DNA from: Aeromicrobium terrae
GTDB lineage: Bacteria; Actinomycetota; Actinomycetes; Propionibacteriales; Nocardioidaceae
Assembly: GCF_008039565.1 (NCBI RefSeq)
Contig: NZ_VDUX01000003.1
Location: forward strand, 124,001 to 188,000
Direction: 5' to 3'
DNA: 64,000 nucleotides
Part shown: piece after piece, positions 1 to 64,000 of the stretch
How positions within the stretch are numbered: the first letter of the stretch is position 1
How the letters are laid out: each line of letters opens with the position of its first letter
Made by a program: the position numbers and the translations under genes
The notes under the pieces: generated by a model
Database searches by the model: none
What the model saw: the letters and a program-made list of their open reading frames with translations, nothing else
Told to the model about the DNA's origin: nothing

Positions 1-874
1 CGGAACGGACCTGGTTCTGGGCGTCGGAGAGGTCGTTGCCCCAGGACACGACGTTGCTCGGCAGGCCCAGTCCCAGGAAGGACAGCGCCGCCTCCGCGAC
101 GATGAACACGCCCAGCGAGATCGTCGCGGTGACGATGACCGGCGCCAGGGCGTTCGGCACGATGTGCCGGGTCAGGTTCTTGAACCGGGTGGCACCGATC
201 GCCGTGGCGGCGTCGACGAACTCCAGGTTCTTGACCTCGAGCACCGCGCCGCGCATCTGCCGGGTGATCTGCGGCCAGGCGAACAGCGCCAGGGCGAGGA
301 CGATCACGATGACCGACAACCAGAACCCGCGATCGGGCTTCACGTTGTTGATGACCGAGATGACGACGATCGAGGCCAGCAGCAGCGGGATCGAGAAGAA
401 GATGTCGCTCAGACGGCTGAGGATCGTGTCGACCCAGCCGCCGTAGAAGCCGGCCACGGCACCGGTGATGATGCCGATCACCGCGACCAGGACCGTGGTC
501 AGCACGCCGACGGCCACCGAGGCGCGCGCCCCGTAGAGGGTGCGGGCCCACACGTCGCCACCCTGCTGGGTGAAGCCGAACGGGTGTCCGTCGCGCGCCG
601 GGGCGAAGCTGTCGCTGAGCTGCTTGAACTGCGGGTCGGCGTTCGTGAAGAGGCCGGGGAAGGCGATCACGACGGCCAGCACGAAGATGATGACGGCCGA
701 GATCCAGAACAGCGGCTGGCGGCGCAGACGCTTCCATGCCTCCCGCCACTGGTTCTCCGGCACTTCGCCGACGTCGACGGCGTCGATCGCCTGCAGCGGG
801 GTCTCCTCGATCGCGGCGACGAAGCGCTCCTGACCCGGACGCGGCCGGGTGGGGCTCGTGGTGGTCTCAGGCAT
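1..874 (-). CDS. oppC: Oligopeptide/dipeptide ABC transporter permease, OppC/DppC type (3' end cut by window edge)
   Basis: Inner-membrane permease of a peptide-type ABC importer. The frame opens with ATG at 874 (MPETTTSPTRPRPG) and runs off the left edge after about 291 codons without a stop. A long cytoplasmic N-terminus precedes a first membrane span (FWISAVIIFVLAVVIAFPG), followed by the OppC-type loop with FGFTQQGGDVWARTLYGAR. The coupling-helix (EAA) region is visible as DAATAIGATRFKNLTRHIVPN. It overlaps the end of the upstream permease gene by 8 nt, so the two are translationally coupled. The ATPase genes normally follow and would lie beyond position 1. The family is secure; the transported peptide class is not. 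Confidence 0.9.
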   Translation of the reverse strand, partial: MPETTTSPTRPRPGQERFVAAIEETPLQAIDAVDVGEVPENQWREAWKRLRRQPLFWISAVIIFVLAVVIAFPGLFTNADPQFKQLSDSFAPARDGHPFGFTQQGGDVWARTLYGARASVAVGVLTTVLVAVIGIITGAVAGFYGGWVDTILSRLSDIFFSIPLLLASIVVISVINNVKPDRGFWLSVIVIVLALALFAWPQITRQMRGAVLEVKNLEFVDAATAIGATRFKNLTRHIVPNALAPVIVTATISLGVFIVAEAALSFLGLGLPSNVVSWGNDLSDAQNQVRS

Positions 875-1793
875 AACGGATCCTCGGGTCAAGGACGGCG
901 TACAGGAGGTCGACGAGCAGGCTCATCAGCACGTAGACGAGGACCATGACGGTGACCACGGAGACGACCGTGGTGCTCTGGCCCTGCTGGATGGAGCGGA
1001 ACGCCAGGTTGCCGACGCCGGGGACGTTGAAGATGCCCTCGGTGATGACGGCGCCGGCCATCAGGCCGCCGACGTTGACGCCGAGGTGCGTCGTGACCGG
1101 GATGAGCGAGTTGCGCAGCACGTGGTTGCGGACGACGAGACCGGGACTGAGCCCCTTGGCTCTCGCCGTGCGCACGTGGTCGGCGGAGAGGTTCTCCGCG
1201 ACGGACGTGCGCGTGAGTCTGAGGGTGTAGGCGAGGTCGACGATGCCCAGCACGACGGCGGGCAGGATCAGCTTGCTGACCGTCCAGTCGCCGCCGACCG
1301 TCACGGCTGCCCAGCCGAGCTTCACCCCGAAGAACAGCTGGAAGACGAAGCCGATGACGAAGATCGGGATGGCGAGCATGATCAGCGTGGCGACCAGCAT
1401 CGTGGAGTCGAACCAGCCGTTGCGGCGCAGGCCGGCGATGGTGCCGAGGACCACGCCGAAGATCGCCTCGAAGACGAGCGCCATGAGCGCCAGCGTGACG
1501 GTGACCGGGAAGGCGTTCTGCAGCTGGGTGGAGATGGCCTGGCCACGGAAGTCGTCGCCGAGGTCGAAGGTGAAGATGCCCTTCAGGAAGTACAGCCACT
1601 GGACGAAGAAGTTCTCGTCGAGGTGGTACTGGTGCTCGATCGCCGCCTTGACGGCGGGAGAGGCCGGCTTGTCTCCGAAGAGGCCGAGGATGGGATCGCC
1701 GGGACGGAGGAACACCAGCGCCCAGATGATGAAGGTGGCTCCGAGGATGACCGGAATGGTCTGGAGCAGTCGTTTACCGATGTACCACCACAC
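867..1793 (-). CDS. oppB: Oligopeptide/dipeptide ABC transporter permease, OppB/DppB type
   Basis: First permease of the peptide importer (308 aa). It starts with GTG at 1793, with AGGAGG five bases upstream. The N-terminus MWWYIGKRLLQTIPVILGAT is the standard OppB/DppB opening, followed by the periplasmic loop with FLRPGDPI. The EAA coupling region reads RTARAKGLSPGLVVRNHVLR, and the C-terminal membrane part ends VDLLYAVLDPRIRYA, both typical of the family. It lies between the binding-protein gene and oppC, which it overlaps. A strong hairpin lies between it and the binding-protein gene, suggesting that permease levels are set below those of the lipoprotein. Confidence 0.93.
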   Translation of the reverse strand: MWWYIGKRLLQTIPVILGATFIIWALVFLRPGDPILGLFGDKPASPAVKAAIEHQYHLDENFFVQWLYFLKGIFTFDLGDDFRGQAISTQLQNAFPVTVTLALMALVFEAIFGVVLGTIAGLRRNGWFDSTMLVATLIMLAIPIFVIGFVFQLFFGVKLGWAAVTVGGDWTVSKLILPAVVLGIVDLAYTLRLTRTSVAENLSADHVRTARAKGLSPGLVVRNHVLRNSLIPVTTHLGVNVGGLMAGAVITEGIFNVPGVGNLAFRSIQQGQSTTVVSVVTVMVLVYVLMSLLVDLLYAVLDPRIRYA

Positions 1794-1858
1794 TGTGGCC
1801 TCCTGGCTCGAACGTACGTCGTCGCGGGATCACCGCGACATATCGTCTCACTCGCAGA

Positions 1859-1892
1859 ACGCTGGGGGCAGCGGATGTGCTGCCCCCAGCGT
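1859..1892 (-). terminator. Perfect 13-bp hairpin between binding-protein and permease genes
   Basis: ACGCTGGGGGCAG (1859-1871) pairs perfectly with CTGCCCCCAGCGT (1880-1892) around an 8-nt loop. No T-run follows on the minus strand. The position, 27 bases after the lipoprotein stop and before oppB, suits a partial terminator or an mRNA 3' stabiliser inside the operon. Confidence 0.75.
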
Positions 1893-1919
1893 CCTTTCTT
1901 GCGACGGTGCAGCTACGAC

Positions 1920-3554
1920 CTACTTGGTGAGGGCGTAGTACTGCGGCTTCTGCTGCCAGGTGAACACGAAGCCCTTCACGTCCTGACCGGTGACGGCCGT
2001 GGCGTTCTGGTACCACAGCGGCAGCGCGGGCAGATCCTTGAGGAGCAGCGTCTGCGCCTCGGTGATCAGCTTGTAACGAGCGTCGCCCTGGGCCGCGGAG
2101 GCCTCGCTGACGAGTTTGTCGAACTGCTTGTTGCTGTAGTCGCCGTCGTTGGAGCCGGCGCCGGTGGCGTAGATCGGTCCGAGGTAGTTGAGCATCGACG
2201 GGTAGTCGGCCTGCCAACCGGTACGGAACGCGGTCTTGATGGTGCGATCGGTGACGTCCTTGCGGAGCTCGTCGAACGTGGCGTAGACCTTCGCCGAGGC
2301 ATCGATGCCCAGCGTGTTCTTGATCTGGTTGGCCACGGCCTCCGAGAACTCCTTGTTACCGGCACCGTCGTTGTTGTACGCCAGCTGGAACTTGCCGTCC
2401 CACTTGGCGATCTTGTCGGCCTGGGCCCAGAGGTCCTTGGCCTTGGCGGCGTCGAAGTTCAGCACTTCGTTGCCGGGCACGCTGTCGGTCCAGCCGTCGA
2501 GCACCGGGGAGGTGAAGTCCTTCGCCGGCGTCCGAGCGCCGTTGAAGATCTTCTCGGTGATCTCCTTGCGGTTGATCGCCTGCGAGATCGCGGCGCGACG
2601 GAGGTTGCCCTCTTCGCCCTTGAAGTGCGGGAGACGCTCCGGGATGGTGATCGAGGAGAAGCTCGAGCCGGGCTCGTTGTACGCCTTGACGTCGCCGTCG
2701 GTCTCGAAGGTGGTCAGCGCGCTCGGCGGGACCTGGTCGAGGACGTCGAGCTCACCGGACTGCACGGCGCTGTAGGCCGAGTCGGTCGAGTTGAAGAACT
2801 TGAACGTCAGGCCGCCGTTCTTCGGCTTGTGCGCACCCTTGTAGTCCGGGTTCGGGACCATGGCGATCTGCTTGGCCTTCTCCCAGCCCTTCTTGGTGAG
2901 CATGTACGGGCCGTTGCCGATCGGGTGGTCGCCGTACTCCTTGGTGATCTTGCCGCTGGAGTCGAACGCCGAGTCCGGCACCGGGAAGTAGGCGGAGTAG
3001 CCGAGACGCAGCGGGAAGTCGGACTCAGCGGACTTCAGCTTGATGGTGAAGGTCTTGTCGTCGACGACCTTCAGACCGCTCATCTCCTTGGCGCCGTCGG
3101 TGGTGTTGCCGACATCGTCCGTGCCCTCGATCGGGTAGAAGAAGTAGTTGTTGAGCTGCTTGTTGGCCGGGTTCGCGCCGTAGTTCCAGGCGCGGACGAA
3201 CGACTGAGCCGTGACCGGCGAGCCGTCGGTGAACTTCCAGCCGTCCTTCAGCTTGACGGTCCAGTTGATCGAGTCCTTGGAGTCGATGGAATCTGCGACC
3301 TCGTTCACGACCGAGCCGTCGGCGTTGTATGCGACGAGTCCGGCGTACAGGTTCTGGATCGGGTCACCGCCGCCGACCTCGTTGGTCGCGGTGGGGATCA
3401 TCGGGTTCTGGGGGTTGGTGCCGTACACGGTGATGACGGCGTCAGAACCGCCGGCCGATCCCCCGTCACTGTCGCTGCCACAGGCGGCCAGGGTCAGGCC
3501 TCCCACGACAACCATTGCCACACCCGCAAGGCGCTGTCGCCGAGTGAGTCGCAT
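1920..3554 (-). CDS. Peptide ABC transporter substrate-binding lipoprotein (SBP family 5)
   Basis: Extracellular solute-binding protein (544 aa) that would capture peptides or similar ligands for OppBC. The N-terminus is a lipoprotein signal ([18 protein letters not shown]), with the lipobox cysteine followed by a Ser/Gly/Asp-rich linker. The body is family 5: [16 protein letters not shown], an early [14 protein letters not shown] segment, [20 protein letters not shown], and a C-terminal region with [11 protein letters not shown]. The ATG at 3554 has AGGAGG five bases upstream, so the start is firm. It is the first gene of the transporter operon. The ligand cannot be read from sequence. Confidence 0.93.
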
Positions 3555-3712
3555 GGATTCCTCCTGAGATCAAAAAGGTGCACGCAGACACGTGCGCCAC
3601 CATTGCTACCACTTGGCGCGGGCCAGCGGACACACCATCCGGGGTACTTCATCAAATCGTCACCTGGCTCCGATGGGCCACCTCGCGCTGGTTCCAACGG
3701 GCCATGACGCAG

Positions 3713-3746
3713 CGAGGCGCCCCGAGCGTCGGCTCGGGGCGCCTCG
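3713..3746 (-). terminator. 15-bp perfect hairpin downstream of etfA
   Basis: CGAGGCGCCCCGAGC (3713-3727) and GCTCGGGGCGCCTCG (3732-3746) form a perfect 15-bp stem with a 4-nt loop, 16 bases after the etfA stop. It lacks a clear U-tract, as is common in high-GC actinobacteria, but is a good candidate for ending the etfBA transcript. Confidence 0.75.
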
Positions 3747-3762
3747 ATGGTGCGGGACGGGC

Positions 3763-4710
3763 TCAGCCCTTGCGCTTGACGATCTCCTCGGTGGCCTGCG
3801 GCAGCACCGTCTTGAGGTCGCCGACGACGCCGAAGTCGACGAGCTCGAAGATCGGCGCCTCCTCGTCCTTGTTGACGGCGACGATCGTCTTGGACGTCTG
3901 CATGCCGGCGCGGTGCTGGATGGCGCCGGAGATGCCGTTGGCGACGTACAGCTGCGGCGACACCGTCTTGCCGGTCTGACCGATCTGGAAGTTGTGCGGG
4001 TACCAGCCGGAGTCGACCGCGGCACGCGAGGCGCCCACGGCGGCACCGAGGCTGTCGGCGAACGCCTCGACCTCGGAGAAGTCGCCGCCGGTGCCACGGC
4101 CGCCGGAGACGACGATCGCGGCCTCGGTGAGCTCGGGACGGCCCGAGGCCTCCTTGGGCTTGCTCGACGTGATCTTGGCGCCCTTGGCGGCGTCGGAGAC
4201 GTCCACCGAGACGGCCTCGACCGTGCCGGCCGCGTCGGCCTTCTCCGGGGTGGCGGAGTTCGGCTTGACGGCGATCACCGGGATGCCCTTGGTGACGGCG
4301 GCCTGCACGGTGAAGTTGCCGGCGAAGACGGACTGGGTCGTGGTGACGGAGTCACCGTCGACCGCGACGTCAACCGCGTCGGTGATGTAGCCGGACTCGG
4401 CCTTCAGCGCCACGCGGGCGCCGATCTCCTTGCCCTCCGAGGTGGCCGGCACCAGGACGGCGGCCGGGCTCTTCTCGGCGACGAGCTGCGCCAGCGCCTC
4501 GGCCTTGGGGCCGACGAGGTACTCCTCGTAGACGGCGTCGTCGAGCTGGTAGACCTTCGCAGCGCCGTACTCGGCGAGGCTGCTCGGGACGTCGGAGCCG
4601 AAGAAGACGGCCGAGGGCTCGCCGATGCGGGCCGCGATGGTCAGGAGCTCCAGGGAGGGCTTGGTGACCTTGCCCTCCGGGGCGTCGATGAGGACGAGAA
4701 CTTCGCTCAT
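3763..4710 (-). CDS. etfA: Electron transfer flavoprotein subunit alpha
   Basis: FAD-binding subunit (315 aa) of the soluble ETF heterodimer, which accepts electrons from acyl-CoA dehydrogenases and passes them to ETF:quinone oxidoreductase. The C-terminal FAD domain is well conserved: [10 protein letters not shown], then [37 protein letters not shown], and [20 protein letters not shown]. The length is normal. It lies 15 nt downstream of etfB, so the two form an operon ended by a 15-bp hairpin. Beta-oxidation and ethylmalonyl-CoA genes elsewhere in the window fit its role. Confidence 0.96.
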
Positions 4711-4725
4711 GGTCTGGACTCCTTC

Positions 4726-5505
4726 TCAGACGAACTTCTTGGAGGCGAGGAACTCGACGAGCTTGACGCCGCCGTCTCCCTCGTCGGTGACGATCTCGCC
4801 GGCGGTGCGCGGCGGGCGGGGCTCGAACGACTCGACCTTGGTCCAGGCGTTCTCGAGGCCGACCTCGCCGGCGTCGACGCCCAGGTCGCTCAGCGACCAG
4901 GTGTCGACCGGCTTCTTCTTGGCGGCCATGATGCCCTTGAACGACGGGTAGCGAGCCTCGCCGGTCTGGTCGGTGACGCTGACGACGACCTTGCCGCTCG
5001 CGCTGATCTCCTGCGTGGCGGCGTCGCCGTCGCGGCGGATGGTCACGGAGTCGCCGTCGACGGTGACCTCGGAGCCGAAGGTGACAGCGGGGAGGCCGAG
5101 GCGCTCGGCGACGAGCGTCGGGACGATGCCCATGCTGCCGTCCGTGGAGCCCATGCCGAAGAACACGAAGTCGTACTCGAGCTTCTCGATGGCCTTGGCG
5201 AGCACGAGGGACGTGGCGAACGCGTCGGAGCCGTGGATGGCGTCGTCGACGACGTGGACGCCCTTGTCGGCACCCATCTGCAGCGCCTTGCGCACGGCGT
5301 CGGCCGCGTCCTCGGGTCCGACGGTGAGGACCGTGACCTCACCCTCTCCGGCCTCGACGACCTGGAGCGCCTGCTCGACCGCGTACTCGTCGAGCTCGGA
5401 CAGCAGTCCGTCGACGTTGTCTCGGTCAACGGTGTTGTCCGAGCTGAAGGTGCGGTCGGCCGTGGCATCGGGCACGTACTTCACCGCGACGACGATGTTG
5501 GTCAC
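4726..5505 (-). CDS. etfB: Electron transfer flavoprotein subunit beta
   Basis: AMP-binding beta subunit of ETF (259 aa). I start it at GTG 5505, giving MTNIVVAVKYVPDATADRTF, because AGGAGG lies seven bases upstream; an in-frame ATG further upstream (5547) has no such site. Family features are EYAVEQALQVVEAG, VLTVGPEDAADAVRKAL, and the recognition-loop region FFGMGSTDGSMGIVPTLVAERLGLPAVTF. It precedes etfA by 15 nt. Upstream (5626-5641) is a 16-bp sequence also found in front of ecm and, less exactly, ccr, suggesting shared control with ethylmalonyl-CoA metabolism. Confidence 0.95.
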   Translation of the reverse strand: MTNIVVAVKYVPDATADRTFSSDNTVDRDNVDGLLSELDEYAVEQALQVVEAGEGEVTVLTVGPEDAADAVRKALQMGADKGVHVVDDAIHGSDAFATSLVLAKAIEKLEYDFVFFGMGSTDGSMGIVPTLVAERLGLPAVTFGSEVTVDGDSVTIRRDGDAATQEISASGKVVVSVTDQTGEARYPSFKGIMAAKKKPVDTWSLSDLGVDAGEVGLENAWTKVESFEPRPPRTAGEIVTDEGDGGVKLVEFLASKKFV

Positions 5506-5625
5506 GAGGGACCCTCCTGTGATCTGAGCCGTGGCGTGGGTCGCCACGGCAATCGGGAGACTGGTGTCGGAATCACTCTGCCACTGCCCGGAAGGCGGCC
5601 GGCAGGCGAGTCGTCCACGGTGGAT

Positions 5626-5641
5626 GTTACCGACCAGTCAC
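5626..5641 (-). promoter_or_regulatory. Candidate shared promoter/operator motif upstream of etfB
   Basis: In gene direction the sequence is GTGACTGGTCGGTAAC, followed by AT, so TAACAT could be a -10 hexamer. Nearly the same sequence precedes ecm (32962-32977, 15 of 16 identical) and a 12-of-16 version precedes ccr (24697-24712). Whether it is one operator or a promoter class is unknown. Confidence 0.4.
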
Positions 5642-5690
5642 CAACGGGGCGACTTCGCTCCGCATGGGTTTGGTCACACCCCCGAGGGGC

Positions 5691-7892
5691 TCACTCCTGG
5701 GCGCTGGAGCGCTGCAGAGCCTGGCCCACCAGGCTGATGACCAGGTAGATCAGGGCCCCGACGCCCCAGGCGAGGAACGCCTCCTTGGTGGCCGCGTTGG
5801 CCCCGGAGAAGTCGAACACGTCCTTCAGCGGACCGACCAGAGCGTCGCACATGGACGACACCGGGTCGTAGATCGCGTTGCCCGCCTCCGCGCCGAGCGC
5901 GACGAGCAGGGCGCCGACGGCCAGCACGACCGAGCAGATGAGCCCGACGATGCCGACGAGCCCGGCGATCGCGGAGACCACCGTCCGGCCGTTGACCTTC
6001 CGCTTCTCCTTCGGCAGCGACGGCGGCTCCGGGACGTCGTCGACGGCGGTTGACGTCGACCGAGTGGTCTCGGCGGGCGACGTCCAGGTGTAGCGCGCCG
6101 GCATGTCCTCGACTGCGGGGACCAGCGCGGTGTCGTCGTCCCGGTCCGGGTCGGCGACGGGCTCGGGCTCGACCTGCTCGGTCGCTGCTGCCGCAGCCTC
6201 GGCGGCCGCGGCGTCGCGGGCGGCCTGTTCCTCCGCCTCGCGAGCTGCCTTGTCCTCGGCCTCCCGAGCTGCCTGCTCCTCGGCCTCGCGAGCAGCCTTC
6301 TCCTCGGCTTCACGGGCTGCCTTCTCCTCGTCGGCCTTGGCCTGCTCGGCCTCCCGGGCAGCCTGCTCCTCGGCCTCGCGAGCCGCCCTCTCCTCGTCGA
6401 CCTTCGCCTGCTCGGCGTCGCGCGCTGCCTTCTCCTCAGCAGCCCTGGCCTTCTCGGCCTCCCGAGCGGCCTTCTCCTCGGCCTGGCGGGCTGCCTTCTC
6501 CTCGGCGGCCTTCGCCTTCTCCGCGTCGCGGGCCGCCTTCTCCTCGGCCCGCTGGGCAGCCGCCGCCTCGGACGCGGCGGCCCGCTCGGCAGCGGTCCGG
6601 GCCTTGCGGCCCTTGGCCTCTGCACGCGCCTGCCGCTTGGCCTCCGCCTTGGCGGCCTTGGCCTCGTCACGCTCGGCACGACGCCTGGCCTTCTCGTCCT
6701 GACGGTTGGCCTTGGCGCGCTCCTTGGCGGCGTCGCGCTCGGCGCGGGCCGCTGCGCGCTCCTCCGCCGAGGGTGCTGCCACGGCGGCAGCGGCGGTGGC
6801 GACGTCGGCGACGTCGTCCGTGACCCCGTCGTCCTGGTGGTCCTCGTCGTGTGACGCGCGGCGCTCGGCCTTCTCCACGGCGCGCCGGCGGCGCGCCTCC
6901 TCCTTGGCCTCGGCGCGCGCGGCACCCGCAGCCGCACGGGCCTCCTCGCGCTCGCGTCGCCCGGCCTGGCGGGCGGCGGCGCGCTGGCGGCGCAGGTCGG
7001 CCGCCGACGGCGACTCGTCCGTGGCCTCGTCCGGGACGTCGTCGACCACGTCCGCAGGGATGACGGCAGTGGAGCCGGTGTCCTCGAGCACGTCGACGTC
7101 CTCGACCTCCTCGACACCGGCCTCGTCGACGACCTCGTCGTCCGTGCTGACGTCGTCGTCGACGCGGGAGCTCGCGCTCAGCAGCGCCGTGGCCGCGGCC
7201 ATGACCGACTCGATCGGCGGAGCGTCCGTGACCTCGGGCTCGTCGACCTCGTCGATCTCGTCGCGGTCACGACGGTGCGACCTCGTGGTCTCCGTGAGGT
7301 CTTCCACCGGCGCGGCGGCCTCACCCTGCCGGCGACGTTCGCGGGCCTCTTCCTTGGCGATCAGCTTCTGCTCGCGCGCCGCGGCCTTGGCGACCCGGGC
7401 CTCCTCGCGAGCGGCCGCCTTCGCCGCGCGCGCCTCGGCGCGCTCGGCGCGCGCCGCAGCCTTCGCCTGGGCCTGTTCGGCCTTCTGCTGGGCCTTGGCC
7501 TCGCGGCGGGCGGCCTTCTCAGCCTCCTTCGCGGCACGAGCCTCGTCGCGCGCTGCCGCCTGGGCAGCGGCCTGCGCCACCTTCTCGGCGTCGCGAGCCT
7601 CGCGCTGGGCGGCCTTCTCCGCCTCGTGGGCCTCACGCTCGGCAGCCCGCTCGGCCTCCCACGCCTCACGTTCGGCTGCCTGCTCGGCGTCACGCGCCGC
7701 CCGCTCGACCTTGGCGTCGGAGTCGTTCGCGGACGGCTCCGGCTCCTCGTCGGTCGACGAGTCCTCGGACCGGTCGGACGACGGTTCCGGCTCGTTCTCG
7801 GTCGCTGCTGCGATCGCCCCCGCGGTCAGATAGCTACTTGCGTCTGACCATGCGCCTTTTGGTCGGGGGGGCGAGTGCCCCGGACTCGTCAC
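5691..7892 (-). CDS. Ala/Glu/Arg-rich coiled-coil protein with two C-terminal membrane segments
   Basis: No named family recognised (733 aa from GTG 7892). Most of the protein is charged coiled coil built from short A-x-x-A-E/R repeats (KAAREAEEKAARDAE-like), broken near residues 195-300 by acidic, non-repetitive linkers. The last roughly 90 residues hold two hydrophobic spans (VVSAIAGLVGIVGLICSVVL and AFLAWGVGALIYLVISLVG), so it is probably anchored in the membrane by its C-terminus with the coiled coil in the cytoplasm. The GTG lies only three bases after GGAGG and overlaps the previous gene by 59 nt, so the start is uncertain; no other good start was seen nearby. A role with its coiled-coil partner in cell-pole or envelope organisation is a guess. 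Confidence 0.7.
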   Translation of the reverse strand: MTSPGHSPPRPKGAWSDASSYLTAGAIAAATENEPEPSSDRSEDSSTDEEPEPSANDSDAKVERAARDAEQAAEREAWEAERAAEREAHEAEKAAQREARDAEKVAQAAAQAAARDEARAAKEAEKAARREAKAQQKAEQAQAKAAARAERAEARAAKAAAREEARVAKAAAREQKLIAKEEARERRRQGEAAAPVEDLTETTRSHRRDRDEIDEVDEPEVTDAPPIESVMAAATALLSASSRVDDDVSTDDEVVDEAGVEEVEDVDVLEDTGSTAVIPADVVDDVPDEATDESPSAADLRRQRAAARQAGRREREEARAAAGAARAEAKEEARRRRAVEKAERRASHDEDHQDDGVTDDVADVATAAAAVAAPSAEERAAARAERDAAKERAKANRQDEKARRRAERDEAKAAKAEAKRQARAEAKGRKARTAAERAAASEAAAAQRAEEKAARDAEKAKAAEEKAARQAEEKAAREAEKARAAEEKAARDAEQAKVDEERAAREAEEQAAREAEQAKADEEKAAREAEEKAAREAEEQAAREAEDKAAREAEEQAARDAAAAEAAAAATEQVEPEPVADPDRDDDTALVPAVEDMPARYTWTSPAETTRSTSTAVDDVPEPPSLPKEKRKVNGRTVVSAIAGLVGIVGLICSVVLAVGALLVALGAEAGNAIYDPVSSMCDALVGPLKDVFDFSGANAATKEAFLAWGVGALIYLVISLVGQALQRSSAQE

Positions 7893-10320
7893 TCACCTCC
7901 TGGGGCGTTTCGCCCGGCGCGCCCTCGCTGGGCTGCTCGTCGCGGTCCTGCGTGTCCTCGGGTTCGTCGTCCGCGGGCCTCTCGTCGACGTACTCGTCGA
8001 CCTCGGGCTCGGCGTGGGTGCTGAGCGGGGTGTCCTTGCCGGTCTGGTTCGCGACGACGATGTGCGCCTGCGCGACCCGCTCGGCCTCCGCCTCGGCGGC
8101 GGCCACCCACTGCATGGCCGTGGCCTCCGCCTCGCGCAGCTTCTCCTCGACGGCGTCGCGCGCCTGCGCGACGGCCTCGGTGAGGCGCTCCTGCGCCTGG
8201 CGCTTGGACTCCGCGGTGACCCGCTCGGCCTCGGCCTGGGCGTCGGCGATCCGGCGCTGGGCGTCCGCCTCGGCCTTCTCGACCAGGGCCTTCGCGTCGG
8301 CCTCGGCCTTCGCGATGGCCGCGGCGGCGTCCTTCTCGGCCTGCTCGTGACGCTGCTCGGCGGCGATACGGGCGGCCTCGGCCTCCTCGGCCTGCTTCTT
8401 GGCCGCCTCCTCGCGCGCTGCGGCAGCCGCACGGGCGGCTTCAGCCGCCTCCGCGGCGACCCGCTCGGCCTCGGCCTGCGCCATGCGCACGCGCTCCTCG
8501 GAGACGCGCTCGGCCTCGGCGAGCTTCTCCGCCGCCTGGGCCCGCTCGATCTCGGCCTCACGGGCGATCTTCTCGGCCTCGGCGGTGGCCCGCTCGACGT
8601 GCGCCTTGGCGTCGTCGCGCTCGCGGGCGAGCTCTGCAGCCGCCGCCTCGTGGCGTTCGGCAGCCTCGGCGGCGAGGCGCTCGGCCTCGGCGCGGGCCGC
8701 GGCCAGCTTCTCCTCGGCGTCGCGCTCGGCGTCGCTCAGACGCACCGCGATCTCGAGGCGCTCGCGACGGGTCTCCTGCGACATCTTCTCGGCCTCGGCG
8801 AGCGCGGCCTCGATGTGACCCTTGGAGGTCTCCTCGGCCTCGCGGACGATGCGCTCGGCCTCGGCCTTCACCTCGGCGAGGCGGGCGTCGCCCTCCTCAC
8901 GCTCCTTGGCGAGCTGGGCCAGGGCGGCCTCGCGCTCTGCCTTGGCCTGCGCGGCGATCTTGTCGGCCTCGGCGCGAGCCTCGGCGATGCTCCGGCGGGC
9001 GTCCTCCTCGGCGGCCTCGGCACGCCGGGCGGCGGCTGCCTCAGCAGCGGCCTCGGCCTCGGCGAGACGCTGCTCGGCCCGCGCCTTGGCCTGGGCCTCG
9101 GCGTCGGCGAGCCGGCGCTCGGCCTCGGTCTGCGCCTCGTCGATGCGCTGCTGTGCCTGACGCTCGGCCTCCGCCTTGGCGGCGGCGACGCGCTCGTCAG
9201 CCTCGCGCTGGAGCTGGGCGATCTTGGCGGCCGCGGCGGCGCGCTCGCGCTCGATCTCCTGCGTGACGCGCTCGGCCTCCTGACGTGCGGCGTTGACGCG
9301 CTCCTCGGCGGCCTGCTCGGCGGCCTTCAGCTTGGCGGCCGCAGCGGCACGCTGGGTGGCCTCGTCGGCCTCGATGCGGGCGGCGGCCTCCGCCCGCTCG
9401 CGGGCTGCCTCCTCCATGAGGCGCGTGGCCTCGGCACGAGCGGCGGCGACGCGCTGCTGGGCGGCGGCGCTGGCTGCGGCGAGCTTCTCCTGAAAGCTCG
9501 ACGCGTTGGCGTTGGCGTCGTCGGGAGCGGACGGGGCCGCCTCCGACGCGGTGCTCACGGGCTCCGGCTCGGGCTCAGGCTCACGGGTCGGCTCGGGTCG
9601 CGACACCGCCACGGGCTCCGGCTCCGGCTCGGGCTCAGGGCTGGGCTCGGGCTCCGAGACCGCCACCGGCTCGGGCTGCGGCTCGGGCTCGGGGGCGCGG
9701 GGGGCCTCCTCGGGCCGGGTCTCGGCGACGGGTTGCTCCTGGGGCTCCTCGGCCGCGACGTCGCCGGCGGTCATGCTGGAGCCGCGGAGCGCGGACCGCT
9801 GCTCCGGCGTGGGCTCGTCCTTGGCGACGGGGCTCTTGAGGTCGGAGAGGCTGAAGGAGCGGGTCTCCTCGGCCGGCGCCTCGGCGGCCGGCTGCTCCGC
9901 GGGAGTCTCGGCGGTCTGCTCGCTCGGCTGCTCAGCAGGCTCGTCCTCGTCGTGCCGGTCGCGGGCGTGCCGCTTGGACGCGGCGAAGGCCTTGGCGGCA
10001 GCGCGCTCGCTGCGGCGCTTGTCGGCGGCCGCCTGACGGGCGGCGCGGGCCTCGGCGCGTCGGGACCGGGCGGACGCCCGGTCGGCATGACCGTGGTCGG
10101 AGTCGTCGTGCTGCGCGGCCTCCGCGTCGTCGAGGGCCGCGTCGCGCTGCGGGCGCGGCTCCGACGGCGTCTCGGCGGCGGAGTCAGCAGTGCCCGTGCT
10201 GTCGGCGTCGGAGTGGGACGCCGCCTCGGCGGCCTCCTCCGCGGCGAGCATCTCCGCTGCTTCCTGCAACGGGTCATGCGGTCGCCGGCCGGATGGCTGG
10301 TTCGAACCTGAGTCGGTCAT
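7834..10320 (-). CDS. Long Ala/Glu-rich coiled-coil protein, DivIVA/Scy-like composition
   Basis: Cytoplasmic coiled-coil protein of 828 aa; no specific family recognised. I start it at ATG 10320 (MTDSGSNQPSGRRPHDPLQE), with AGGGAG two bases upstream; the longer frame to 10374 has no such site. The order is an acidic N-terminus, a PEPEPEP-rich linker around residues 225-280, then about 500 residues of near-continuous coiled coil with recurring EAERVAAEA-type blocks, and a short basic tail ending RRMVRRK. Its end overlaps the next gene by 59 nt in another frame, so the pair is coupled. Composition resembles polar-growth scaffold proteins of actinobacteria, but that is resemblance only. Confidence 0.8.
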   Translation of the reverse strand: MTDSGSNQPSGRRPHDPLQEAAEMLAAEEAAEAASHSDADSTGTADSAAETPSEPRPQRDAALDDAEAAQHDDSDHGHADRASARSRRAEARAARQAAADKRRSERAAAKAFAASKRHARDRHDEDEPAEQPSEQTAETPAEQPAAEAPAEETRSFSLSDLKSPVAKDEPTPEQRSALRGSSMTAGDVAAEEPQEQPVAETRPEEAPRAPEPEPQPEPVAVSEPEPSPEPEPEPEPVAVSRPEPTREPEPEPEPVSTASEAAPSAPDDANANASSFQEKLAAASAAAQQRVAAARAEATRLMEEAARERAEAAARIEADEATQRAAAAAKLKAAEQAAEERVNAARQEAERVTQEIERERAAAAAKIAQLQREADERVAAAKAEAERQAQQRIDEAQTEAERRLADAEAQAKARAEQRLAEAEAAAEAAAARRAEAAEEDARRSIAEARAEADKIAAQAKAEREAALAQLAKEREEGDARLAEVKAEAERIVREAEETSKGHIEAALAEAEKMSQETRRERLEIAVRLSDAERDAEEKLAAARAEAERLAAEAAERHEAAAAELARERDDAKAHVERATAEAEKIAREAEIERAQAAEKLAEAERVSEERVRMAQAEAERVAAEAAEAARAAAAAREEAAKKQAEEAEAARIAAEQRHEQAEKDAAAAIAKAEADAKALVEKAEADAQRRIADAQAEAERVTAESKRQAQERLTEAVAQARDAVEEKLREAEATAMQWVAAAEAEAERVAQAHIVVANQTGKDTPLSTHAEPEVDEYVDERPADDEPEDTQDRDEQPSEGAPGETPQEVSDESGALAPPTKRRMVRRK

Positions 10321-10362
10321 GACTCCCTTTCTCACGACACCGCTGGCGTCACGTCGACCCTC

Positions 10363-10390
10363 AGTATGCCCCATGCGTACCGTCTGTCAC
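10363..10390 (-). promoter_or_regulatory. Likely promoter of the coiled-coil gene pair
   Basis: On the minus strand GTGACA (10385-10390) and CATACT (10363-10368) are 16 bp apart, 43 bases ahead of the ATG at 10320. Both resemble sigma-70-type elements. No operator was recognised in the rest of this 236-base gap. Confidence 0.45.
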
Positions 10391-10556
10391 ACGAGTTCTG
10401 TGGGCCGTTCGCCGCCCTCTCGGACGACGTTTTCGTCGAGCTTTCTTCGTTCCCGGCCACCGTAGACGCGAACGCCCGTGGTGCGCACCTGCCCCTGGCA
10501 TCCGTCCAACGATCCACGGGTCCCGAAGTCACCCGGGACGACGGCCCAGGCGCTCG

Positions 10557-11336
10557 TCAGCGCCCTTGGAACGTCGCCTTGCCGGGGCCGTTCTCCACGA
10601 ACGACGTCATCCCCGCGCTGCGGTCCTCGGTGGCGAACAACGCCGAGAACTCGGCGCGCTCGATGTCCAGGCCGGTCTGCAGGTCGACCTCCAGGCCGCG
10701 ATCGACGGCGTTCTTCGCCGCCCGCAGAGCCAGCGCCGGGCCACCGACGAACTGGCGGGCCCACTCCACCGCGCGGTCGTAGACCTCGGCGGCCGGGTGC
10801 ACCTCGTCGACGAGGCCGATCGCCAGCGCCTCGGCGGCATCGACGAACCTGCCGGTGTAGATGAGCTCCTTCGCGCGGGCCGGGCCCACGAGGCGCGCGA
10901 GGCGCTGCGTGCCGCCGGCGCCCGGGATGATGCCGAGCAGGATCTCCGGCTGGCCGAGCTTGGCGTCGTCGGCGCAGAAGCGGAGGTCGGTGGACAGGGC
11001 CACCTCGCAGCCGCCGCCGAGCGCGAAACCGGTGATGGCCGAGACCGTCGGCTTGCCAATAGCGGCAACGGCCTTCGTGAAGTCTTGGAGCAGGTGCGAG
11101 TGGAGCGCCATCTCCTGGTACGACATCTCCGCCATCTGCTTGACGTCCGCGCCGGCCGCGAAGACCCGCTCGCCGCCGTAGACCACGACGGCTGCGACGT
11201 CCTCGCGTCGATCGGCCTCCCGGGCCGCCTCGATGATCTCGCCCTGCATCTGGGCGTCGAGGGCGTTCATCTTCGGGCGATCGAGGCGGAGCGTCGCGAC
11301 GCCCCCGTCGACCTCGAGTCGGGCCAGCTCTCCCAC
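10557..11336 (-). CDS. Enoyl-CoA hydratase/isomerase family protein (crotonase)
   Basis: Crotonase-fold enzyme (259 aa), probably hydrating trans-2-enoyl-CoA in beta-oxidation. The start is GTG 11336 (MGELARLEVDGGVATLRLDR) because GGAGG lies seven bases upstream; a longer open frame has no such support. Hallmarks are RPKMNALD, the oxyanion-hole segment ERVFAAGADVKQM, and GFALGGGCEVALSTDLRFC, then LGQPEILLGIIPGAGGTQRL carrying the two catalytic-position glutamates. Length is standard. It could supply the crotonyl-CoA consumed by ccr at 24.7 kb, but chain-length preference cannot be read. Confidence 0.92.
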   Translation of the reverse strand: MGELARLEVDGGVATLRLDRPKMNALDAQMQGEIIEAAREADRREDVAAVVVYGGERVFAAGADVKQMAEMSYQEMALHSHLLQDFTKAVAAIGKPTVSAITGFALGGGCEVALSTDLRFCADDAKLGQPEILLGIIPGAGGTQRLARLVGPARAKELIYTGRFVDAAEALAIGLVDEVHPAAEVYDRAVEWARQFVGGPALALRAAKNAVDRGLEVDLQTGLDIERAEFSALFATEDRSAGMTSFVENGPGKATFQGR

Positions 11337-11463
11337 GGGTGTTCCTCCGGTCGTCGCGGCGGTCAGCGGTGCGCGTCGAGCATAGGCCAGCGCCTCCGGC
11401 TCACCGTGCGGCCGTGGCCGGCCGGGCCTACGGTCGAAGGACCTCCAAGGAAAGGCGACTCCC

Positions 11464-11649
11464 ATGCAGATCGGATCATCGCTCGTCCTCATCGCCCTCG
11501 GTGCCATCCTCGCGTTCGCCGTCACCGATCGGATCAACGACGTCGACCTGACCACGGTCGGCTACATCCTGCTCGCCGTCGGCGCGGTCGGCCTGGTCGT
11601 GTCGCTGGTCATCTCCGGACAGCATCGCGACCGGCGTCCACCGGTCTGA
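11464..11649 (+). CDS. Small two-span membrane protein, DUF6458-like
   Basis: A 61-aa integral membrane protein. The opening MQIGSSLVLIALGAILAFAV and the second span TVGYILLAVGAVGLVVSLVI match the small actinobacterial family I know as DUF6458. A short basic, Pro-rich tail follows. AAGGAAAGG sits ahead of the ATG. It stands alone between divergent and convergent neighbours. The function of the family is not known. Confidence 0.8.
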   Translation: MQIGSSLVLIALGAILAFAVTDRINDVDLTTVGYILLAVGAVGLVVSLVISGQHRDRRPPV

Positions 11650-12865
11650 CGGCCTTGGGCCGCACCAGGAAGAGCGGTGCGGCCAGCGCCAGCACCACGC
11701 CACCGACCATCAGTGCCGCGCTCGGCGAGACGCCGGTCGCGATCAGCCCCAGCACCACCGACCCGAACGACGCCGCCGGGTGCATCGCCATGGACGCGAG
11801 CGACAGCACCGTGGCGCGGTGCTCGTTGGTGACCTGCTCGTGCAGGAGCGTCTCGTAGATCGCTCCCGCGGCGGAGTGCACGACGTAGTTGGCGACGTAG
11901 CCGGCCACGAGGCCCACCGCTCCCCACGCGAGGCCCATGGCGACGACGGTCCCGCCCTGCACGACGCGCAACGTGACGGACGCCGCGACCGGTGACCACC
12001 GGCGCAGCAGCCAGGGCACCGCGGCGGCTCCCAGGGCCGAGGCGCACCACCCGACCGCGACCACCGGACCCATCAGCGACGCCGCCGCGGCACGGCCGTC
12101 GACCAGCTCGGCGAGGCGCACCGGCGTCATGTTCTCGAAGGCGACCATCCCGAAGCCCCAGAACAGCTCCACAGCCACGAGCGCCCTGAGGACGCGGGAC
12201 GACACCAGCAGGCCGATCCCCTCGCGGATGGCGCGGGGAGTTCCACGGAGCGAGCCCTGCAGGGTCGGCCGGACGGCCGGCTGGTGCTCGTGCATCAGCA
12301 GGACGACCGCGACGATCTGCACCACCGCGAGGGCCACGGCCACCACGTAGGGGAACGTGAGCGCGGCGTGGCGTCCGAACGGGCCCCAGGCGACCAGGGC
12401 ACCGGAGACCGCCGCGCCGCCGCCGAGGGCGAGGCCGACGATGCTCGCGGACCCCGACAGGCCGGCCGCCACCAGCGCGCGACGCTCCTCGGGTGCCGCA
12501 GTGTCGTGGACGGCATCGACGTACCAGGCGTTCAGCGGTCCGCTGTCGAGCGCGCGGAACACCCCGGACAGCGACGCGGCCAGCGCGAACGCCAGTGGCA
12601 CCTGGGCCAGCGCCGCCGTCGAGTAGGCGGCGACGGCGAAGACGGCCGACGCCAGCAGGACCGGTTTGCGCCCGATCGAGTCCGCCAGGCCTCCGGTCGG
12701 CAGCTCGAGCAGGAGCACCACCACGCCCTGCATCGCCGCCGCGGCCCCCATCTCGGCGATGGTCAGGCCGCGCTGGAGCGGCAGCAGCGCGACGACGGGG
12801 ACGACGAGGCCGGTCGGCAGCCAGCGGAGGGCGGTGAGCAGCCAGAAGCGGGTGCGCAGGCTCAT
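11609..12865 (-). CDS. MFS transporter
   Basis: Major facilitator superfamily permease of 418 aa with about 12 hydrophobic spans. I start it at ATG 12865 (MSLRTRFWLLTALRWLPTG), which overlaps the regulator gene by ATGA; the much longer frame upstream is not the protein. The loop 2-3 signature is visible as GGLADSIGRKPVL. Coupling to an ArsR-like repressor suggests an efflux role induced by a toxic compound, but no substrate can be assigned. Its 3' end overlaps the convergent DUF6458-like gene by 41 bases. Confidence 0.88.
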   Translation of the reverse strand: MSLRTRFWLLTALRWLPTGLVVPVVALLPLQRGLTIAEMGAAAAMQGVVVLLLELPTGGLADSIGRKPVLLASAVFAVAAYSTAALAQVPLAFALAASLSGVFRALDSGPLNAWYVDAVHDTAAPEERRALVAAGLSGSASIVGLALGGGAAVSGALVAWGPFGRHAALTFPYVVAVALAVVQIVAVVLLMHEHQPAVRPTLQGSLRGTPRAIREGIGLLVSSRVLRALVAVELFWGFGMVAFENMTPVRLAELVDGRAAAASLMGPVVAVGWCASALGAAAVPWLLRRWSPVAASVTLRVVQGGTVVAMGLAWGAVGLVAGYVANYVVHSAAGAIYETLLHEQVTNEHRATVLSLASMAMHPAASFGSVVLGLIATGVSPSAALMVGGVVLALAAPLFLVRPKAVRPVDAGRDAVRR

Positions 12866-13383
12866 GACGCCGGGAGCCGGAGCACGTGCACCCCCACCTT
12901 CCGCGCCCCCTGCTTGCCGGCGTAGCTCTGCACCACGGCCTCGATCTCGGTGGCCAGCTGCACGAGATCGTCCGGGTCGAGGTAGACGACGTAGTCGTCG
13001 TGCCCGATCCCGGGCTGGGGCTCCGTCCAGGCCTCGAGTCGCTCGAGCATGACCTCGACCTGACGCCGCCTGAGCACGTCGAGGTGCTCGCGTCCTCCAG
13101 GAAGCCTCCACAGCGCGTCGGGGAGTGTCGTCATGTCGTGACTCGCGCGCCATCGTCGTTCGCGCCCGGACGGCTGCTCCGCGTCGTCCTCGACGAACCC
13201 GAACCGCTCGAGCTGCCGGAGGTGGTACGACGTCGATCCGCTGGACTCGCCGACCCAACGAGCGAGCTGGGACGCGGTGGCCGGCCCGTCGCTCCGCAGC
13301 AGGCCCAGCAGCTTCAGGCGCAGCGGGTGGGAGACGGCCTTGAGGCTGTCGAGGTCGGTGACCACGCGTGAGGAGTACGGCAT
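12862..13383 (-). CDS. ArsR/HTH_20-like winged-helix transcriptional regulator
   Basis: DNA-binding protein of 173 aa. The N-terminal 90 residues are a winged helix: LKAVSHPLRLKLLGLLRSDG, then ATASQLARWVGESSGSTSYH (recognition helix) and LRQLERFGFVED (wing). The C-terminal part is a helical region with no metal-binding Cys cluster, so it is probably not a metal sensor. The ATG at 13383 fits the family start. It is followed by the MFS gene with a 4-nt overlap, so it most likely controls that transporter. Confidence 0.88.
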   Translation of the reverse strand: MPYSSRVVTDLDSLKAVSHPLRLKLLGLLRSDGPATASQLARWVGESSGSTSYHLRQLERFGFVEDDAEQPSGRERRWRASHDMTTLPDALWRLPGGREHLDVLRRRQVEVMLERLEAWTEPQPGIGHDDYVVYLDPDDLVQLATEIEAVVQSYAGKQGARKVGVHVLRLPAS

Positions 13384-13433
13384 GCGGCCACCGTACGACT
13401 GCAAAGACTCTTTTGCAAAATGTTCTTTGCGGT

Positions 13434-13844
13434 TCAGCTCACCTTGCCGGCCACCACGCAGTACGTGAAGAAGGCGACGCCGAGCACCATCCCGACGTGT
13501 CCGAGGATCGACAAGGACGGGCCCTGCGACCAGCTGTCGTCCTTGGCGTCGGCGGCATGCTTCCCCGCCCCGGGCAGCCAGCGCGCCAGGACGAGGACAC
13601 CGATGAGCGCCTCCACCCACCACAGGCCGAGGGCGATGTAGCCGACCACGTCGCGCGGCGACGACAGGTACCAGCACCAGATGCCGAGGGCGGCGATGCC
13701 GGCGACCGTGTGCGAGTCGAGGATCCCCTGGGGGATCTGGGCGTGACCGGCCTGGGCGGCGTTCGCCGACAGCCGCATCCTCGTCAGGAGGACGACCACG
13801 GCGGCGAGCGCGGTGAGCATCCAGAGGACGTTGTCGATCGTCAC
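13434..13844 (-). CDS. Conserved membrane protein, four predicted spans
   Basis: Unrecognised membrane protein of 136 aa starting at GTG 13844 (MTIDNVLWMLTALAAVVVLL). Four hydrophobic segments are visible: residues 5-20, around HTVAGIAALGIWCWYL, VVGYIALGLWWVEALIGVLV, and ILGHVGMVLGVAFFTYCVVA. A hydrophilic loop with KHAADAKDDSWSQG separates the last two. An in-frame ATG at 13862 would add six residues; neither start has a clear ribosome site. It lies just upstream of the ArsR-MFS pair but 50 bases separate them. Confidence 0.65.
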   Translation of the reverse strand: MTIDNVLWMLTALAAVVVLLTRMRLSANAAQAGHAQIPQGILDSHTVAGIAALGIWCWYLSSPRDVVGYIALGLWWVEALIGVLVLARWLPGAGKHAADAKDDSWSQGPSLSILGHVGMVLGVAFFTYCVVAGKVS

Positions 13845-13927
13845 GCTCGAATCGTGGCACATCCCGGTGGCCGTCGCACCGACCGCGAAGCCGTGACCTG
13901 GGCGGCCGTCGGGTCGTTGCATCATGC

Positions 13928-15421
13928 ATGCGCATCCGGAGCCGGGCCGCCGCCGTACTGACCGCAGCACTGATCGCGACGGGGGCACCGAGCGCCGCCT
14001 CGGCGTCGACGACGAACCCTGTCGGCGACCTCGGCTCGGACCTCACGAACATGCTGGGCGCCTACGGCCGCATCACCGCGCCCGGCGGCCAGCTGCGCAA
14101 CCCCGCCTACCTCCCCGCCCTGATCCGTGAGTCCAGCCTCGTCAGCACCACCCAGCTGCTGACCCAGGTGGCGAACCCGACCCGCCTCGCGATCACCGCG
14201 GGCAACCTCGTCCCCGGCTGGAACGTCGGCAACCCGCTGCGCGCCGGCTGGGACGGCACGCGCGGCCGCATCACCGAGGTCGCGTTCACGAACCGCTACG
14301 GCGCGCTGCTGCGCGGCCACGTCTTCTCCCCGCTGCCCGGACGCCCCGACCCGTACACCGGCGAGCCGATCCCGGGGCCGTTCCCGGGCGTCGTGCTGAC
14401 GCCGGGGTCCGTGCAGGGCTCCGAGCGCATGTACTGGTGGCTCGCGGAGGACCTGGCCGAGCGCGGGTACGTCGTCCTGGTCTACGACGTGCAAGGCCAG
14501 GGCACCTCCGAGACGCTGCCGCACCAGAACGGCCGGGTCTTCCCGTTCTGCAACCCGCTGGCGAAGCCCGAGGCCACCGAGCTGACCCCGTGCCCGGGCG
14601 TGCCGTTCCAGCAGCCCGCGAACTTCGTGAAGGGCACCGAGGACGCCACCGACTTCTTCTTCTCCACCCCGAGCGACCCGTACCCGAACCCCGGCGCGGC
14701 GGGCGCCGACGTCGACGCGTTCAACCCGCTGTGGCAGCAGTTCGACCGCTCCCCCGACCCGAGCCCTGCGACCCCGGGACGGACGAGCCGGTTCGCGATC
14801 ATCGGTCACTCCCTCGGCGCTGCCGCGGTCTCGAAGGTCCAAGGCACGGACGACCGGGTGTCCGCAGTCGTCGCCCTCGACAAGCTCCAGAGCGGTGGCG
14901 ACGGGAACGCCGCGCTCGACGTCGGCGAGGTGACGCCGGTCGTCCCGGCCCTGGGCGTCCAGTCGGAGTACGGGTTCACGGTGACCCCGGCCGCGCTGTC
15001 CGCCGGCTCGTCGCTGATCCCGGCCCCCGGGCTCCCGAAGCCGATGCGTGAGCGCGACAGCGGGTTCGAGGGCTGGCGGGCCGCCGGCGTCGACTCGATG
15101 GTCGTGGTGCCGCGGTCGTCGACGCACCTGGAGTACACCGACATCCCGCTCGTGCTGCCGGCCAGCCGCTACGGCCAGGACCTGGCCAGCGTCTACACGC
15201 AGGCATGGCTGGACCGCTATCTCAAGCACCGCTCGGCGGCGCCGCTGCTCGCGTCCGCGTTCCAGTACCTCGAGCCCGTGGGTCGGGGCCGGTGGTCGCC
15301 GGTGACGCTGCAACGGGCGGACCTGCTCAGCCGCCGCTACTGCAGCGCCTACGACGTCACCTCCGGCTCCGGCCGGGCGTCCGACGGCGACATCGGCGCC
15401 GTCGGCGGCTGCACGCCCTAG
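13928..15421 (+). CDS. Secreted alpha/beta-hydrolase
   Basis: Exported hydrolase of 497 aa. The first 27 residues form a Sec signal peptide (MRIRSRAAAVLTAALIATGA, ending SAASAS). The alpha/beta fold shows in PGVVLTPGSVQGSERMYWW, then RGYVVLVYDVQGQGTSE and the nucleophile elbow GHSLGAAAV, which supplies the Ser. Candidate acid and His lie further on, the His possibly in RSSTHLEYTD. The absence of membrane segments after the signal points to secretion. The substrate is unknown; ester or lipid hydrolysis is the usual activity of such proteins. It is monocistronic and converges on the QueA-like gene, which it overlaps by 4 nt. Confidence 0.85.
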   Translation: MRIRSRAAAVLTAALIATGAPSAASASTTNPVGDLGSDLTNMLGAYGRITAPGGQLRNPAYLPALIRESSLVSTTQLLTQVANPTRLAITAGNLVPGWNVGNPLRAGWDGTRGRITEVAFTNRYGALLRGHVFSPLPGRPDPYTGEPIPGPFPGVVLTPGSVQGSERMYWWLAEDLAERGYVVLVYDVQGQGTSETLPHQNGRVFPFCNPLAKPEATELTPCPGVPFQQPANFVKGTEDATDFFFSTPSDPYPNPGAAGADVDAFNPLWQQFDRSPDPSPATPGRTSRFAIIGHSLGAAAVSKVQGTDDRVSAVVALDKLQSGGDGNAALDVGEVTPVVPALGVQSEYGFTVTPAALSAGSSLIPAPGLPKPMRERDSGFEGWRAAGVDSMVVVPRSSTHLEYTDIPLVLPASRYGQDLASVYTQAWLDRYLKHRSAAPLLASAFQYLEPVGRGRWSPVTLQRADLLSRRYCSAYDVTSGSGRASDGDIGAVGGCTP

Positions 15422-16512
15422 GCTGCCGACTCCCGGACCTCCGCGCGCTCCGGGAGGAACAGTGCCGAGTCGCCGAACTCGTGCCAGCGGTAGCCGCCGG
15501 ACACGGCCTCGTCGTACGCCGTCTGCGTGAGGACCGGCCCGGCGATCGCCTCGACGAGGAGCAGGTGCGACGCCTGCGGGTCGTGCCACCCGGTGACGAG
15601 ACCGTCGACGACCCGCGGCGGGTGCTCGCGGGTGACGATCCGCTCCGTCCAGCCGCTGACGGCCAGGACGCTCCCGCTGCGGTCGACGGCCGACTCCAGC
15701 GCACGCGTCACGGTGGTGCCGACCGCCACGACCCGACCGCCGCCGGCGCGGGTGGCGTTCACCAGGCGAGCGGTCGACTCCCCCACCTCGAACCACTCCG
15801 GCTGCGGCGCCTCGCCGGCCTCCTGCGAGGAGATCCCGGTGTGCAGCAGCACCGGCGCGATGCCGATCCCGCGGGAGACCAGGCGGGTGACGACCTCGGG
15901 CGTGAACGGCCGCGCCGCGCTCGGCATCTCCGCGCTTCCGGGCGTCGTGCCGAAGATCGTCTGATAGTCCGAGAGGTCGTACTGGCGGTCCAGGTAGCCG
16001 TAGGAGATCGGCCGGCCGATCCGGTCGAGCACGTCCCGCAACGGCTCGTCACCGTCATGGACGGCGCGCCACAGCCGGTTGCCGGTGCCCGTCGGCGACG
16101 ATCCCTCGCGCGGGTACGGCTCGACGAGGGTCAGGGTCGCGGCGGCGTCCCGGAGCCGGAGGGTCCGGCCGGGCGAGGCGTCGAGGACGGCGCGGGTGGC
16201 GTCGGGGGACGTCCGCAGCTCGACGACCCAGGTGCCGTCGCGCAGGTCCATGGCCACGTGCACGACCACGTCCTCCCCGTCGGAGGACCGCGCGTCCACC
16301 TGCCCCGCCACGGTCTGCGACGCGTTGACGACGACGAGGTCGCCGGGTTCCAGGTGGTCGGCCAGATCGGCGAAGTGCGCATGCTCGATGCCGCTTGCAC
16401 CAGCCACCAACAGCCGGACGTCGTCGCGGGCGATGCCACGGGCCTCGGCCGGCGACGGCGCGGTGCGCTCCCCTGGCGGCGTGAACTGGGTCAGCGGTGC
16501 GATGCCGATCAT
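15418..16512 (-). CDS. QueA-like protein (SAM:tRNA ribosyltransferase-isomerase family), divergent
   Basis: A 364-aa member of the QueA family. QueA adds a ribosyl group from SAM to preQ1 in tRNA. The start is ATG 16512, overlapping the SDR gene by ATGA. Family features remain: SRLLV-like VRLLVAG, LEPGDLVVVN, YQTIFGTTPGSAEMPSAARP, and VVAVGTTVTRALES. The usual NDTRVIPAR segment is here N63-ASQTVAG and the usual AGLHF is AARPF, so residues conserved in true QueA are changed. No other queuosine gene is in the window. It may act on another substrate. Co-transcription with an SDR behind a SoxR-like box suggests a link to redox-active compounds. Confidence 0.8.
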   Translation of the reverse strand: MIGIAPLTQFTPPGERTAPSPAEARGIARDDVRLLVAGASGIEHAHFADLADHLEPGDLVVVNASQTVAGQVDARSSDGEDVVVHVAMDLRDGTWVVELRTSPDATRAVLDASPGRTLRLRDAAATLTLVEPYPREGSSPTGTGNRLWRAVHDGDEPLRDVLDRIGRPISYGYLDRQYDLSDYQTIFGTTPGSAEMPSAARPFTPEVVTRLVSRGIGIAPVLLHTGISSQEAGEAPQPEWFEVGESTARLVNATRAGGGRVVAVGTTVTRALESAVDRSGSVLAVSGWTERIVTREHPPRVVDGLVTGWHDPQASHLLLVEAIAGPVLTQTAYDEAVSGGYRWHEFGDSALFLPERAEVRESAA

Positions 16513-17192
16513 GCCGCCGCTCCCGCGGACGCGAGCTCGGTGGCGCGGTAGCGGCCGCTCGGCGGACGGACCTCGAGCAGGCGGAGGAACGCCGGCACGA
16601 CCGTCTCCGGCAGCGGCCGGTCGCTGATGTCCTCCCCCGGGAAGGCATCCTGGTGCATCTGGGTCTGCAGGTCGCCGGGGTCGACGGCCCACCAGCGGAT
16701 GTCGGGGTCCTCGGCGGCGAGGGTGAGCGTGAGGTGCTCCAGCGCCGCCTTCGACGCGGCGTACCCGCCCCACGTCTCGTAGTGCTCGGTCGCGGCGTCG
16801 GAGGTGATGTTGACGACGGCTGCCGTGGGCGTCAGCTGGGCGCGCAGGCGCTGGATCAGCTCGACGGGTGCCACGACGTTCGTCTCCCAGAGGCGGTGCA
16901 GGACGTCGGCCGACAGGTCCAGCACCGGCGGGAGCGGGCTCGCGCCGAGGGTGCTCGCGTTGTTGACGAGCAGGTCGAGGCTCCCGACGACATGGGCGAG
17001 GTGGTCGCGGTGGCCGGCGTCCATGACGTCGCCGACGACCGGCGTGACGCGCGGCCCGAGCTCGAGCGCCGTCGCCTCCAGCGGTTCGCGGTGCCGGGCC
17101 GTGATGACGACGTCCCAGCCGCGTCGGGACAGTCCTGAGGCGAGGGCTCGGCCGAGGCCGGCCGAGCCGCCGGTGATGAGTGCGCGGGGCAT
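16509..17192 (-). CDS. Short-chain dehydrogenase/reductase
   Basis: Classical SDR of 227 aa. The N-terminal NAD(P) motif is TGGSAGLGRALA (TGxxxGxG) and the helix-4 motif is LLVNNAS. The active site has Ser in NITSD and YAASK (YxxxK). The Arg after the first strand region (TARHREP) is compatible with NADP preference. The ATG at 17192 has AGGAG six bases upstream. It heads a two-gene operon with the QueA-like gene. The substrate is unknown. The palindrome 40-60 bases upstream matches SoxR-box spacing, so redox-stress induction is plausible. Confidence 0.88.
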   Translation of the reverse strand: MPRALITGGSAGLGRALASGLSRRGWDVVITARHREPLEATALELGPRVTPVVGDVMDAGHRDHLAHVVGSLDLLVNNASTLGASPLPPVLDLSADVLHRLWETNVVAPVELIQRLRAQLTPTAAVVNITSDAATEHYETWGGYAASKAALEHLTLTLAAEDPDIRWWAVDPGDLQTQMHQDAFPGEDISDRPLPETVVPAFLRLLEVRPPSGRYRATELASAGAAA

Positions 17193-17231
17193 GGTGCTCC
17201 TTCGTGGATGAGGTTCTGCACCCAGCGAACA

Positions 17232-17251
17232 ACCTCAACCTTTGTTGAGGT
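17232..17251 (-). promoter_or_regulatory. SoxR/MerR-like operator between divergent SDR and Nudix genes
   Basis: ACCTCAAC (17232-17239) and GTTGAGGT (17244-17251) form a perfect dyad around CTTT. The 18-bp core CCTCAACCTTTGTTGAGG has the length and outer bases of the SoxR box (CCTCAAG-4-CTTGAGG). On the minus strand TTGACC (17249-17254) and TTCGCT (17224-17229) flank it with 19 bp between them, the long spacer used by MerR-family activators. Confidence 0.6.
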
Positions 17252-17288
17252 CAAGGGCCGACGCGAAAGTCGTTCATCGGCTGGCAGG

Positions 17289-18161
17289 ATGGCGAGCGTG
17301 AGCGACCTCGCCGACGACGACCTCGTGCTGGAGCCGACGACCGGCTCCGACGAGTTCCTCGGCTGGGCGGTCACGGTCGCCGGCGAGCGCGTGGGCACGA
17401 TCGCGCTCCGCACGGAGGACAAGCAGACCGCGTCCGTCCGGTGGAACACCGGCAGCGGCGGCAGCGCGTTGGGCAACGCCAGCCGCGCCCTGCGCCTGGT
17501 GCTCGACCACGCGTTCGCCGAGCTTGGGTACAGCCGGGTGGAGGCGCGCGTCCCGGTCGACCGCGTCGACGACGTCCGTGCCGCGTCGATCGGCGGGATG
17601 CGCCGCGAAGGCATCGTCCGGAGTGCCGGCGACGACCCGGATCGCGCACTCCTCGCGCGCCTGGCCGACGATCCGCCGGCCACCAGTCGTCAGGGCTTCA
17701 TCGCCCTGCTCAACGCCGGGCTGCCCACCAAGCGCGTCATCTCCCAGGGGCTGCTCCGCGACGAGCAGGGCCGGGTCCTGCTGTGCCGGCTCACCTACAA
17801 GAGCGAGTGGGACCTCCCCGGGGGCGTGGTCGAGGTCGGCGAGGCGCCGGCGCGCGGACTGGAGCGCGAGATCCGCGAGGAGCTCGGTGTCGACGTCCAC
17901 GCCCGCTCGCTCCTCACGGTGAACTGGCTGCCCGCGTGGCGCGGCTGGGACGACGCCTGCGTCTTCCTCTTCGACCTCGGCACGGTGGACGCGTCGTTCA
18001 CCGACACGTTCCGGCTGCAGCCCACCGAGATCATGGGCACCGAGTGGTGCGACGTCGAGACCGTCCGCGCCAAGGCGACCGCCGCCGCCGTCGAGATGCT
18101 GGACGCCGTGGAGTCCGGCGACCTCCCGGTCTACCGCGAGGCTCCCCCGGGACCCGAATAG
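17289..18161 (+). CDS. GNAT-like domain fused to Nudix hydrolase
   Basis: A two-domain protein of 290 aa. Residues 1-125 resemble an N-acetyltransferase (GNAT) fold, with RALRLVLDHAFAELGYSRVE and MRREGIVRSA in the usual places of such proteins. Residues 140-290 are a Nudix hydrolase, with the box beginning GGVVEVGEAPARGLEREI and continuing REELGVD, which supplies the metal-binding glutamates. Nudix enzymes cleave nucleoside diphosphates linked to another moiety; the substrate here is unknown. ATG 17289 lacks a strong ribosome site; GTG 17298, after AGGA, would shorten it by three residues. It is divergent from the SDR operon. Confidence 0.85.
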   Translation: MASVSDLADDDLVLEPTTGSDEFLGWAVTVAGERVGTIALRTEDKQTASVRWNTGSGGSALGNASRALRLVLDHAFAELGYSRVEARVPVDRVDDVRAASIGGMRREGIVRSAGDDPDRALLARLADDPPATSRQGFIALLNAGLPTKRVISQGLLRDEQGRVLLCRLTYKSEWDLPGGVVEVGEAPARGLEREIREELGVDVHARSLLTVNWLPAWRGWDDACVFLFDLGTVDASFTDTFRLQPTEIMGTEWCDVETVRAKATAAAVEMLDAVESGDLPVYREAPPGPE

Positions 18162-18227
18162 ATCACGCTGACAGCCTCACCAGGCTTCGCAGCAGGCGGC
18201 TCCGCCGCAGAACGCTCAAGCCCGCCT

Positions 18228-18259
18228 GAACGCTCGCTCGCTGGCGTTCGCTCGGTTCA
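18228..18259. repeat. Palindromic intergenic repeat, terminator-like
   Basis: GAACGC (18228-18233) pairs with GCGTTC (18244-18249), with an alternative outer pairing CTGAAC/GTTCAG. It lies between convergent genes, touching the stop of the lipoprotein gene. Its core GCTCGCTGGCG[T]TCGC recurs at 30522-30537, so it belongs to a dispersed family. Confidence 0.55.
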
Positions 18260-19219
18260 GACGCCGTCAGCGCCGACGACGCCGCCGTACTGGCCGAGGG
18301 CGCGCGGCTTCTTGTCGCCGCCGGGCACGTAGAGCAGCACCTGGTGGTAGTAGCGCAGCTTGCCGGACGTGGAGATGCCGGATGCGAGGAACGCCTGCTG
18401 CGGCGAGCCCGCCGGCCACGTCACCGTGACGCCGTCGTCGACGTCGTAGGTGTCCTGGCGCAGCAGCGTCACGAAGACCAGGGCGCCGCCGTCGTCGGTG
18501 CGCAGCACGTGCCTGACGTCCTCGGCGGCCCAGGTCTGGGTGAACGTGACGCCCTTGAGCGACCCGTTCGTCTCCGCGGCCTTGCGCATCTGGCGGATGA
18601 AGTCGTCCTGCTCGATGCCGCCCGACGCCGCGGACGTCGGGTCGGCGAGCACCTCGGCGTATGCGTTCGCCGCGTCCTGCGGCGACATCGACATGCCGGC
18701 ACCGTCGTCGGGCTTCACGACGAGCGCGGCGCCGTGCGCTCCGTGCCGGATCTCCGGCAGCGTCGCCTCGGGGAGGGTCTGCGGTGCGTCGACCAGGAGC
18801 CACGGGTCGACAGCCGACTCCCGCTCGAAGATCTGCACGCGGTTGACCTTGGCGCTCGGGTCGTACGCCGTGGCGAGGAACCACAGCGGGTACTTGCTGA
18901 ACGCGGGCGTCTCGACGTGCGTGACGACGAGGCCGCGGGACAGGCCGCGCTGGGTGGTGGAGAGCCGCTGTGACACCTCGAAGGAGCCGCTGTCGATGGC
19001 GAGCACCGCGCCGGTCTCCACCGTGGAGAGCGGCTTCGGGTCGAGCAGGTCGATCGCCGCGTCGCGCACCTCGCGGTACCGGTCGAAGATCGCGTCGACC
19101 TCGCCGGCGTCCGCGGCCTTCTTCCGGAGCGTGAGGTCGTCGCGCTCGCCCGGCACGGCGCAGGCGGAGAGCAGCAGCGCGACGACGGCCAGCGACACGA
19201 CGAGCAGCCGGCGCCTCAT
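18257..19219 (-). CDS. Hypothetical lipoprotein
   Basis: A 320-aa exported lipoprotein; family not securely recognised (it resembles the actinobacterial DUF8094 group). The signal is MRRRLLVVSLAVVALLLSAC, with the lipobox Cys at residue 20. The mature part has no cysteine motif or catalytic signature that I can identify. It alternates beta-rich segments such as GLVVTHVETPAFSKYPLWFL and VNRVQIFERE with helical ones. It is the second gene of an operon, overlapping the upstream membrane-protein gene by ATGA, so the two probably act together at the outer face of the membrane. Confidence 0.75.
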   Translation of the reverse strand: MRRRLLVVSLAVVALLLSACAVPGERDDLTLRKKAADAGEVDAIFDRYREVRDAAIDLLDPKPLSTVETGAVLAIDSGSFEVSQRLSTTQRGLSRGLVVTHVETPAFSKYPLWFLATAYDPSAKVNRVQIFERESAVDPWLLVDAPQTLPEATLPEIRHGAHGAALVVKPDDGAGMSMSPQDAANAYAEVLADPTSAASGGIEQDDFIRQMRKAAETNGSLKGVTFTQTWAAEDVRHVLRTDDGGALVFVTLLRQDTYDVDDGVTVTWPAGSPQQAFLASGISTSGKLRYYHQVLLYVPGGDKKPRALGQYGGVVGADGV

Positions 19220-20193
19220 GACTGGTCCTCCTCGTCGTCGTCGGCGGGCTCGAAGTGCTCCAGCTCCTCCGGGGAGATCTCGTGCTCGACGCCGTCCTCG
19301 TCGACGTACACGTAGGTGACGGCCTCCTCGGGCACGGCGCCGGCGACGATGTCCGCCGCCGTCAGCACGCCGGTGGTGGCGATGGGGCGTTCGGGGGCGG
19401 GCTCGGGCTCGGGTTCTGGCTCGGGGTCGGCCTCGGCCTCGTCGTGCTGCTCCGCCGCCTCGAGGGCGGCGGCCTCCTCCTCGGAGATCTCGTGCTCGAC
19501 GCCGTCCTCGTCGACGTAGACGTAGACGATCTCCTCGACCTCGACGACCTCGCCGTCATCGACGGATTCGTCGCCGGTGTCCTCGGCGTCGTCCTCGTCC
19601 GCGTCGTAGGTGCGCATCAGGCGACCGCCCCAGATGCCGCCGGCGCCGACCAGGACCAGCGCGATGCCCTTGGCGAACCCGCCCTCGATGCCGTACGCGA
19701 ACGACACCTTGAGGCCGGTGAGGTTGGTGGCGCCGACGGCGACGATCGCGGCCGAGACGGTCTGGTCGGGCAGCCGGGTGCTCACCGACGCGCCGCCGAG
19801 GCCGGCGGAGTCGGCGATCCACCAGTCGAGGGCCGTGGGGGCGCCGGGCAGGCCCTCCTTGCCGGAGACCTCACGGGTCTTGACCTTCCAGGGCGTCGAG
19901 AACGACGTGACCTCGAGACGCTCGACGTCGCCGACGTAGTTCTGCACGTCCACGGAGTTGCCGATCCCGACGAAGACCGGCTTGTTGACCGGCAGCTCGG
20001 CGAGCACCTCGACCTGCAGGCCCTTCCAGGAGATGACCTTCGGGGCCGTCACCACGACCGTGCCGTCGGTGTCGACCTCGTGGGGGCCGGTCCTGAAGCG
20101 GCTGTCGGGCCCGAGGACCACGGCGAGGGCCAGTCCGAGGACACAGCAGAGCGCGCCCAGGACCGTCACGGCCCACCCGAGCTTCGTCCGCAT
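19216..20193 (-). CDS. Hypothetical membrane protein with acidic tail and duplicated YVYVDEDGVEHEIS motif
   Basis: A 325-aa membrane protein of no recognised family. One N-terminal span (WAVTVLGALCCVLGLALAVV) and a second near residue 180 (GIALVLVGAGGIWGGRL) enclose an extracytoplasmic domain of about 140 residues. The C-terminal 130 residues are very acidic, and hold a PEPEPEPEP stretch and two copies of YVYVDEDGVEHEIS about 70 residues apart. I prefer ATG 20193, seven bases after AGGGAG, over GTG 20199. It is coupled to the following lipoprotein gene by a 4-nt overlap. Confidence 0.75.
   Translation of the reverse strand: MRTKLGWAVTVLGALCCVLGLALAVVLGPDSRFRTGPHEVDTDGTVVVTAPKVISWKGLQVEVLAELPVNKPVFVGIGNSVDVQNYVGDVERLEVTSFSTPWKVKTREVSGKEGLPGAPTALDWWIADSAGLGGASVSTRLPDQTVSAAIVAVGATNLTGLKVSFAYGIEGGFAKGIALVLVGAGGIWGGRLMRTYDADEDDAEDTGDESVDDGEVVEVEEIVYVYVDEDGVEHEISEEEAAALEAAEQHDEAEADPEPEPEPEPAPERPIATTGVLTAADIVAGAVPEEAVTYVYVDEDGVEHEISPEELEHFEPADDDEEDQS
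19274..19518. repeat. Direct repeat of 35 bp inside the acidic-tail gene
   Basis: Positions 19274-19308 and 19484-19518 are identical over 35 bp and lie 210 bp apart. They encode the duplicated DEDGVEHEIS part of the protein. Such exact identity points to a recent duplication or to gene conversion. Confidence 0.85.
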
Positions 20194-20244
20194 CCTCACA
20201 CTCCCTGCGCGCCTGAACGACGCCCTGACCCTATCGGCAGGGGG

Positions 20245-21150
20245 TCAGAACAGCGCGGACGCCAAGGCGCGCCGCGCGGACGCGACACGGGGGTCGGCGA
20301 TGCCCACGACGGTGAACAGCTCGAGCAGCCGCTCGCGCACCGTCTCGCGCTCGTCTCCGTCGAGCCGGCGCACCAGCTCGATCAGCCGGTCGAACGCGTC
20401 CTGCACGTGGCCGCCGCTCACGTCGAGGTCCGCCACCAGCAGCTGGGCCGCGACGTCGTCGGGGTTCTCGGCCGCGGCCGCACGGGCGGCCGAGAGGTCG
20501 GCGTCGCGGGTGCGACCGAACAGCTTCACGCCGGCGAGCCGCTCCGCCACCTCGGTGTCGCCGGGCGTCTGGTTCAGCAGCGCCTCGTACTCGGCGACGG
20601 CCTTGTCGATGTCGCCGGCCGCGAACGCCTCGTCCGCCGCGGCGAACCGCGGGTCGTCGAGCTGCTCCTCGACGTCCGAGGGGCCGGGCTGCGGGGCACC
20701 GCTCGGCTCGGCGCGGCCGGTGAGCCCGTTCTGCTCGGCGACGGCGAGCAGCTGGTCGAAGTAGCGACGGACGTCGGCCTCGTCGGCCGTGCCCTGGAAC
20801 AGCGGCACCGGCTGGCCCTTCACCAGGCCCACCAGCAGCGGGACGCCCTGGGCGCCCAGTGCCTGGGCGATCGCCGGGTTGGCGTCGACGTCGACCTGCG
20901 CAAGCGTCAGCCGCCCGTCGTAGCTGTCGGTGACCGTGGCCAGCACCTCGTTGAACGCCGTGCTCTGAGGTGAACGCGGCGACCACAGGCTCAGCACCAC
21001 GACGTGCTGCATCGACGCCTCGAGAGCGGCCGACTGGAACGTCTGCTCGGTGACGTCGACGACGTACGTGCCGCCGGCCGCGGGCGTGGCGCTCGACGGA
21101 GCGTTGCCGAGCGACGAGAGGTCGACGGCTCCGGGACGCGAAAAGCTCAT
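20245..21150 (-). CDS. Thioredoxin-fold/TPR co-chaperone, YbbN/CnoX-like
   Basis: A 301-aa cytoplasmic protein with an N-terminal thioredoxin fold (residues about 30-135: VVVLSLWSPRSPQSTAFNEV, VDVDANPAIAQALGAQGVP) and C-terminal TPR-like helices (residues 160-300, FAAADEAFAAGDIDKAVAEY and following). The redox CxxC is replaced by SPRS, so it cannot act as a disulfide reductase. This matches the CnoX/YbbN group, which acts as a holdase for unfolded proteins. It lies alone on the minus strand, 24 bases from the PH-domain gene. Confidence 0.88.
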   Translation of the reverse strand: MSFSRPGAVDLSSLGNAPSSATPAAGGTYVVDVTEQTFQSAALEASMQHVVVLSLWSPRSPQSTAFNEVLATVTDSYDGRLTLAQVDVDANPAIAQALGAQGVPLLVGLVKGQPVPLFQGTADEADVRRYFDQLLAVAEQNGLTGRAEPSGAPQPGPSDVEEQLDDPRFAAADEAFAAGDIDKAVAEYEALLNQTPGDTEVAERLAGVKLFGRTRDADLSAARAAAAENPDDVAAQLLVADLDVSGGHVQDAFDRLIELVRRLDGDERETVRERLLELFTVVGIADPRVASARRALASALF

Positions 21151-21174
21151 GCCCGCCAGTGTATGGAGGCCGCG

Positions 21175-21723
21175 TCAACCGCCCATCATCTGGCGGTCGA
21201 TGGGTGAGCGGGTGCGCAGACCGGACCGCTGCACCACGCGCTGGATGGTGAGGTCGCGCTCGTCCGGGTCGCCGATGTACCGGATGTCGCGCAGGCCCTG
21301 CGACTGGGCCGCGGACTCGAACACGAAGTGTCCGTAGCCGAGGATCCGGCCCAGCAGGGGCTTGGCCACCGTGATGTCGAGGATGCGCGTGATGGGCATG
21401 GTGGCGACCCGCACCGAGAACACCCCGGACGCGCGGAACACCCGCATGTTGGTGACCACGAAGACGTCGCGCCGCTCGCGCAGCGTGAGGTAGATGGCGT
21501 GCAGGCCCGCCGCGACGCCGGCGAGCAGGAAGAACCAGCCGAGCTGGATGGGACCGACCACCGCGATCGTCCACAGCACCGCGGTGACGAGGAGCTCCAG
21601 CGCCGGGCGCAGGTACACGATCTTGTGGTGCCGGACGAGGTCGATGACCTCCTCGCCCTCCTCGACGAGCAGGTGGCGGTCGATCTCCTGGTCGGGAAGG
21701 CGGTCGAGCAGGGCGTCGAGCAC
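21175..21723 (-). CDS. PH domain-containing membrane protein
   Basis: A 182-aa protein with two adjacent membrane spans (residues about 44-80, LLVTAVLWTIAVVGPIQLGW and FFLLAGVAAGLHAIYLTL) followed by a bacterial PH (bPH2) domain: RRDVFVVTNMRVFRASGVFS, then VATMPITRILDITVAKPLLG and YGHFVFESAAQSQGLRDIRY. Such proteins sit at the inner face of the membrane; their ligand is unknown. The gene begins 8 bases after the stop of a 52-codon membrane-protein gene, which suggests a two-gene operon. Confidence 0.88.
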   Translation of the reverse strand: MLDALLDRLPDQEIDRHLLVEEGEEVIDLVRHHKIVYLRPALELLVTAVLWTIAVVGPIQLGWFFLLAGVAAGLHAIYLTLRERRDVFVVTNMRVFRASGVFSVRVATMPITRILDITVAKPLLGRILGYGHFVFESAAQSQGLRDIRYIGDPDERDLTIQRVVQRSGLRTRSPIDRQMMGG

Positions 21724-21731
21724 GGCTCCTG

Positions 21732-21890
21732 CTAGGCGACCAGCTCGTCGACGAACACGCCGACCTGACCGAACGCGTCCATGACGGCCCCGGCGGCACC
21801 ACTGACCGCGTCGGCAGCCGCATCGGGCGCCGTCAGCAGGTAGTAGACGGCGAATCCGATGACAAGAAGCCCCAAGACCTTCTTCAACAC
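21732..21890 (-). CDS. Small membrane protein (52 aa)
   Basis: A short gene starting at GTG 21890 (MLKKVLGLLVIGFAVYYLLT) and ending at TAG 21732. It encodes a Lys-containing N-terminus, one hydrophobic span, then an Ala-rich amphipathic stretch (APDAAADAVSGAAGAVMDAF). There is only a weak purine run (AAAAGAAG) ahead of the start; TTG 21887 is an alternative. It sits directly upstream of the PH-domain gene. No family recognised. Confidence 0.6.
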   Translation of the reverse strand: MLKKVLGLLVIGFAVYYLLTAPDAAADAVSGAAGAVMDAFGQVGVFVDELVA

Positions 21891-21953
21891 GCTTCTTTTG
21901 TAGCGGAGTTGCCTGCGGAGGGGGTCGAGGCGCGCCGAGGGTCCGAGGGCGCC

Positions 21954-22913
21954 CTAGAGGCTGTCGATCAGCGTGTCGGCGGCGGTGAAGGGGTCGGAGC
22001 GGCCGGACAGCACGTCGTCGGCCAACGTCTCGAGCCGGGCGTCGCCGCGGACGTCGCCCATCCGCCGCTGCAGCGCGTCGAGCGCCAGGGCCTCGATCTC
22101 GCGGCTCGCGCGGGCCAGTCGGCGCCGCCGCAGTTCTCCGGACGTCTCCAGGTGCTCCCGGTGCTGCTGGACGGCGGCGACCACGTCCTCGACGCCCTCG
22201 CCGCTCGACGCCACGGTCATCACGATCGGTGGCGTCCAGGCGGCCTCGCTCCGCTCCCCCATGGAGATCATCGTCCGGAGCTCGCGGCGCGTGGACTGGG
22301 CGCCGTCGCGGTCGGCCTTGTTGACGACGAACACGTCGCCGATCTCGAGGATCCCGGCCTTGGCCGCCTGGATCCCGTCGCCCATGCCGGGCGCCACGAG
22401 CACGAGCGTCGTGTCGGCGAGCCCGGCCACCTCGACCTCGGACTGGCCCACCCCTACCGTCTCCACGAGGATCACGTCGCAGCCGGCGGCGTCGAGCACC
22501 CGCAGCGCCTGGGGCGCCGCGCCGGCCAGCCCGCCGAGGTGGCCGCGGCTGGCCATCGAGCGGATGTAGACACCGCTGTCGGTGGTGTGGTCCTGCATCC
22601 GGATGCGGTCGCCCAGCAGCGCGCCGCCGGAGAACGGTGACGACGGGTCGACCGCGAGCACGCCGACGCGCTGGTCCTGGGCGCGAAGCGCCGTGACCAG
22701 GGCCGACGTCGACGTCGACTTGCCGACGCCGGGCGACCCGGTGATGCCCACGACGTGGGCGTGACCGGTGTGCGGCGCCAGCGCTGCGCTGACCTCGCGC
22801 AGCGCGGTGTCGTTCTTCCGGGAATCGTCCTCGACGAGAGAGATCAGACGTGCGACCGCTCGTGCCTCACCCTTGCGGGCACCGGCCACCAAGGAGTCGA
22901 CGTCTATGGCCAC
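21954..22913 (-). CDS. meaB: Methylmalonyl-CoA mutase-associated GTPase MeaB
   Basis: G3E-family GTPase of 319 aa that gates B12 loading and protects adenosylcobalamin-dependent acyl-CoA mutases. The P-loop is GSPGVGKST (near residue 58). Also visible are VLAVDPSSPFSGGALLGDRI, IRSMASRGHLGGL, VILVETVGVGQSEVEVA and the base-recognition motif NKAD. The gene starts 3 bases after the thiolase stop and is in one operon with it. Its mutase partner here is probably Ecm, encoded 8 kb away; a separate methylmalonyl-CoA mutase may exist outside the window. Confidence 0.95.
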   Translation of the reverse strand: MAIDVDSLVAGARKGEARAVARLISLVEDDSRKNDTALREVSAALAPHTGHAHVVGITGSPGVGKSTSTSALVTALRAQDQRVGVLAVDPSSPFSGGALLGDRIRMQDHTTDSGVYIRSMASRGHLGGLAGAAPQALRVLDAAGCDVILVETVGVGQSEVEVAGLADTTLVLVAPGMGDGIQAAKAGILEIGDVFVVNKADRDGAQSTRRELRTMISMGERSEAAWTPPIVMTVASSGEGVEDVVAAVQQHREHLETSGELRRRRLARASREIEALALDALQRRMGDVRGDARLETLADDVLSGRSDPFTAADTLIDSL

Positions 22914-22916
22914 CGA

Positions 22917-24107
22917 CTAGCTCTTCGGCACGCGCACGATCAGGGCGTCGCCCTGGCCGCCGCCACCGCACAGCGCGGCAGCGCCCACGCCGCCACCACG
23001 GCGCTTGAGCTCCAGCGCCAGGTGCAGCGCGAGGCGCGCACCGCTCATGCCGATCGGGTGACCGAGGGCGATGGCGCCGCCGTTGACGTTGACGATGTCG
23101 GCGTCGATGCCGAGGTCCTGCGTGGACGCGAGGCCGACGGCGGCGAACGCCTCGTTGATCTCGACGAGGTCGAGGTCGGACGGCGCGATGCCCTCCTTCT
23201 CGCACGCCTTGGCGATCGCGTTGGCCGGCTGCGACTGCAGCGAGCTGTCCGGGCCGGCGACCTGGCCGCTGGCGCCGATCTCGGCGAGCCACTCCAGGCC
23301 GAGCGACTCGGCCTTCTCCTTGCTCATCACGACGACCGCGCAGGCGCCGTCGGAGATCTGGCTGGCGGAGCCGGCCGTGATGGTGCCGTCCTTGGAGAAC
23401 GCCGGGCGCAGCTTGCCGAGCGACTCGACCGTGGTGTCGCCGCGGACGCCCTCGTCGGCGGAGACCACGACGGCGTCGCCGCGACGCTGCGGGATCTCGA
23501 CCGGGACGATCTCGTCGTCGAAGACGCCGTTCTTCTGCGCCTCGGCGGCGAGCTGGTGCGAGCGGGCGCTAAACGCGTCCTGCTCCTCGCGGCTGAACTT
23601 CTGCTTCTCGGCGTTGATCGACTCGGTGAGGCCGCCCATGGCCTGGTCGGTCAGCGCGTCCCAGAGACCGTCGGCCTGCATGTGGTCGACGAGCGTGGTG
23701 TCGCCGTACTTGGTGCCCTCGCGCGACCCGAGCAGCATGTGCGGGGCCTGCGTCATGGACTCCTGGCCGCCGGCGACGACGATCTCGTGCTCACCGGCGC
23801 GGATCAGCTGGTCGGCCAGCGCGATGGCGTTGATGCCGGACAGGCAGACCTTGTTGACGGTCAGCGCCGGGACGTTCAGCGGGATGCCGGCCTTGTTGGC
23901 GGCCTGGCGGGCGGGGATCTGGCCGGCGCCGGCCTGCAGCACCTGGCCCATGATCACGTAGTCGACCTGGTCGGCGCTGACGCCGGCCTTCTCGAGCGCG
24001 CCCTTGATGGCGTGCCCGCCGAGGTCGGAACCGGAGAGCGACTTCAGGCCGCCGAGCAGGCGGCCGATCGGGGTGCGTGCGCCGGCGACGATCACGGGCT
24101 GGGTCAT
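22917..24107 (-). CDS. Acetyl-CoA C-acetyltransferase (thiolase)
   Basis: Biosynthetic-type thiolase of 396 aa, condensing two acetyl-CoA to acetoacetyl-CoA or the reverse. Start ATG 24107 ([20 protein letters not shown]) has AAGGAG seven bases upstream. The nucleophilic Cys is in [16 protein letters not shown] (residue about 90). The C-terminal His and Cys are in [16 protein letters not shown] and [15 protein letters not shown]. It is followed 3 bases later by meaB. Next to epimerase and ccr it fits the entry step from acetyl-CoA into the ethylmalonyl-CoA route. Confidence 0.94.
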
Positions 24108-24212
24108 GAGGGGACTCCTTCGAAGACAGTGCGGCAATGCTACTCACCAGCCGCCCGCGGCCCGGCACCCCCGCCCGGGGCTACTCATCGGTCACTGGGC
24201 GCGAGGCGGGGA

Positions 24213-24218
24213 TACTCT
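24213..24218 (+). promoter_or_regulatory. -10 box of a leaderless epimerase transcript
   Basis: TACTCT (TANNNT) ends seven bases before the ATG, so transcription would begin at or next to the start codon. No Shine-Dalgarno sequence is present. Confidence 0.5.
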
Positions 24219-24225
24219 GCCTCCC

Positions 24226-24660
24226 ATGATGACCCCTGTGCCCGACCACCTGCTCGTCGCCATCGACCACGTCGGCATCGCCGTGCCCGACCTGGACGAC
24301 GCGCTCGAGCTCTACGCCAGCACGTTCGGCCTGCACTCGGTGCACGAGGAGGTCAACGAGGAGCAGGGCGTCCGCGAGGCGATGCTGGCCGTCGGCGACT
24401 CCGACGCCCGCATCCAGCTGCTCGCGCCGCTGAACGAGGACTCCACGATCGCCAAGTTCATCGACCGCAACGGCCCGGGCATCCAGCAGCTCGCCTACCG
24501 CGTCACGGACATCGACGCGGTCTCGGAGACGCTGCGCGAGCGCGGCGTCCGCCTGCTCTACGACGCGCCCAAGCGCGGCACGTCCGACAGCCGGGTCAAC
24601 TTCGTGCACCCGAAGGACGCCGGCGGCGTCCTCGTCGAGCTCGTCCAGCCTGCCGACTGA
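24226..24660 (+). CDS. mce: Methylmalonyl-CoA/ethylmalonyl-CoA epimerase
   Basis: Glyoxalase-fold epimerase of 144 aa interconverting the R and S forms of methylmalonyl-CoA (and ethylmalonyl-CoA). Metal-binding residues typical of the family are seen: His in AIDHVGIAVPDL, Gln in ARIQLLAPL, the segment GIQQLAYRVTDIDA, and Glu in GGVLVELVQP. The gene is divergent from the thiolase-meaB operon. ATG 24226 has no ribosome site; TACTCT lies seven bases upstream, so the mRNA is probably leaderless. Not to be confused with the mammalian-cell-entry mce genes at 51-59 kb. Confidence 0.93.
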   Translation: MMTPVPDHLLVAIDHVGIAVPDLDDALELYASTFGLHSVHEEVNEEQGVREAMLAVGDSDARIQLLAPLNEDSTIAKFIDRNGPGIQQLAYRVTDIDAVSETLRERGVRLLYDAPKRGTSDSRVNFVHPKDAGGVLVELVQPAD

Positions 24661-24696
24661 GGCCGGGATCACAAGCCGTCCGAGTGGGCACTCATA

Positions 24697-24712
24697 GTGA
24701 CCCGCCGGTAGC
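24697..24712 (+). promoter_or_regulatory. Candidate shared promoter/operator motif upstream of ccr
   Basis: GTGACCCGCCGGTAGC, continuing to AT so that TAGCAT may be the -10. It matches 12 of 16 positions of the motif before ecm (GTGACTGGGCGGTAAC) and lies 33 bases ahead of the GTG start. Confidence 0.35.
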
Positions 24713-24744
24713 ATCGCCGCGATCCCACACCCCGGAGGACCCCC

Positions 24745-26082
24745 GTGCAGCACATCCTTGACGCGATCATGGCCGGCGACACCAGCGGCGACGACTTCGC
24801 AGCCATCGAGATCCCCGAGACGTATCGAGGCGTCACCGTCCACAAGGACGAGGTCGACATGTTCGAGGGGGTGCCCTCCAAGGAGAAGGACCCGCGCAAG
24901 AGCCTGCACCTCGACGACGTTCCCGTCCCCGAGCTGGCGCCGGGCGAGGCCCTCGTCGCCGTGATGGCGAGCGCCATCAACTACAACACCGTCTGGACGT
25001 CGATCTTCGAGCCGGTCTCGACCTTCGGCTTCCTCGAGCGCTACGGACGCCTGTCCGAGTACTCCAAGCGCCACGACCTCCCCTACCACGTCGTCGGCTC
25101 CGACCTCGCCGGCGTCGTGCTGCGCACCGGTCCGGGCGTCAACGCCTGGAAGCCGGGCATGGAGGTCGTCGCGCACTGCCTGTCGGTCGAGCTGGAGAGC
25201 CCCGACGGCCACGACGACACGATGATGGACCCGCAGCAGCGCATCTGGGGCTTCGAGACGAACTTCGGCGGCCTGGCGGAGCTGGCCATCGTCAAGGCCA
25301 ACCAGCTCATGCCCAAGCCCGACCACCTCTCCTGGGAGGAGGCAGCGAGCCCGGGCCTGGTGAACTCCACCGCCTACCGCCAGCTCGTGTCCAAGAACGG
25401 CGCCAACATGAAGCAGGGCGACGTCGTGCTGATCTGGGGCGCGTCCGGCGGCCTCGGCTCCTACGCCACGCAGATGGCGCTCAACGGCGGCGCCATCCCG
25501 GTGTGCGTCGTCTCCTCCCCCGACAAGGCGGACATCGTCCGCTCGCTCGGCGCCGAGCACGTCATCGACCGCTCGGCCGAGGGCTACCAGTTCTGGAAGG
25601 ACGAGAACACCCAGGACCCCAAGGAGTGGCAGCGGTTCGGCAAGAAGATCCGCGAGCTCACCGGCGGCGAGGACCCGGACATCGTCTTCGAGCACCCGGG
25701 CCGCGAGACGTTCGGTGCGTCGGTCTACGTCGCGCGCAAGGGCGGCATCATCATCACCTGCGCCTCGACGTCCGGCTACATGCACCAGTACGACAACCGG
25801 TACCTCTGGATGAACCTCAAGCAGATCAAGAGCTCGCACTTCGCGAACTACCGCGAGGCGTGGGAGGCGAACCGCCTGATCGACAAGGGCCTCATCCACC
25901 CGACGGTCTCCAAGGTGTACCCGCTGGCCGAGACCGGTCAAGCCGCGCTCGACGTCCACAAGAACGCGCACCAGGGCAAGGTCGGCGTGCTGGCGCTCGC
26001 TCCGGAGGAGGGTCTCGGCGTCCGCGACGAGGAGAAGCGCGCCAAGCACCTCGACGCGATCAACCGGTTCCGCGGCATCTGA
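24745..26082 (+). CDS. ccr: Crotonyl-CoA carboxylase/reductase
   Basis: NADPH-dependent enzyme of 445 aa that reductively carboxylates crotonyl-CoA to (2S)-ethylmalonyl-CoA, the key step of the ethylmalonyl-CoA pathway. The four residues known to hold CO2 in characterised Ccr enzymes are present at the same numbers: N81 (AINYN), F170-E171 (WGFETN) and H365 (SSHFANYR). The nucleotide-binding motif is WGASGGLGSYATQ. The GTG at 24745 follows GGAGG by six bases. Having the CO2 pocket separates it from simple enoyl reductases. A coiled-coil gene follows 71 bases later. Confidence 0.96.
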   Translation: MQHILDAIMAGDTSGDDFAAIEIPETYRGVTVHKDEVDMFEGVPSKEKDPRKSLHLDDVPVPELAPGEALVAVMASAINYNTVWTSIFEPVSTFGFLERYGRLSEYSKRHDLPYHVVGSDLAGVVLRTGPGVNAWKPGMEVVAHCLSVELESPDGHDDTMMDPQQRIWGFETNFGGLAELAIVKANQLMPKPDHLSWEEAASPGLVNSTAYRQLVSKNGANMKQGDVVLIWGASGGLGSYATQMALNGGAIPVCVVSSPDKADIVRSLGAEHVIDRSAEGYQFWKDENTQDPKEWQRFGKKIRELTGGEDPDIVFEHPGRETFGASVYVARKGGIIITCASTSGYMHQYDNRYLWMNLKQIKSSHFANYREAWEANRLIDKGLIHPTVSKVYPLAETGQAALDVHKNAHQGKVGVLALAPEEGLGVRDEEKRAKHLDAINRFRGI

Positions 26083-26153
26083 GACAGGTTCGGGGGTCTC
26101 GACCCACCGAGTAAGGTGTTCCTCAGTCCACGAGGGAAAGAGTTGGGGAGCGC

Positions 26154-27338
26154 ATGTCCGAGCAGTCCGGATTGTCCATCTTCGATGCCGCCAAGAACTC
26201 CGCCGAGGCCACGTTTCCGCTGGCCAGGCGCGGTGGCTACGACTCCGACGCGGTCGACGCGTGGGTCCGCAACCAGGCGTCCGAGCTGACCGCCGCCGCC
26301 GAGACCGTCTCGTCGCTGCAGAAGGAGAACGCGCAGCTCCGCGAGTCGCTCAACCAGCTCCGCGAGCGCGTCGACTCCGTGGACAAGCCGTCGTACGCCG
26401 GGCTCGGCGGGCACGCCGCCCAGCTCCTCCAGCTCGCCGAGCAGGAGGCCGAGGACGTCCGCAACCGCGCCGAGCGCGAGGCCGTCGAGGCGATCATGAA
26501 GGCCGAGGAGGAGGCCAACCTCCTCAAGACCTCCGCCGCCAAGGAGGCCGAGGAGCTCCGCAGCCAGGCGGTCGCCGATCTGGAGGAGAAGCGCCGGTCG
26601 CTGCTCGAGGAGGCCGAGGCCACGCACGCCGACGCCGTCGCCAAGGCCGAGGACCTGCGCACCCAGGCCGAGCGCGAGGCCGCCCAGCTGAAGCTGGCCG
26701 CCGAGCAGGACATCAAGAACCTGCGCCTCGGCGCCACCCGCGAGGTCGAGCAGGCCCGCGCGGCCGCCGACCGCGAGGTCACCGAGGCCCGCCGCGTGCT
26801 GGCCGTCGAGAAGGAGCGCCTGGCCCGCGAGGCCAAGGAGAACCACGACGCCGCCACCGAGGCCACGAGCAAGCTGGTCGCCGACGCCGAGACGCGCGCC
26901 GCCGCGGCCGACGACCGGGCCCGCGAGGCGATGGCCCAGGCCGCCAAGGCCCGCGACGCCGCGAGCGCCGAGGCCGCCCGCATCATCGACAGCGCCAAGA
27001 CCGAGGCCAAGTCGATCGTGTCCAACGCGCACGCCGAGGCCGAGCACCTCCGCGCCACCGCCACCACCGAGATCGAGCGCCAGACCCGCAGTCTGCGGGC
27101 CGAGGTCGACGACCTGCAGCGCAAGCGCGAGAGCGCCATCGCCCAGATGGCTCAGCTCCGCGACTTCGCCGCCTCGTTCGCCGGCGTTCCCGTCGAGGAG
27201 AAGGGCACGGGCGATGCGCCGGAGGCCAAGCAGGCCGACGCGCCGAAGGACGAGCCTGCCGACGCGAAGGCCGACGAGGCTCCGGCCGAGGCCGCCGACG
27301 ACGACGCGACCCAGGTCCAGGAAGCCGTCAGCGACTGA
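26154..27338 (+). CDS. FilP/Scy/DivIVA-like coiled-coil protein
   Basis: Cytoskeletal-type coiled-coil protein of 394 aa. A short N-terminal globular part (FPLARRGGYDSDAVDAWVRN) resembles the DivIVA-domain membrane-binding region. Continuous heptad-rich coiled coil follows from about residue 45 to 340, then an acidic Ala/Pro/Asp tail. GGGGAG precedes the ATG. In Streptomyces the polar scaffold genes scy and filP also lie next to epimerase, thiolase and meaB genes, as far as I recall, and the same association is seen here. A role in polar organisation is inferred from this and from the fold. Confidence 0.8.
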   Translation: MSEQSGLSIFDAAKNSAEATFPLARRGGYDSDAVDAWVRNQASELTAAAETVSSLQKENAQLRESLNQLRERVDSVDKPSYAGLGGHAAQLLQLAEQEAEDVRNRAEREAVEAIMKAEEEANLLKTSAAKEAEELRSQAVADLEEKRRSLLEEAEATHADAVAKAEDLRTQAEREAAQLKLAAEQDIKNLRLGATREVEQARAAADREVTEARRVLAVEKERLAREAKENHDAATEATSKLVADAETRAAAADDRAREAMAQAAKARDAASAEAARIIDSAKTEAKSIVSNAHAEAEHLRATATTEIERQTRSLRAEVDDLQRKRESAIAQMAQLRDFAASFAGVPVEEKGTGDAPEAKQADAPKDEPADAKADEAPAEAADDDATQVQEAVSD

Positions 27339-27344
27339 CCTGGC

Positions 27345-27608
27345 CTACCTCTGCTTGGTCCAGCAGGCGGTGTGCCAGTGCCGTCGCTCGTCGATGGCCG
27401 CGGCGCTGAGCAGCGACTTCTCCACCGGCCACACCACGACATGCGGCGTCGCCGGTGGGATCGGGCGGAGACAGCCCGGACAGGTGTAGGGCTTGGTGGA
27501 CGTGGCGCCGGTGATGGGCCGGACGTTCCAGTCGCCGTCGCGCTTGGTGTCGACGCGCTCGGTGCTGATCCCGCGGTGCGCGGGGCGAGCGACACGACGA
27601 CGGGGCAT
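27345..27608 (-). CDS. Small CxxC...HxxxC protein (actinobacterial 'ATP/GTP-binding' annotation family)
   Basis: An 87-aa protein. A basic N-terminus (MPRRRVARPAHRG) is followed by the conserved core DGDWNVRPITGATSTKPYTC, then CLRPIPPATPHVVVWP and RRHWHTACW. The Cys pair (CPGC) and the HWHxxCW element could form a zinc site. Similar short proteins in streptomycetes are often called ATP/GTP-binding without evidence, and I see no P-loop. It ends 6 bases from the stop of the convergent coiled-coil gene. Function unknown. Confidence 0.75.
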   Translation of the reverse strand: MPRRRVARPAHRGISTERVDTKRDGDWNVRPITGATSTKPYTCPGCLRPIPPATPHVVVWPVEKSLLSAAAIDERRHWHTACWTKQR

Positions 27609-27637
27609 GTGCCGATCCTACGGAGCCGCCGAAGGCG

Positions 27638-28009
27638 TCAGCGCGGGTTGGCGCAGTAGCGGAGCGCCTGGCCCGCAGCGCTCGCGGTGGCCGTGAGCGA
27701 GGTGCCGAAGTCGACCGTCTCGACCCGGCCGTCGGCCCACGAGAACACGATGGTGTCCGTCATGGTCGGCGCCTGGCGGCAGGTCAGGCCCTCGTGCTCC
27801 AGCTGACCCACCAGCTGGCGCGCCGCCGGGGTCAGGGAGCACGCGGTGCCGCCACAGGACTCCCCCGTGACGTGGTCACGGGTGGAGGCGCCGAGGGTGC
27901 CGAACAGGACCTGCAGGCCGAGGACGACGGGCAGCAGGCCGACGGCGAGCGTCGCCACGACAGTCTTCACCACACGGCTGTACGCCAGCACGGTGTCGGA
28001 CGGCATCAT
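27638..28009 (-). CDS. Hypothetical membrane-anchored protein
   Basis: A 123-aa protein with one N-terminal hydrophobic segment (VVATLAVGLLPVVLGLQVLF) and an exported domain of about 80 residues. Three of its four cysteines are in SCGGTACSL and LTCRQ, with a last one near the C-terminus, so disulfides are possible. AGGAG lies six bases before the ATG. No family recognised. It is 81 bases from the end of the 3-hydroxyacyl-CoA dehydrogenase gene on the same strand. Confidence 0.7.
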   Translation of the reverse strand: MMPSDTVLAYSRVVKTVVATLAVGLLPVVLGLQVLFGTLGASTRDHVTGESCGGTACSLTPAARQLVGQLEHEGLTCRQAPTMTDTIVFSWADGRVETVDFGTSLTATASAAGQALRYCANPR

Positions 28010-28090
28010 GCAGGACTCCTGTGTACGTCTCCCACCGAGACCAACGACAGGGAGGCCCCGGGGTTATCCCCAGAAATCAGGCGGAAAGCG

Positions 28091-29263
28091 TCAGTACGTG
28101 TAGAAGCCCTCGCCGGTCTTGCGGCCGAGCTTGCCCTCCTGGACGAGCCTGACCAGCGTCGGAGCGGGCTCCCAGCCCGCGTGACCGAACGCACCGACCA
28201 GGGTCTCCTCGATCGCCAGCGAGACGTCGTTGCCGACCACGTCGAGCAGCTCGAACGGGCCCATGGGGAGGCTGGTCTCCTTCATGGCCGTGTCGATCTC
28301 CTCGAGCGAGCCACCGTCGGCCTCGTGCAGCTTGACGGCGTCGTTGAGGTAGGGGAACAGCAGCGCGTTCACGATGAAGCCGGCGCGGTCGGTGCAGCTC
28401 ACCGGGTGCTTGCCGACCTTCGTGCTGAGCGCCTTCGCGGTCTCGGCGACCTCCGGGTCGGTGGACTCGGCGGAGACGACCTCCACGAGCTTCATCACCG
28501 GCGCGGGGTTGAAGAAGTGGATGCCGACGACGTCGCCCGGACGGCTGGTGCTGGCCGCGATCTCGCTGATCGAGAGCGACGACGTGGTGGTGGCCAGGAT
28601 CGCGCCCTGCTTGACGATGCGGTCGAGGTCGCGGAACAGCTCGATCTTCAGGTCCATGTCCTCGGCGAGCGCCTCGACGACGACGTCGACGTCCGCGAGG
28701 GCCTCGCGGCTCGTGGCGCCGGTGAGGCGGGCGAGCACGGCGCCGCGGCCGGCCTCGTCGAGCTTGCCGCGCGAGACGGCCTTGTCGAGGCTCTTGGTAA
28801 TCTGGGCGAGCACGCCGTCGACCTTCTCCTGGCTGCGGCCCACGTACACGACGTCGTGGCCGGCCTTCGCGAAGACCTCGGCGATGCCGGAGGCCATCGT
28901 GCCGGTGCCGACGACGCCGATGGTGTCGACCGCGCGGCGGAGCTGCGGCTCCTCGGACGACGCGGACGCGCCGGCGGACGCGAGGTCGCTCAGCGCGGGC
29001 GCGGGGGCGTGCAGCGGGTCGCCGGTCTCGGCGTGCAGCTTCTCCAGGCCCGCGATGACGGTGTCCGGGCCGACGGCGTCGATGAGCGCCAGCGGGCCGA
29101 TCGGGTAGCCGCAGCCGAACCGCATCGCGGCGTCGATGTCGTCGCGGGTGGCGTACCCGCTGGCGAGCATGGTGGCGGCGTGGTTCAGGTACGGAAGGAG
29201 CAAGGTCCGAGCGATCTCCGCACCTCGATCGGTGGCGGCAAGACGGTCGACGATCTCCTGCAT
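28091..29263 (-). CDS. 3-Hydroxyacyl-CoA dehydrogenase with an extra N-terminal C-type domain
   Basis: NAD-dependent dehydrogenase of 390 aa, oxidising (or making) 3-hydroxyacyl-CoA. Start ATG 29263, five bases after AGGAG. The usual order is a Rossmann domain then a C-terminal domain. Here residues 1-85 (RTLLLPYLNHAATMLASGYA, then GCGYPIGPLALIDAVGPDTV) look like an additional C-type domain placed first. The Rossmann motif GVVGTGTMASGIAEVFAKAG starts near residue 110, the catalytic region HFFNPAPVMKLVEVV follows, and a second C-type domain (GFIVNALLFPYLNDAVKLHE) ends the protein. It can provide the hydroxybutyryl-CoA step between thiolase and crotonase. Confidence 0.9.
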   Translation of the reverse strand: MQEIVDRLAATDRGAEIARTLLLPYLNHAATMLASGYATRDDIDAAMRFGCGYPIGPLALIDAVGPDTVIAGLEKLHAETGDPLHAPAPALSDLASAGASASSEEPQLRRAVDTIGVVGTGTMASGIAEVFAKAGHDVVYVGRSQEKVDGVLAQITKSLDKAVSRGKLDEAGRGAVLARLTGATSREALADVDVVVEALAEDMDLKIELFRDLDRIVKQGAILATTTSSLSISEIAASTSRPGDVVGIHFFNPAPVMKLVEVVSAESTDPEVAETAKALSTKVGKHPVSCTDRAGFIVNALLFPYLNDAVKLHEADGGSLEEIDTAMKETSLPMGPFELLDVVGNDVSLAIEETLVGAFGHAGWEPAPTLVRLVQEGKLGRKTGEGFYTY

Positions 29264-29333
29264 GGCTACTCCTGAGTAGGTAAACGGTCGTGACACACTA
29301 TCGTCACTGCGCCACTGCGACATCGGGAGAATC

Positions 29334-29723
29334 GTGAAACTGCGTATGAGGATCGCCACAGCGGTGCTGGTGGGGTCGTCGCTCGCGCTGAGCGGCTGCG
29401 GAAGCAGCTCCGACGAGCCCTCGGAGGGGCCCACGTCGGCGAGCCCCAGCGCCTCGGAGTCCGCGTCCACCACCCCCGAGGTGCCCGCCACGGCGGAGGA
29501 CCTGGTCGGCGACTGGACCGCCGCGTCCGCCGAGTGGACCGTGCACTTCAAGGCCGACGGCACGTTCGTCGAGGACTACCAGGGCGTCACCGACTTCCGC
29601 GTGGGCACGTACGAGATCGCCGACGGCACGGTCTCCCTGATCGGCGACGACGGCAACACCGACAAGGGCGCAGTCGAGGGCAGCACCCTCGTCTTCAAGC
29701 TCGGCACCCTCGAGAGGAAGTAG
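29334..29723 (+). CDS. Small lipoprotein with lipocalin-like domain
   Basis: A 129-aa lipoprotein. The signal ends [10 protein letters not shown] (lipobox LSGC). A Ser/Thr/Glu/Pro-rich linker follows, then about 75 residues of beta strands ([40 protein letters not shown]) reminiscent of short lipocalin-like proteins. GTG start with GGGAGA upstream. Its TAG stop shares one base with the GTG start of nucS, so the two are cotranscribed, though a functional link is not obvious. Confidence 0.75.
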
Positions 29724-30397
29724 TGCGTCTCGTCGTCGCGAAGTGCCAGGTGGACTACGCCGGGCGCCTCACCGCCCACCTGCCCCTGGCCACCCGCGTG
29801 ATCATGGTGAAGGCCGACGGCTCGGTGCTCGTGCACGCCGACGGTGGCTCGTACAAGCCGCTCAACTGGATGAGCCCGCCGTGCACGCTGCGCGAGTCCG
29901 TCGGTGACGACGGGGTGGTCGAGTGGACCGTCGCCGCGACGAAGTCCGACGACACCCTGCGCATCCGCCTCGAGGAGGTCATCCACGACTCCGACCACGA
30001 GCTGGGCATCGACCCCGGCCTGCAGAAGGACGGCGTCGAGAAGCACCTGCAGGAGCTGCTGGCCGAGCACACCACGACGCTCGGCCCCGGCATGAGCCTG
30101 GTGCGTCGCGAGTACATGACCGCGATCGGCCCGGTCGACCTGCTCTGCAAGGACGCCGGTGGCTCCGTCGCGGTGGAGATCAAGCGGCGCGGCGAGATCG
30201 ACGGCGTCGAGCAGCTCACCCGCTACCTGGAGCTGATGAACCGCGACCCGAAGCTACGTCCTGTTCGCGGTGTCTTCGCCGCTCAGGAGATCAAGCCGCA
30301 GGCCCGCGTGCTCGCTCAGGACCGCGGCATCGAGTGCGTCGTCGTGAACTACGACGAGCTCCGCGGCATCGAGGACCCGAGCCTCCGCCTGTTCTGA
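29723..30397 (+). CDS. nucS: Endonuclease NucS (non-canonical mismatch repair)
   Basis: Mismatch-specific endonuclease of 224 aa that replaces MutS/MutL in most actinobacteria. The start is GTG 29723, after GAGAGGAAG and overlapping the lipoprotein stop by one base; longer open frames upstream are not used. The N-terminal half is the DNA-binding/dimerisation domain. The C-terminal RecB-like domain carries D139 (GPVDLL), E152 and K154 (AVEIKRRG). The protein ends in SLRLF, a good match to the beta-clamp binding motif, so it should work at the replication fork. Confidence 0.95.
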
Positions 30398-30501
30398 GAC
30401 GCACCGAGTGCGCGCGGCGCGCGAGCGTGCGGCCAGGTCGAGCGACTGCGCCGGAGGCGCCCGTTTGACGAGACCCGGTGAGGAATCAGGCTCGGCCGGG
30501 C

Positions 30502-30553
30502 GTGGTCTCGATACACCCCCAGCTCGCTGGCGCTCGCGGGGGCACTCGACCAC
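30502..30553. repeat. Palindromic intergenic repeat downstream of nucS
   Basis: GTGGTCTCGA near 30502 and TCGACCAC near 30546 pair imperfectly, with CCCCC/GGGGG inside and the core GCTCGCTGGCGCTCGC at 30522-30537. The core matches the repeat at 18236-18251 with one change. It lies between convergent genes and could end both transcripts. Confidence 0.55.
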
Positions 30554-30559
30554 CGGGAC

Positions 30560-30958
30560 TCAAGCAAGCTTGAGCAATGACAAGACTGGCTCGATCTGCT
30601 TCCAGCGGACGATCTCGCAGCCGTTGGCGCGGTTGAACGAGGCGTCGACCTCGTCCTCGGCGAACGTTCCGGTGACGGTGGCCGTCTCCGGACCGCCGAA
30701 GATCATCGTGCAGGCCTGGTCGACCGGGACGGGCTCGAACACCTTGGGCGCCACCACCTCGAGCGCGGCGCAGGCGTCGCGGTCGCGCGGCGTCTTGCCC
30801 GGGCACCCCAGCGTGGCGGAGTGGGTGGTGTCGGAGTCCTGGTCCTGGCGGACGTTGAACGTCAGCGAGACCACGGGGCCCGTCTCGGGGTCGTCGGAGC
30901 CGCAGGCGGTCAGCGTGCCCAGCAGCGCGAGCACGACGACGAGCACGGCACGAGGCAT
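30560..30958 (-). CDS. Subtilisin inhibitor-like (SSI family) lipoprotein
   Basis: A 132-aa lipoprotein (lipobox LTAC, Cys19) with an SSI-type protease-inhibitor domain. Four further cysteines (52, 63, 83, 114) fit the two disulfides of the family. The reactive-site loop reads C83-TMIFGG; by comparison with SSI (CPMVYD) the P1 residue would be M85, suiting inhibition of subtilisin- or chymotrypsin-like proteases. The closing segment SFNRANGCEIVRW is also typical. Most SSI proteins are freely secreted; lipid anchoring is less usual. It stands alone, convergent to nucS. Confidence 0.85.
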   Translation of the reverse strand: MPRAVLVVVLALLGTLTACGSDDPETGPVVSLTFNVRQDQDSDTTHSATLGCPGKTPRDRDACAALEVVAPKVFEPVPVDQACTMIFGGPETATVTGTFAEDEVDASFNRANGCEIVRWKQIEPVLSLLKLA

Positions 30959-30979
30959 GGGTCCGAGCCTAGTGGGAGG

Positions 30980-32953
30980 TCAGGACAGCCCGTTGGCCGC
31001 GCGGATCTCGTCGACGATGCGGGCCATGATGTCGGTCATGCCGAAGTCCTTCGGCGTGAAGACCGCCGCGATGCCCTGCGCCTCGAGCGCCTTCGCGTCG
31101 GCATCGGGGATGATGCCGCCGACGATGATCGGCACGTCGCCCAGGCCCGCCTCGGCGAGGCCCTTCTGCACCTCGGGCACGAGCTCCATGTGCGAGCCGG
31201 ACAGGATCGACAGGCCGACGCAGTGCACGTCCTCGGCCACCGCGGCCGCGACGATCTGCTCCGGCGTGAGCCGGATGCCCTGGTAGATGACCTCGAACCC
31301 GGCGTCACGGGCGCGCACGGCGATCTGCTCGGCGCCGTTGGAGTGGCCGTCGAGACCGGGCTTGCCCACGAGCAGGCGAAGTCGCGTGCCCATCTCCTCG
31401 CCGGTGGCCGCGACGCGCTCGCGCACGGCCGTCAGCTCGGCACCGGCCTCGGCGACGCCGACCCCGCCGGTGACGCCCGTGGGGGCGCGGTACTCGCCGA
31501 AGACCTCGCGCAGCGCACCGGCCCACTCCCCCACGGTGGCGCCGGCGCGCACGGCGTCGAGCGTCGCGGCCATGAGGTTCGTGTCGGTCTTCGCCTCGGC
31601 GCGGAGGCGGTCCAGCGCCTCGTCGACGGCGGCCTGGTCGCGCTCGGCGCGCCACGTCTTGATGTCGGCGATCGCGTTGGCCTCGGCCTGCGGGTCGGCC
31701 ACCATGATGGCGGCGTCGAGGTCCTCGGTGAGCGGCGACGGCTCGGTCTCGGTGTACGAGTTCACGCCGATGACCTTGAGCTCGCCGGACTCGATGGCGG
31801 CGCGGCGGGCGGAGTGGGACGAGACCAGCTCGCCCTTCATGTAGCCGGACTCGACGGCCGCGACGGCGCCGCCCATGGCCTGGACGCGGTCGATCTCGGC
31901 CTTCGCGCCCTCGACGAGCTCGGCCACCTTGGCCTCGATGACGTGCGAGCCCTCGAAGATGTCGTCGTACTCGAGCAGGTCGGACTCGTAGGCGAGCACC
32001 TGCTGCAGGCGCAGCGACCACTGCTGGTCCCACGGCCGCGGCAGGCCGAGCGCCTCGTTCCACGCCGGCAGCTGGATGGCGCGGGCGCGGGCGTTCTTGC
32101 TGAGCGTGACGCCGAGCATCTCCAGCACGATGCGCTGGACGTTGTTCTCCGGCTGGGCCTCGGTGAGGCCGAGCGAGTTCACCTGGACGCCGTAGCGCAG
32201 GCGGCGCATCTTCGGGTCCTGGACGCCGTAGCGGTCACGGGTGATCTCGTCCCAGAGCTGGCCGAAGGCCCGCATCTTGCAGGTCTCCTCGATGAACCGG
32301 ACGCCGGCGTTGACGAAGAACGAGATGCGGCCGACGACCTTCTCGAACTCCTCCTGCGGGACCTGGCCGGAGTCGCGCACGGCGTCGAGCACGGCGATGG
32401 CCGTGCAGAGCGCGTAGGCGAGCTCCTGCGTGGGCGTCGCGCCGGCCTCCTGCAGGTGGTAGCTGCAGATGTTGAGCGGGTTCCACTTCGGGATCTCGCG
32501 CACCGTGTACGCGATCATGTCGGTGGTCAGGCGGAGGGAGGCCTCGGGCGGGAACACGTAGGTGCCGCGCGACAGGTACTCCTTGATGATGTCGTTCTGG
32601 GTGGTGCCGGTGAGGGTCTCCGGGCCGAAGCCCTCCTCCTCCGCGACGACCTGGTACATCGCCAGCAGCCACATGGCGGTGGCGTTGATCGTCATCGACG
32701 TGTTCATCTCGCCGAGCGGGATGTCCTGGAAGAGCTGACGCATGGCCCCGAGGTGCGGGATGGGCACGCCGACCTTGCCGACCTCGCCGCGCGAGAGCAC
32801 GTGGTCGGGGTCGTAGCCGGTCTGCGTGGGCAGGTCGAACGCCACGGACAGGCCGGTCTGCCCCTTCGCGAGGTTCCGGCGGTACAGCGCGTTGGACTCC
32901 GCGGCGGAGCTGTGCCCGGCATAGGTCCGCATGACCCAGGGTTTGTCTGGCAT
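30980..32953 (-). CDS. ecm: Ethylmalonyl-CoA mutase (adenosylcobalamin-dependent)
   Basis: B12-dependent mutase of 657 aa, converting (2R)-ethylmalonyl-CoA to methylsuccinyl-CoA; also known as MeaA. The catalytic TIM-barrel half is at the N-terminus (MRTYAGHSSAAESNALYRRN, then GLSVAFDLPTQTGYDPDH and NTSMTINATAMWLLAMYQ). The cobalamin domain is at the C-terminus, with the lower-ligand motif DGHSNG near residue 535 and LSILSGSHMELVPEV. The single chain with both domains and the sequence after FDLPTQ support Ecm over the two-subunit methylmalonyl-CoA mutase. The ATG appears to be leaderless. Confidence 0.9.
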   Translation of the reverse strand: MPDKPWVMRTYAGHSSAAESNALYRRNLAKGQTGLSVAFDLPTQTGYDPDHVLSRGEVGKVGVPIPHLGAMRQLFQDIPLGEMNTSMTINATAMWLLAMYQVVAEEEGFGPETLTGTTQNDIIKEYLSRGTYVFPPEASLRLTTDMIAYTVREIPKWNPLNICSYHLQEAGATPTQELAYALCTAIAVLDAVRDSGQVPQEEFEKVVGRISFFVNAGVRFIEETCKMRAFGQLWDEITRDRYGVQDPKMRRLRYGVQVNSLGLTEAQPENNVQRIVLEMLGVTLSKNARARAIQLPAWNEALGLPRPWDQQWSLRLQQVLAYESDLLEYDDIFEGSHVIEAKVAELVEGAKAEIDRVQAMGGAVAAVESGYMKGELVSSHSARRAAIESGELKVIGVNSYTETEPSPLTEDLDAAIMVADPQAEANAIADIKTWRAERDQAAVDEALDRLRAEAKTDTNLMAATLDAVRAGATVGEWAGALREVFGEYRAPTGVTGGVGVAEAGAELTAVRERVAATGEEMGTRLRLLVGKPGLDGHSNGAEQIAVRARDAGFEVIYQGIRLTPEQIVAAAVAEDVHCVGLSILSGSHMELVPEVQKGLAEAGLGDVPIIVGGIIPDADAKALEAQGIAAVFTPKDFGMTDIMARIVDEIRAANGLS

Positions 32954-32959
32954 ACCTGC

Positions 32960-32977
32960 AGGTTACCGCCCAGTCAC
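32960..32977 (-). promoter_or_regulatory. Promoter/shared motif of ecm, probably leaderless
   Basis: In gene direction GTGACTGGGCGGTAAC runs from 32977 to 32962. TAACCT (32965-32960) within it is a TANNNT -10 box placed six bases before the ATG at 32953, so transcription should start at the start codon. The same motif precedes etfB. Confidence 0.5.
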
Positions 32978-33062
32978 CGGCGGCGCGTCCCGCTGTGACC
33001 GACCTGACGTGCGACCCGGCGCACGGTTCTCACAGCGTCCACCGGCCCGCTGCGAGCGAGAT

Positions 33063-33100
33063 GTTACGTGCGTTCACGCCCGACGACACGTGGGGGAAAC
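33063..33100 (+). promoter_or_regulatory. GlnR-like operator upstream of the nitrite genes
   Basis: Four 5-bp boxes spaced by exactly 6 bp: GTTAC (33063-33067), TCACG (33074-33078), GACAC (33085-33089), GAAAC (33096-33100). The GlnR consensus is gTnAC-n6-GaAAC repeated twice. The first and last boxes match fully, the third at four of five, and the second poorly. It lies ten bases ahead of TAGCGT (33111-33116), a likely -10, as expected for an activator site. Confidence 0.55.
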
Positions 33101-33161
33101 CCGCGCTGCCTAGCGTCTGGGTGGTCCGCCACCGACCGGTGGCCGTCTGAGGGGAACGACC

Positions 33162-34031
33162 GTGACCTACGTCAAGCCACCCGAGCTCGTCACCGCGATG
33201 ATCGACGCGGGCGAGTCGAAGATCTTCATGTCCGCCCGCGACACCGTGATCCGCGCCTACATGGCCGGCGCGATCCTGACCCTCGGCGCCGCGTTCGCCA
33301 TCAAGGTCACGGTCGACACCGGGCAGCCGCTGATCGGGGCGCTGCTGTTCCCCGCCGGGTTCTGCATCCTGTACCTGCTCGGCTACGACCTGCTCACCGG
33401 CGTCTTCGTGCTGGCGCCACTGGCGTGGCTCGACAAACGGCCGGGCGTCACGTTCGGCGGCGTCCTGCGGAACTGGGGGCTCGTCTTCGTCGGCAACTTC
33501 GCCGGCGCGTTCACCACCGCCGTGCTGATCACGATCTACATCACCTACGGCTTCGACACGTCGATCGACGACGCCACCAACCAGTTCGCCGCCTACGGGC
33601 AGAAGCTCGCCGCAATCGGCCACGACCGCACCGTCGGGTACGCCGACCACGGCATGGCGGGGATGCTCACGTTGTTCGTGCGCGGGATGCTCTGCAACTG
33701 GATGGTCTCCACCGGCGTCGTCGGTGCCATGCTCGCCAAGGACGTGACCGGCAAGGTCATCGCGATGTGGATGCCGATCATGCTGTTCTTCGCGATGGCG
33801 TTCGAGCACTCCATCGTCAACATGTTCCTGTTTCCGGTGGGCCTGCTGCTCGGCGCGGACTTCACCTGGGGCGACTACCTGCTCTGGAACGAGATCCCGA
33901 CGGTGCTCGGCAACCTGGTCGGCGGGCTCGCCTTCACCGGACTGGTCCTCTACGCGACGCACGGCCGTACCGCGCCGCGCCGGGCCCTGCCCAGCGAGCC
34001 GGTGCCCGTGACCGCCGCGACCGGCAGCTGA
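33162..34031 (+). CDS. Formate/nitrite transporter family channel (NirC/FocA type)
   Basis: Membrane channel of 289 aa with about six spans. The family motifs are visible as FPAGFCILYLLGYDLLTGVF, GNFAGAFTTAVLI, and GMLCNWMVSTGVV followed by FEHSIVNMFLFPVGLLLGAD. Position immediately before nirB makes nitrite the likely substrate. The GTG at 33162 has GAGGGG upstream. A short palindrome (CCACCGACCGGTGG, 33129-33142) lies in the leader. Upstream is a GlnR-like site, consistent with induction by nitrogen limitation. Confidence 0.92.
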   Translation: MTYVKPPELVTAMIDAGESKIFMSARDTVIRAYMAGAILTLGAAFAIKVTVDTGQPLIGALLFPAGFCILYLLGYDLLTGVFVLAPLAWLDKRPGVTFGGVLRNWGLVFVGNFAGAFTTAVLITIYITYGFDTSIDDATNQFAAYGQKLAAIGHDRTVGYADHGMAGMLTLFVRGMLCNWMVSTGVVGAMLAKDVTGKVIAMWMPIMLFFAMAFEHSIVNMFLFPVGLLLGADFTWGDYLLWNEIPTVLGNLVGGLAFTGLVLYATHGRTAPRRALPSEPVPVTAATGS

Positions 34032-34041
34032 GGGGCGGCGG

Positions 34042-36585
34042 ATGAGCAAGCGCACCCTGGCCGTCGTCGGCGCCGGCATGGTCGCCCACCGTCTCGTCGA
34101 GGCGCTGGTCGAGCGCGGGGCGACGACGGAGTGGGACATCGAGGTCTTCGGCGAGGAGAGCCGCCCGCCGTACGACCGAGTGGCCCTGACCTCGTTCTTC
34201 ACGCTCCGCGACCCCGACGAGCTCCTGCTCGGCGACCGCGGTCTGTGGCGGACGACCGGGGTGCGCCTGCACCGCTCCTCCCCCGTCGACGCGATCGACC
34301 CGGCGGCCGGCACGCTGACGACCCACGGCCGGAGGGTCCGGTACGACGCCGCCGTCCTCGCCACCGGGTCGTCCGCGACGGTCCCGCCGGTCCGCGGAGC
34401 CGACGCCGAGGGCTGCTTCGTCTACCGCACCGTCGACGACGTCGCGGAGCTGCGGGCCTGGGTCAACGAGCGGTCCGGACGCGCGGGGGGACGTCCGGCC
34501 CGCGGCGTGGTCGTCGGTGGCGGGCTGCTCGGCCTGGAGGCGGCGGGCGCGCTCACCCAGCTCGGTGCGGAGACGACCGTCGTCGAGCTCTCCGACCGGC
34601 TGATGCCCCTGCAGGTGGACGCCGGGGGCGGCGAGGCGCTGCGCCGGCTGGTCGAGGAGCTGGAGGTCCGCGTGCTCACGGGCACTGCGAGCACGGAGGT
34701 GGTCACGGGCCGGAACGGGCGGGTCAAGGCCCTGCGCACCGACGGGCCCACCCTGGACACGGACGTCGTGGTGTTCGCGACCGGCGTGCGGCCGCGGGAC
34801 GAGCTCGCCCGCGCCGCCGGCCTCGAGGTGCACGAGCGGGGCGGCGTCCTCGCGGACGAGGCGTGCCGCACGAGCGCGGAGGGCGTCTACGTCATCGGCG
34901 AGGCGGCGCACGTCGCCGGGCGGACCTGGGGGCTCGTGGGCCCCGGGTACGCGATGGCCGAGGTCGTCGCGGACCGCCTGCTCGGGGGCGACGCCCGGTT
35001 CGAGGGCGCCGACCCGTCGACGAAGCTCAAGCTGCTCGGGGTCGACGTGGCCAGCTTCGGCGACGCGTTCGGCCGGACCGACGGCAGCCTCGAGGTGGTC
35101 TACTCCGACCCGGTCGCCGGCCTCTACAAGAAGCTCGTGATGAGCGACGACGCCTCCGAGCTCTTGGGCGGCGTGCTGATCGGCGACGCGAGCGCGTACA
35201 CGTCACTCCGGCCGATGGTGGGCCGGCCGCTCGGCGTCGACCCCACGGCGTGGCTGCTCCCAGACGGCGTCGAGCCGCCCGGCTCGGGCGACCTGCCCGA
35301 CGACGCCGTCGTGTGCTCGTGCAACAACGTGGCCGCGGGGCAGATCCGGTCCGCCGTGTGCGACGCAGGCTGCACCGACCTCGCCGGCGTGAAGGCGTGC
35401 TCCAGGGCCGGCACGTCGTGCGGCTCCTGCGTCCCGCTGGTCAAGCGGCTCATGGACGCCGAGCTCGAGGCGGCCGGCGTCACGATCGACCGCGGGCTGT
35501 GCGAGCACTTCTCCGTCACCCGCGCCGAGCTGTACGAGATCGTCCGGATCACCGGGCTCACCCGGTTCAGCGAGATCATCGGCCGGCACGGCACCGGTCA
35601 CGGCTGCGACATCTGCCGCCCCGTCGTGGCGTCGATCCTGGCCAGTCTGGGCCGCGGACACGTGCTCGACGACGAGAACGCCGCCCTGCAGGACACGAAC
35701 GACCACGTCATGGCCAACCTGCAGAAGGACGGCACGTACTCGGTCGTCCCGCGCATCCCCGGCGGCGAGATCACGCCCGACGGGTTGATCGCCATCGGCG
35801 AGGTCGCTCGCGCGTTCGGGCTGTACACGAAGATCACCGGCGGCCAGCGGATCGACCTGTTCGGGGCCCGGATCGAGCAGCTGCCGCAGATCTGGGAGCG
35901 GCTCGTCGACGCGGGCTTCGAGTCCGGCCACGCCTACGGCAAGGCGCTCCGCACCGTGAAGTCGTGCGTCGGGTCCACCTGGTGCCGGTACGGGGTGCAG
36001 GACTCCGTCGGCCTGGCCATCGCCCTGGAGCTGCGGTACCGAGGCCTGCGCTCGCCGCACAAGATCAAGCTCGGCGTCTCCGGGTGCGCCCGCGAGTGCG
36101 CGGAGGCGCGGAGCAAGGACATCGGCGTCATCGCCAGCGAGAAGGGCTGGAACCTGTACGTGGGCGGGAACGGCGGGTTCACGCCGCGGCACGCCCAACT
36201 CTTCGCCGAGGACCTGACCACCGAGGAGCTCGTCCGGACGATCGACCGGATCCTGCAGTACTACGTCCGCACGGCCGACCGGCTCCAGCGCACCGCTCCG
36301 TGGCTCGAGGAGGTCGGCATCGAGCACGTGCGAGAGGTCGTGCTCGAGGACTCCCTCGGCATCGGCGCCGAGCTCGACGCGATGATGGCCCGCCACGTCG
36401 AGGGCTACGAGGACGAGTGGGCGGCGACGCTGCGTGACCCGGCCAAGCTGGCGGTGTTCGCGTCGTACGTCAACGCGCCGGGCACCGCGGACCCCGACCT
36501 CGCCTACCTCGAGGAACGGGGGCAACGACGGCCCGCGGGGCCGGTCCTGGTGGCCGGGCCCTCCATCCCCGTGGGGAAGCCGTGA
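34042..36585 (+). CDS. nirB: Assimilatory nitrite reductase [NAD(P)H], large subunit
   Basis: Siroheme enzyme of 847 aa reducing nitrite to ammonium in the cytoplasm. Domain order: FAD/NAD-binding oxidoreductase (GAGMVAHRL near residue 10, VVGGGLLGLEAAGAL near 155), a [2Fe-2S] BFD-type domain (CSCNN near 423 and CGSC near 470), then the ferredoxin-like and siroheme/4Fe-4S domains. The cluster cysteines are in SCVGSTWC (about 641-646) and SGCARECAE (about 680-684). It follows the channel gene by 10 bases and overlaps nirD by GTGA. Confidence 0.97.
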   Translation: MSKRTLAVVGAGMVAHRLVEALVERGATTEWDIEVFGEESRPPYDRVALTSFFTLRDPDELLLGDRGLWRTTGVRLHRSSPVDAIDPAAGTLTTHGRRVRYDAAVLATGSSATVPPVRGADAEGCFVYRTVDDVAELRAWVNERSGRAGGRPARGVVVGGGLLGLEAAGALTQLGAETTVVELSDRLMPLQVDAGGGEALRRLVEELEVRVLTGTASTEVVTGRNGRVKALRTDGPTLDTDVVVFATGVRPRDELARAAGLEVHERGGVLADEACRTSAEGVYVIGEAAHVAGRTWGLVGPGYAMAEVVADRLLGGDARFEGADPSTKLKLLGVDVASFGDAFGRTDGSLEVVYSDPVAGLYKKLVMSDDASELLGGVLIGDASAYTSLRPMVGRPLGVDPTAWLLPDGVEPPGSGDLPDDAVVCSCNNVAAGQIRSAVCDAGCTDLAGVKACSRAGTSCGSCVPLVKRLMDAELEAAGVTIDRGLCEHFSVTRAELYEIVRITGLTRFSEIIGRHGTGHGCDICRPVVASILASLGRGHVLDDENAALQDTNDHVMANLQKDGTYSVVPRIPGGEITPDGLIAIGEVARAFGLYTKITGGQRIDLFGARIEQLPQIWERLVDAGFESGHAYGKALRTVKSCVGSTWCRYGVQDSVGLAIALELRYRGLRSPHKIKLGVSGCARECAEARSKDIGVIASEKGWNLYVGGNGGFTPRHAQLFAEDLTTEELVRTIDRILQYYVRTADRLQRTAPWLEEVGIEHVREVVLEDSLGIGAELDAMMARHVEGYEDEWAATLRDPAKLAVFASYVNAPGTADPDLAYLEERGQRRPAGPVLVAGPSIPVGKP

Positions 36586-36926
36586 GCACGACGTGGCAGC
36601 CGGTCTGCCCGCTCGACGCCCTGGTGCCGGACCGCGGTGCCGCGGCGCTCGTGACCGGGCCGGGCGGCGAACCGGCGCAGGTGGCGTTGTTCCGGCTGTC
36701 CTCCGGCGACCTCCACGCGGTGGGGCACCGCGACCCGTTCTCCGGGGCGAACGTGATCGCCCGCGGCCTCGTGGGCAGCGCCGGTGAGGTGCCCGTCGTC
36801 ATCTCGCCGCTGCACAAGCAGGCGTTCGACCTCCGGTCCGGGGCCGCGCTCGACGATCCCGAGGTCAGCCTCGGCACGTGGGACGTGCGCGTCGTCGACG
36901 GTCAGGTGGAGGTGCGCGCGCGATGA
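36582..36926 (+). CDS. nirD: Nitrite reductase small subunit NirD
   Basis: Rieske-fold small subunit (114 aa) of the NADH nitrite reductase. The usual Cys-His pairs of a Rieske cluster are absent: the positions read VGHRDPF and ISPLHKQAFDL with no cysteine, as in cluster-free NirD proteins. It therefore serves structure rather than electron transfer. The start GTG 36582 overlaps the nirB stop and its own stop overlaps the next gene, so translation is coupled along the operon. Confidence 0.93.
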   Translation: MSTTWQPVCPLDALVPDRGAAALVTGPGGEPAQVALFRLSSGDLHAVGHRDPFSGANVIARGLVGSAGEVPVVISPLHKQAFDLRSGAALDDPEVSLGTWDVRVVDGQVEVRAR

Positions 36927-38053
36927 CGACCACCGCCCAGGTCCTCACCGGCACCCACGTCCTGGTCACCGCCCAGCGACGCTCCGGCGATCTCGCCCTC
37001 GCCCTCGCCCGCCGCGGCGCCGAGGTCGACGTCGCCGCCACGCTCGGCGTCCAGGCACACATCGACGAGGACGCCCTCCTCGCCCGCACGCGCGAGCTGG
37101 TCGAGGACCCGGCGGACATCGTCATCATCACCACCGGCATCGGGTTCCGCGGGTGGTGGGAGACCGCCGAGGCCGCCGGCATGGCCGACGACCTGCTGGC
37201 CGCGCTGGCGCGCTCGCGCCTGGTGGCGCGCGGCCCGAAGGCGAACGGTGCCCTGCGCGCCGTCGGACTGCGTCCCGACTGGGTCGCGGAGTCGGAGACG
37301 TCGTCGGAGATCTCGGCGTTCCTGCGGGCCGACGGGGTCGCCGGCGCCCGGATCGCCGTCCAGCACCACGGATCGGGCGACGACGGGCTCGAGGCCGACC
37401 TGCGTGGCGCCGGTGCAGCAGACGTGGCCGACCTCGTCGTCTACCGCTGGGGACCCCCGCCCGACCCGGCCGCCGTGGTCCGCTCGGTCGCCGACACCGC
37501 CGCCGGCCTGTACGACGCCGTCGTGTTCACGTCGGCGCCCGGGGCGGAGGCGTGGCTCGCGGCCGTCCGCGAGCAGGACGCCCAGGACCGCGTCGTCGAC
37601 CAGGTGCGTGAGGGCCGGCTCACGATGGCCGCGGTCGGTCCGGTGACCGCGGAGCCGCTCCACGTCGCCGGTCTGCGTCCGCTCGTGCCCGACCGTGGCC
37701 GGCTGGGCGCCCTCGTGCGCTCGCTCGTCGTCCACCTCGGTGCGGAGCACGGCGGGATCCCGACCGTCGCGGGCCGACTACGCCTCCGAGCTCGGACGGC
37801 GACCCTCGACCACCGCCTCCTCCCCGTCTCCCCCGGCGGGCTGTCGATCCTCCGGCGCCTCGCCAGCGACCCGGGCGCCGTCGTGTCACGCGAGGACCTG
37901 CTCGCCGCGCTGCCCGGAGGATCCACCGACCCGCACACCGCGGAGGTGTCGGTCGCGCGGCTACGCGAGGCCATCGGACCGCACGCCCCGATCAGCACGG
38001 TCGTCAAGCGCGGCTACCGGCTCGTCCTCGCCGACGCGGGGGTGCGGCCGTGA
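36923..38053 (+). CDS. nnaR: Uroporphyrinogen-III synthase-like protein with C-terminal winged helix (NnaR type)
   Basis: A 376-aa fusion. Residues 1-265 are a HemD-type domain (VLVTAQRRSGDLALALARRG, then IITTGIGFRGWWE and DAVVFTSAPGAEAWL). Residues about 285-376 form an OmpR-type winged helix (ILRRLASDPGAVVSREDLLA, then VSVARLREAIG and VKRGYRLVL). This is the architecture of NnaR, the nitrate/nitrite assimilation regulator of Streptomyces and mycobacteria that works with GlnR. The start is ATG 36923, overlapping nirD by ATGA. It may both regulate nir genes and bind a siroheme precursor. Confidence 0.85.
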   Translation: MTTTAQVLTGTHVLVTAQRRSGDLALALARRGAEVDVAATLGVQAHIDEDALLARTRELVEDPADIVIITTGIGFRGWWETAEAAGMADDLLAALARSRLVARGPKANGALRAVGLRPDWVAESETSSEISAFLRADGVAGARIAVQHHGSGDDGLEADLRGAGAADVADLVVYRWGPPPDPAAVVRSVADTAAGLYDAVVFTSAPGAEAWLAAVREQDAQDRVVDQVREGRLTMAAVGPVTAEPLHVAGLRPLVPDRGRLGALVRSLVVHLGAEHGGIPTVAGRLRLRARTATLDHRLLPVSPGGLSILRRLASDPGAVVSREDLLAALPGGSTDPHTAEVSVARLREAIGPHAPISTVVKRGYRLVLADAGVRP

Positions 38054-38772
38054 ACCCGGCGCTCGTCCTCACGTCTCACGGCACCCACGACCCGGCCGGT
38101 CGCGAGGTCGTGCGGCGTCTCGCCGCCGCCGTGCGGCACGTCGTCGCCCCGTTCGACGTGCTCGAGGCGGTGGTCGACGTCGAGGCGCACCGGCTGCCCA
38201 CGGTCCTCGCGGGTCAGCGGCGTCCACTCGTCGTCCTGCCGCTGCTGCTGTCGTCCGGTCATCACGTGCAGCACGACATCGCGACCGCGGTGGCGGACCA
38301 CCCGCACGCCGTCGCCACCGCACCGCTCGGTCCGTCGTGGACGCTCGCCGAGGTCGGCGCCCAGCGGCTCGCCGAGGCCGGAGCCCGACCCGACGACGTC
38401 GTCGTTCTCGGGGCGTCGGGCTCCAGCCGCCCCGAGGCGCTCCAGGACGTCGAGCACGCGGCGACGTTGCTGCGGGCGGTCTGGGGCGGAGACGTCCGCG
38501 TGGGGCATCTCGGCCGCCACGGGACGCCGGTCACGGACGTCGTCGCGCACGCCCGCGCCGGCGGTCGTCGGGTCGTCATCGCGTCCTACGTGCTGGCGCC
38601 CGGGCACTTCCAGGGCGAGCTGGAGACCGCAGGCGCCGACCTCGTGACGGCACCCCTGCTCTCCCCGTCGCCGCAGCACGCGATCGTCGACCTGCTGATC
38701 CGCCGGTTCGAGCGCGCGGCCCGGACCGTGAGCGTCTGGGCTACGGATACGCTCGGCCCATGGTCAACCTGA
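38050..38772 (+). CDS. Sirohydrochlorin chelatase (CbiX/SirB type)
   Basis: Chelatase of 240 aa that inserts iron into sirohydrochlorin to make siroheme, or cobalt for B12. The first motif is TSHGTHDPAGRE (metal-binding His). A second domain-like repeat runs from about residue 115 (VVVLGASGSSRPEALQDVEH, then VIASYVLAPGHFQGEL), giving the two-lobed form. The GTG start overlaps the nnaR stop by 4 nt. Location in the nitrite reductase operon favours siroheme; the cobalamin adenosyltransferase that follows leaves cobalt possible. Confidence 0.87.
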   Translation: MNPALVLTSHGTHDPAGREVVRRLAAAVRHVVAPFDVLEAVVDVEAHRLPTVLAGQRRPLVVLPLLLSSGHHVQHDIATAVADHPHAVATAPLGPSWTLAEVGAQRLAEAGARPDDVVVLGASGSSRPEALQDVEHAATLLRAVWGGDVRVGHLGRHGTPVTDVVAHARAGGRRVVIASYVLAPGHFQGELETAGADLVTAPLLSPSPQHAIVDLLIRRFERAARTVSVWATDTLGPWST

Positions 38773-39332
38773 CACGGATCTACACGCGCACCGGCGACGA
38801 CGGCACCACCCGTCTCGGGGACATGAGCCTCACGTCGAAGCAGGACCTGCGGCTCGGCGCGTACGCCGACGTGGACGAGGCGAACAGCCACATCGGCGTC
38901 GCTCTCGCGCTCGGCACCCTGCCCGACGACATCGTCGCGGTGCTCACCCACGTGCAGAACGACCTGTTCGACGTGGGGGCAGACCTCTCGTGCCCGATCG
39001 TCGAGAACCCCAAGTACCCGCCGCTGCGGGTCGAGCCGGACTACATCGAGCGGCTCGAGGGCTGGTGCGACACCTACAACGAGTCGCTGGAGGCGCTGCG
39101 GTCGTTCATCCTGCCCGCCGGCACCCAGGCGGCGGCCGAGCTGCACGTCGCCCGCACCATCACACGGCGCGCGGAGCGCTCGGCGTGGGCGGCGATCGCC
39201 GAGCACGGCGACACCATGAACGTGCTCACGGCCAGGTACCTGAACCGGCTCAGCGACCTGCTGTTCATCCTGGCGCGCCACGCCAACCGCGAGCGCGGCG
39301 ACGTGCTCTGGGTCCCCGGCGGGGACCGCTAG
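38760..39332 (+). CDS. PduO-type corrinoid adenosyltransferase
   Basis: ATP:cob(I)alamin adenosyltransferase of 190 aa. The ATP-binding N-terminus is RIYTRTGDDGTTRLGD. Other family marks are ADVDEANSHIG, NDLFDVGADLSCP, and the C-terminal RYLNRLSDLLFILARHANRE. It makes adenosylcobalamin for Ecm and other mutases. It overlaps the chelatase gene by 13 bases. It also has its own possible promoter: TACGCT ends six bases before the ATG, giving a leaderless mRNA uncoupled from nitrogen control. Confidence 0.94.
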   Translation: MVNLTRIYTRTGDDGTTRLGDMSLTSKQDLRLGAYADVDEANSHIGVALALGTLPDDIVAVLTHVQNDLFDVGADLSCPIVENPKYPPLRVEPDYIERLEGWCDTYNESLEALRSFILPAGTQAAAELHVARTITRRAERSAWAAIAEHGDTMNVLTARYLNRLSDLLFILARHANRERGDVLWVPGGDR

Positions 39333-39345
39333 ACCTCGGTTCGAC

Positions 39346-39480
39346 CTACTCCCAGTCGATCGCGTAGGTGATGACACCACCGGGCTTGCCGTGGTGGTGC
39401 GGCGCGGCGGACGCCGGAGCGGCCAGGGGCAGCGCGACGACGACGGACGCGACAGCGGCAACGACAATGCGCTTGATCAT
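39346..39480 (-). CDS. Secreted 44-residue peptide with His triplet
   Basis: A short gene from ATG 39480 to TAG 39346. The product starts MIKRIVVAAVASVVVALPLA and continues APASA, a clear signal peptide with a likely cut after ASA. The mature peptide would be only about 19 residues: APHHHGKPGGVITYAIDWE. AGGGAGAAGG lies five bases before the ATG. The HHH could bind a metal. It is 88 bases downstream of the DUF2550 gene on the same strand. No family recognised, but ribosome site and signal peptide make a real gene likely. Confidence 0.6.
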   Translation of the reverse strand: MIKRIVVAAVASVVVALPLAAPASAAPHHHGKPGGVITYAIDWE

Positions 39481-39568
39481 GACGACCTTCTCCCTCATGG
39501 GCCCACGATGGCCCCGCTAGCGACGATTCTGGTCGGCCTTCCCGACCGCGTCAACCGGAACGGCGGAG

Positions 39569-40015
39569 TCAGAGGACGTTGTTGACGCTCTGCCCGGGCG
39601 GCGACGACTCCATCCAGGCGAGCAGCCCGGTGAGGGCGCTCGGGCTCATCGCCATCTGGCGCACGCCGCTGGAGTGCTGGACGCCCACCACGACGTGGCC
39701 GGCGTGCAGGGCGAACGTCTCGGCCCCGACCGGCTCCCGCCGCTCGTGGACGACCAGCTCGCCGCGTTCAAACCGGTACCGGGGCCACCAGGCGAACGAG
39801 AACGTCCGGTACCACTCGAGCGCGTTGTCGCGGTAGACGGCGACGCCGAGGGTCCACCCCTTCGGGGCGGCCTCGGCGTGCCGGTTGATGCTGAGGTCGA
39901 ACGTGCTGCCGCCGCGCGCGACCAGGCGGCGCCGGGCGACCAGGCCGACCACCACGAGCGCGGCCAGCACCACGACGAGCGCGAGGGAGTCGACGAGCCA
40001 CAACCAGATGGGCAC
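39569..40015 (-). CDS. DUF2550 membrane protein
   Basis: A 148-aa protein with one N-terminal membrane span (LVDSLALVVVLAALVVVGLV, followed by ARRRL) and a cytoplasmic beta-rich domain (WTLGVAVYRDNALEWYRTFS, then RRRP-like WPRYRFERGELVVHERREPV). It matches the actinobacterial DUF2550 family, which commonly follows atpC, as here (26 bases after it). The GTG at 40015 has GGGAGG upstream. Function unknown. Confidence 0.87.
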   Translation of the reverse strand: MPIWLWLVDSLALVVVLAALVVVGLVARRRLVARGGSTFDLSINRHAEAAPKGWTLGVAVYRDNALEWYRTFSFAWWPRYRFERGELVVHERREPVGAETFALHAGHVVVGVQHSSGVRQMAMSPSALTGLLAWMESSPPGQSVNNVL

Positions 40016-40041
40016 CGCTGACCTCCCTCAGCGCTCGACGG

Positions 40042-40415
40042 TCAGGACTTCTCGGCGGCGCGCACCTTGGCCTCGGCTCGGCGGAGCTCGATCGAGTCGC
40101 CCTCCGGCGACAGGCGCTCCACCTCGGCGCGGGCAGCCTCGGCGTCGATCTCGTCGGCCATGAAGGCGTCCTCGGACAGGATCGAGACGCGGTCGTCGGC
40201 CACGGAGAGGAAGCCCTCCTCGGTGGCGGCGACGATCCGCTCCTCCTCGGTGACGATCTCGACGACACCCGGGACGAGGCTCGACATCACCGGCGCGTGG
40301 CCGATGAGGATGCCGATCTCGCCCTCGGACGTCTTGGCGAGCACCTCGCGCGCCTCGCCGGACCACACGACGCGGTCGGCGGCGACCAGGGAGACCTCGA
40401 GCGTGCCGTCCGCCA

Positions 40416-40416
<1 letters not shown>
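40042..40416 (-). CDS. atpC: F1Fo ATP synthase epsilon subunit
   Basis: Central-stalk epsilon subunit (124 aa), coupling gamma rotation and restraining ATP hydrolysis. The beta-sandwich is seen in LEVSLVAADRVVWSGEAREV and EGEIGILIGHAPVMSSLVPG. The C-terminal helical part (IDAEAARAEVERLS and on) is present but short. The start is ATG 40416, sharing one base with the atpD stop. Last gene of the atp operon before DUF2550. Confidence 0.95.
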
Positions 40417-42805
<2,389 letters not shown>

Positions 42806-42814
42806 GGCGTTCCG

Positions 42815-44455
42815 TCAGCCTCGCTTCTGCTTGACGATCTGCTCCTGCTCCACGTCCTCGTCCTCCAGCGCCTCGAACTCCTCGTGACCGACGGAGATGC
42901 GCTCGCCGTCGCTCGTCTCGAAGCGCTTGACGAACTCGTCGTACGCCTCGACGAGGGCCGCCTCGTTGTCGTCCTCGAACTTCCCGGACTCACGGATGGC
43001 GTCGAAGATGCCCTCGTGCTGGAACTTGACGTGCTCGAGGAACTCCTGCTCGAAGCGGCTGACGTCCTGCACCGGGACCGGGTCGAGCTTGCCGGTGGTG
43101 GCCGCCCAGATGGAGACGACCTGCTGCTCGACCGGGAACGGCTTGTACTGACCCTGCTTGAACAGCTCCATCAGGCGCTGACCGCGGGCGAGCTGGGCCT
43201 TCGACGCGGCGTCGAGGTCGGACGCGAACATCGCGAACGCCTCCATGGCGCGGTACTGGGCCAGCTCGACCTTCAGCGAGCCGGTGACGGACTTCATCGA
43301 CTTCGTCATGGCCGCACCGCCCACGCGGGAGACCGAGATGCCGACGTCGACCGCCGGGCGCTGGTTCGCGTTGAACAGGTCGGACTGCAGGAAGATCTGG
43401 CCGTCGGTGATGGAGATGACGTTGGTCGGGATGTAGGCCGACACGTCGTTCGCCTTGGTCTCGACGATCGGCAGGCCGGTCATCGAGCCGGCACCGAGGT
43501 CGTCGCTGAGCTTCGCGCAACGCTCGAGGAGGCGGCTGTGCAGGTAGAAGACGTCGCCCGGGTACGCCTCACGGCCCGGCGGGCGGCGCAGCAGCAGCGA
43601 CACGGCGCGGTACGCCTCGGCCTGCTTCGACAGGTCGTCGAAGATGATCAGGACGTGCTTGCCCTGGTACATCCAGTGCTGGCCGATGGCCGAGCCGGTG
43701 TACGGCGCGAGGTACTTGAAGCCCGCGGAGTCGGACGCCGGGGCGGCCACGATCGTGGTGTACTCCAACGCGCCGGCCTCCTCCAGGGAGCCGCGGACGG
43801 CCGCGATGGTGGAGCCCTTCTGGCCGATGCCGACGTAGATGCAACGGACCTGCTTCTCCGGATCGCCGCTCGCCCAGAACTCCTTCTGGTTGATGATCGT
43901 GTCGATCGCGATGGCGGTCTTGCCGGTCTGGCGGTCGCCGATGATCAGCTGGCGCTGGCCGCGGCCGATCGGCGTCAGCGAGTCGATCGCCTTGATGCCG
44001 GTGAGCAGCGGCTCGTGCACGCTCTTGCGCTGGACCACCGAGGGGGCCTGCAGCTCGAGGGCACGACGCTCGTCGGTGTCGATGTCGCCGAGGCCGTCGA
44101 TCGGGTTGCCGAGCGGGTCGACGACGCGACCGAGGTAGCCGTCGCCGACCGGGACCGAGAGGACCTCGCCCGTGCGGCGGACCGTCTGGCCCTCCTCGAT
44201 GCCGGAGAACTCACCGAGGATGACGACACCGATCTCGCGGGTGTCGAGGTTCAGGGCGAGGCCGAGCGTGCCGTCCTCGAACTCGAGGAGCTCGTTGGCC
44301 ATCGCCGACGGGAGTCCCTCGACGTGCGCGATGCCGTCGGACGCGTCCGAGACGATGCCGACCTCTTCGGTCGAGGCCGCGCTCGGCGTGTAGTCCGAGA
44401 CGAACTGCTGCAACGCGTCGCGGATCTCGTCCGGGCGAATCGTGAGTTCCGCCAT
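42815..44455 (-). CDS. atpA: F1Fo ATP synthase alpha subunit
   Basis: Non-catalytic nucleotide-binding subunit (546 aa). Walker A is [22 protein letters not shown] and the arginine-finger region [17 protein letters not shown] are intact. The C-terminus extends about 25 residues beyond the usual end ([20 protein letters not shown] and on), as seen in actinobacterial alpha subunits, where such tails are linked to suppressed ATP hydrolysis. Confidence 0.97.
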
Positions 44456-44499
44456 GTGTCGTTCCTGCCTTCTCTGTCTGTCTTCGATGTGGTCTGTGG

Positions 44500-45300
44500 T
44501 CAGCCGACGAGACGTCGGCGGACGTCCTCGAGGCGCGTGGCGACGGAGCCGTCGATGACCTCGTCGCCGACGACGACCCGGAGGCCGCCGACGATGGACG
44601 GGTCCACGACGACGTTGAGCTGGACGTCGCGTCCGTAGCGTGCGGCGAGCGCCTGGGCGAGACGCCTGCGCTCGTCGTCGCCGAGCTCGTAGGCGCTGCG
44701 AACCTCCGCGAGCACCCGGTCGCGGCGGGCCGCGACCTCGTCGGCGAAGCGGTGGAGCACCGACTCGAACGCGCCCGTGCGGGCCGCTGCGGCCTGCTTC
44801 AGCAGAGCCAGCGTGGCGTCGGTGACCTTGCCGCCGAAGATCGACTCGATCAGCGGCGCCTTGCGGTCGGCCGAGATCGTGCGGTCACCGAGGACGCCGC
44901 GCAGGTCCGCCTCGTGGCGGATCAGCCGGCCGGCCTCGAACAGCTCGTCCTCCAGGGAGTCGAGCGTGCCCGCTGCCGACGCCGCCGCGACGTGGGCCGC
45001 CACGCCCGCGGCCTCGATCGTGTCGGTGAGGTCGCGCGAGGACGCCCAGCGTCCGCGGGCGGCCACGTCCAGCACGGCGAGGGTGGCCGGCGCGATCTTG
45101 TCGCCGAACACGGCCGCGGCCATGCCCGAGCGTGCGTCGGGCTCCGTGGCCGGGTCCGTGAGCATGCGGCGTACCGACGGCGTCGCGTCGAGCGCCGACG
45201 CGACGGAGAACAGCTCGTCACCGAGCTGGCCCGGCTCGCCGGTGGATCGCTCGACGACGTCGAGGACCGCCTCGCGTGACGTTGCCGATACTCCGCGCAT
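44500..45300 (-). CDS. atpH: F1Fo ATP synthase delta subunit
   Basis: Peripheral-stalk delta subunit (266 aa). The N-terminal helical domain is [20 protein letters not shown] onward. The C-terminal region has [20 protein letters not shown] and the family-typical end [20 protein letters not shown] then [20 protein letters not shown]. It is longer than the roughly 180 aa of proteobacterial delta, as in other actinobacteria, but is not fused to subunit b as in mycobacteria. It shares one base with atpF. Confidence 0.95.
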
Positions 45301-45860
45301 CAGGCCTCCGACTTCGGTGCTGATTCCAGGCCGGCGATGAACTCGTCGACCGAACGCTTGGACCGCTCGTCGTCGTCGAACGACTCCCCGACGATGCGGC
45401 CGGCGAGCGTGGTGGCGATGGTGCCCACCTCGTTCTTCAGCTGCGCCAGCGCCTGGGCCCGCTCGACCTCGATCTGCGCCTGAGCGGCGGACGTGATGCG
45501 CTCCGCCTCCACGACGGCCTGCTCACGGTGCTGGGCGACGATCTGGGCGCCCTGCTCACGAGCCTCCTCGCGGATGCGCGACGCCTCGGCGCGCGCCTCG
45601 GCCAGCTGCGACTGGTTCTCGGCCTCGGCAGCCTGGGCCTCGGCCTTCAGCTTCTCGGCCTCTTCGAACTGGGCCTTGATCTTGTTCTGGCGCTCCGTCA
45701 TCGCGTTGTTGATCGGAGGCAGGATCCACTTCCACAGGACGAACAGGATGATCGCGAACGAGACGAGCTCGAACAGGAACGTCGCGTTCGGCACGAGGAA
45801 GTTGTTCTTCTCCTCGGACCCGCCCTCCTCCGCGGCGGCCAGAATGATCGACGGGATCAC
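45300..45860 (-). CDS. atpF: F1Fo ATP synthase subunit b
   Basis: Peripheral stalk b subunit (186 aa). One N-terminal membrane span (TFLFELVSFAIILFVLWKWI) is followed by PPINNAMTERQNKIKAQFEE and a long dimerising coiled coil rich in Ala and Glu. Normal length. Its gene is 3 bases after atpE and ends overlapping atpH. Confidence 0.95.
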   Translation of the reverse strand: MIPSIILAAAEEGGSEEKNNFLVPNATFLFELVSFAIILFVLWKWILPPINNAMTERQNKIKAQFEEAEKLKAEAQAAEAENQSQLAEARAEASRIREEAREQGAQIVAQHREQAVVEAERITSAAQAQIEVERAQALAQLKNEVGTIATTLAGRIVGESFDDDERSKRSVDEFIAGLESAPKSEA

Positions 45861-45863
45861 GGA

Positions 45864-46130
<267 letters not shown>

Positions 46131-46197
46131 TCACCGTCGGTCCGTCCAACGGTGGTCTGGGTGCTGCTTCTGGTGGATGTGAAGTTGTGGGGTGTTC

Positions 46198-46962
46198 TCA
46201 GGCGGGCTGGAGCTCGGGCTCGTGCTCCTTGGCCGGTGCCTCGTCGTGGCCACCTCCGTGGCCCTGCGCCGCCATGCCGAAGTACAGGATCGTCAGCAGG
46301 GCGAAGATGAACGCCTGGATGACGCCGATCGCCATGCCGAAGAGCTTCCACGGCACGGTGGGCAGGGGCGTCAGGTAGGCGGGCAGCAGTCCGATGATCA
46401 GCAGCATGATGCCGCCGGCGAAGATGTTGCCGAAGAGTCGCAGCGCCAGCGTGAAGGGCTTGATCAGCTCCTCCAGGATCGTCAGCGGCGCCATCACGGG
46501 GTACGGCTCGAGGAAGCCCTTGGCGTAGTCGCCGAGGCCGCGCTCGCGGACCGCGTAGACCTGCACCGCGATGATCACGACCAGGCCGAGGGCGTAGGTG
46601 AGGTTGGTGTCGGCGGTGGCCGGCGGCACCTTGTGCTCGGTGGGCACGACCTCGACCCAGTTCGAGATGAGGATGAAGACGAACAGCGTCACCGCGAGCG
46701 GGATGACGAACGGGTTGAGCTTGCCGAGGTTGGCCTCGACCTCCGTGGTGACCCAGTCGACGAGCGCCTCCCAGGCGAGCTGCATCTTGCCGGGGGTCTC
46801 GGCGCTGGCCGAGCGGCGCAGCATCAGTCCGAGCGCGATCACGATGATGCCGGCGATGACCGTCGAGGTGACGGTGTCGGAGTTGAACGTGAACGAGCCG
46901 ATCGAGAACGTCGGGTGGTGGCCGATCTCGATGTCGGAGCTGACGAGGACACTCTGGGTCAT
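46198..46962 (-). CDS. atpB: F1Fo ATP synthase subunit a
   Basis: Proton-channel subunit (254 aa). Start ATG 46962 (MTQSVLVSSDIEIGHHPTFS) overlaps the atpI stop by ATGA. The essential Arg is in KPFTLALRLFGNIFAGGIML, and the last helices contain FGMAIGVIQAFIFALLTILY. An unusual His/Gly/Glu-rich C-terminal tail (AAQGHGGGHDEAPAKEHEPE) follows. Confidence 0.95.
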   Translation of the reverse strand: MTQSVLVSSDIEIGHHPTFSIGSFTFNSDTVTSTVIAGIIVIALGLMLRRSASAETPGKMQLAWEALVDWVTTEVEANLGKLNPFVIPLAVTLFVFILISNWVEVVPTEHKVPPATADTNLTYALGLVVIIAVQVYAVRERGLGDYAKGFLEPYPVMAPLTILEELIKPFTLALRLFGNIFAGGIMLLIIGLLPAYLTPLPTVPWKLFGMAIGVIQAFIFALLTILYFGMAAQGHGGGHDEAPAKEHEPELQPA

Positions 46963-47393
46963 GCCTTGCGGACCTCTCTGAGCAAGGGGATGGCGGTCAG
47001 GGTCAGCGCGATCATGTGGAAGATCGCGAGCCCGAAGATCACGGCGGCGCCGTCGGACCAGTAGATGAACGCGATGCCGAACGCGAGCACCGAGATGAAC
47101 GCGAGCCGCAGGAGCGAGCTGGAGGCCCACGCCTGCTTGGTGACCATGTCACCGGAGGCGATGGCCTTCTGCATGGCGTACTCGGTCATCAGGTGGTTGA
47201 GCAGGCCGAGCACGAAGCCGGCGGCCAGGAAGAGGCCGATGCGCCACTCGCCCAGCGGGACGCTGATCCAGATCGCGGCGATGACCAGCGCGATGCCGAG
47301 CCAGATGGCCGGCTTCTGGTTGCGCAGGGTGCGCGCGACGCTGGCGGGCTCGGGGGGCAGCTGCGGCTCGACGGCCTCAGGCATCTCGCTCAT
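46959..47393 (-). CDS. ATP synthase-associated membrane protein, AtpI-like
   Basis: Membrane protein of 144 aa with four hydrophobic spans (AIWLGIALVIAAIWISVPLG, IGLFLAAGFVLGLLNHLMTE, LLRLAFISVLAFGIAFIYWS, and VIFGLAIFHMIALTLTAIPL). In bacteria a protein of this kind precedes atpB and helps c-ring assembly. ATGA coupling to atpB and its place in the operon support that role. Confidence 0.82.
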   Translation of the reverse strand: MSEMPEAVEPQLPPEPASVARTLRNQKPAIWLGIALVIAAIWISVPLGEWRIGLFLAAGFVLGLLNHLMTEYAMQKAIASGDMVTKQAWASSSLLRLAFISVLAFGIAFIYWSDGAAVIFGLAIFHMIALTLTAIPLLREVRKA

Positions 47394-47402
47394 CGGCCCC
47401 CC

Positions 47403-47660
47403 TCACGATCGAAGGAACGTGCGGACGCGGAGCCAGAACCCGACACCCGCGACGACGATGCCGACGGCGACGCCGACGAGCACGAAGACGGGCGAGGTGC
47501 CGGCACTGCTGTCGACCACGGCGCCGACGACGAGACCGAGGACGATGGACGCGACCAGGAAGCCACCGAGGGTGACGAGGTCGCGGGCGCCGAGCGACGT
47601 GGAGTCGTCGGCGAAACGGGCTGGATCGACGTACGCGTCATCGTCGTCGTCATCGTCCAT
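47403..47660 (-). CDS. AtpZ/AtpI-family small membrane protein
   Basis: A two-span membrane protein of 85 aa. The N-terminus is strikingly acidic (M then seven Asp). The spans are VTLGGFLVASIVLGLVVGAV and SPVFVLVGVAVGIVVAGVGF, with the D-S-S-A-G-T loop between, typical of AtpZ. I start at ATG 47660, eight bases after AGGTGG. It is the first gene of the atp cluster. The 195 bases upstream, to wecA, hold the wecA terminator hairpin and presumably the atp promoter, which I could not define. Confidence 0.8.
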   Translation of the reverse strand: MDDDDDDDAYVDPARFADDSTSLGARDLVTLGGFLVASIVLGLVVGAVVDSSAGTSPVFVLVGVAVGIVVAGVGFWLRVRTFLRS

Positions 47661-47839
47661 CACCCTGACCACCTGCTGGAATTCCCGAAAAGTTCACGCT
47701 ACCAAGGCACACGTCGCCCGTCATCGGGGCGTGGGTGCGCTCATGTGCGTCGGTCGTCATGTTCGGCGGCCGTCCTCGGCGAATTTCGGGGGTCGAACTC
47801 CAGGACCTGGAGTACGTGAAAACTATCACGAGCGTTCCG

Positions 47840-47857
47840 GACCCCCCGCGCGGGGTC
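47840..47857 (-). terminator. Short GC hairpin at the end of the wecA-like gene
   Basis: GACCCC (47840-47845) pairs with GGGGTC (47852-47857) around CCGCGC. It overlaps the wecA-like stop codon and precedes the atp gene cluster. Small, so efficiency is doubtful. Confidence 0.35.
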
Positions 47858-48977
47858 AGCGTGGGGGGACCGGTCTCCAGCGGGGCAGGAGGAAGACGAA
47901 TCCGGCGGTCAGGAGGGCCAGCACGACGAACCCGAGGATGGACGGCCAGCCGCTGAAGAGGGACACCACGACGGTGCCGAACGCGACGAGCCCGGCGACC
48001 GCGTACATGACCAGCACGGCGTTGCGGTGCGAGTGACCGATCTCGAGCAGGCGGTGGTGGATGTGCATCTTGTCGGGGCTGAACGGCGAGCGGCCGGCGC
48101 GCGTGCGGCGCACCACCGCGAGGGCGAGGTCGGCGAACGGCACGAGGAGCATCGCGACCGGCAGGACGATCGGCAGCAGCGACGGCAGGAAGCTCGCCTG
48201 CGCTCCCCCGATGCCCTCGGACAAGTTGGTGGCCGGGAACTGACCGGTGAGGCTGATCGAGGAGCACGCCAGCGTGAAGCCGATGAGCATCGAGCCGGAG
48301 TCGCCGATGAACATCCGGGCCGGGAAGAAGTTGTGCGGCAGTATGCCGATGCACGCCCCGGCCAGGGCCGCCGTGAGCAGGGCGGCAGCGATGGCGCGGG
48401 TCTCGCCGTTCTCGACCGCCAGCACGAAGGCGTAGACGAAGAACGCGACGGCGCCGATCGCGACCATGCCCGCGGCCAGCCCGTCGAGACCGTCGACGAA
48501 GTTGACGGCGTTGGCCGTGCCGACGATGAGGATCACCGTGAAGATCGACGCCTGCACCTGGTCGAGACCGAGCACGTTGCCGTACAGCGGCAGGTAGACG
48601 AACTGCAGGCCGAGCGCGACCACGACCACGCCGGCCAGCACCTGGCCGGCGAACTTGCTGAGCGCGTCGAGCTCGAAGAGGTCGTCGACGACACCCACCA
48701 GACAGATCACCGCCCCACCGACGATGACGGCACGGGCGTCGCCGAAGACGGCGTCCTCGGCGCGCGAGAGGAACGGCAGGTGCGTGGCCGTGAGGTACGC
48801 GGCGACGAGCCCGCCGAGCATCGCCGGGCCGCCAAAGTACGGAGTGGGGACGGCGTGGACGTCGCGGTCGCGGACCTTGGCCACCGCGCCGAAGTGCTGG
48901 GCGAGCATGCGGGCGATCGACGCCAGCAGGTACGTGACGCCCAGCGAGACGCCGAAGACGACGAGGTACTCGCGCAC
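47856..48977 (-). CDS. wecA: Polyprenyl-phosphate GlcNAc-1-phosphate transferase, WecA-like (glycosyltransferase family 4)
   Basis: Integral membrane transferase of 373 aa with about 11 spans. It starts the lipid-linked precursor of arabinogalactan or teichoic-type polymers by moving a sugar-1-phosphate to polyprenyl phosphate. Motifs: VRDRDVHAVPTPYFGGPAML, VGVVDDLFELD (metal-binding DD), NFVDGLDGLAAG, FIGDSGSMLIGF and the HIHHRLLEIGHSH loop typical of WecA rather than MraY. GTG 48977 shares one base with the tsaC stop. In many actinobacteria this gene lies between tsaC and the atp operon, as here. Confidence 0.92.
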   Translation of the reverse strand: MREYLVVFGVSLGVTYLLASIARMLAQHFGAVAKVRDRDVHAVPTPYFGGPAMLGGLVAAYLTATHLPFLSRAEDAVFGDARAVIVGGAVICLVGVVDDLFELDALSKFAGQVLAGVVVVALGLQFVYLPLYGNVLGLDQVQASIFTVILIVGTANAVNFVDGLDGLAAGMVAIGAVAFFVYAFVLAVENGETRAIAAALLTAALAGACIGILPHNFFPARMFIGDSGSMLIGFTLACSSISLTGQFPATNLSEGIGGAQASFLPSLLPIVLPVAMLLVPFADLALAVVRRTRAGRSPFSPDKMHIHHRLLEIGHSHRNAVLVMYAVAGLVAFGTVVVSLFSGWPSILGFVVLALLTAGFVFLLPRWRPVPPR

Positions 48978-49636
48978 TAGCTCGTCTTCTCCTCCGGCGC
49001 GGCCGGCTCGATCGTGTTGTTGAAGGCGTGCAGGGTCTCGATGTCGATCGGCCCGGCACGGAGCACGCGCGGCGTGGAGCTGGTGGCGTCGAGGATCGTG
49101 GACGGGACGCCGGACGGGCTCGGCCCGCCGTCGAGGTAGACGGCGACGGACTCCCCCAGCATCGCCTCGGCCTCGTCGACCGTGGTGGCCGCGGGTTCGC
49201 CGGTGAGGTTGGCGCTGCTGACCGCGAGCGGTCCGGTGACCTTGAGGAGCGCGAGGGCACGGGCGTCGTCGGGCATCCGGACGGCGACGGTCTGGTGGGT
49301 CTCGCCGAGGTCCCAGGTGAGCGACGGCTGCTGCTTGCAGATGACGGTGAGCGGACCGGGCCACAGCGCCGTGGTCATGGCGCGCAGCCAGGACGGGACG
49401 TCGGAGCCGAGCGCCTCGAGCGTGGTGGGGGCGCCGACGAGGACCGGCGGCGGCATCTGGCGGGTGCGGCCCTTCGCCTCGAGCAGCCGCTGGACGGCCG
49501 CCGGCGAGAACGCGTCCGCGGCGAGGCCGTAGACCGTGTCGGTGGGCAGCACCACGAGCTCCCCGCGCTGCAGCGCCTCCTGCGCCGCCTCGATGCCACG
49601 GTCGAGCTCGTCGTCGTCGGCGCAGTCGAACCTCAC
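48977..49636 (-). CDS. tsaC: L-threonylcarbamoyladenylate synthase (TsaC/Sua5/YwlC)
   Basis: Enzyme of 219 aa that makes threonylcarbamoyl-AMP for the t6A modification of ANN-decoding tRNAs. The YrdC fold is clear: LVVLPTDTVYGLAADAFSPA, then LLEAKGRTRQMPPPVLV, LWPGPLTVICKQ, VAVRMPDD and PLAVSSANLTGEPA. It lacks the long C-terminal Sua5 domain. GTG 49636 has no good ribosome site; TAGTCT ends six bases upstream, so it is probably leaderless. It is separated from prmC, its usual neighbour, by 10.7 kb. Confidence 0.94.
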   Translation of the reverse strand: MRFDCADDDELDRGIEAAQEALQRGELVVLPTDTVYGLAADAFSPAAVQRLLEAKGRTRQMPPPVLVGAPTTLEALGSDVPSWLRAMTTALWPGPLTVICKQQPSLTWDLGETHQTVAVRMPDDARALALLKVTGPLAVSSANLTGEPAATTVDEAEAMLGESVAVYLDGGPSPSGVPSTILDATSSTPRVLRAGPIDIETLHAFNNTIEPAAPEEKTS

Positions 49637-49642
49637 CCCCGC

Positions 49643-49648
49643 AGACTA
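49643..49648 (-). promoter_or_regulatory. -10 box of tsaC at the edge of the repeat array
   Basis: TAGTCT (minus strand) lies six bases before the GTG at 49636, giving a leaderless start. The expected -35 region falls inside the first 22-bp repeat. Confidence 0.45.
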
Positions 49649-49655
49649 CCGATCC

Positions 49656-49743
49656 GCTGACGAGAGACTTCCGGCACGCTGACGAGAGACTTTCGGCACG
49701 CTGACGAGAGGATTCCGGCACGTCGACGAGAGGGTTCCGGCCG
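49656..49743 (+). repeat. Left array: four tandem copies of a 22-bp repeat
   Basis: Exact 22-bp period, copies at 49656, 49678, 49700 and 49722. Each begins GCTGACGAGAG (the last GTCGACGAGAG) and the first three end TTCCGGCAC or TTTCGGCAC. There are no spacers, so this is not a CRISPR array. The unit is the reverse complement of that in the array at 50744-50897. Confidence 0.95.
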
Positions 49744-49798
49744 GCATCCTGTGGACTCGTCACTCGCCACGTCGGGGCGATCTCACTTCGATGGCCCG

Positions 49799-50725
49799 AT
49801 GGATTCACTGATCAACGACGGCCATCCGTTCCTGACCGTCGACGAACGAACAGCCGGAATGGCCCCACGCCAGGTTCGCGCCGCGGTGGCACGGGGCGAG
49901 CTCCGTCGGATGTATCGCGGATGCGTCGTCGACAACCGAGTCCCTGACTCTCGTCGTCTGCGCGTCGAAGCTCTCGACCTCATCAAGCCCAAGCACGGCG
50001 TCGCGTGCAACGAGACCGCCGCGTTCCTCTACGGGATCGACGCTTACAAGCCCTCGGAGCGCTTCGAGCTTCGGCCGTTCTTCGTCGTCCCACACGCCAC
50101 GCCACGCATCGAACGGCCGAACGTTCGGTGTCGACAAGCGCTGATCGATCACGAGGACCTCGTCGAAGTGGAGGGAATCGTGGCCACGACTCCGGTTCGG
50201 ACGACGTCGGATCTTCTCCGAGGTCTTTACCGCCCGTACGCGCTTGCCGCTGCCGACGCCTTCGCACGGGCCGGACTGATCCAGCGTGACGAGCTGATCG
50301 ACTACATCGGACGGTTGAAGGGATATCGGTGGATCGTCCAGGCCCGTGGGTTGGCGGTGCTCGTCGACGGCAGGGCCGAGTCGCCGGGCGAGTCGTGGCA
50401 GCGGCTCCGCATCCATGACGCCGGCCTGCCACCGCCTGACCTGCAGGTCGAGGTCGCGCTGCCCGACGGTTCGCTGCGTCGGCTCGACCTGGCCTACCCC
50501 GAGCTCCTCATCGGTTCCGAGTACGACGGCACGATCTTCCACAGCCACGTCGACGACGTCGCTCACGACGTCGAGCGTCGACGCGAGCTGACCGAGATCT
50601 ATGGATGGCGATGGGTCAACGGGACGCGAGCGCGGATCTTCGGCCCCGATCCGTCGTTCGAGATCGAGCTCGGTGAGCTGCTGGGGATTCCTCCCCTGCT
50701 TCCGCGCCGATGGGGTGGCCGCTGA
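49799..50725 (+). CDS. AbiEi-like winged-helix plus DUF559/Vsr-like nuclease-fold protein flanked by inverted repeat arrays
   Basis: A 308-aa protein started at ATG 49799. Residues 1-60 resemble the AbiEi-type winged-helix domain (MAPRQVRAAVARGELRRMYR). Residues 195-275 resemble a Vsr/DUF559 restriction-like nuclease: E198 in SPGESWQRLR, D230 in RRLDLAYPE, and E241-x-D243 in GSEYDG, spaced like a PD-(D/E)xK site. Similar proteins are scattered through actinobacterial genomes as orphan AbiEi antitoxin or DUF559 genes; no toxin partner is present. Codons are less GC-rich at third positions than in neighbours (gttcgg, cgatcac, cttccac), suggesting transfer. It sits exactly between two opposed 22-bp repeat arrays. 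Activity is unproven. Confidence 0.75.
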   Translation: MDSLINDGHPFLTVDERTAGMAPRQVRAAVARGELRRMYRGCVVDNRVPDSRRLRVEALDLIKPKHGVACNETAAFLYGIDAYKPSERFELRPFFVVPHATPRIERPNVRCRQALIDHEDLVEVEGIVATTPVRTTSDLLRGLYRPYALAAADAFARAGLIQRDELIDYIGRLKGYRWIVQARGLAVLVDGRAESPGESWQRLRIHDAGLPPPDLQVEVALPDGSLRRLDLAYPELLIGSEYDGTIFHSHVDDVAHDVERRRELTEIYGWRWVNGTRARIFGPDPSFEIELGELLGIPPLLPRRWGGR

Positions 50726-50743
50726 TCTCTCTCGTCGCGTCGC

Positions 50744-50897
50744 GTGCCGGAACTCTCTCGTCAGCGCGCCGGAACTCTCTCCGCAGCGCGCCGGAACTCT
50801 CTCGTCAGCGCGCCGGAACTCTCTCGTCAGCGCGCCGGAACTCTCTCCTCAGCGCGCCGGAAGTCTCTCCTCAGCGAGCCGGAACTCTCTCGTCAGC
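50744..50897 (-). repeat. Right array: seven tandem copies of the 22-bp repeat, inverted
   Basis: Exact 22-bp period, copies starting at 50744, 50766, 50788, 50810, 50832, 50854 and 50876. Read on the plus strand most copies begin GCGCCGGAACTCTC and end TCAGC; copies 3 and 4 are identical. A degenerate eighth copy (50722-50743) overlaps the end of the nuclease-like gene. The array ends two bases from the stop codon of the next gene. Confidence 0.95.
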
Positions 50898-50899
50898 GG

Positions 50900-51385
50900 T
50901 TACGTGACGCCGTGGACGACGAACGCGATGGCGAGGAACTGGGCGGTGCGGCCGACGAAGACCATCGTCAGGAAGAGCCAGCGGGGCTGGCGGGAGGCGC
51001 CGGCCAGGATCGTGACCACGGCGAGGGGCGGGATGCCGAACAGTGACGACGCCATCACCGTGGCCGCTCCGAGGTAGGGGCGGTCGAGCAGGGCGAGCAT
51101 CTGGTCGCCGAGCCGGCGGACGCGGGCCGAGAACGTCGAGCGGGGCGGCTTGCGCTCCACCGAGCTGCGGACCTTGGAGGAGCCGCGGCGCACCAGCTCG
51201 AACACGATCGCCTTGCCGACCACGGTGCCGACGCCGAGCGACAGGATCGTGACGACCAGCAGCGACCGGGGCACGAACGCACCCATGCCGATGACGTAGA
51301 CCTCGGCGTTGAGGAAGACCGGCAGGATCCCCGAGCCGATGCCGAAGGCGAACGCGGCGCCGAGAAGTGCCAGGTCGCCGCCCAT
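50900..51385 (-). CDS. VTT/DedA-like small membrane protein
   Basis: A 161-aa membrane protein. Spans: LALLGAAFAFGIGSGILPVF, SLLVVTILSLGVGTVVGKAI, YLGAATVMASSLFGIPPLAV, then a last one near the C-terminus (FVGRTAQFLAIAFVVHG). The reentrant-type Gly/Pro pattern (SSLFGIPPLAVVTILAG) resembles VTT-domain (YqaA-like) proteins. ATG 51385 follows AGGG by eight bases. It begins 28 bases after mceF, so it may be the last gene of the mce operon. Function unknown. Confidence 0.7.
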   Translation of the reverse strand: MGGDLALLGAAFAFGIGSGILPVFLNAEVYVIGMGAFVPRSLLVVTILSLGVGTVVGKAIVFELVRRGSSKVRSSVERKPPRSTFSARVRRLGDQMLALLDRPYLGAATVMASSLFGIPPLAVVTILAGASRQPRWLFLTMVFVGRTAQFLAIAFVVHGVT

Positions 51386-51413
51386 GGACGTCACCCTATA
51401 GAGCCGGAACGGC

Positions 51414-52499
51414 TCAGCGGACAGGACCGGGCACGTGGGCAGAACCGCGTTGCTGGCCGCTGAACGACGCGGGGCACGAACGGTCGGCGTCGAGTGGCTG
51501 CCGCACGGTGGACTGCGGGTTGGAGTCCTCCACGCCGTAGGAGCAGAGCGTGCCGAGGGCGATCAGCATGTTGGTCTGCATCCGGCCGCCTGCGAACGCG
51601 CCGACCAGGCTGTCCAGGCCCTTCGGGAACTGGACCAGCATCTCGCGGACGTGCGGGTCGTACGCCGCGAAGATCCCGGTGAAGGCGGAGAAGTCGCGCA
51701 GCAGCGGCGGAAGCGCTTCGACCATCGCGTCGGCGAAGTGCTGCAGCTCGGTCAGCTGCGCCGGGGTGGCGGCGAGGTGCTGGCGGAGCCGCGGGTCGTA
51801 GGAGTCGAGCCAGGCGGCCAGGCTGCGTGTCGATGACGCGAAGCTGCGGAAGTCGTCCGCGGTGTCGATGCCCGTGCGCAGCACGGTGCGGCCGTTCTGG
51901 AGGGTCCGCAGGGTCTCCGGCCAGACGGCGTCGAGCGTGTCGAGCAGCTCGCTGCCGGAGTCGATGACGCGGCCGAGGTCGTCGGGGTCGGCGAACGCCG
52001 CGCTCAGCTCGTCGGTGACGGTGCGCAGGTCCTTGACGTCGATCTGCGCCATCAGGCTGTCGACGGCCGCCAAGGTCTCGGCCACCGACGTCGGGGTGGA
52101 CGTGTGGCTCGCCGAGATCCGGTCGCCGTCGGCCAGGTACGGCGCGCCGTCGCGCACCGGCTGCAGGTCGAGGAACTGCTCCCCCGCCGGCGAGAGCGTG
52201 CGGACGACGGCCTTGGTGTCGGCCGGGACCTTCGAGCCGGGGTTGAGCGACACGTCGGCCTCCACGTGGTCGCCGTCGAGGTCGATCGACGCGACGGACC
52301 CGACTCGCACGCCGCGGTAGGTGACGCCGGAGCCCTCGTAGAGCCCGCCGGTCTCGCTCAGCGACACGGTCACGTGGGCGGGGCGGGCGGCGATCGAGCC
52401 GCCGAGCACGGCCGAGTAGATGTACGCGACGATCAGCACCATCACCATGGCCAGCGCGAGCGCGCCGACCTTGTGCTTCAGCGGCATGTGGCGACGCAT
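51414..52499 (-). CDS. mceF: MCE family protein MceF
   Basis: Sixth Mce subunit (361 aa). One N-terminal membrane anchor (VGALALAMVMVLIVAYIYSA) precedes the MCE domain (VTVSLSETGGLYEGSGVTYR, then GVRVGSVASIDLDGDHVEAD, VSLNPGSKVPADTKAVV). A long helical region follows, expected to form the needle-like tunnel with the other subunits. Its C-terminus is Ser/Pro-rich. The ATG shares one base with the mceE stop. Confidence 0.92.
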   Translation of the reverse strand: MRRHMPLKHKVGALALAMVMVLIVAYIYSAVLGGSIAARPAHVTVSLSETGGLYEGSGVTYRGVRVGSVASIDLDGDHVEADVSLNPGSKVPADTKAVVRTLSPAGEQFLDLQPVRDGAPYLADGDRISASHTSTPTSVAETLAAVDSLMAQIDVKDLRTVTDELSAAFADPDDLGRVIDSGSELLDTLDAVWPETLRTLQNGRTVLRTGIDTADDFRSFASSTRSLAAWLDSYDPRLRQHLAATPAQLTELQHFADAMVEALPPLLRDFSAFTGIFAAYDPHVREMLVQFPKGLDSLVGAFAGGRMQTNMLIALGTLCSYGVEDSNPQSTVRQPLDADRSCPASFSGQQRGSAHVPGPVR

Positions 52500-53626
52500 C
52501 AGCGATCACCCCCGAACAGGCCGAGCAGGCCACCGAGCAGCCCCGGACGGTCGCCCGACGAGGTGCGCGGCGCGAGGAGCTGCGGCAGGACCGGCGTGGT
52601 CAGCTTGTCGCGGAACGCCTTCGGGTCCAGCGGGTCGGGCAGCTCGAGGTTGGGCGCGTCCGGACCGGTGCCGGGCAGGCCGATCGTGAGGTTCCCGTGG
52701 AAGTGCAGGAACGTGTTCAGGTAGTCGGTCGGCACGCCCCGGTCGATGAGCTTGCCGAAGCTCACCAGCGTGTCGATGCCCGGGCCGAGGTCGTCCTTCA
52801 GCGAGTTCAGCTCGTCGAAGACCGGGGCCATCTCGCGCAGGGTCTGCAGGAGGTCGTCGCGCGTCGTCCTCACGACGTCGATGGCGACGTCGCCGAACGT
52901 GTCGACGCGCTTCAGCAAGGTGGTGAGCTCGTCGGTGTTCTCGCGGAGGACCTTCGCCGCCGGCGCGATGTCGCGGAGCGCGGCGTCGATCGTGTCGCTG
53001 CGCTCCTGCAGCGTGGCGGAGAGGTCGGCGAGCGCGTCGAGGGTCCGCCCGATGTCCTCGTGCGAGGCGTCGAACGCCTTGGCGGTGGTGACCAGACGGG
53101 CCATCAGGTCGCGCGCCGTGCCCTCGTGACCGCCGAGCGTGAGGTTGGCCTCGCGCACGATGGTCTCGAGCTGGCCCAGTCCCCCGCCGTTGATCAGCAG
53201 GGACGCCGACGTCATCGTGTCCTCGATCGTGGGCGCGGCGCTGGTGTCCTTCGGCCCGAGCCGTGCGCCGTCGCGCAGGGGCGCCGCCGACGGCTTCGCG
53301 TCGTCGATCTGCACGAACAGCTCGCCCAGCGGCGTGGTGGACCGAAGTCGCGCCGTGGCGCCCTCGTGCAGCCGGGTCGACGCGCGGACGTCGAGGCTCA
53401 CCTGGGCGGTGAAGTCGACCGGCTTCACGTCGTGGACGCGGCCGATCGTGACGCCGTCGAGCTTGACCGGCGCGCCCTCGGCGAGGTTCAACGCGTCGTC
53501 GAACACCGCCTCCACGGTGTACGTGTCGCCGCCGACCCGGCTGCCGGGGAGCGGCAGGTCCTGGGCCGACGTGGAGCAGCCCGCCAGCACCAGGCCGGCG
53601 ACGCTCAGGGCGACGATCCTCCTCAT
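52499..53626 (-). CDS. mceE: MCE family lipoprotein MceE
   Basis: Fifth Mce subunit (375 aa), a lipoprotein: MRRIVALSVAGLVLAGCSTS (lipobox LAGC). MCE domain: YTVEAVFDDALNLAEGAPVK, LDGVTIGRVHDVKPVDFTAQ. Then helices, and a Gly/Leu-rich end (PGLLGGLLGLFGGDR). Lipid anchoring of MceE is the rule (LprK-type). Start ATG 53626, overlapping mceD by ATGA. Confidence 0.92.
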   Translation of the reverse strand: MRRIVALSVAGLVLAGCSTSAQDLPLPGSRVGGDTYTVEAVFDDALNLAEGAPVKLDGVTIGRVHDVKPVDFTAQVSLDVRASTRLHEGATARLRSTTPLGELFVQIDDAKPSAAPLRDGARLGPKDTSAAPTIEDTMTSASLLINGGGLGQLETIVREANLTLGGHEGTARDLMARLVTTAKAFDASHEDIGRTLDALADLSATLQERSDTIDAALRDIAPAAKVLRENTDELTTLLKRVDTFGDVAIDVVRTTRDDLLQTLREMAPVFDELNSLKDDLGPGIDTLVSFGKLIDRGVPTDYLNTFLHFHGNLTIGLPGTGPDAPNLELPDPLDPKAFRDKLTTPVLPQLLAPRTSSGDRPGLLGGLLGLFGGDR

Positions 53627-54684
53627 GGCGTCTGCACCCCCGCCAGCGCGTGGATCAGGTCGAAGATCGTGGAGACGCCCGCCTTGATCGGGTCGCAGAC
53701 GCTCGGGTCGGGGGCGTTCGAGCAGATCACGTCGAGCGCCGCCTCGGTCGGGACCAGGTCGACGGGGCGCGTCATGAAGTTGAGCCGGTCGTTCTTGTCG
53801 ATCGCCTGCGCGACGTTCTGCATCATCAGCGGCAGGCTCGCGACGAGCCGCTCGAGGCCCTCGCGACGCTCGACCATCCGGTGCACGATCGCCTGCATGT
53901 CGTCGACCTGGTCGACGACCGCCGCCCGGTGCTCGCGGGAGAACTCGGTGACCCGACGGACCATCGCGGCGAGCGCCTCGAACGTGGCCTCGAGCGACTC
54001 GTGCTCGTCGTCGAGCATCCCGGTGGCCCTCGAGACCTCGCTGCTGAACTCGCGGACCAGCGTGTCGTTGTCGGCGAGGGCGGCGGTGAGCGTGTCCAGG
54101 TTCTTGATCGTGGTGGCCGTGTCGCCCGAGCCCTCGTTCACGTCGTCGAGGGCGTCGGCGAGGTCGCCGAGCCCCTTGCCGATGGTCCTGCCCTTGCCGT
54201 CGAGCGTGCGGGCGGCGATCTCGAGCAGGTCGTTGACGGGCTGCGCCTTCTTGTCCGGGCCGGAGAGGTCTGCCGAGATCCGCCGCAGCGAGGCGAGCAG
54301 GTCGTCGAACTCGACCGGGGACCGGGTGCGCTGCCGCGACAGGACGGTGCCGCTCGCCAGCACGGGGCCGGAGTCGTAGACCGGCGTCAGCTCGACGTAG
54401 CGGTCCGTGGCGACCGAGCGCGAGACCACGACGGCACCGGCGTCGGCGGGGATCTTGACGCCGTCGTCGATGTGCAGGCTGACGTCGACGTGGTCGCCGC
54501 GCGGCGTGATCTTGGTGACCTCGCCGACCCGGACGCCGAGCACGCCCACGTCGTTGCCCTCGAACAGGCCGGCGGCGTCGTCGAACTGGGCGGTGACGTT
54601 GGTGCCCGACGACCCGCCGCACGACGTCAGCAGCCCCAGCGCGAGCAGCATCGCGACGGCAGCAGGGAGAAGTCGGCGGATCAT
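53623..54684 (-). CDS. mceD: MCE family protein MceD, with lipoprotein signal
   Basis: Fourth Mce subunit (353 aa). Its N-terminus is also a lipoprotein signal (MIRRLLPAAVAMLLALGLLT then SCGGSSG, lipobox LTSC), which is less usual for this position. MCE domain: VTAQFDDAAGLFEGNDVGVL, GVRVGEVTKITPRGDHVDVS. The helical part is rich in Asp and Glu, and the C-terminus has a Cys pair (ICSNAPDPSVCDPIK). Start ATG 54684, overlapping mceC by ATGA. Confidence 0.91.
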   Translation of the reverse strand: MIRRLLPAAVAMLLALGLLTSCGGSSGTNVTAQFDDAAGLFEGNDVGVLGVRVGEVTKITPRGDHVDVSLHIDDGVKIPADAGAVVVSRSVATDRYVELTPVYDSGPVLASGTVLSRQRTRSPVEFDDLLASLRRISADLSGPDKKAQPVNDLLEIAARTLDGKGRTIGKGLGDLADALDDVNEGSGDTATTIKNLDTLTAALADNDTLVREFSSEVSRATGMLDDEHESLEATFEALAAMVRRVTEFSREHRAAVVDQVDDMQAIVHRMVERREGLERLVASLPLMMQNVAQAIDKNDRLNFMTRPVDLVPTEAALDVICSNAPDPSVCDPIKAGVSTIFDLIHALAGVQTP

Positions 54685-55652
54685 TTCTGGCACACCGTCC
54701 CGCAGGCCAGGCTGTCCCAGAGGGCGACCGGCACGTGGAGGTCGATCCACGGACCGTTGCCCGCGGCGTTGGCGAAGTAGCGCGCCATCGTGCCGAGGCC
54801 GTCGATCGACGCGGTGACCTTCTTCTCCTGCTTTTTCAGGTTGGCCAGGGCCGCGTTGAAGTCCTTCATCAGCGGCTTCAGGTCGGCCTCGTTGTCGTCG
54901 AGGATCCCGGTGATCTGCTCGGCCAGCTGCCGTGAGTCGACGAGCATCGCGTGGATGACGTCGCGCCGCTTGGTGAGCTCGGTCAGCACGAGGTTCGACT
55001 GCCGCAGCAGGTCGATGATCTGCTGCGAGTTCTTGGCGAGGTCGGTGGTGAGGTTGCCGGACGCCTCGAGCAGCTGGCGCATCTGGTCGGACCGCTGGGC
55101 CGCTGCCGCGGAGAGCCGCGCGACGCCGTCGATCGCCGCCTGCGCGTCCGCGGGGGTGTCGCGCAGCGTGTCGGCGAGCGCCGACAGCGACTTCGCGACC
55201 GTGACGCCGTCGAGCTTGTCCAGCTCGCCGGTGGAGCCCTCGATGACGTCCTGCAGGTTGAACGGGACGCTGGTGTGCGCGAGCGGGATGGTGTCGTCCT
55301 TCAGCGAGCCCGGCCCGGCCGGCTCGACCTGCAGGAAGTGCGAGCCGAGCAGCGTCGCCACCTTGACCGACGCGCGGGTGTCACGGCCGAGCTTGATGTC
55401 GGAGTCGAGCGTGAAGTCGACCTTCACCGTGTGCCCGTCCAGGCTGATGCCGCGCACCTCGCCGGACCCGACGCCGGCGACCTGCACCTCCTCGCCCGTG
55501 CGCAGGCCGGCGCTGTGCTCGAGCACCGCCGTGTAGTGGGACTGGCCGAACGGGACGAAGCTGATCAGCGCGACGATCAGTCCCATCAGGCCCACGGCGA
55601 CGACCCCGGCGATGCCGAGGGTGCGCTCGCTGTACCGCGTCAGGACGCTCAT
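54681..55652 (-). CDS. mceC: MCE family protein MceC
   Basis: Third Mce subunit (323 aa). N-terminal anchor LGIAGVVAVGLMGLIVALIS, MCE domain YTAVLEHSAGLRTGEEVQVA then GVGSGEVRGISLDGHTVKVD, a conserved LLGSHFLQVEPAG segment, and a helical tail ending with a Cys pair (SLACGTVCQK). Start ATG 55652 overlaps mceB by ATGA. Confidence 0.92.
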   Translation of the reverse strand: MSVLTRYSERTLGIAGVVAVGLMGLIVALISFVPFGQSHYTAVLEHSAGLRTGEEVQVAGVGSGEVRGISLDGHTVKVDFTLDSDIKLGRDTRASVKVATLLGSHFLQVEPAGPGSLKDDTIPLAHTSVPFNLQDVIEGSTGELDKLDGVTVAKSLSALADTLRDTPADAQAAIDGVARLSAAAAQRSDQMRQLLEASGNLTTDLAKNSQQIIDLLRQSNLVLTELTKRRDVIHAMLVDSRQLAEQITGILDDNEADLKPLMKDFNAALANLKKQEKKVTASIDGLGTMARYFANAAGNGPWIDLHVPVALWDSLACGTVCQK

Positions 55653-56662
55653 GACGAGCACGCCGCCGAGTAGTGGCCGCTCTTCGGGCCGAGGTTCAGG
55701 GGCTTGCCGTTCACGTCGACGGCCGCGTTGCAGATGTACATGTTGAGCCACGTGCCGTGCGACATCGGCCGCGCGAACGCCGCGGTGGCGCCCGGCAGGT
55801 TCGCGAACAGGTCGTTGATGCGCTTCATCTCCGCCACGGAGATGCGGCCGAACTCGCGGAACGCCTGGACGTCCTCGTGCAGCGGCTTGCGTGCCTCCGC
55901 CACGAGCGACGCGGTCGCCTCGGACAGCTCGCCGATGCCGTCGATCGAGTCGCCGATGCTCGTGCGCTCCTTCGCCAGCGCCGTCATGAGCGAGCGCAGG
56001 TTCGTGATGGTGTCGTCGATCTGCTCGCCGCGGCCGGCGAGGTCGACGAGGACGGGCGTCAGGTTGTCGAGCACCTTGCCGAGCACCTCGTCCTTGTCGG
56101 CCAGGTGCTCGGTGAGGGATGCCGTCTGCTCGAGGAGAGCCTCGACGGTCCCGCCCTGGCCCTGCATCACCGCGACGATCGACGAGGACAGCTGGTTGAT
56201 CTGCTTCGGCTCCAGGCTGGTGAACAGCGGCTCGAAGCCGTTGAGCAGGGCAGTGAGGTCGAAGCCGGGGTCCGTGCGCTTGACCGGGATCACCGATCCC
56301 GGCGCGAGCCGCTTGGAGCTGGCCGCCCCCGGCAGCATCGCGAGGTACCGCTGGCCGAGCAGGTTCTGGTACCGCACCGACAGCCGGGTGTCCGTGTACA
56401 CCGGCTGGTGCTCGCTGACGTTGAACGAGACGCGAGCCTTCGTGCCGTGCAGCTCGACCTTCTGCACCCGGCCGACGCGCACGCCGGCGGCCCGGACGTC
56501 GTCGCCCGGCCGCAGGTTGCTGACGTTCGTGAAGTCGGCCTGGAACGTGCGGGTGTCGCCGGAGACGCGGTTGAGCATCGTGTTGGCCAGCACGGCGAGC
56601 AGCATCAGGATGACGGCCGCGAAGGCGCCGAGCTTCAGGGCGTTGATGCGCACGGCCTTCAT
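55649..56662 (-). CDS. mceB: MCE family protein MceB
   Basis: Second Mce subunit (337 aa). N-terminal anchor LKLGAFAAVILMLLAVLANT, MCE domain TFQADFTNVSNLRPGDDVRA then AGVRVGRVQKVELHGTKARV, with SVRYQNLLGQRYLAMLPG, and a helical region, ending with NMYICNAAVDVNGKPLNLGP. Start ATG 56662 overlaps mceA by 4 nt. Confidence 0.92.
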   Translation of the reverse strand: MKAVRINALKLGAFAAVILMLLAVLANTMLNRVSGDTRTFQADFTNVSNLRPGDDVRAAGVRVGRVQKVELHGTKARVSFNVSEHQPVYTDTRLSVRYQNLLGQRYLAMLPGAASSKRLAPGSVIPVKRTDPGFDLTALLNGFEPLFTSLEPKQINQLSSSIVAVMQGQGGTVEALLEQTASLTEHLADKDEVLGKVLDNLTPVLVDLAGRGEQIDDTITNLRSLMTALAKERTSIGDSIDGIGELSEATASLVAEARKPLHEDVQAFREFGRISVAEMKRINDLFANLPGATAAFARPMSHGTWLNMYICNAAVDVNGKPLNLGPKSGHYSAACSS

Positions 56663-57825
56663 CGCGCACCACCTGCTTGGGAGAGAAGTCCGGCGATGCG
56701 GTCGATCAGGCCCGCGTCGGGATCGACCGACGGTGCACTGACCGTGCCGGCCTTGGGGGACGAGCCGCCGCCCGGGCAGTTGTCGCCGGCCGCGTCCCCG
56801 AACCGCGGGCAGTCCGCCGCCGTGTACGGCTTGTCGCCGCCGGTCTTGATGTAGACGTCGGTCTGCAGGAACGGACCGTCGGAGAAGCCGGCCGACCCGA
56901 GCTTCGCGAACTCGACGAACGACCGGAACCCGCCGGCGAGACCGCTGCGCTCGTCGTAAAGGGCGTCGAAGGCGACGGCCGAGTTGGCGAGCACGTCGAC
57001 GATGTGCTGGCGCTCGGCCCGGACGAACGTGTCGGCGGTGGCCACGAGCCGGTGCGACCGCTTGAGCGTGTCGGCGAGCTCGCGCTGCCGGTCGACGACG
57101 GTGCGGGTCGTGGTCAGCCCGTCCTGGGTGGCGTCGAGGAGGTCGGGCGAGACGTCCGCGAGCGTCCGCAGGTCGATCGCGGCGAGCCGCAGGTCCTCCT
57201 GGACGAGCGGCAGGTGCGGCTCCAGCCGGGCGAGGTAGGTGTCGAGCGTCTCCAGGCTCCCGCCGAGCCGCTTGCCCTTGCCGCGGACCGCGTTGGCGAT
57301 GCTGGTCAGCGTGGTGGCGAGCTTCGCCGGCTCGACGGCCTTGAGGACCCGGTCGGTGCTGTCCAGGGAGTCCTGGAGCTCGAGCGTCTTGGAGCTGCGG
57401 TCCTGCTGGATGACCTGGCCGGCCTTCAGCTGACCGGTGCGCGGCGTGCCGTCGGGCAGGACGAGGTCGACCGACGTGGTGCCGAAGACCGTGGCCGCGA
57501 GGACGCGCGCCTTCACCGTCGCCGGCACCCGGCGCGCCTGCTTCCCGTCGAGCGACATCCCGATGCGGACGCCGCCGTCCGTGGCGGTGATGGAGGTGAC
57601 CTCGCCGAGGATCACGCCGCGCGACTTCACGTCGGACCCCACCGTCAGGGCGCCGCCCGCGTCGTCGACGACGGCCGACACCTTGACCCGGTCGGCGAAC
57701 ATCCCGCGGCCCCAGGCCAGCACGAGGGTGCCGAGCAGCGCGACGACGATCAGGCCGACGACGGCCCGCCGCACGAGCAGGGCCCGGTCGGTGGCGTCGC
57801 GGTCGATCATCTGCGGCTGGACCAT
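56659..57825 (-). CDS. mceA: MCE family protein MceA
   Basis: First Mce subunit (388 aa). N-terminal anchor AVVGLIVVALLGTLVLAWGR, MCE domain VKVSAVVDDAGGALTVGSDV then KSRGVILGEVTSITATDGGV, and LAATVFGTTSVDLVLPDGT. The C-terminus is Gly/Ser/Pro-rich with two Cys (DCPRFGDAAGDNCPGG). The gene begins 3 bases after the second YrbE gene. The six Mce proteins would form a lipid-conducting channel across the periplasm-like space. Confidence 0.92.
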   Translation of the reverse strand: MVQPQMIDRDATDRALLVRRAVVGLIVVALLGTLVLAWGRGMFADRVKVSAVVDDAGGALTVGSDVKSRGVILGEVTSITATDGGVRIGMSLDGKQARRVPATVKARVLAATVFGTTSVDLVLPDGTPRTGQLKAGQVIQQDRSSKTLELQDSLDSTDRVLKAVEPAKLATTLTSIANAVRGKGKRLGGSLETLDTYLARLEPHLPLVQEDLRLAAIDLRTLADVSPDLLDATQDGLTTTRTVVDRQRELADTLKRSHRLVATADTFVRAERQHIVDVLANSAVAFDALYDERSGLAGGFRSFVEFAKLGSAGFSDGPFLQTDVYIKTGGDKPYTAADCPRFGDAAGDNCPGGGSSPKAGTVSAPSVDPDAGLIDRIAGLLSQAGGAR

Positions 57826-57828
57826 GCG

Positions 57829-58653
57829 CTACCCCGAGATCCGCACGCCCGAGCTGCCGCCCCAGAACAGGAGGGTCATCAGCATGTCAATGAGCACGAC
57901 GGCCACGATCGTCGCGCGGATGGCACGACCGGTGGCCTCGCCCACGCCCTCCGGCCCGCCGGTGGCGGTGAAGCCGTACCAGCAGTGGATCATCGCGACG
58001 GTGAACGCGAAGACGACGATCTTCACGACGGACAGCGCGATGTCGGGCCCCTGGATGAACGTCTGGAAGTAGTGGTCGAACGTGCCGCTCGGCTGGCCGA
58101 ACACCACGGTGACCGCCACCCGGGTGGCGATGTACGAGCCGACCAGCCCGACCAGGTACAGCGGGACGATCGCCACCATCGTGGCCACGACGCGGGTGGC
58201 GACGAGGAACTCGATCGGCGACATCGCCATCGACTCGAGCGCGTCGATCTCCTCGTGGGCGCGCATCGAGCCCAGCTGCGCCGTGAACCGACAGCCCACC
58301 TGCGACGCGAGGGCCAGCGCCGCGATCAGCGGCGCGAGCTCGCGGGTGTTCACGACGGCGGACACGAAGCCCGTGAGCGGTGAGAGCCCGATCGCCTCCA
58401 GGCCGTTGAAGCCCTCGATGCCGAGCGAGGTTCCGGCGGACAGCGACAGCAGCACCATGACGCCGACCGTGCCGCCGCCGACCAGGATGGCTCCGGTGCC
58501 CCACGCGATGTCGGCCAGGATGCGGAACGTCTCGTTGCGATACGTGAACATCGCGGACGGCACCGCGCGGAGCACGCGGCGGACGAACGTGACCTGGGTG
58601 CCGAAGAAGGCGAGGACGTCGAGGGTGCGGTCGACCGGCCGGATGATCGCCAT
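57829..58653 (-). CDS. yrbE4B: Mce-associated ABC permease YrbE4B (MlaE family)
   Basis: Membrane permease (274 aa). Start ATG 58653, 2 bases after the previous stop. Family marks are the N-terminal amphipathic helix, FNGLEAIGLSPLTGFVSAVV, NTRELAPLIAALALASQVGC and RFTAQLGSMRAHEEIDALES (the MlaE coupling region), then GSYIATRVAVTVVFG. With YrbE4A it forms the permease pair energised by the MceG/Mkl ATPase, which is not encoded in this window. Confidence 0.93.
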   Translation of the reverse strand: MAIIRPVDRTLDVLAFFGTQVTFVRRVLRAVPSAMFTYRNETFRILADIAWGTGAILVGGGTVGVMVLLSLSAGTSLGIEGFNGLEAIGLSPLTGFVSAVVNTRELAPLIAALALASQVGCRFTAQLGSMRAHEEIDALESMAMSPIEFLVATRVVATMVAIVPLYLVGLVGSYIATRVAVTVVFGQPSGTFDHYFQTFIQGPDIALSVVKIVVFAFTVAMIHCWYGFTATGGPEGVGEATGRAIRATIVAVVLIDMLMTLLFWGGSSGVRISG

Positions 58654-58655
58654 GG

Positions 58656-59477
58656 CTACGCCACCCGCTGCGGGACGAGGACGACGTATGCCTGCGTGAT
58701 GGCCACGTTCACGACGGCCAGCACGATCACGCTGAGCACGACGCACTGGTTGACGGCGTCGGCGACGCCCTTCGGTCCGCCGCTGGCCTTCAGCCCCTTG
58801 TGGCAGGCGATGATCGTCGCCAGGAAGCCGAAGATCATCGCCTTGCCCTCGGCGAGCAGCAGGTCCGTGGGCTGGGAGAAGCTTGTGAACGAGCCGAGGT
58901 AGGCGCCGGAGCTGACCTTGCCGGTGCCGACGTTGAGCAGGTAGCCGGTGATCATGGCCGACACGGCCACCACGACGTTGAGCAGCGCGCCGACCGTGAC
59001 GGCCGCGGCGAGACGAGGGGCGACCAGACGCTGGATCGGGTTGAGGCCCATGACGCGCATCGCGTCGACCTCCTCGCGCACCGTCTGCGCGCCGAGACCC
59101 GCACACATGGCGGACCCGACGGCGCCGGCCATCAGGAGCGACGTCACCAGCGGCGCGCCCTGGCGCAGCACGCCGATGCCGTTGACCGCACCGGTGAACG
59201 AGATCGCGCCGATCTGCTCGGCCACCGCGCCGACCTGGATCGCGACGATGACGCCGAACGGGATCGCCACCAGGATCGTCGGCAGCAGCGCGACGCGGAT
59301 CATGAACAGCGACTGCTCGAGGAACTCGCGCCAGGAGAACCGCCCGCGGACGATGTCCGTCACGACGAAGACCGTCGCCTCCACGCCCATCACGATCATC
59401 GCGCCGAACGTCTTGAGTCCGGCGTCGGCCTTGTCGCGCGCGACGTCGGCGAGGTGAACCCGTGTCGTGGTCGACAT
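58656..59477 (-). CDS. yrbE4A: Mce-associated ABC permease YrbE4A (MlaE family)
   Basis: First gene of the mce operon (273 aa from ATG 59477, MSTTTRVHLADVARDKADAG; a GTG at 59492 is also in frame but would place GAGGGAG inside the gene). Conserved parts: FLEQSLFMIRVALLPTILVA, GAPLVTSLLMAGAVGSAMCA, then GLGAQTVREEVDAMRVMGLN and PIQRLVAPR. The promoter and TetR operator lie directly upstream. Confidence 0.93.
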   Translation of the reverse strand: MSTTTRVHLADVARDKADAGLKTFGAMIVMGVEATVFVVTDIVRGRFSWREFLEQSLFMIRVALLPTILVAIPFGVIVAIQVGAVAEQIGAISFTGAVNGIGVLRQGAPLVTSLLMAGAVGSAMCAGLGAQTVREEVDAMRVMGLNPIQRLVAPRLAAAVTVGALLNVVVAVSAMITGYLLNVGTGKVSSGAYLGSFTSFSQPTDLLLAEGKAMIFGFLATIIACHKGLKASGGPKGVADAVNQCVVLSVIVLAVVNVAITQAYVVLVPQRVA

Positions 59478-59486
59478 GACTCCCTC

Positions 59487-59515
59487 TTTCACGGCTTCCT
59501 ACCGTTCGGTAGGAT
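59487..59515 (+). promoter_or_regulatory. tetR promoter
   Basis: TTTCAC (59487-59492) and TAGGAT (59510-59515) with a 17-bp spacer, 52 bases ahead of the TetR ATG. The -10 overlaps the operator, indicating autoregulation. Confidence 0.5.
59497..59514. promoter_or_regulatory. TetR-type operator between mce operon and its regulator
   Basis: TCCTACCG (59497-59504), TT, CGGTAGGA (59507-59514): a perfect 18-bp dyad. It lies just downstream of the predicted mce transcription start and over the tetR -10, so binding would block both promoters. Confidence 0.75.
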
Positions 59516-59521
59516 TGGGCA

Positions 59522-59550
59522 ACGATAGGTAGCAGTCCCCGACCTGTCAA
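59522..59550 (-). promoter_or_regulatory. mce operon promoter
   Basis: On the minus strand TTGACA (59545-59550), a 17-bp spacer and TATCGT (59522-59527). This is the best sigma-70-type match in the window. The start would be near 59515, at the edge of the operator. Confidence 0.7.
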
Positions 59551-59567
59551 ACGAAGGAAGGCCCTGG

Positions 59568-60200
59568 ATGTCACGCGAGAGGAGCGGTTCCACCCTGAGC
59601 ACCAGGGCGGCGCACCTCGGCCCGGCCGTCCGCCGGCCACTGGTGCTCGATGCGGCCCTCGCGGTCTGGGCCGAGCACGGGTACCGGGGCACCACCATGG
59701 CAGCCATCGCAGCACAGGCGAAGGTCAGCAAGCCCGTCCTCTACGAGTGCTTCGACACCAAGGACGCCGTCCTGCGAGCCCTCCTCGACCGCGAGGAGGA
59801 CCGGCTCATGCGGGCCACTCAGCAGGCGCTCACCGTCGACGCGTCGAGCGACCTGCGCACCACCGTCGCCCAGTCGTACGAGGCGTTCTTCGCCGCCGTC
59901 CTGGCCCACCCGGTCTCGTGGCGCGTGGTCTTCGACGCCCAGGGCGTGCTGCCGCAGGAGATCGACAACCGCTACCGGAAGGCGCGAGCCGTGTTCGTGC
60001 GCCAGATCGCCGAGCTGGTCCGCTCCCTCACCACCAGCGGCAAGGAGCTCACCGACGCGGAGGCCGCCGTGCTCGCGTCGAACCTGGCGAGGCTCGCCGA
60101 GGACAACGCGACGGTGCTGCTGTCCGACGAGGGGCACGACTGGACGCCGGCGACGCTCGCGGCGTTCGTCACCCGCGTCGCGCTCGACGCCTGGAGCTAG
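59568..60200 (+). CDS. TetR family transcriptional regulator of the mce operon
   Basis: Repressor of 210 aa. The N-terminal helix-turn-helix runs from about residue 25 to 75: RPLVLDAALAVWAEHGYRGT, then TMAAIAAQAKVSKPVLYECF. The rest is the helical ligand-binding domain (FFAAVLAHPVSWRVVFDAQG and following). It is divergent from yrbE4A, with a perfect dyad between them, so it most likely represses the mce genes and itself until a lipid or steroid ligand binds. The ligand is unknown. Confidence 0.9.
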   Translation: MSRERSGSTLSTRAAHLGPAVRRPLVLDAALAVWAEHGYRGTTMAAIAAQAKVSKPVLYECFDTKDAVLRALLDREEDRLMRATQQALTVDASSDLRTTVAQSYEAFFAAVLAHPVSWRVVFDAQGVLPQEIDNRYRKARAVFVRQIAELVRSLTTSGKELTDAEAAVLASNLARLAEDNATVLLSDEGHDWTPATLAAFVTRVALDAWS

Positions 60201-60217
60201 CCCGGACGGTGACGTCG

Positions 60218-60312
60218 CTTCGGTCGTTGACGCTTGGTCCCTAGCGCCGAAGGCGCGGGAGGGAGCTCTGCGACCGAAGGGCCTCCCGCGGCTCCGCCGC
60301 TAGCGACCGAAG
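60218..60312. repeat. Cluster of inverted repeats between tetR and prmC
   Basis: CTTCGGTCG (60218-60226) is inverted at CGACCGAAG (60271-60279 and 60304-60312). Inside are GCGCC-GAA-GGCGC (60244-60256) and a 9-bp stem CGCGGGAGG/CCTCCCGCG (60254-60262, 60282-60290). The stretch lies between convergent genes and probably ends both transcripts. It also marks the right side of the segment that separates prmC from tsaC. Confidence 0.65.
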
Positions 60313-60319
60313 ATCGGCG

Positions 60320-61150
60320 TCAGGGCCTGCGGGCGGTCACGAAGCGCGGGCGGCCGGCGAGGTCGTCGTGGTCGCGGACGTCGGACCAGCGGGCGGCGAA
60401 CACCGCCGGGGCCGACTCGCCCTGCACGTCGGCGTGCTCGGCGCCCACCGCTCCCCCGGGCTTGAGCAGCCGCCACGCGGTGGCCTCGATCATCCGCATC
60501 GTGTCGAGGCCGTCGTCGCCGGACCACAGGGCCAGCGACGGGTCGTGGTCGCGGGCCTCCGGCGCGACGCTCTCCCACGCGTCGAGCGGGATGTACGGCG
60601 GGTTGGCCACCACGACGTCGACGGTGCCGTCGAGGTCGGCGAACGCGTCGGCGGCGTCACCCTGGCGGAGGTCGATGCCGGTGCCGGCGAGGTTGCGCAC
60701 CGCCCAGCCGTAGGCGGCCTCGTCCAGCTCGACGGCATGCACCCGGGCCGACGGCACCTCGTCGAGCACGGACAGCGCGATCGCGCCGGAGCCCGTGCAG
60801 AGGTCGACGACCACGGGGGCCTCGAGAGCTGCACAGCTCTCGATCGCCCAGCCCGCGAGCACCTCGGTCTCGGGGCGTGGGACGAACACGCCGGGCCCGA
60901 CCTCGAGGTCGACGTAGCGGAACGCGGTGGAGCCGGTGATGTGCTGCAGCGGCACGCGGCGGGCCCGCGCGTCGATCATCTCGAGGTAGGTCTTCCGTTG
61001 GAGGTCGTTCGGCCGGGCAGCCACGGCAAGGAGAGCACGCGGCACGCCGGTGACGTGGCTGAGGAGCAGCTCGGCGTCGACGCGCGGCGACGGGACGCCG
61101 GCCGCCTCGAGCGCCGCCGTCGCGTCCTCGAGCAACCGCTTGGCGGTCAC
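60320..61150 (-). CDS. prmC: Peptide chain release factor N5-glutamine methyltransferase
   Basis: HemK/PrmC methyltransferase (276 aa), which methylates the Gln of the GGQ motif in release factors. The SAM-binding motif is [20 protein letters not shown] and the catalytic motif is [14 protein letters not shown] (NPPY). The N-terminal helical substrate-binding domain is present ([20 protein letters not shown]). The GTG at 61150 overlaps the prfA stop by GTGA, so it is made together with its substrate RF1. Confidence 0.95.
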
Positions 61151-62211
61151 GAACCACCCTCGATGCCGGCGAGGCGCTCGGCGAGGTCGGCCTCCACGAG
61201 CGAGGCGATGACGTCGTCGAGCGCGCCGTCCATCACGGCGTCCAGGTTGTAGGCCTTGAAGCCGGTGCGGTGGTCGGAGATGCGGTTCTCCGGGAAGTTG
61301 TAGGTGCGGACGCGCTCGGAGCGGTCGACGGTGCGGACCTGCGACTTGCGCGCGTCGGAGGCTTCCGCGTCGGCCGCCGCCTGGGCGGCCTCCAGGAGTC
61401 GCGACCGCAGGATGCGCAGCGCCTGCTCCTTGTTCTGCAGCTGGCTCTTCTCGTTCTGGCAGCTGACCACGATGCCGGTGGGCAGGTGCGTGATGCGCAC
61501 GGCGGAGTCGGTGGTGTTCACGCTCTGGCCACCGGGCCCCGACGAGCGGAAGACGTCGATGCGCAGCTCGTTGTCGTGGATCTCGACGTCGACGTCCTCG
61601 GCCTCCGGCATGACGAAGACGCCGGCCGCCGACGTGTGGATGCGGCCCTGCGACTCGGTGACCGGCACGCGCTGGACGCGGTGCACCCCGCCCTCGAACT
61701 TCAGCAGCGCGTACGGCGCCTCACCCGGCTCGGGCGTGCCCTTGGCCTGCACGGAGACGGTGACCGACTTGTAGCCGCCGAGGGCGGACTCGGTGGCGTC
61801 GAGCACCTCGGTGCGCCAGCCGCGGTGCTCGGCGTAGCGGCTGTACATGCGCAGGAGGTCGCCGGCGAACAGCGCCGACTCCTCGCCGCCCTCCCCGCCC
61901 TTGATCTCGACGATGACGTCCTTGCCGTCGGACGGGTCGCGCGGCACCAGCAGGCGCTGGAGCCGCTCGGCCAGCTCGGGGACACGGTGCTCCAGGTCGG
62001 CGACCTCGTCGTCGAGCTCGAGCTCACGCGCGGCCTCGAGGTCGTCCTGAGCCTGCTGCCACTCACGGTAGGTGCGGATGACGGCGGTCAGCTCGGCGTA
62101 GCGCCGGCCGACCTTCTTGGCCTGCGCGGCGTCGGCGTGCAGGGCCGGATCAGCCATGCGCTGCTCAAGGGCGGCATGCTCCTCGATCAGCGTCTCGACG
62201 GCTTCAAACAC
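61147..62211 (-). CDS. prfA: Peptide chain release factor 1
   Basis: Class I release factor (354 aa) reading UAA and UAG. The stop-codon tripeptide P-x-T is PVT in [20 protein letters not shown]. The peptidyl-hydrolysis GGQ is in [20 protein letters not shown] near residue 229. RF1 rather than RF2 is indicated by PxT. It lies 80 bases from rpmE with a strong hairpin between, and overlaps prmC. Confidence 0.96.
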
Positions 62212-62244
62212 CTGCGCACCTCCTCACGAACCACGGGACAGAGA

Positions 62245-62283
62245 ACGACGCCGACCCCTCCGGACGGAGGAGGTCGGCGTCGT
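62245..62283 (-). terminator. Strong hairpin between rpmE and prfA
   Basis: ACGACGCCGACC (62245-62256) pairs with GGTCGGCGTCGT (62272-62283), and inside it CCTCC pairs with GGAGG with a one-base bulge and GGAC-type loop. It is 8 bases after the rpmE stop and would reduce read-through into prfA. Confidence 0.75.
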
Positions 62284-62291
62284 GGGCGCAG

Positions 62292-62498
62292 CTACTTCTT
62301 GCCGTAGCGCTTCTCGAACCGGGCCACGCGGCCGCCGGTGTCGAGGATCTTCTGCTTGCCCGTGTAGAAGGGGTGGCAGGCCGAGCACACCTCGGAACGG
62401 ATCGTCCCGTCGGTGGCCGTGGATCGGGTGGTGAACGTGTTGCCACAGGTACAGGTGACCTGGGTCAAGACGTAGTCCGGGTGGATGTCCTTCTTCAT
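62292..62498 (-). CDS. rpmE: 50S ribosomal protein L31, zinc-binding form
   Basis: Ribosomal protein of 68 aa. The Cys motif is intact (VTCTCGN and [15 protein letters not shown]), so this is the zinc-containing L31 and not the zinc-free paralogue induced in zinc starvation. [13 protein letters not shown] is the usual start. ATG 62498 follows GAGGAC. It sits between gpx and prfA. Confidence 0.96.
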
Positions 62499-62562
62499 GA
62501 TGTCCTCTCGTGGTCGCTGGGTCGGGACGCGTCGCGTTCCGTGAACCAGAACCGGGGATCAA

Positions 62563-62580
62563 TGGTGCCAGACGGCACCA
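62563..62580 (-). terminator. 7-bp hairpin between gpx and rpmE
   Basis: TGGTGCC (62563-62569) and GGCACCA (62574-62580) form a perfect stem with a 4-nt loop, 36 bases after the gpx stop and upstream of rpmE. It may end the rho-gpx transcript or lie in the rpmE leader. Confidence 0.5.
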
Positions 62581-62615
62581 GGTACAGCGAAATCGTGGCG
62601 GTGCGTATTCCCCGG

Positions 62616-63098
62616 TCAGGCGGGGAGCAGAGCCTCGATGTCGTCGGCGATGTCCTCGGGCTTGGTCGCCGAGCCGTAGCGCTGGACGACGTTGCCCTCG
62701 GGGTCGACGAGGAACTTGGTGAAGTTCCACTTGATCGCGCCGCCGAGCACGCCCTTCTTCTCGGTCTTGAGCCACTGGTAGAGCGGGTGGGCGTTCTTCC
62801 CGTTGACCTCGACCTTGCTGAACATCGGGAACGTGACGCCGAAGCTGGTCTCGCAGAACGTCGCGATCTCGTCCTCGCTGCCGGGCTCCTGGTGACCGAA
62901 CTGGTCGCACGGGAACCCGAGCACGACGAGGCCGCGCTCGGCGTACTGCTCGTACAGCTTCTCCAGCCCGCCGTACTGCGGGGTGAAGCCGCACTGCGAC
63001 GCCGTGTTGACGACGAGGACGACCTTGCCCTTGTAGTCGGCGAGCTGCTGCTCCACTCCGTCGATCGTGGTCGCGGAGAAGTCGTGGATCGTGGTCAT
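62616..63098 (-). CDS. Glutathione peroxidase-family thiol peroxidase
   Basis: Peroxidase of 160 aa using Cys instead of Sec: C36 in VVNTASQCGFTPQYGGLE. The second motif is LGFPCDQFGHQEPG and the third KWNFTKFLVD. Bacterial members commonly take electrons from thioredoxin. I start at ATG 63098 (MTTIHDFSATTIDG), with GAAGG five bases upstream; a GTG at 63110 lies within the end of rho. The gene sits between rho and rpmE, one base after the rho stop, so it is cotranscribed with rho. Confidence 0.92.
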   Translation of the reverse strand: MTTIHDFSATTIDGVEQQLADYKGKVVLVVNTASQCGFTPQYGGLEKLYEQYAERGLVVLGFPCDQFGHQEPGSEDEIATFCETSFGVTFPMFSKVEVNGKNAHPLYQWLKTEKKGVLGGAIKWNFTKFLVDPEGNVVQRYGSATKPEDIADDIEALLPA

Positions 63099-63099
63099 G

Positions 63100-64000
63100 T
63101 CAGCCTTCACCGTCCGTCGCGTCCTGGGGCATCGTCTTGTTGATCGACATCAGGAACTCGGCGTTGGTGGGGTTCTTCTTGAGGCGCTCGAGCATGAGCT
63201 CCAGGCCCTGCTGGCCCTCCAGGCCGGACAGGACCCGGCGCAGCTTCCAGACGACCGCGAGCTCGTCCTTGCCCATCAGCAGCTCCTCGCGGCGGGTGCT
63301 GGACGCCTCGACGTCGATGGCCGGGAAGATCCGCTTGTCGGCGAAGTCGCGACGCAGCCGCAGCTCCATGTTGCCGGTGCCCTTGAACTCCTCGAAGATC
63401 ACCTCGTCCATGCGCGAGCCGGTCTCGACGAGCGCCGTGGCGAGGATGGTCAGCGAGCCGCCGTCCTCGATGTTGCGCGCGGCGCCGAAGAACTTCTTCG
63501 GCGGGTACAGCGCGGAGGAGTCGACGCCGCCGGACATGATCCGGCCGCTGGCGGGGGCCGACAGGTTGTAGGCGCGGCCCAGGCGGGTGATGCCGTCGAG
63601 CAGCACGACGACGTCGTGGCCCAGCTCGACAAGGCGCTTGGCGCGCTCGATGGCGAGCTCGGCGACCGTGGTGTGGTCGGAGGCCGGACGGTCGAACGTG
63701 GACGAGATGACCTCGCCCTTCACGGTGCGCTGGAAGTCGGTGACCTCCTCCGGACGCTCGTCGACGAGGACGATCATCAGGTGGCACTCGGGGTTGTTGG
63801 CCGTGATGGCGTTCGCGATGGACTGCATGATCATCGTCTTGCCGGCCTTGGGCGGCGACACGATGAGGCCGCGCTGACCCTTGCCGATCGGCGACATCAG
63901 GTCGATGATCCGGCCGGCCATGTTGCTCGCGTCCGTCTCGAGGCGCAGGCGCTCGGACGGGTAGAGCGGCGTGAGCTTGGAGAACTCGATGCGCTTCTTG
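63100..64000 (-). CDS. rho: Transcription termination factor Rho (5' part beyond window edge)
   Basis: C-terminal 299 codons of the hexameric RNA helicase that terminates transcription. The frame is open to the right edge, reading [20 protein letters not shown] into [20 protein letters not shown]. Walker A is [13 protein letters not shown]; Walker B is [16 protein letters not shown]; the Q-loop/secondary RNA site region is [20 protein letters not shown]; and [20 protein letters not shown] is the family signature. The end is [12 protein letters not shown]. Confidence 0.97.

Follow-up and report, generated by a model that had tools for sequence, protein, structure and literature searches.

In this study, we analysed a window of 64,000 nucleotides from Aeromicrobium terrae (NZ_VDUX01000003.1, positions 124,001 to 188,000), in which a single gene for a nuclease-like protein lies between two opposed arrays of a 22-bp unit (table 1). 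The initial annotation had counted four units to the left of this gene and seven inverted ones to its right, and both direct reading and Tandem Repeats Finder bear this out (49655-49741, period 22, 4.0 copies, score 125; 50738-50898, period 22, 7.4 copies, score 266). The left unit is the reverse complement of the right one, and the units abut without spacers. A chance origin of the repeat is ruled out: its 19-base core has 63 matches in the genome of the window, against none for a reversed control. The gene is bordered by tsaC on the left (TIGR00057) and by a VTT-domain gene on the right (a match below the Pfam cut-off), and an alignment of the family favours the ATG start over a GTG at 49751. 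At the inner edge of the upstream array stands a TGTGGA box, which we take to resemble the actinobacterial DnaA box. Of 40 family loci, 35 have TGTGGA no more than 160 bp upstream, versus 5 of 116 control pieces; the box (window 49750) mostly reads CCTGTGGAY, and in most loci of the family 45-51 bp separate it from the start codon. No known RNA family was detected in 49400-51200 at E ≤ 1. Elsewhere in the window, many overlapping tandem repeats of 6-108 bp (6209-9902) probably code for a repetitive protein.

Table 1. Features of the repeat-enclosed gene; positions are those of the window
Feature	Position	Strand	Description
Left array	49656..49743	+	Four 22-bp units, forward orientation, CGCTGACGAGAGACTTCCGGCA
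TGTGGA box	49747..49756	+	Inner edge of upstream array; T of TGTGGA 49 bp before start codon
Nuclease-like gene	49799..50725	+	308-aa AbiEi-like/Vsr-like protein; ATG 49799 by family alignment; stop codon ends at 50725
AbiEi-like region	49799..50368	+	About residues 1-190; proposed unit-binding part; PADLOC and fold match
Vsr/EDxHD-type nuclease fold region	50381..50683	+	About residues 195-295
Putative catalytic residues	E198 50390-50392; D230 50486-50488; E241 50519-50521; D243 50525-50527; H248 50540-50542	+	
Right array	50744..50897	-	Seven 22-bp units, inverted orientation

From its sequence and structural model, the protein appears to combine two parts, one AbiEi-like and DNA-binding, the other a Vsr/EDxHD nuclease fold with a conserved E-D-ExD-H set, and nuclease activity is predicted. 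The AbiEi-like N-terminal part, already proposed in the initial annotation, is upheld by PADLOC (E 6.8e-12; residues 33-188 counted from the GTG at 49751, or 17-172 from the ATG) and by Foldseek, whose top PDB match for an AlphaFold2 model built on 50 sequences (mean pLDDT 92.7, pTM 0.90) is the AbiEi antitoxin 6y8q (6y8q_A, E 2e-5); Pfam AbiEi_4 scores 24.3 bits against a cut-off of 25. By sequence the Vsr-like part is weak (Pfam REase_MTES_1575, E 0.15; PDB profile matches 3hrl, E 0.099, and 3r3p, E 0.35). The next Foldseek matches are Vsr (1vsr, 1cw0) and the homing endonuclease domain of I-Bth0305I (3r3p_B), the latter with the highest TM-score to target among the nuclease-fold matches (0.63); since this match carries E 0.3-0.7, as do the Vsr ones, membership of the EDxHD/Vsr superfamily by fold is probable rather than certain. 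Of the Vsr-like E-D-ExD site read earlier from the sequence, the residues stand, but the fold matches have poor E-values. Across 50 diverse sequences E198 and D230 never vary, while E241, D243, and H248 are each retained in at least 90%. At seven positions of the catalytic region 42 of the 50 are identical to the window; three of the other eight are cut short by the match, and five carry substitutions, namely E241 to D in two Williamsia, D243 to F in two Nocardioides, and two changes in Sanguibacter. NCBIfam holds no family for the protein at E ≤ 1, and its Pfam, NCBIfam, and PADLOC matches include no transposase family. The gene is under purifying selection, with dN/dS of 0.06-0.16 in six close pairs.

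Dispersed units and their link to the gene

When the genome of the window (G000) is searched with the 19-base core at up to two mismatches, the 63 matches fall at 11 loci, each of the form (+)n(-)m, in which forward units lie to the left of inverted ones. Nine of these have a short centre without a gene; the remaining two are the window, with the nuclease gene, and L004, which encloses a hexapeptide-repeat (gamma-carbonic-anhydrase-like, gamma-CA) gene, enclosure by arrays being therefore not unique to the nuclease gene. At up to one mismatch the same core is absent from 48 other Aeromicrobium genomes. Among 31 array loci, 29 contain both orientations, with every forward unit to the left of every inverted one; a codon-composition test places 15 of the 31 between convergent genes, 15 between tandem genes, and one between divergent genes. 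The folding energies of six gene-less arrays range from -69 to -107 kcal/mol (z -9.1 to -10.3), although such z-scores say nothing on function, since any inverted repeat folds well.

Close homologues of the protein (E < 1e-40) occur in 19 of 49 Aeromicrobium genomes, twice in five of them, and each of the first 19 close loci has a tandem array of 19-22 bp on at least one flank. Left and right flanks have reverse-complement 10-mers in common in 23 of 24 genus loci (4-53 per locus, against 0-1 direct matches). The exception, L029 (about 36% identity), has arrays of opposite polarity and without shared reverse-complement 10-mers; in this most divergent member of the genus, 19-bp arrays lie at 70-133 and 1750-1869. 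Extended to 74 distinct family loci, the survey found an array with a helical-turn period on both flanks in 50, on one flank in 20, and on neither in four, that is, in 70 of 74 (52, 21, and 4 of 77 before three duplicates were removed), the period windows (19-23, 30-34, and 40-46 bp) having been set after the first arrays were seen. These loci combine the 24 of the genus, 21 of 77 from a wider survey, and the 32 best matches from other genera (12 given as loci, 20 fetched), less the three duplicates; left out of the 77 were 13 Kribbella loci, counted apart, 15 repeats of genus loci, and 28 more distant matches, few with arrays. Because of how the loci were chosen, the sample leans to close relatives.

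Homologues without flanking repeats do exist: arrays were found in none of the 13 Kribbella loci (L133, L135, L138, L140-L142, L144-L147, L153, L155, L162) and in none of 11 loci of distant DUF559 proteins. The Kribbella homologues are perhaps domesticated, or array-free ancestors. Among 58 control loci at tsaC and gamma-CA genes, seven have an array, six of these belonging to the same system and one being unrelated. Array periods are 21 bp (34 cases), 22 bp (64), 32-33 bp (10), 41-44 bp (16), 63 bp (2), 19 bp (1), and 24 bp (1), and correspond, except for 19 and 24 bp, to two, three, four, or six helical turns. In two Nocardioides loci with the D243 to F change (L152 and L154), the 42-43-bp units are internally palindromic, TGACCCGTC...GACGGGTCA, and REP-like.

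The units are also dispersed in a lineage-specific manner. CTGACGCGTGGGTT, taken from the gene flanks of five genomes, has 18, 11, 28, 64, and 73 copies in those five and none in the remaining 44 of the 49 genus genomes. The B unit has 34, 19, 6, 5, and 1 copies in five genomes with the B gene; its pattern is absent from two further carriers, G030 and G047, whose units differ, and a single copy is present in each of G003, G034, and G041, for which the matches listed include no B gene. Williamsia flank units number 91 and 31 copies in their own genomes (reversed control, 0 and 1), and a 32-bp unit of the Nocardioidaceae genome G260 has 207 copies there and 0-2 in ten others. A match to the protein at E ≤ 1e-20 is present in 267 of 294 sampled Nocardioidaceae genomes, a threshold loose enough to admit distant DUF559 proteins, around which no arrays would be expected. 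Gene and arrays are thus linked in cis, and the units are dispersed in trans, in inverted order and at a whole-turn period. The initial annotation had compared the layout to REP sequences with their RAYT transposase, with another enzyme class, and had reasoned that a unit spread widely with no tie to the gene, or homologues devoid of repeats, would speak against it. The comparison has gained ground, as the link recurs in relatives, the unit is dispersed, and empty sites exist; the absence of any gene from 9 of the 11 array loci in the genome of the window counts partly against it, but within the genus the tested units are numerous only where the gene is carried. The array-less homologues of Kribbella and the distant DUF559 proteins do count against it. 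Since in many soil actinobacteria the repeat flanking the gene is species-specific and scattered through the same genome, the AbiEi-Vsr gene and the repeats look like one system.

Persistent sites, changing units

In 14 congeners a gene of the close family lies within about 160 bp of relA, each with arrays of its own sequence. In a fifteenth, G008, the gene occupies the same site, and the far array is separated from it by about 4 kb of other DNA that contains a transposase-like frame. In G000 the gene is instead at tsaC, and relA holds a gene-less array of the genome's own unit. Of 30 relA loci 27 were readable: 11 have gene and arrays, two have arrays without an adjacent gene (G000 and G008), and in 14 no array was seen by eye. 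The name relA rests on ACT and RelA_AH_RIS matches; the labels DUF349-like, livF-like, and ISL3-like come from translations only. A second subfamily (46-51% identity) adjoins an ABC-transporter ATPase gene and has units of a second type. At tsaC, 18 of 30 loci have a gap of 29-92 bp between tsaC and the VTT gene, and three more show no array, although their alignment is truncated. The filled sites hold the gene element in G000, inverted arrays of the second type in G021, G002, and G048, two direct copies of its own unit in G030, and a different GC-rich repeat in G008, G023, G039, and G047. Different unit types have thus come to occupy this spot, which most of the genomes seen leave empty. The GC-rich repeat upstream of tsaC (L189, L203, L206, L211) shares a long block among the four genomes that carry it.

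Insertion polymorphism of the element was looked for in the close pair G006 and G008. Ten loci of G006 were compared with their presumed counterparts in G008: arrays are present in both at three sites, the G008 stretch is unit-free at L309 (668 bp, the left flank only partly alignable), and the other six have no counterpart in the G008 stretches compared. In the reverse comparison, three of four G008 loci are shared with G006 and one has no counterpart. Arrays at shared sites differ in unit number, and no clean target-site duplication was noticed by eye. As many array sites are common to several species, movement seems slow. The initial annotation had taken a lower third-position GC as consistent with arrival by transfer. 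The composition is as described (GC3 of 0.78 vs 0.96-0.97 for three neighbours), but it is a trait of the family, as 19 relatives show 0.67-0.93; with this and the conserved relA site, recent transfer is not supported. A mobile element on a plasmid or phage was rejected, as tblastn at 1e-10 matched nothing among 72,556 plasmid and 50,697 phage records.

Although the sites are conserved, their units are not. The consensus units of different sites within one genome are nearly identical (0.96 over 11 sites in G000, 0.95 over 17 in G047), whereas at four site pairs of G000 with G047 or G008, paired by both flanks, unit identity is 0.67-0.78, which does not improve on the 0.71 found over all pairs. 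Thus, even at shared sites each genome is homogeneous in its own unit: sites persist and units are replaced genome-wide. Unit identity also tracks protein identity (Mantel r 0.51 over 33 loci, reached in 0 of 5000 permutations, the best being 0.22), a correlation that shared descent alone could give.

Opposed arrays also enclose ordinary genes, such as a carbon-nitrogen hydrolase gene in G047 and DUF308, YqeY-like, and flavin-reductase-like genes in Williamsia. Among 27 genomes whose flanks were viewed, G000, G021, and G038 carry the gamma-CA gene between arrays, made of three different units; the array-enclosed loci are L004 (2540-3386), L230, and L235. In G000 this gene is turned round relative to its usual neighbour, an NCS2-type permease, as would be expected if the inverted arrays had recombined. 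Simple insertion of an element does not explain such arrangements, and of all features of the system the least well explained is how a resident gene comes to have a forward array on one side and an inverted array on the other.

A candidate enzyme-repeat system

Overall, we think it somewhat probable that gene and repeats form one system comparable to the REP/RAYT pair, built on another enzyme, in which the repeats would serve as copying signal or enzyme target; this is the leading reading of them. The AbiEi-like part would bind the 22-bp unit, with several molecules lined up along each array, as the period of a whole number of helical turns suggests. A Streptococcus AbiEi is reported to bind 23-bp inverted repeats cooperatively, and a relative to bind four (PMC7319586), and by analogy a 22-bp unit at whole turns is what an array of AbiEi-type sites would be expected to look like. 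For the steps after binding, we infer that the tethered Vsr-like nuclease would nick or cut in or beside the array, and that repair templated by other arrays of the genome would copy units into new intergenic sites, alter unit number, and homogenise the units of a genome; such repair may also turn a gene-less array into a gene-bearing one, or the reverse. Enzyme specificity and unit sequence would drift together, so that each lineage ends with its own unit. Such a scheme would account for the observations economically. In its fullest form, for which we see the balance as even, the hypothesis is that of a repeat-keeping nuclease, a chromosomal AbiEi-Vsr enzyme that recognises its own phased repeat and cuts or nicks it, with repair between arrays leading to genome-wide concerted evolution and slow spread, and thus a second, independent invention of the REP/RAYT arrangement. 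If so, each species would rewrite its whole set of intergenic arrays as the specificity of its enzyme drifts, and a REP/RAYT-like arrangement would be common in Nocardioidaceae and reach Williamsia.

An unlikely alternative is a domesticated system of DNA architecture or regulation, whose protein coats the phased arrays and bridges their forward and inverted halves as an insulator, an aid to bidirectional termination, or a nucleoid factor, the nuclease being minor or devoted to array upkeep. Periods of 21/22 and 32 bp, equal to two and three helical turns, would suit such a role, as would the 15 of 31 array loci between convergent genes and the reported nature of AbiEi proteins as DNA-binding autoregulators of 23-bp inverted repeats (PMC7319586), and the low dN/dS and conserved sites fit a host function; yet the nuclease residues are strongly conserved, and a pure regulator alone leaves the genome-wide replacement of units between species unexplained. 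We regard as improbable a homing-type selfish gene whose nuclease would cut array-like or empty alleles in incoming or sister DNA and have gene and arrays copied in by repair. The model fold does resemble I-Bth0305I, whose EDxHD homing endonuclease family is described in PMC3943268, and the gene stands at relA in relatives but at tsaC in G000, whose relA holds a gene-less array. However, within the genus 15 of 16 subfamily-A genomes keep the gene at one site, arrays without the gene are far more numerous than those with it, the presumed target makes up the enzyme's own flanks, and phages and plasmids gave no match.

The stable folding of the six gene-less arrays, and the reported presence of Vsr-like domains in RNA-binding FASTK proteins, would agree with a system acting on RNA, in which transcripts of the inverted arrays would form long hairpins at gene ends and the Vsr-like domain would process them; still, array pairs up to about 1.1 kb apart, or 5' of a gene, are needless for 3'-end hairpins, and the closest fold of the N-terminal part binds DNA, which makes this reading quite improbable. 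That arrays and gene merely share permissive intergenic hot spots is barely credible: arrays do also surround unrelated genes, but the counts already contradict such a coincidence, with arrays at 70 of 74 family loci versus none of 11 loci of distant DUF559 proteins and 7 of 58 controls, and genomes without a unit at the gene flanks are without it genome-wide.

Compared with known systems, the candidate enzyme-repeat pair shares features with several. Like the AbiEi antitoxin and actinobacterial DUF559 proteins (MTES_1575 REase), the protein has an AbiEi-like N-terminal fold and a DUF559/Vsr-like C-terminal motif, respectively, but here both are fused in one protein, and, unlike those of AbiEi, the repeats are dispersed genome-wide, beyond the gene's own promoter. 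Of the features of Type IV AbiE systems the AbiEi fold is present, whereas the ORF list places no gene for the AbiEii nucleotidyltransferase toxin next to the nuclease gene, its neighbours being tsaC and the VTT-domain gene. The homing endonuclease I-Bth0305I and Vsr have a related nuclease fold; in contrast to them, the protein studied here has no intron or intein, is tied to a repeat family, and carries an AbiEi-like DNA-binding part. Type III/II CRISPR and integron attC arrays also place a nuclease or recombinase beside repeats, but the present arrays, judged from sequence, differ in their lack of spacers, inverted halves, and dispersed copies. An insertion sequence with cargo-less derivatives (MITE) would leave empty sites and target-site duplications; empty sites are seen at relA and tsaC, and an unsystematic look by eye noticed no duplication. 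In the open-access literature, judged by titles and the beginnings of abstracts, we recognised no description of these repeats or of the gene-repeat pairing.

Few bacterial dispersed repeats have a dedicated enzyme, and how REPs spread is itself described as an open question (PMC8266576). Finding the same layout around an unrelated enzyme would demonstrate that pairs of this kind have arisen repeatedly. Binding and homogenisation can both be put to direct test, since the units span whole helical turns, each genome has a single unit type, and the units at shared sites have changed. The system would also provide a role for some members of a very common group of Nocardioidaceae proteins that are so far without an assignment. 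The closest parallel is the REPtron (REP, BIME, or REPIN with TnpA-REP/RAYT), as its features are given in PMC8266576 and PMC8049555. Both have one enzyme gene, mostly in one place, bordered by inverted short intergenic repeats; many gene-less copies across the genome in inverted pairs; enzyme and repeats that vary together by lineage; and an enzyme not seen on plasmids or phages. The differences lie in the enzyme, AbiEi plus a Vsr-like fold here and a HuH tyrosine transposase in the REPtron, and in the repeat, since a REP is a palindrome headed by GTAG and the Aeromicrobium unit CGCTGACGAGAGNNTTCCGGCN is neither (palindromic units of 42-43 bp occur only in the two Nocardioides loci), and since units here form tandem arrays of whole helical turns. 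Thus, the AbiEi-Vsr/repeat pair appears to work like a REPtron but is none: its enzyme and its repeat architecture depart from the features that define one.
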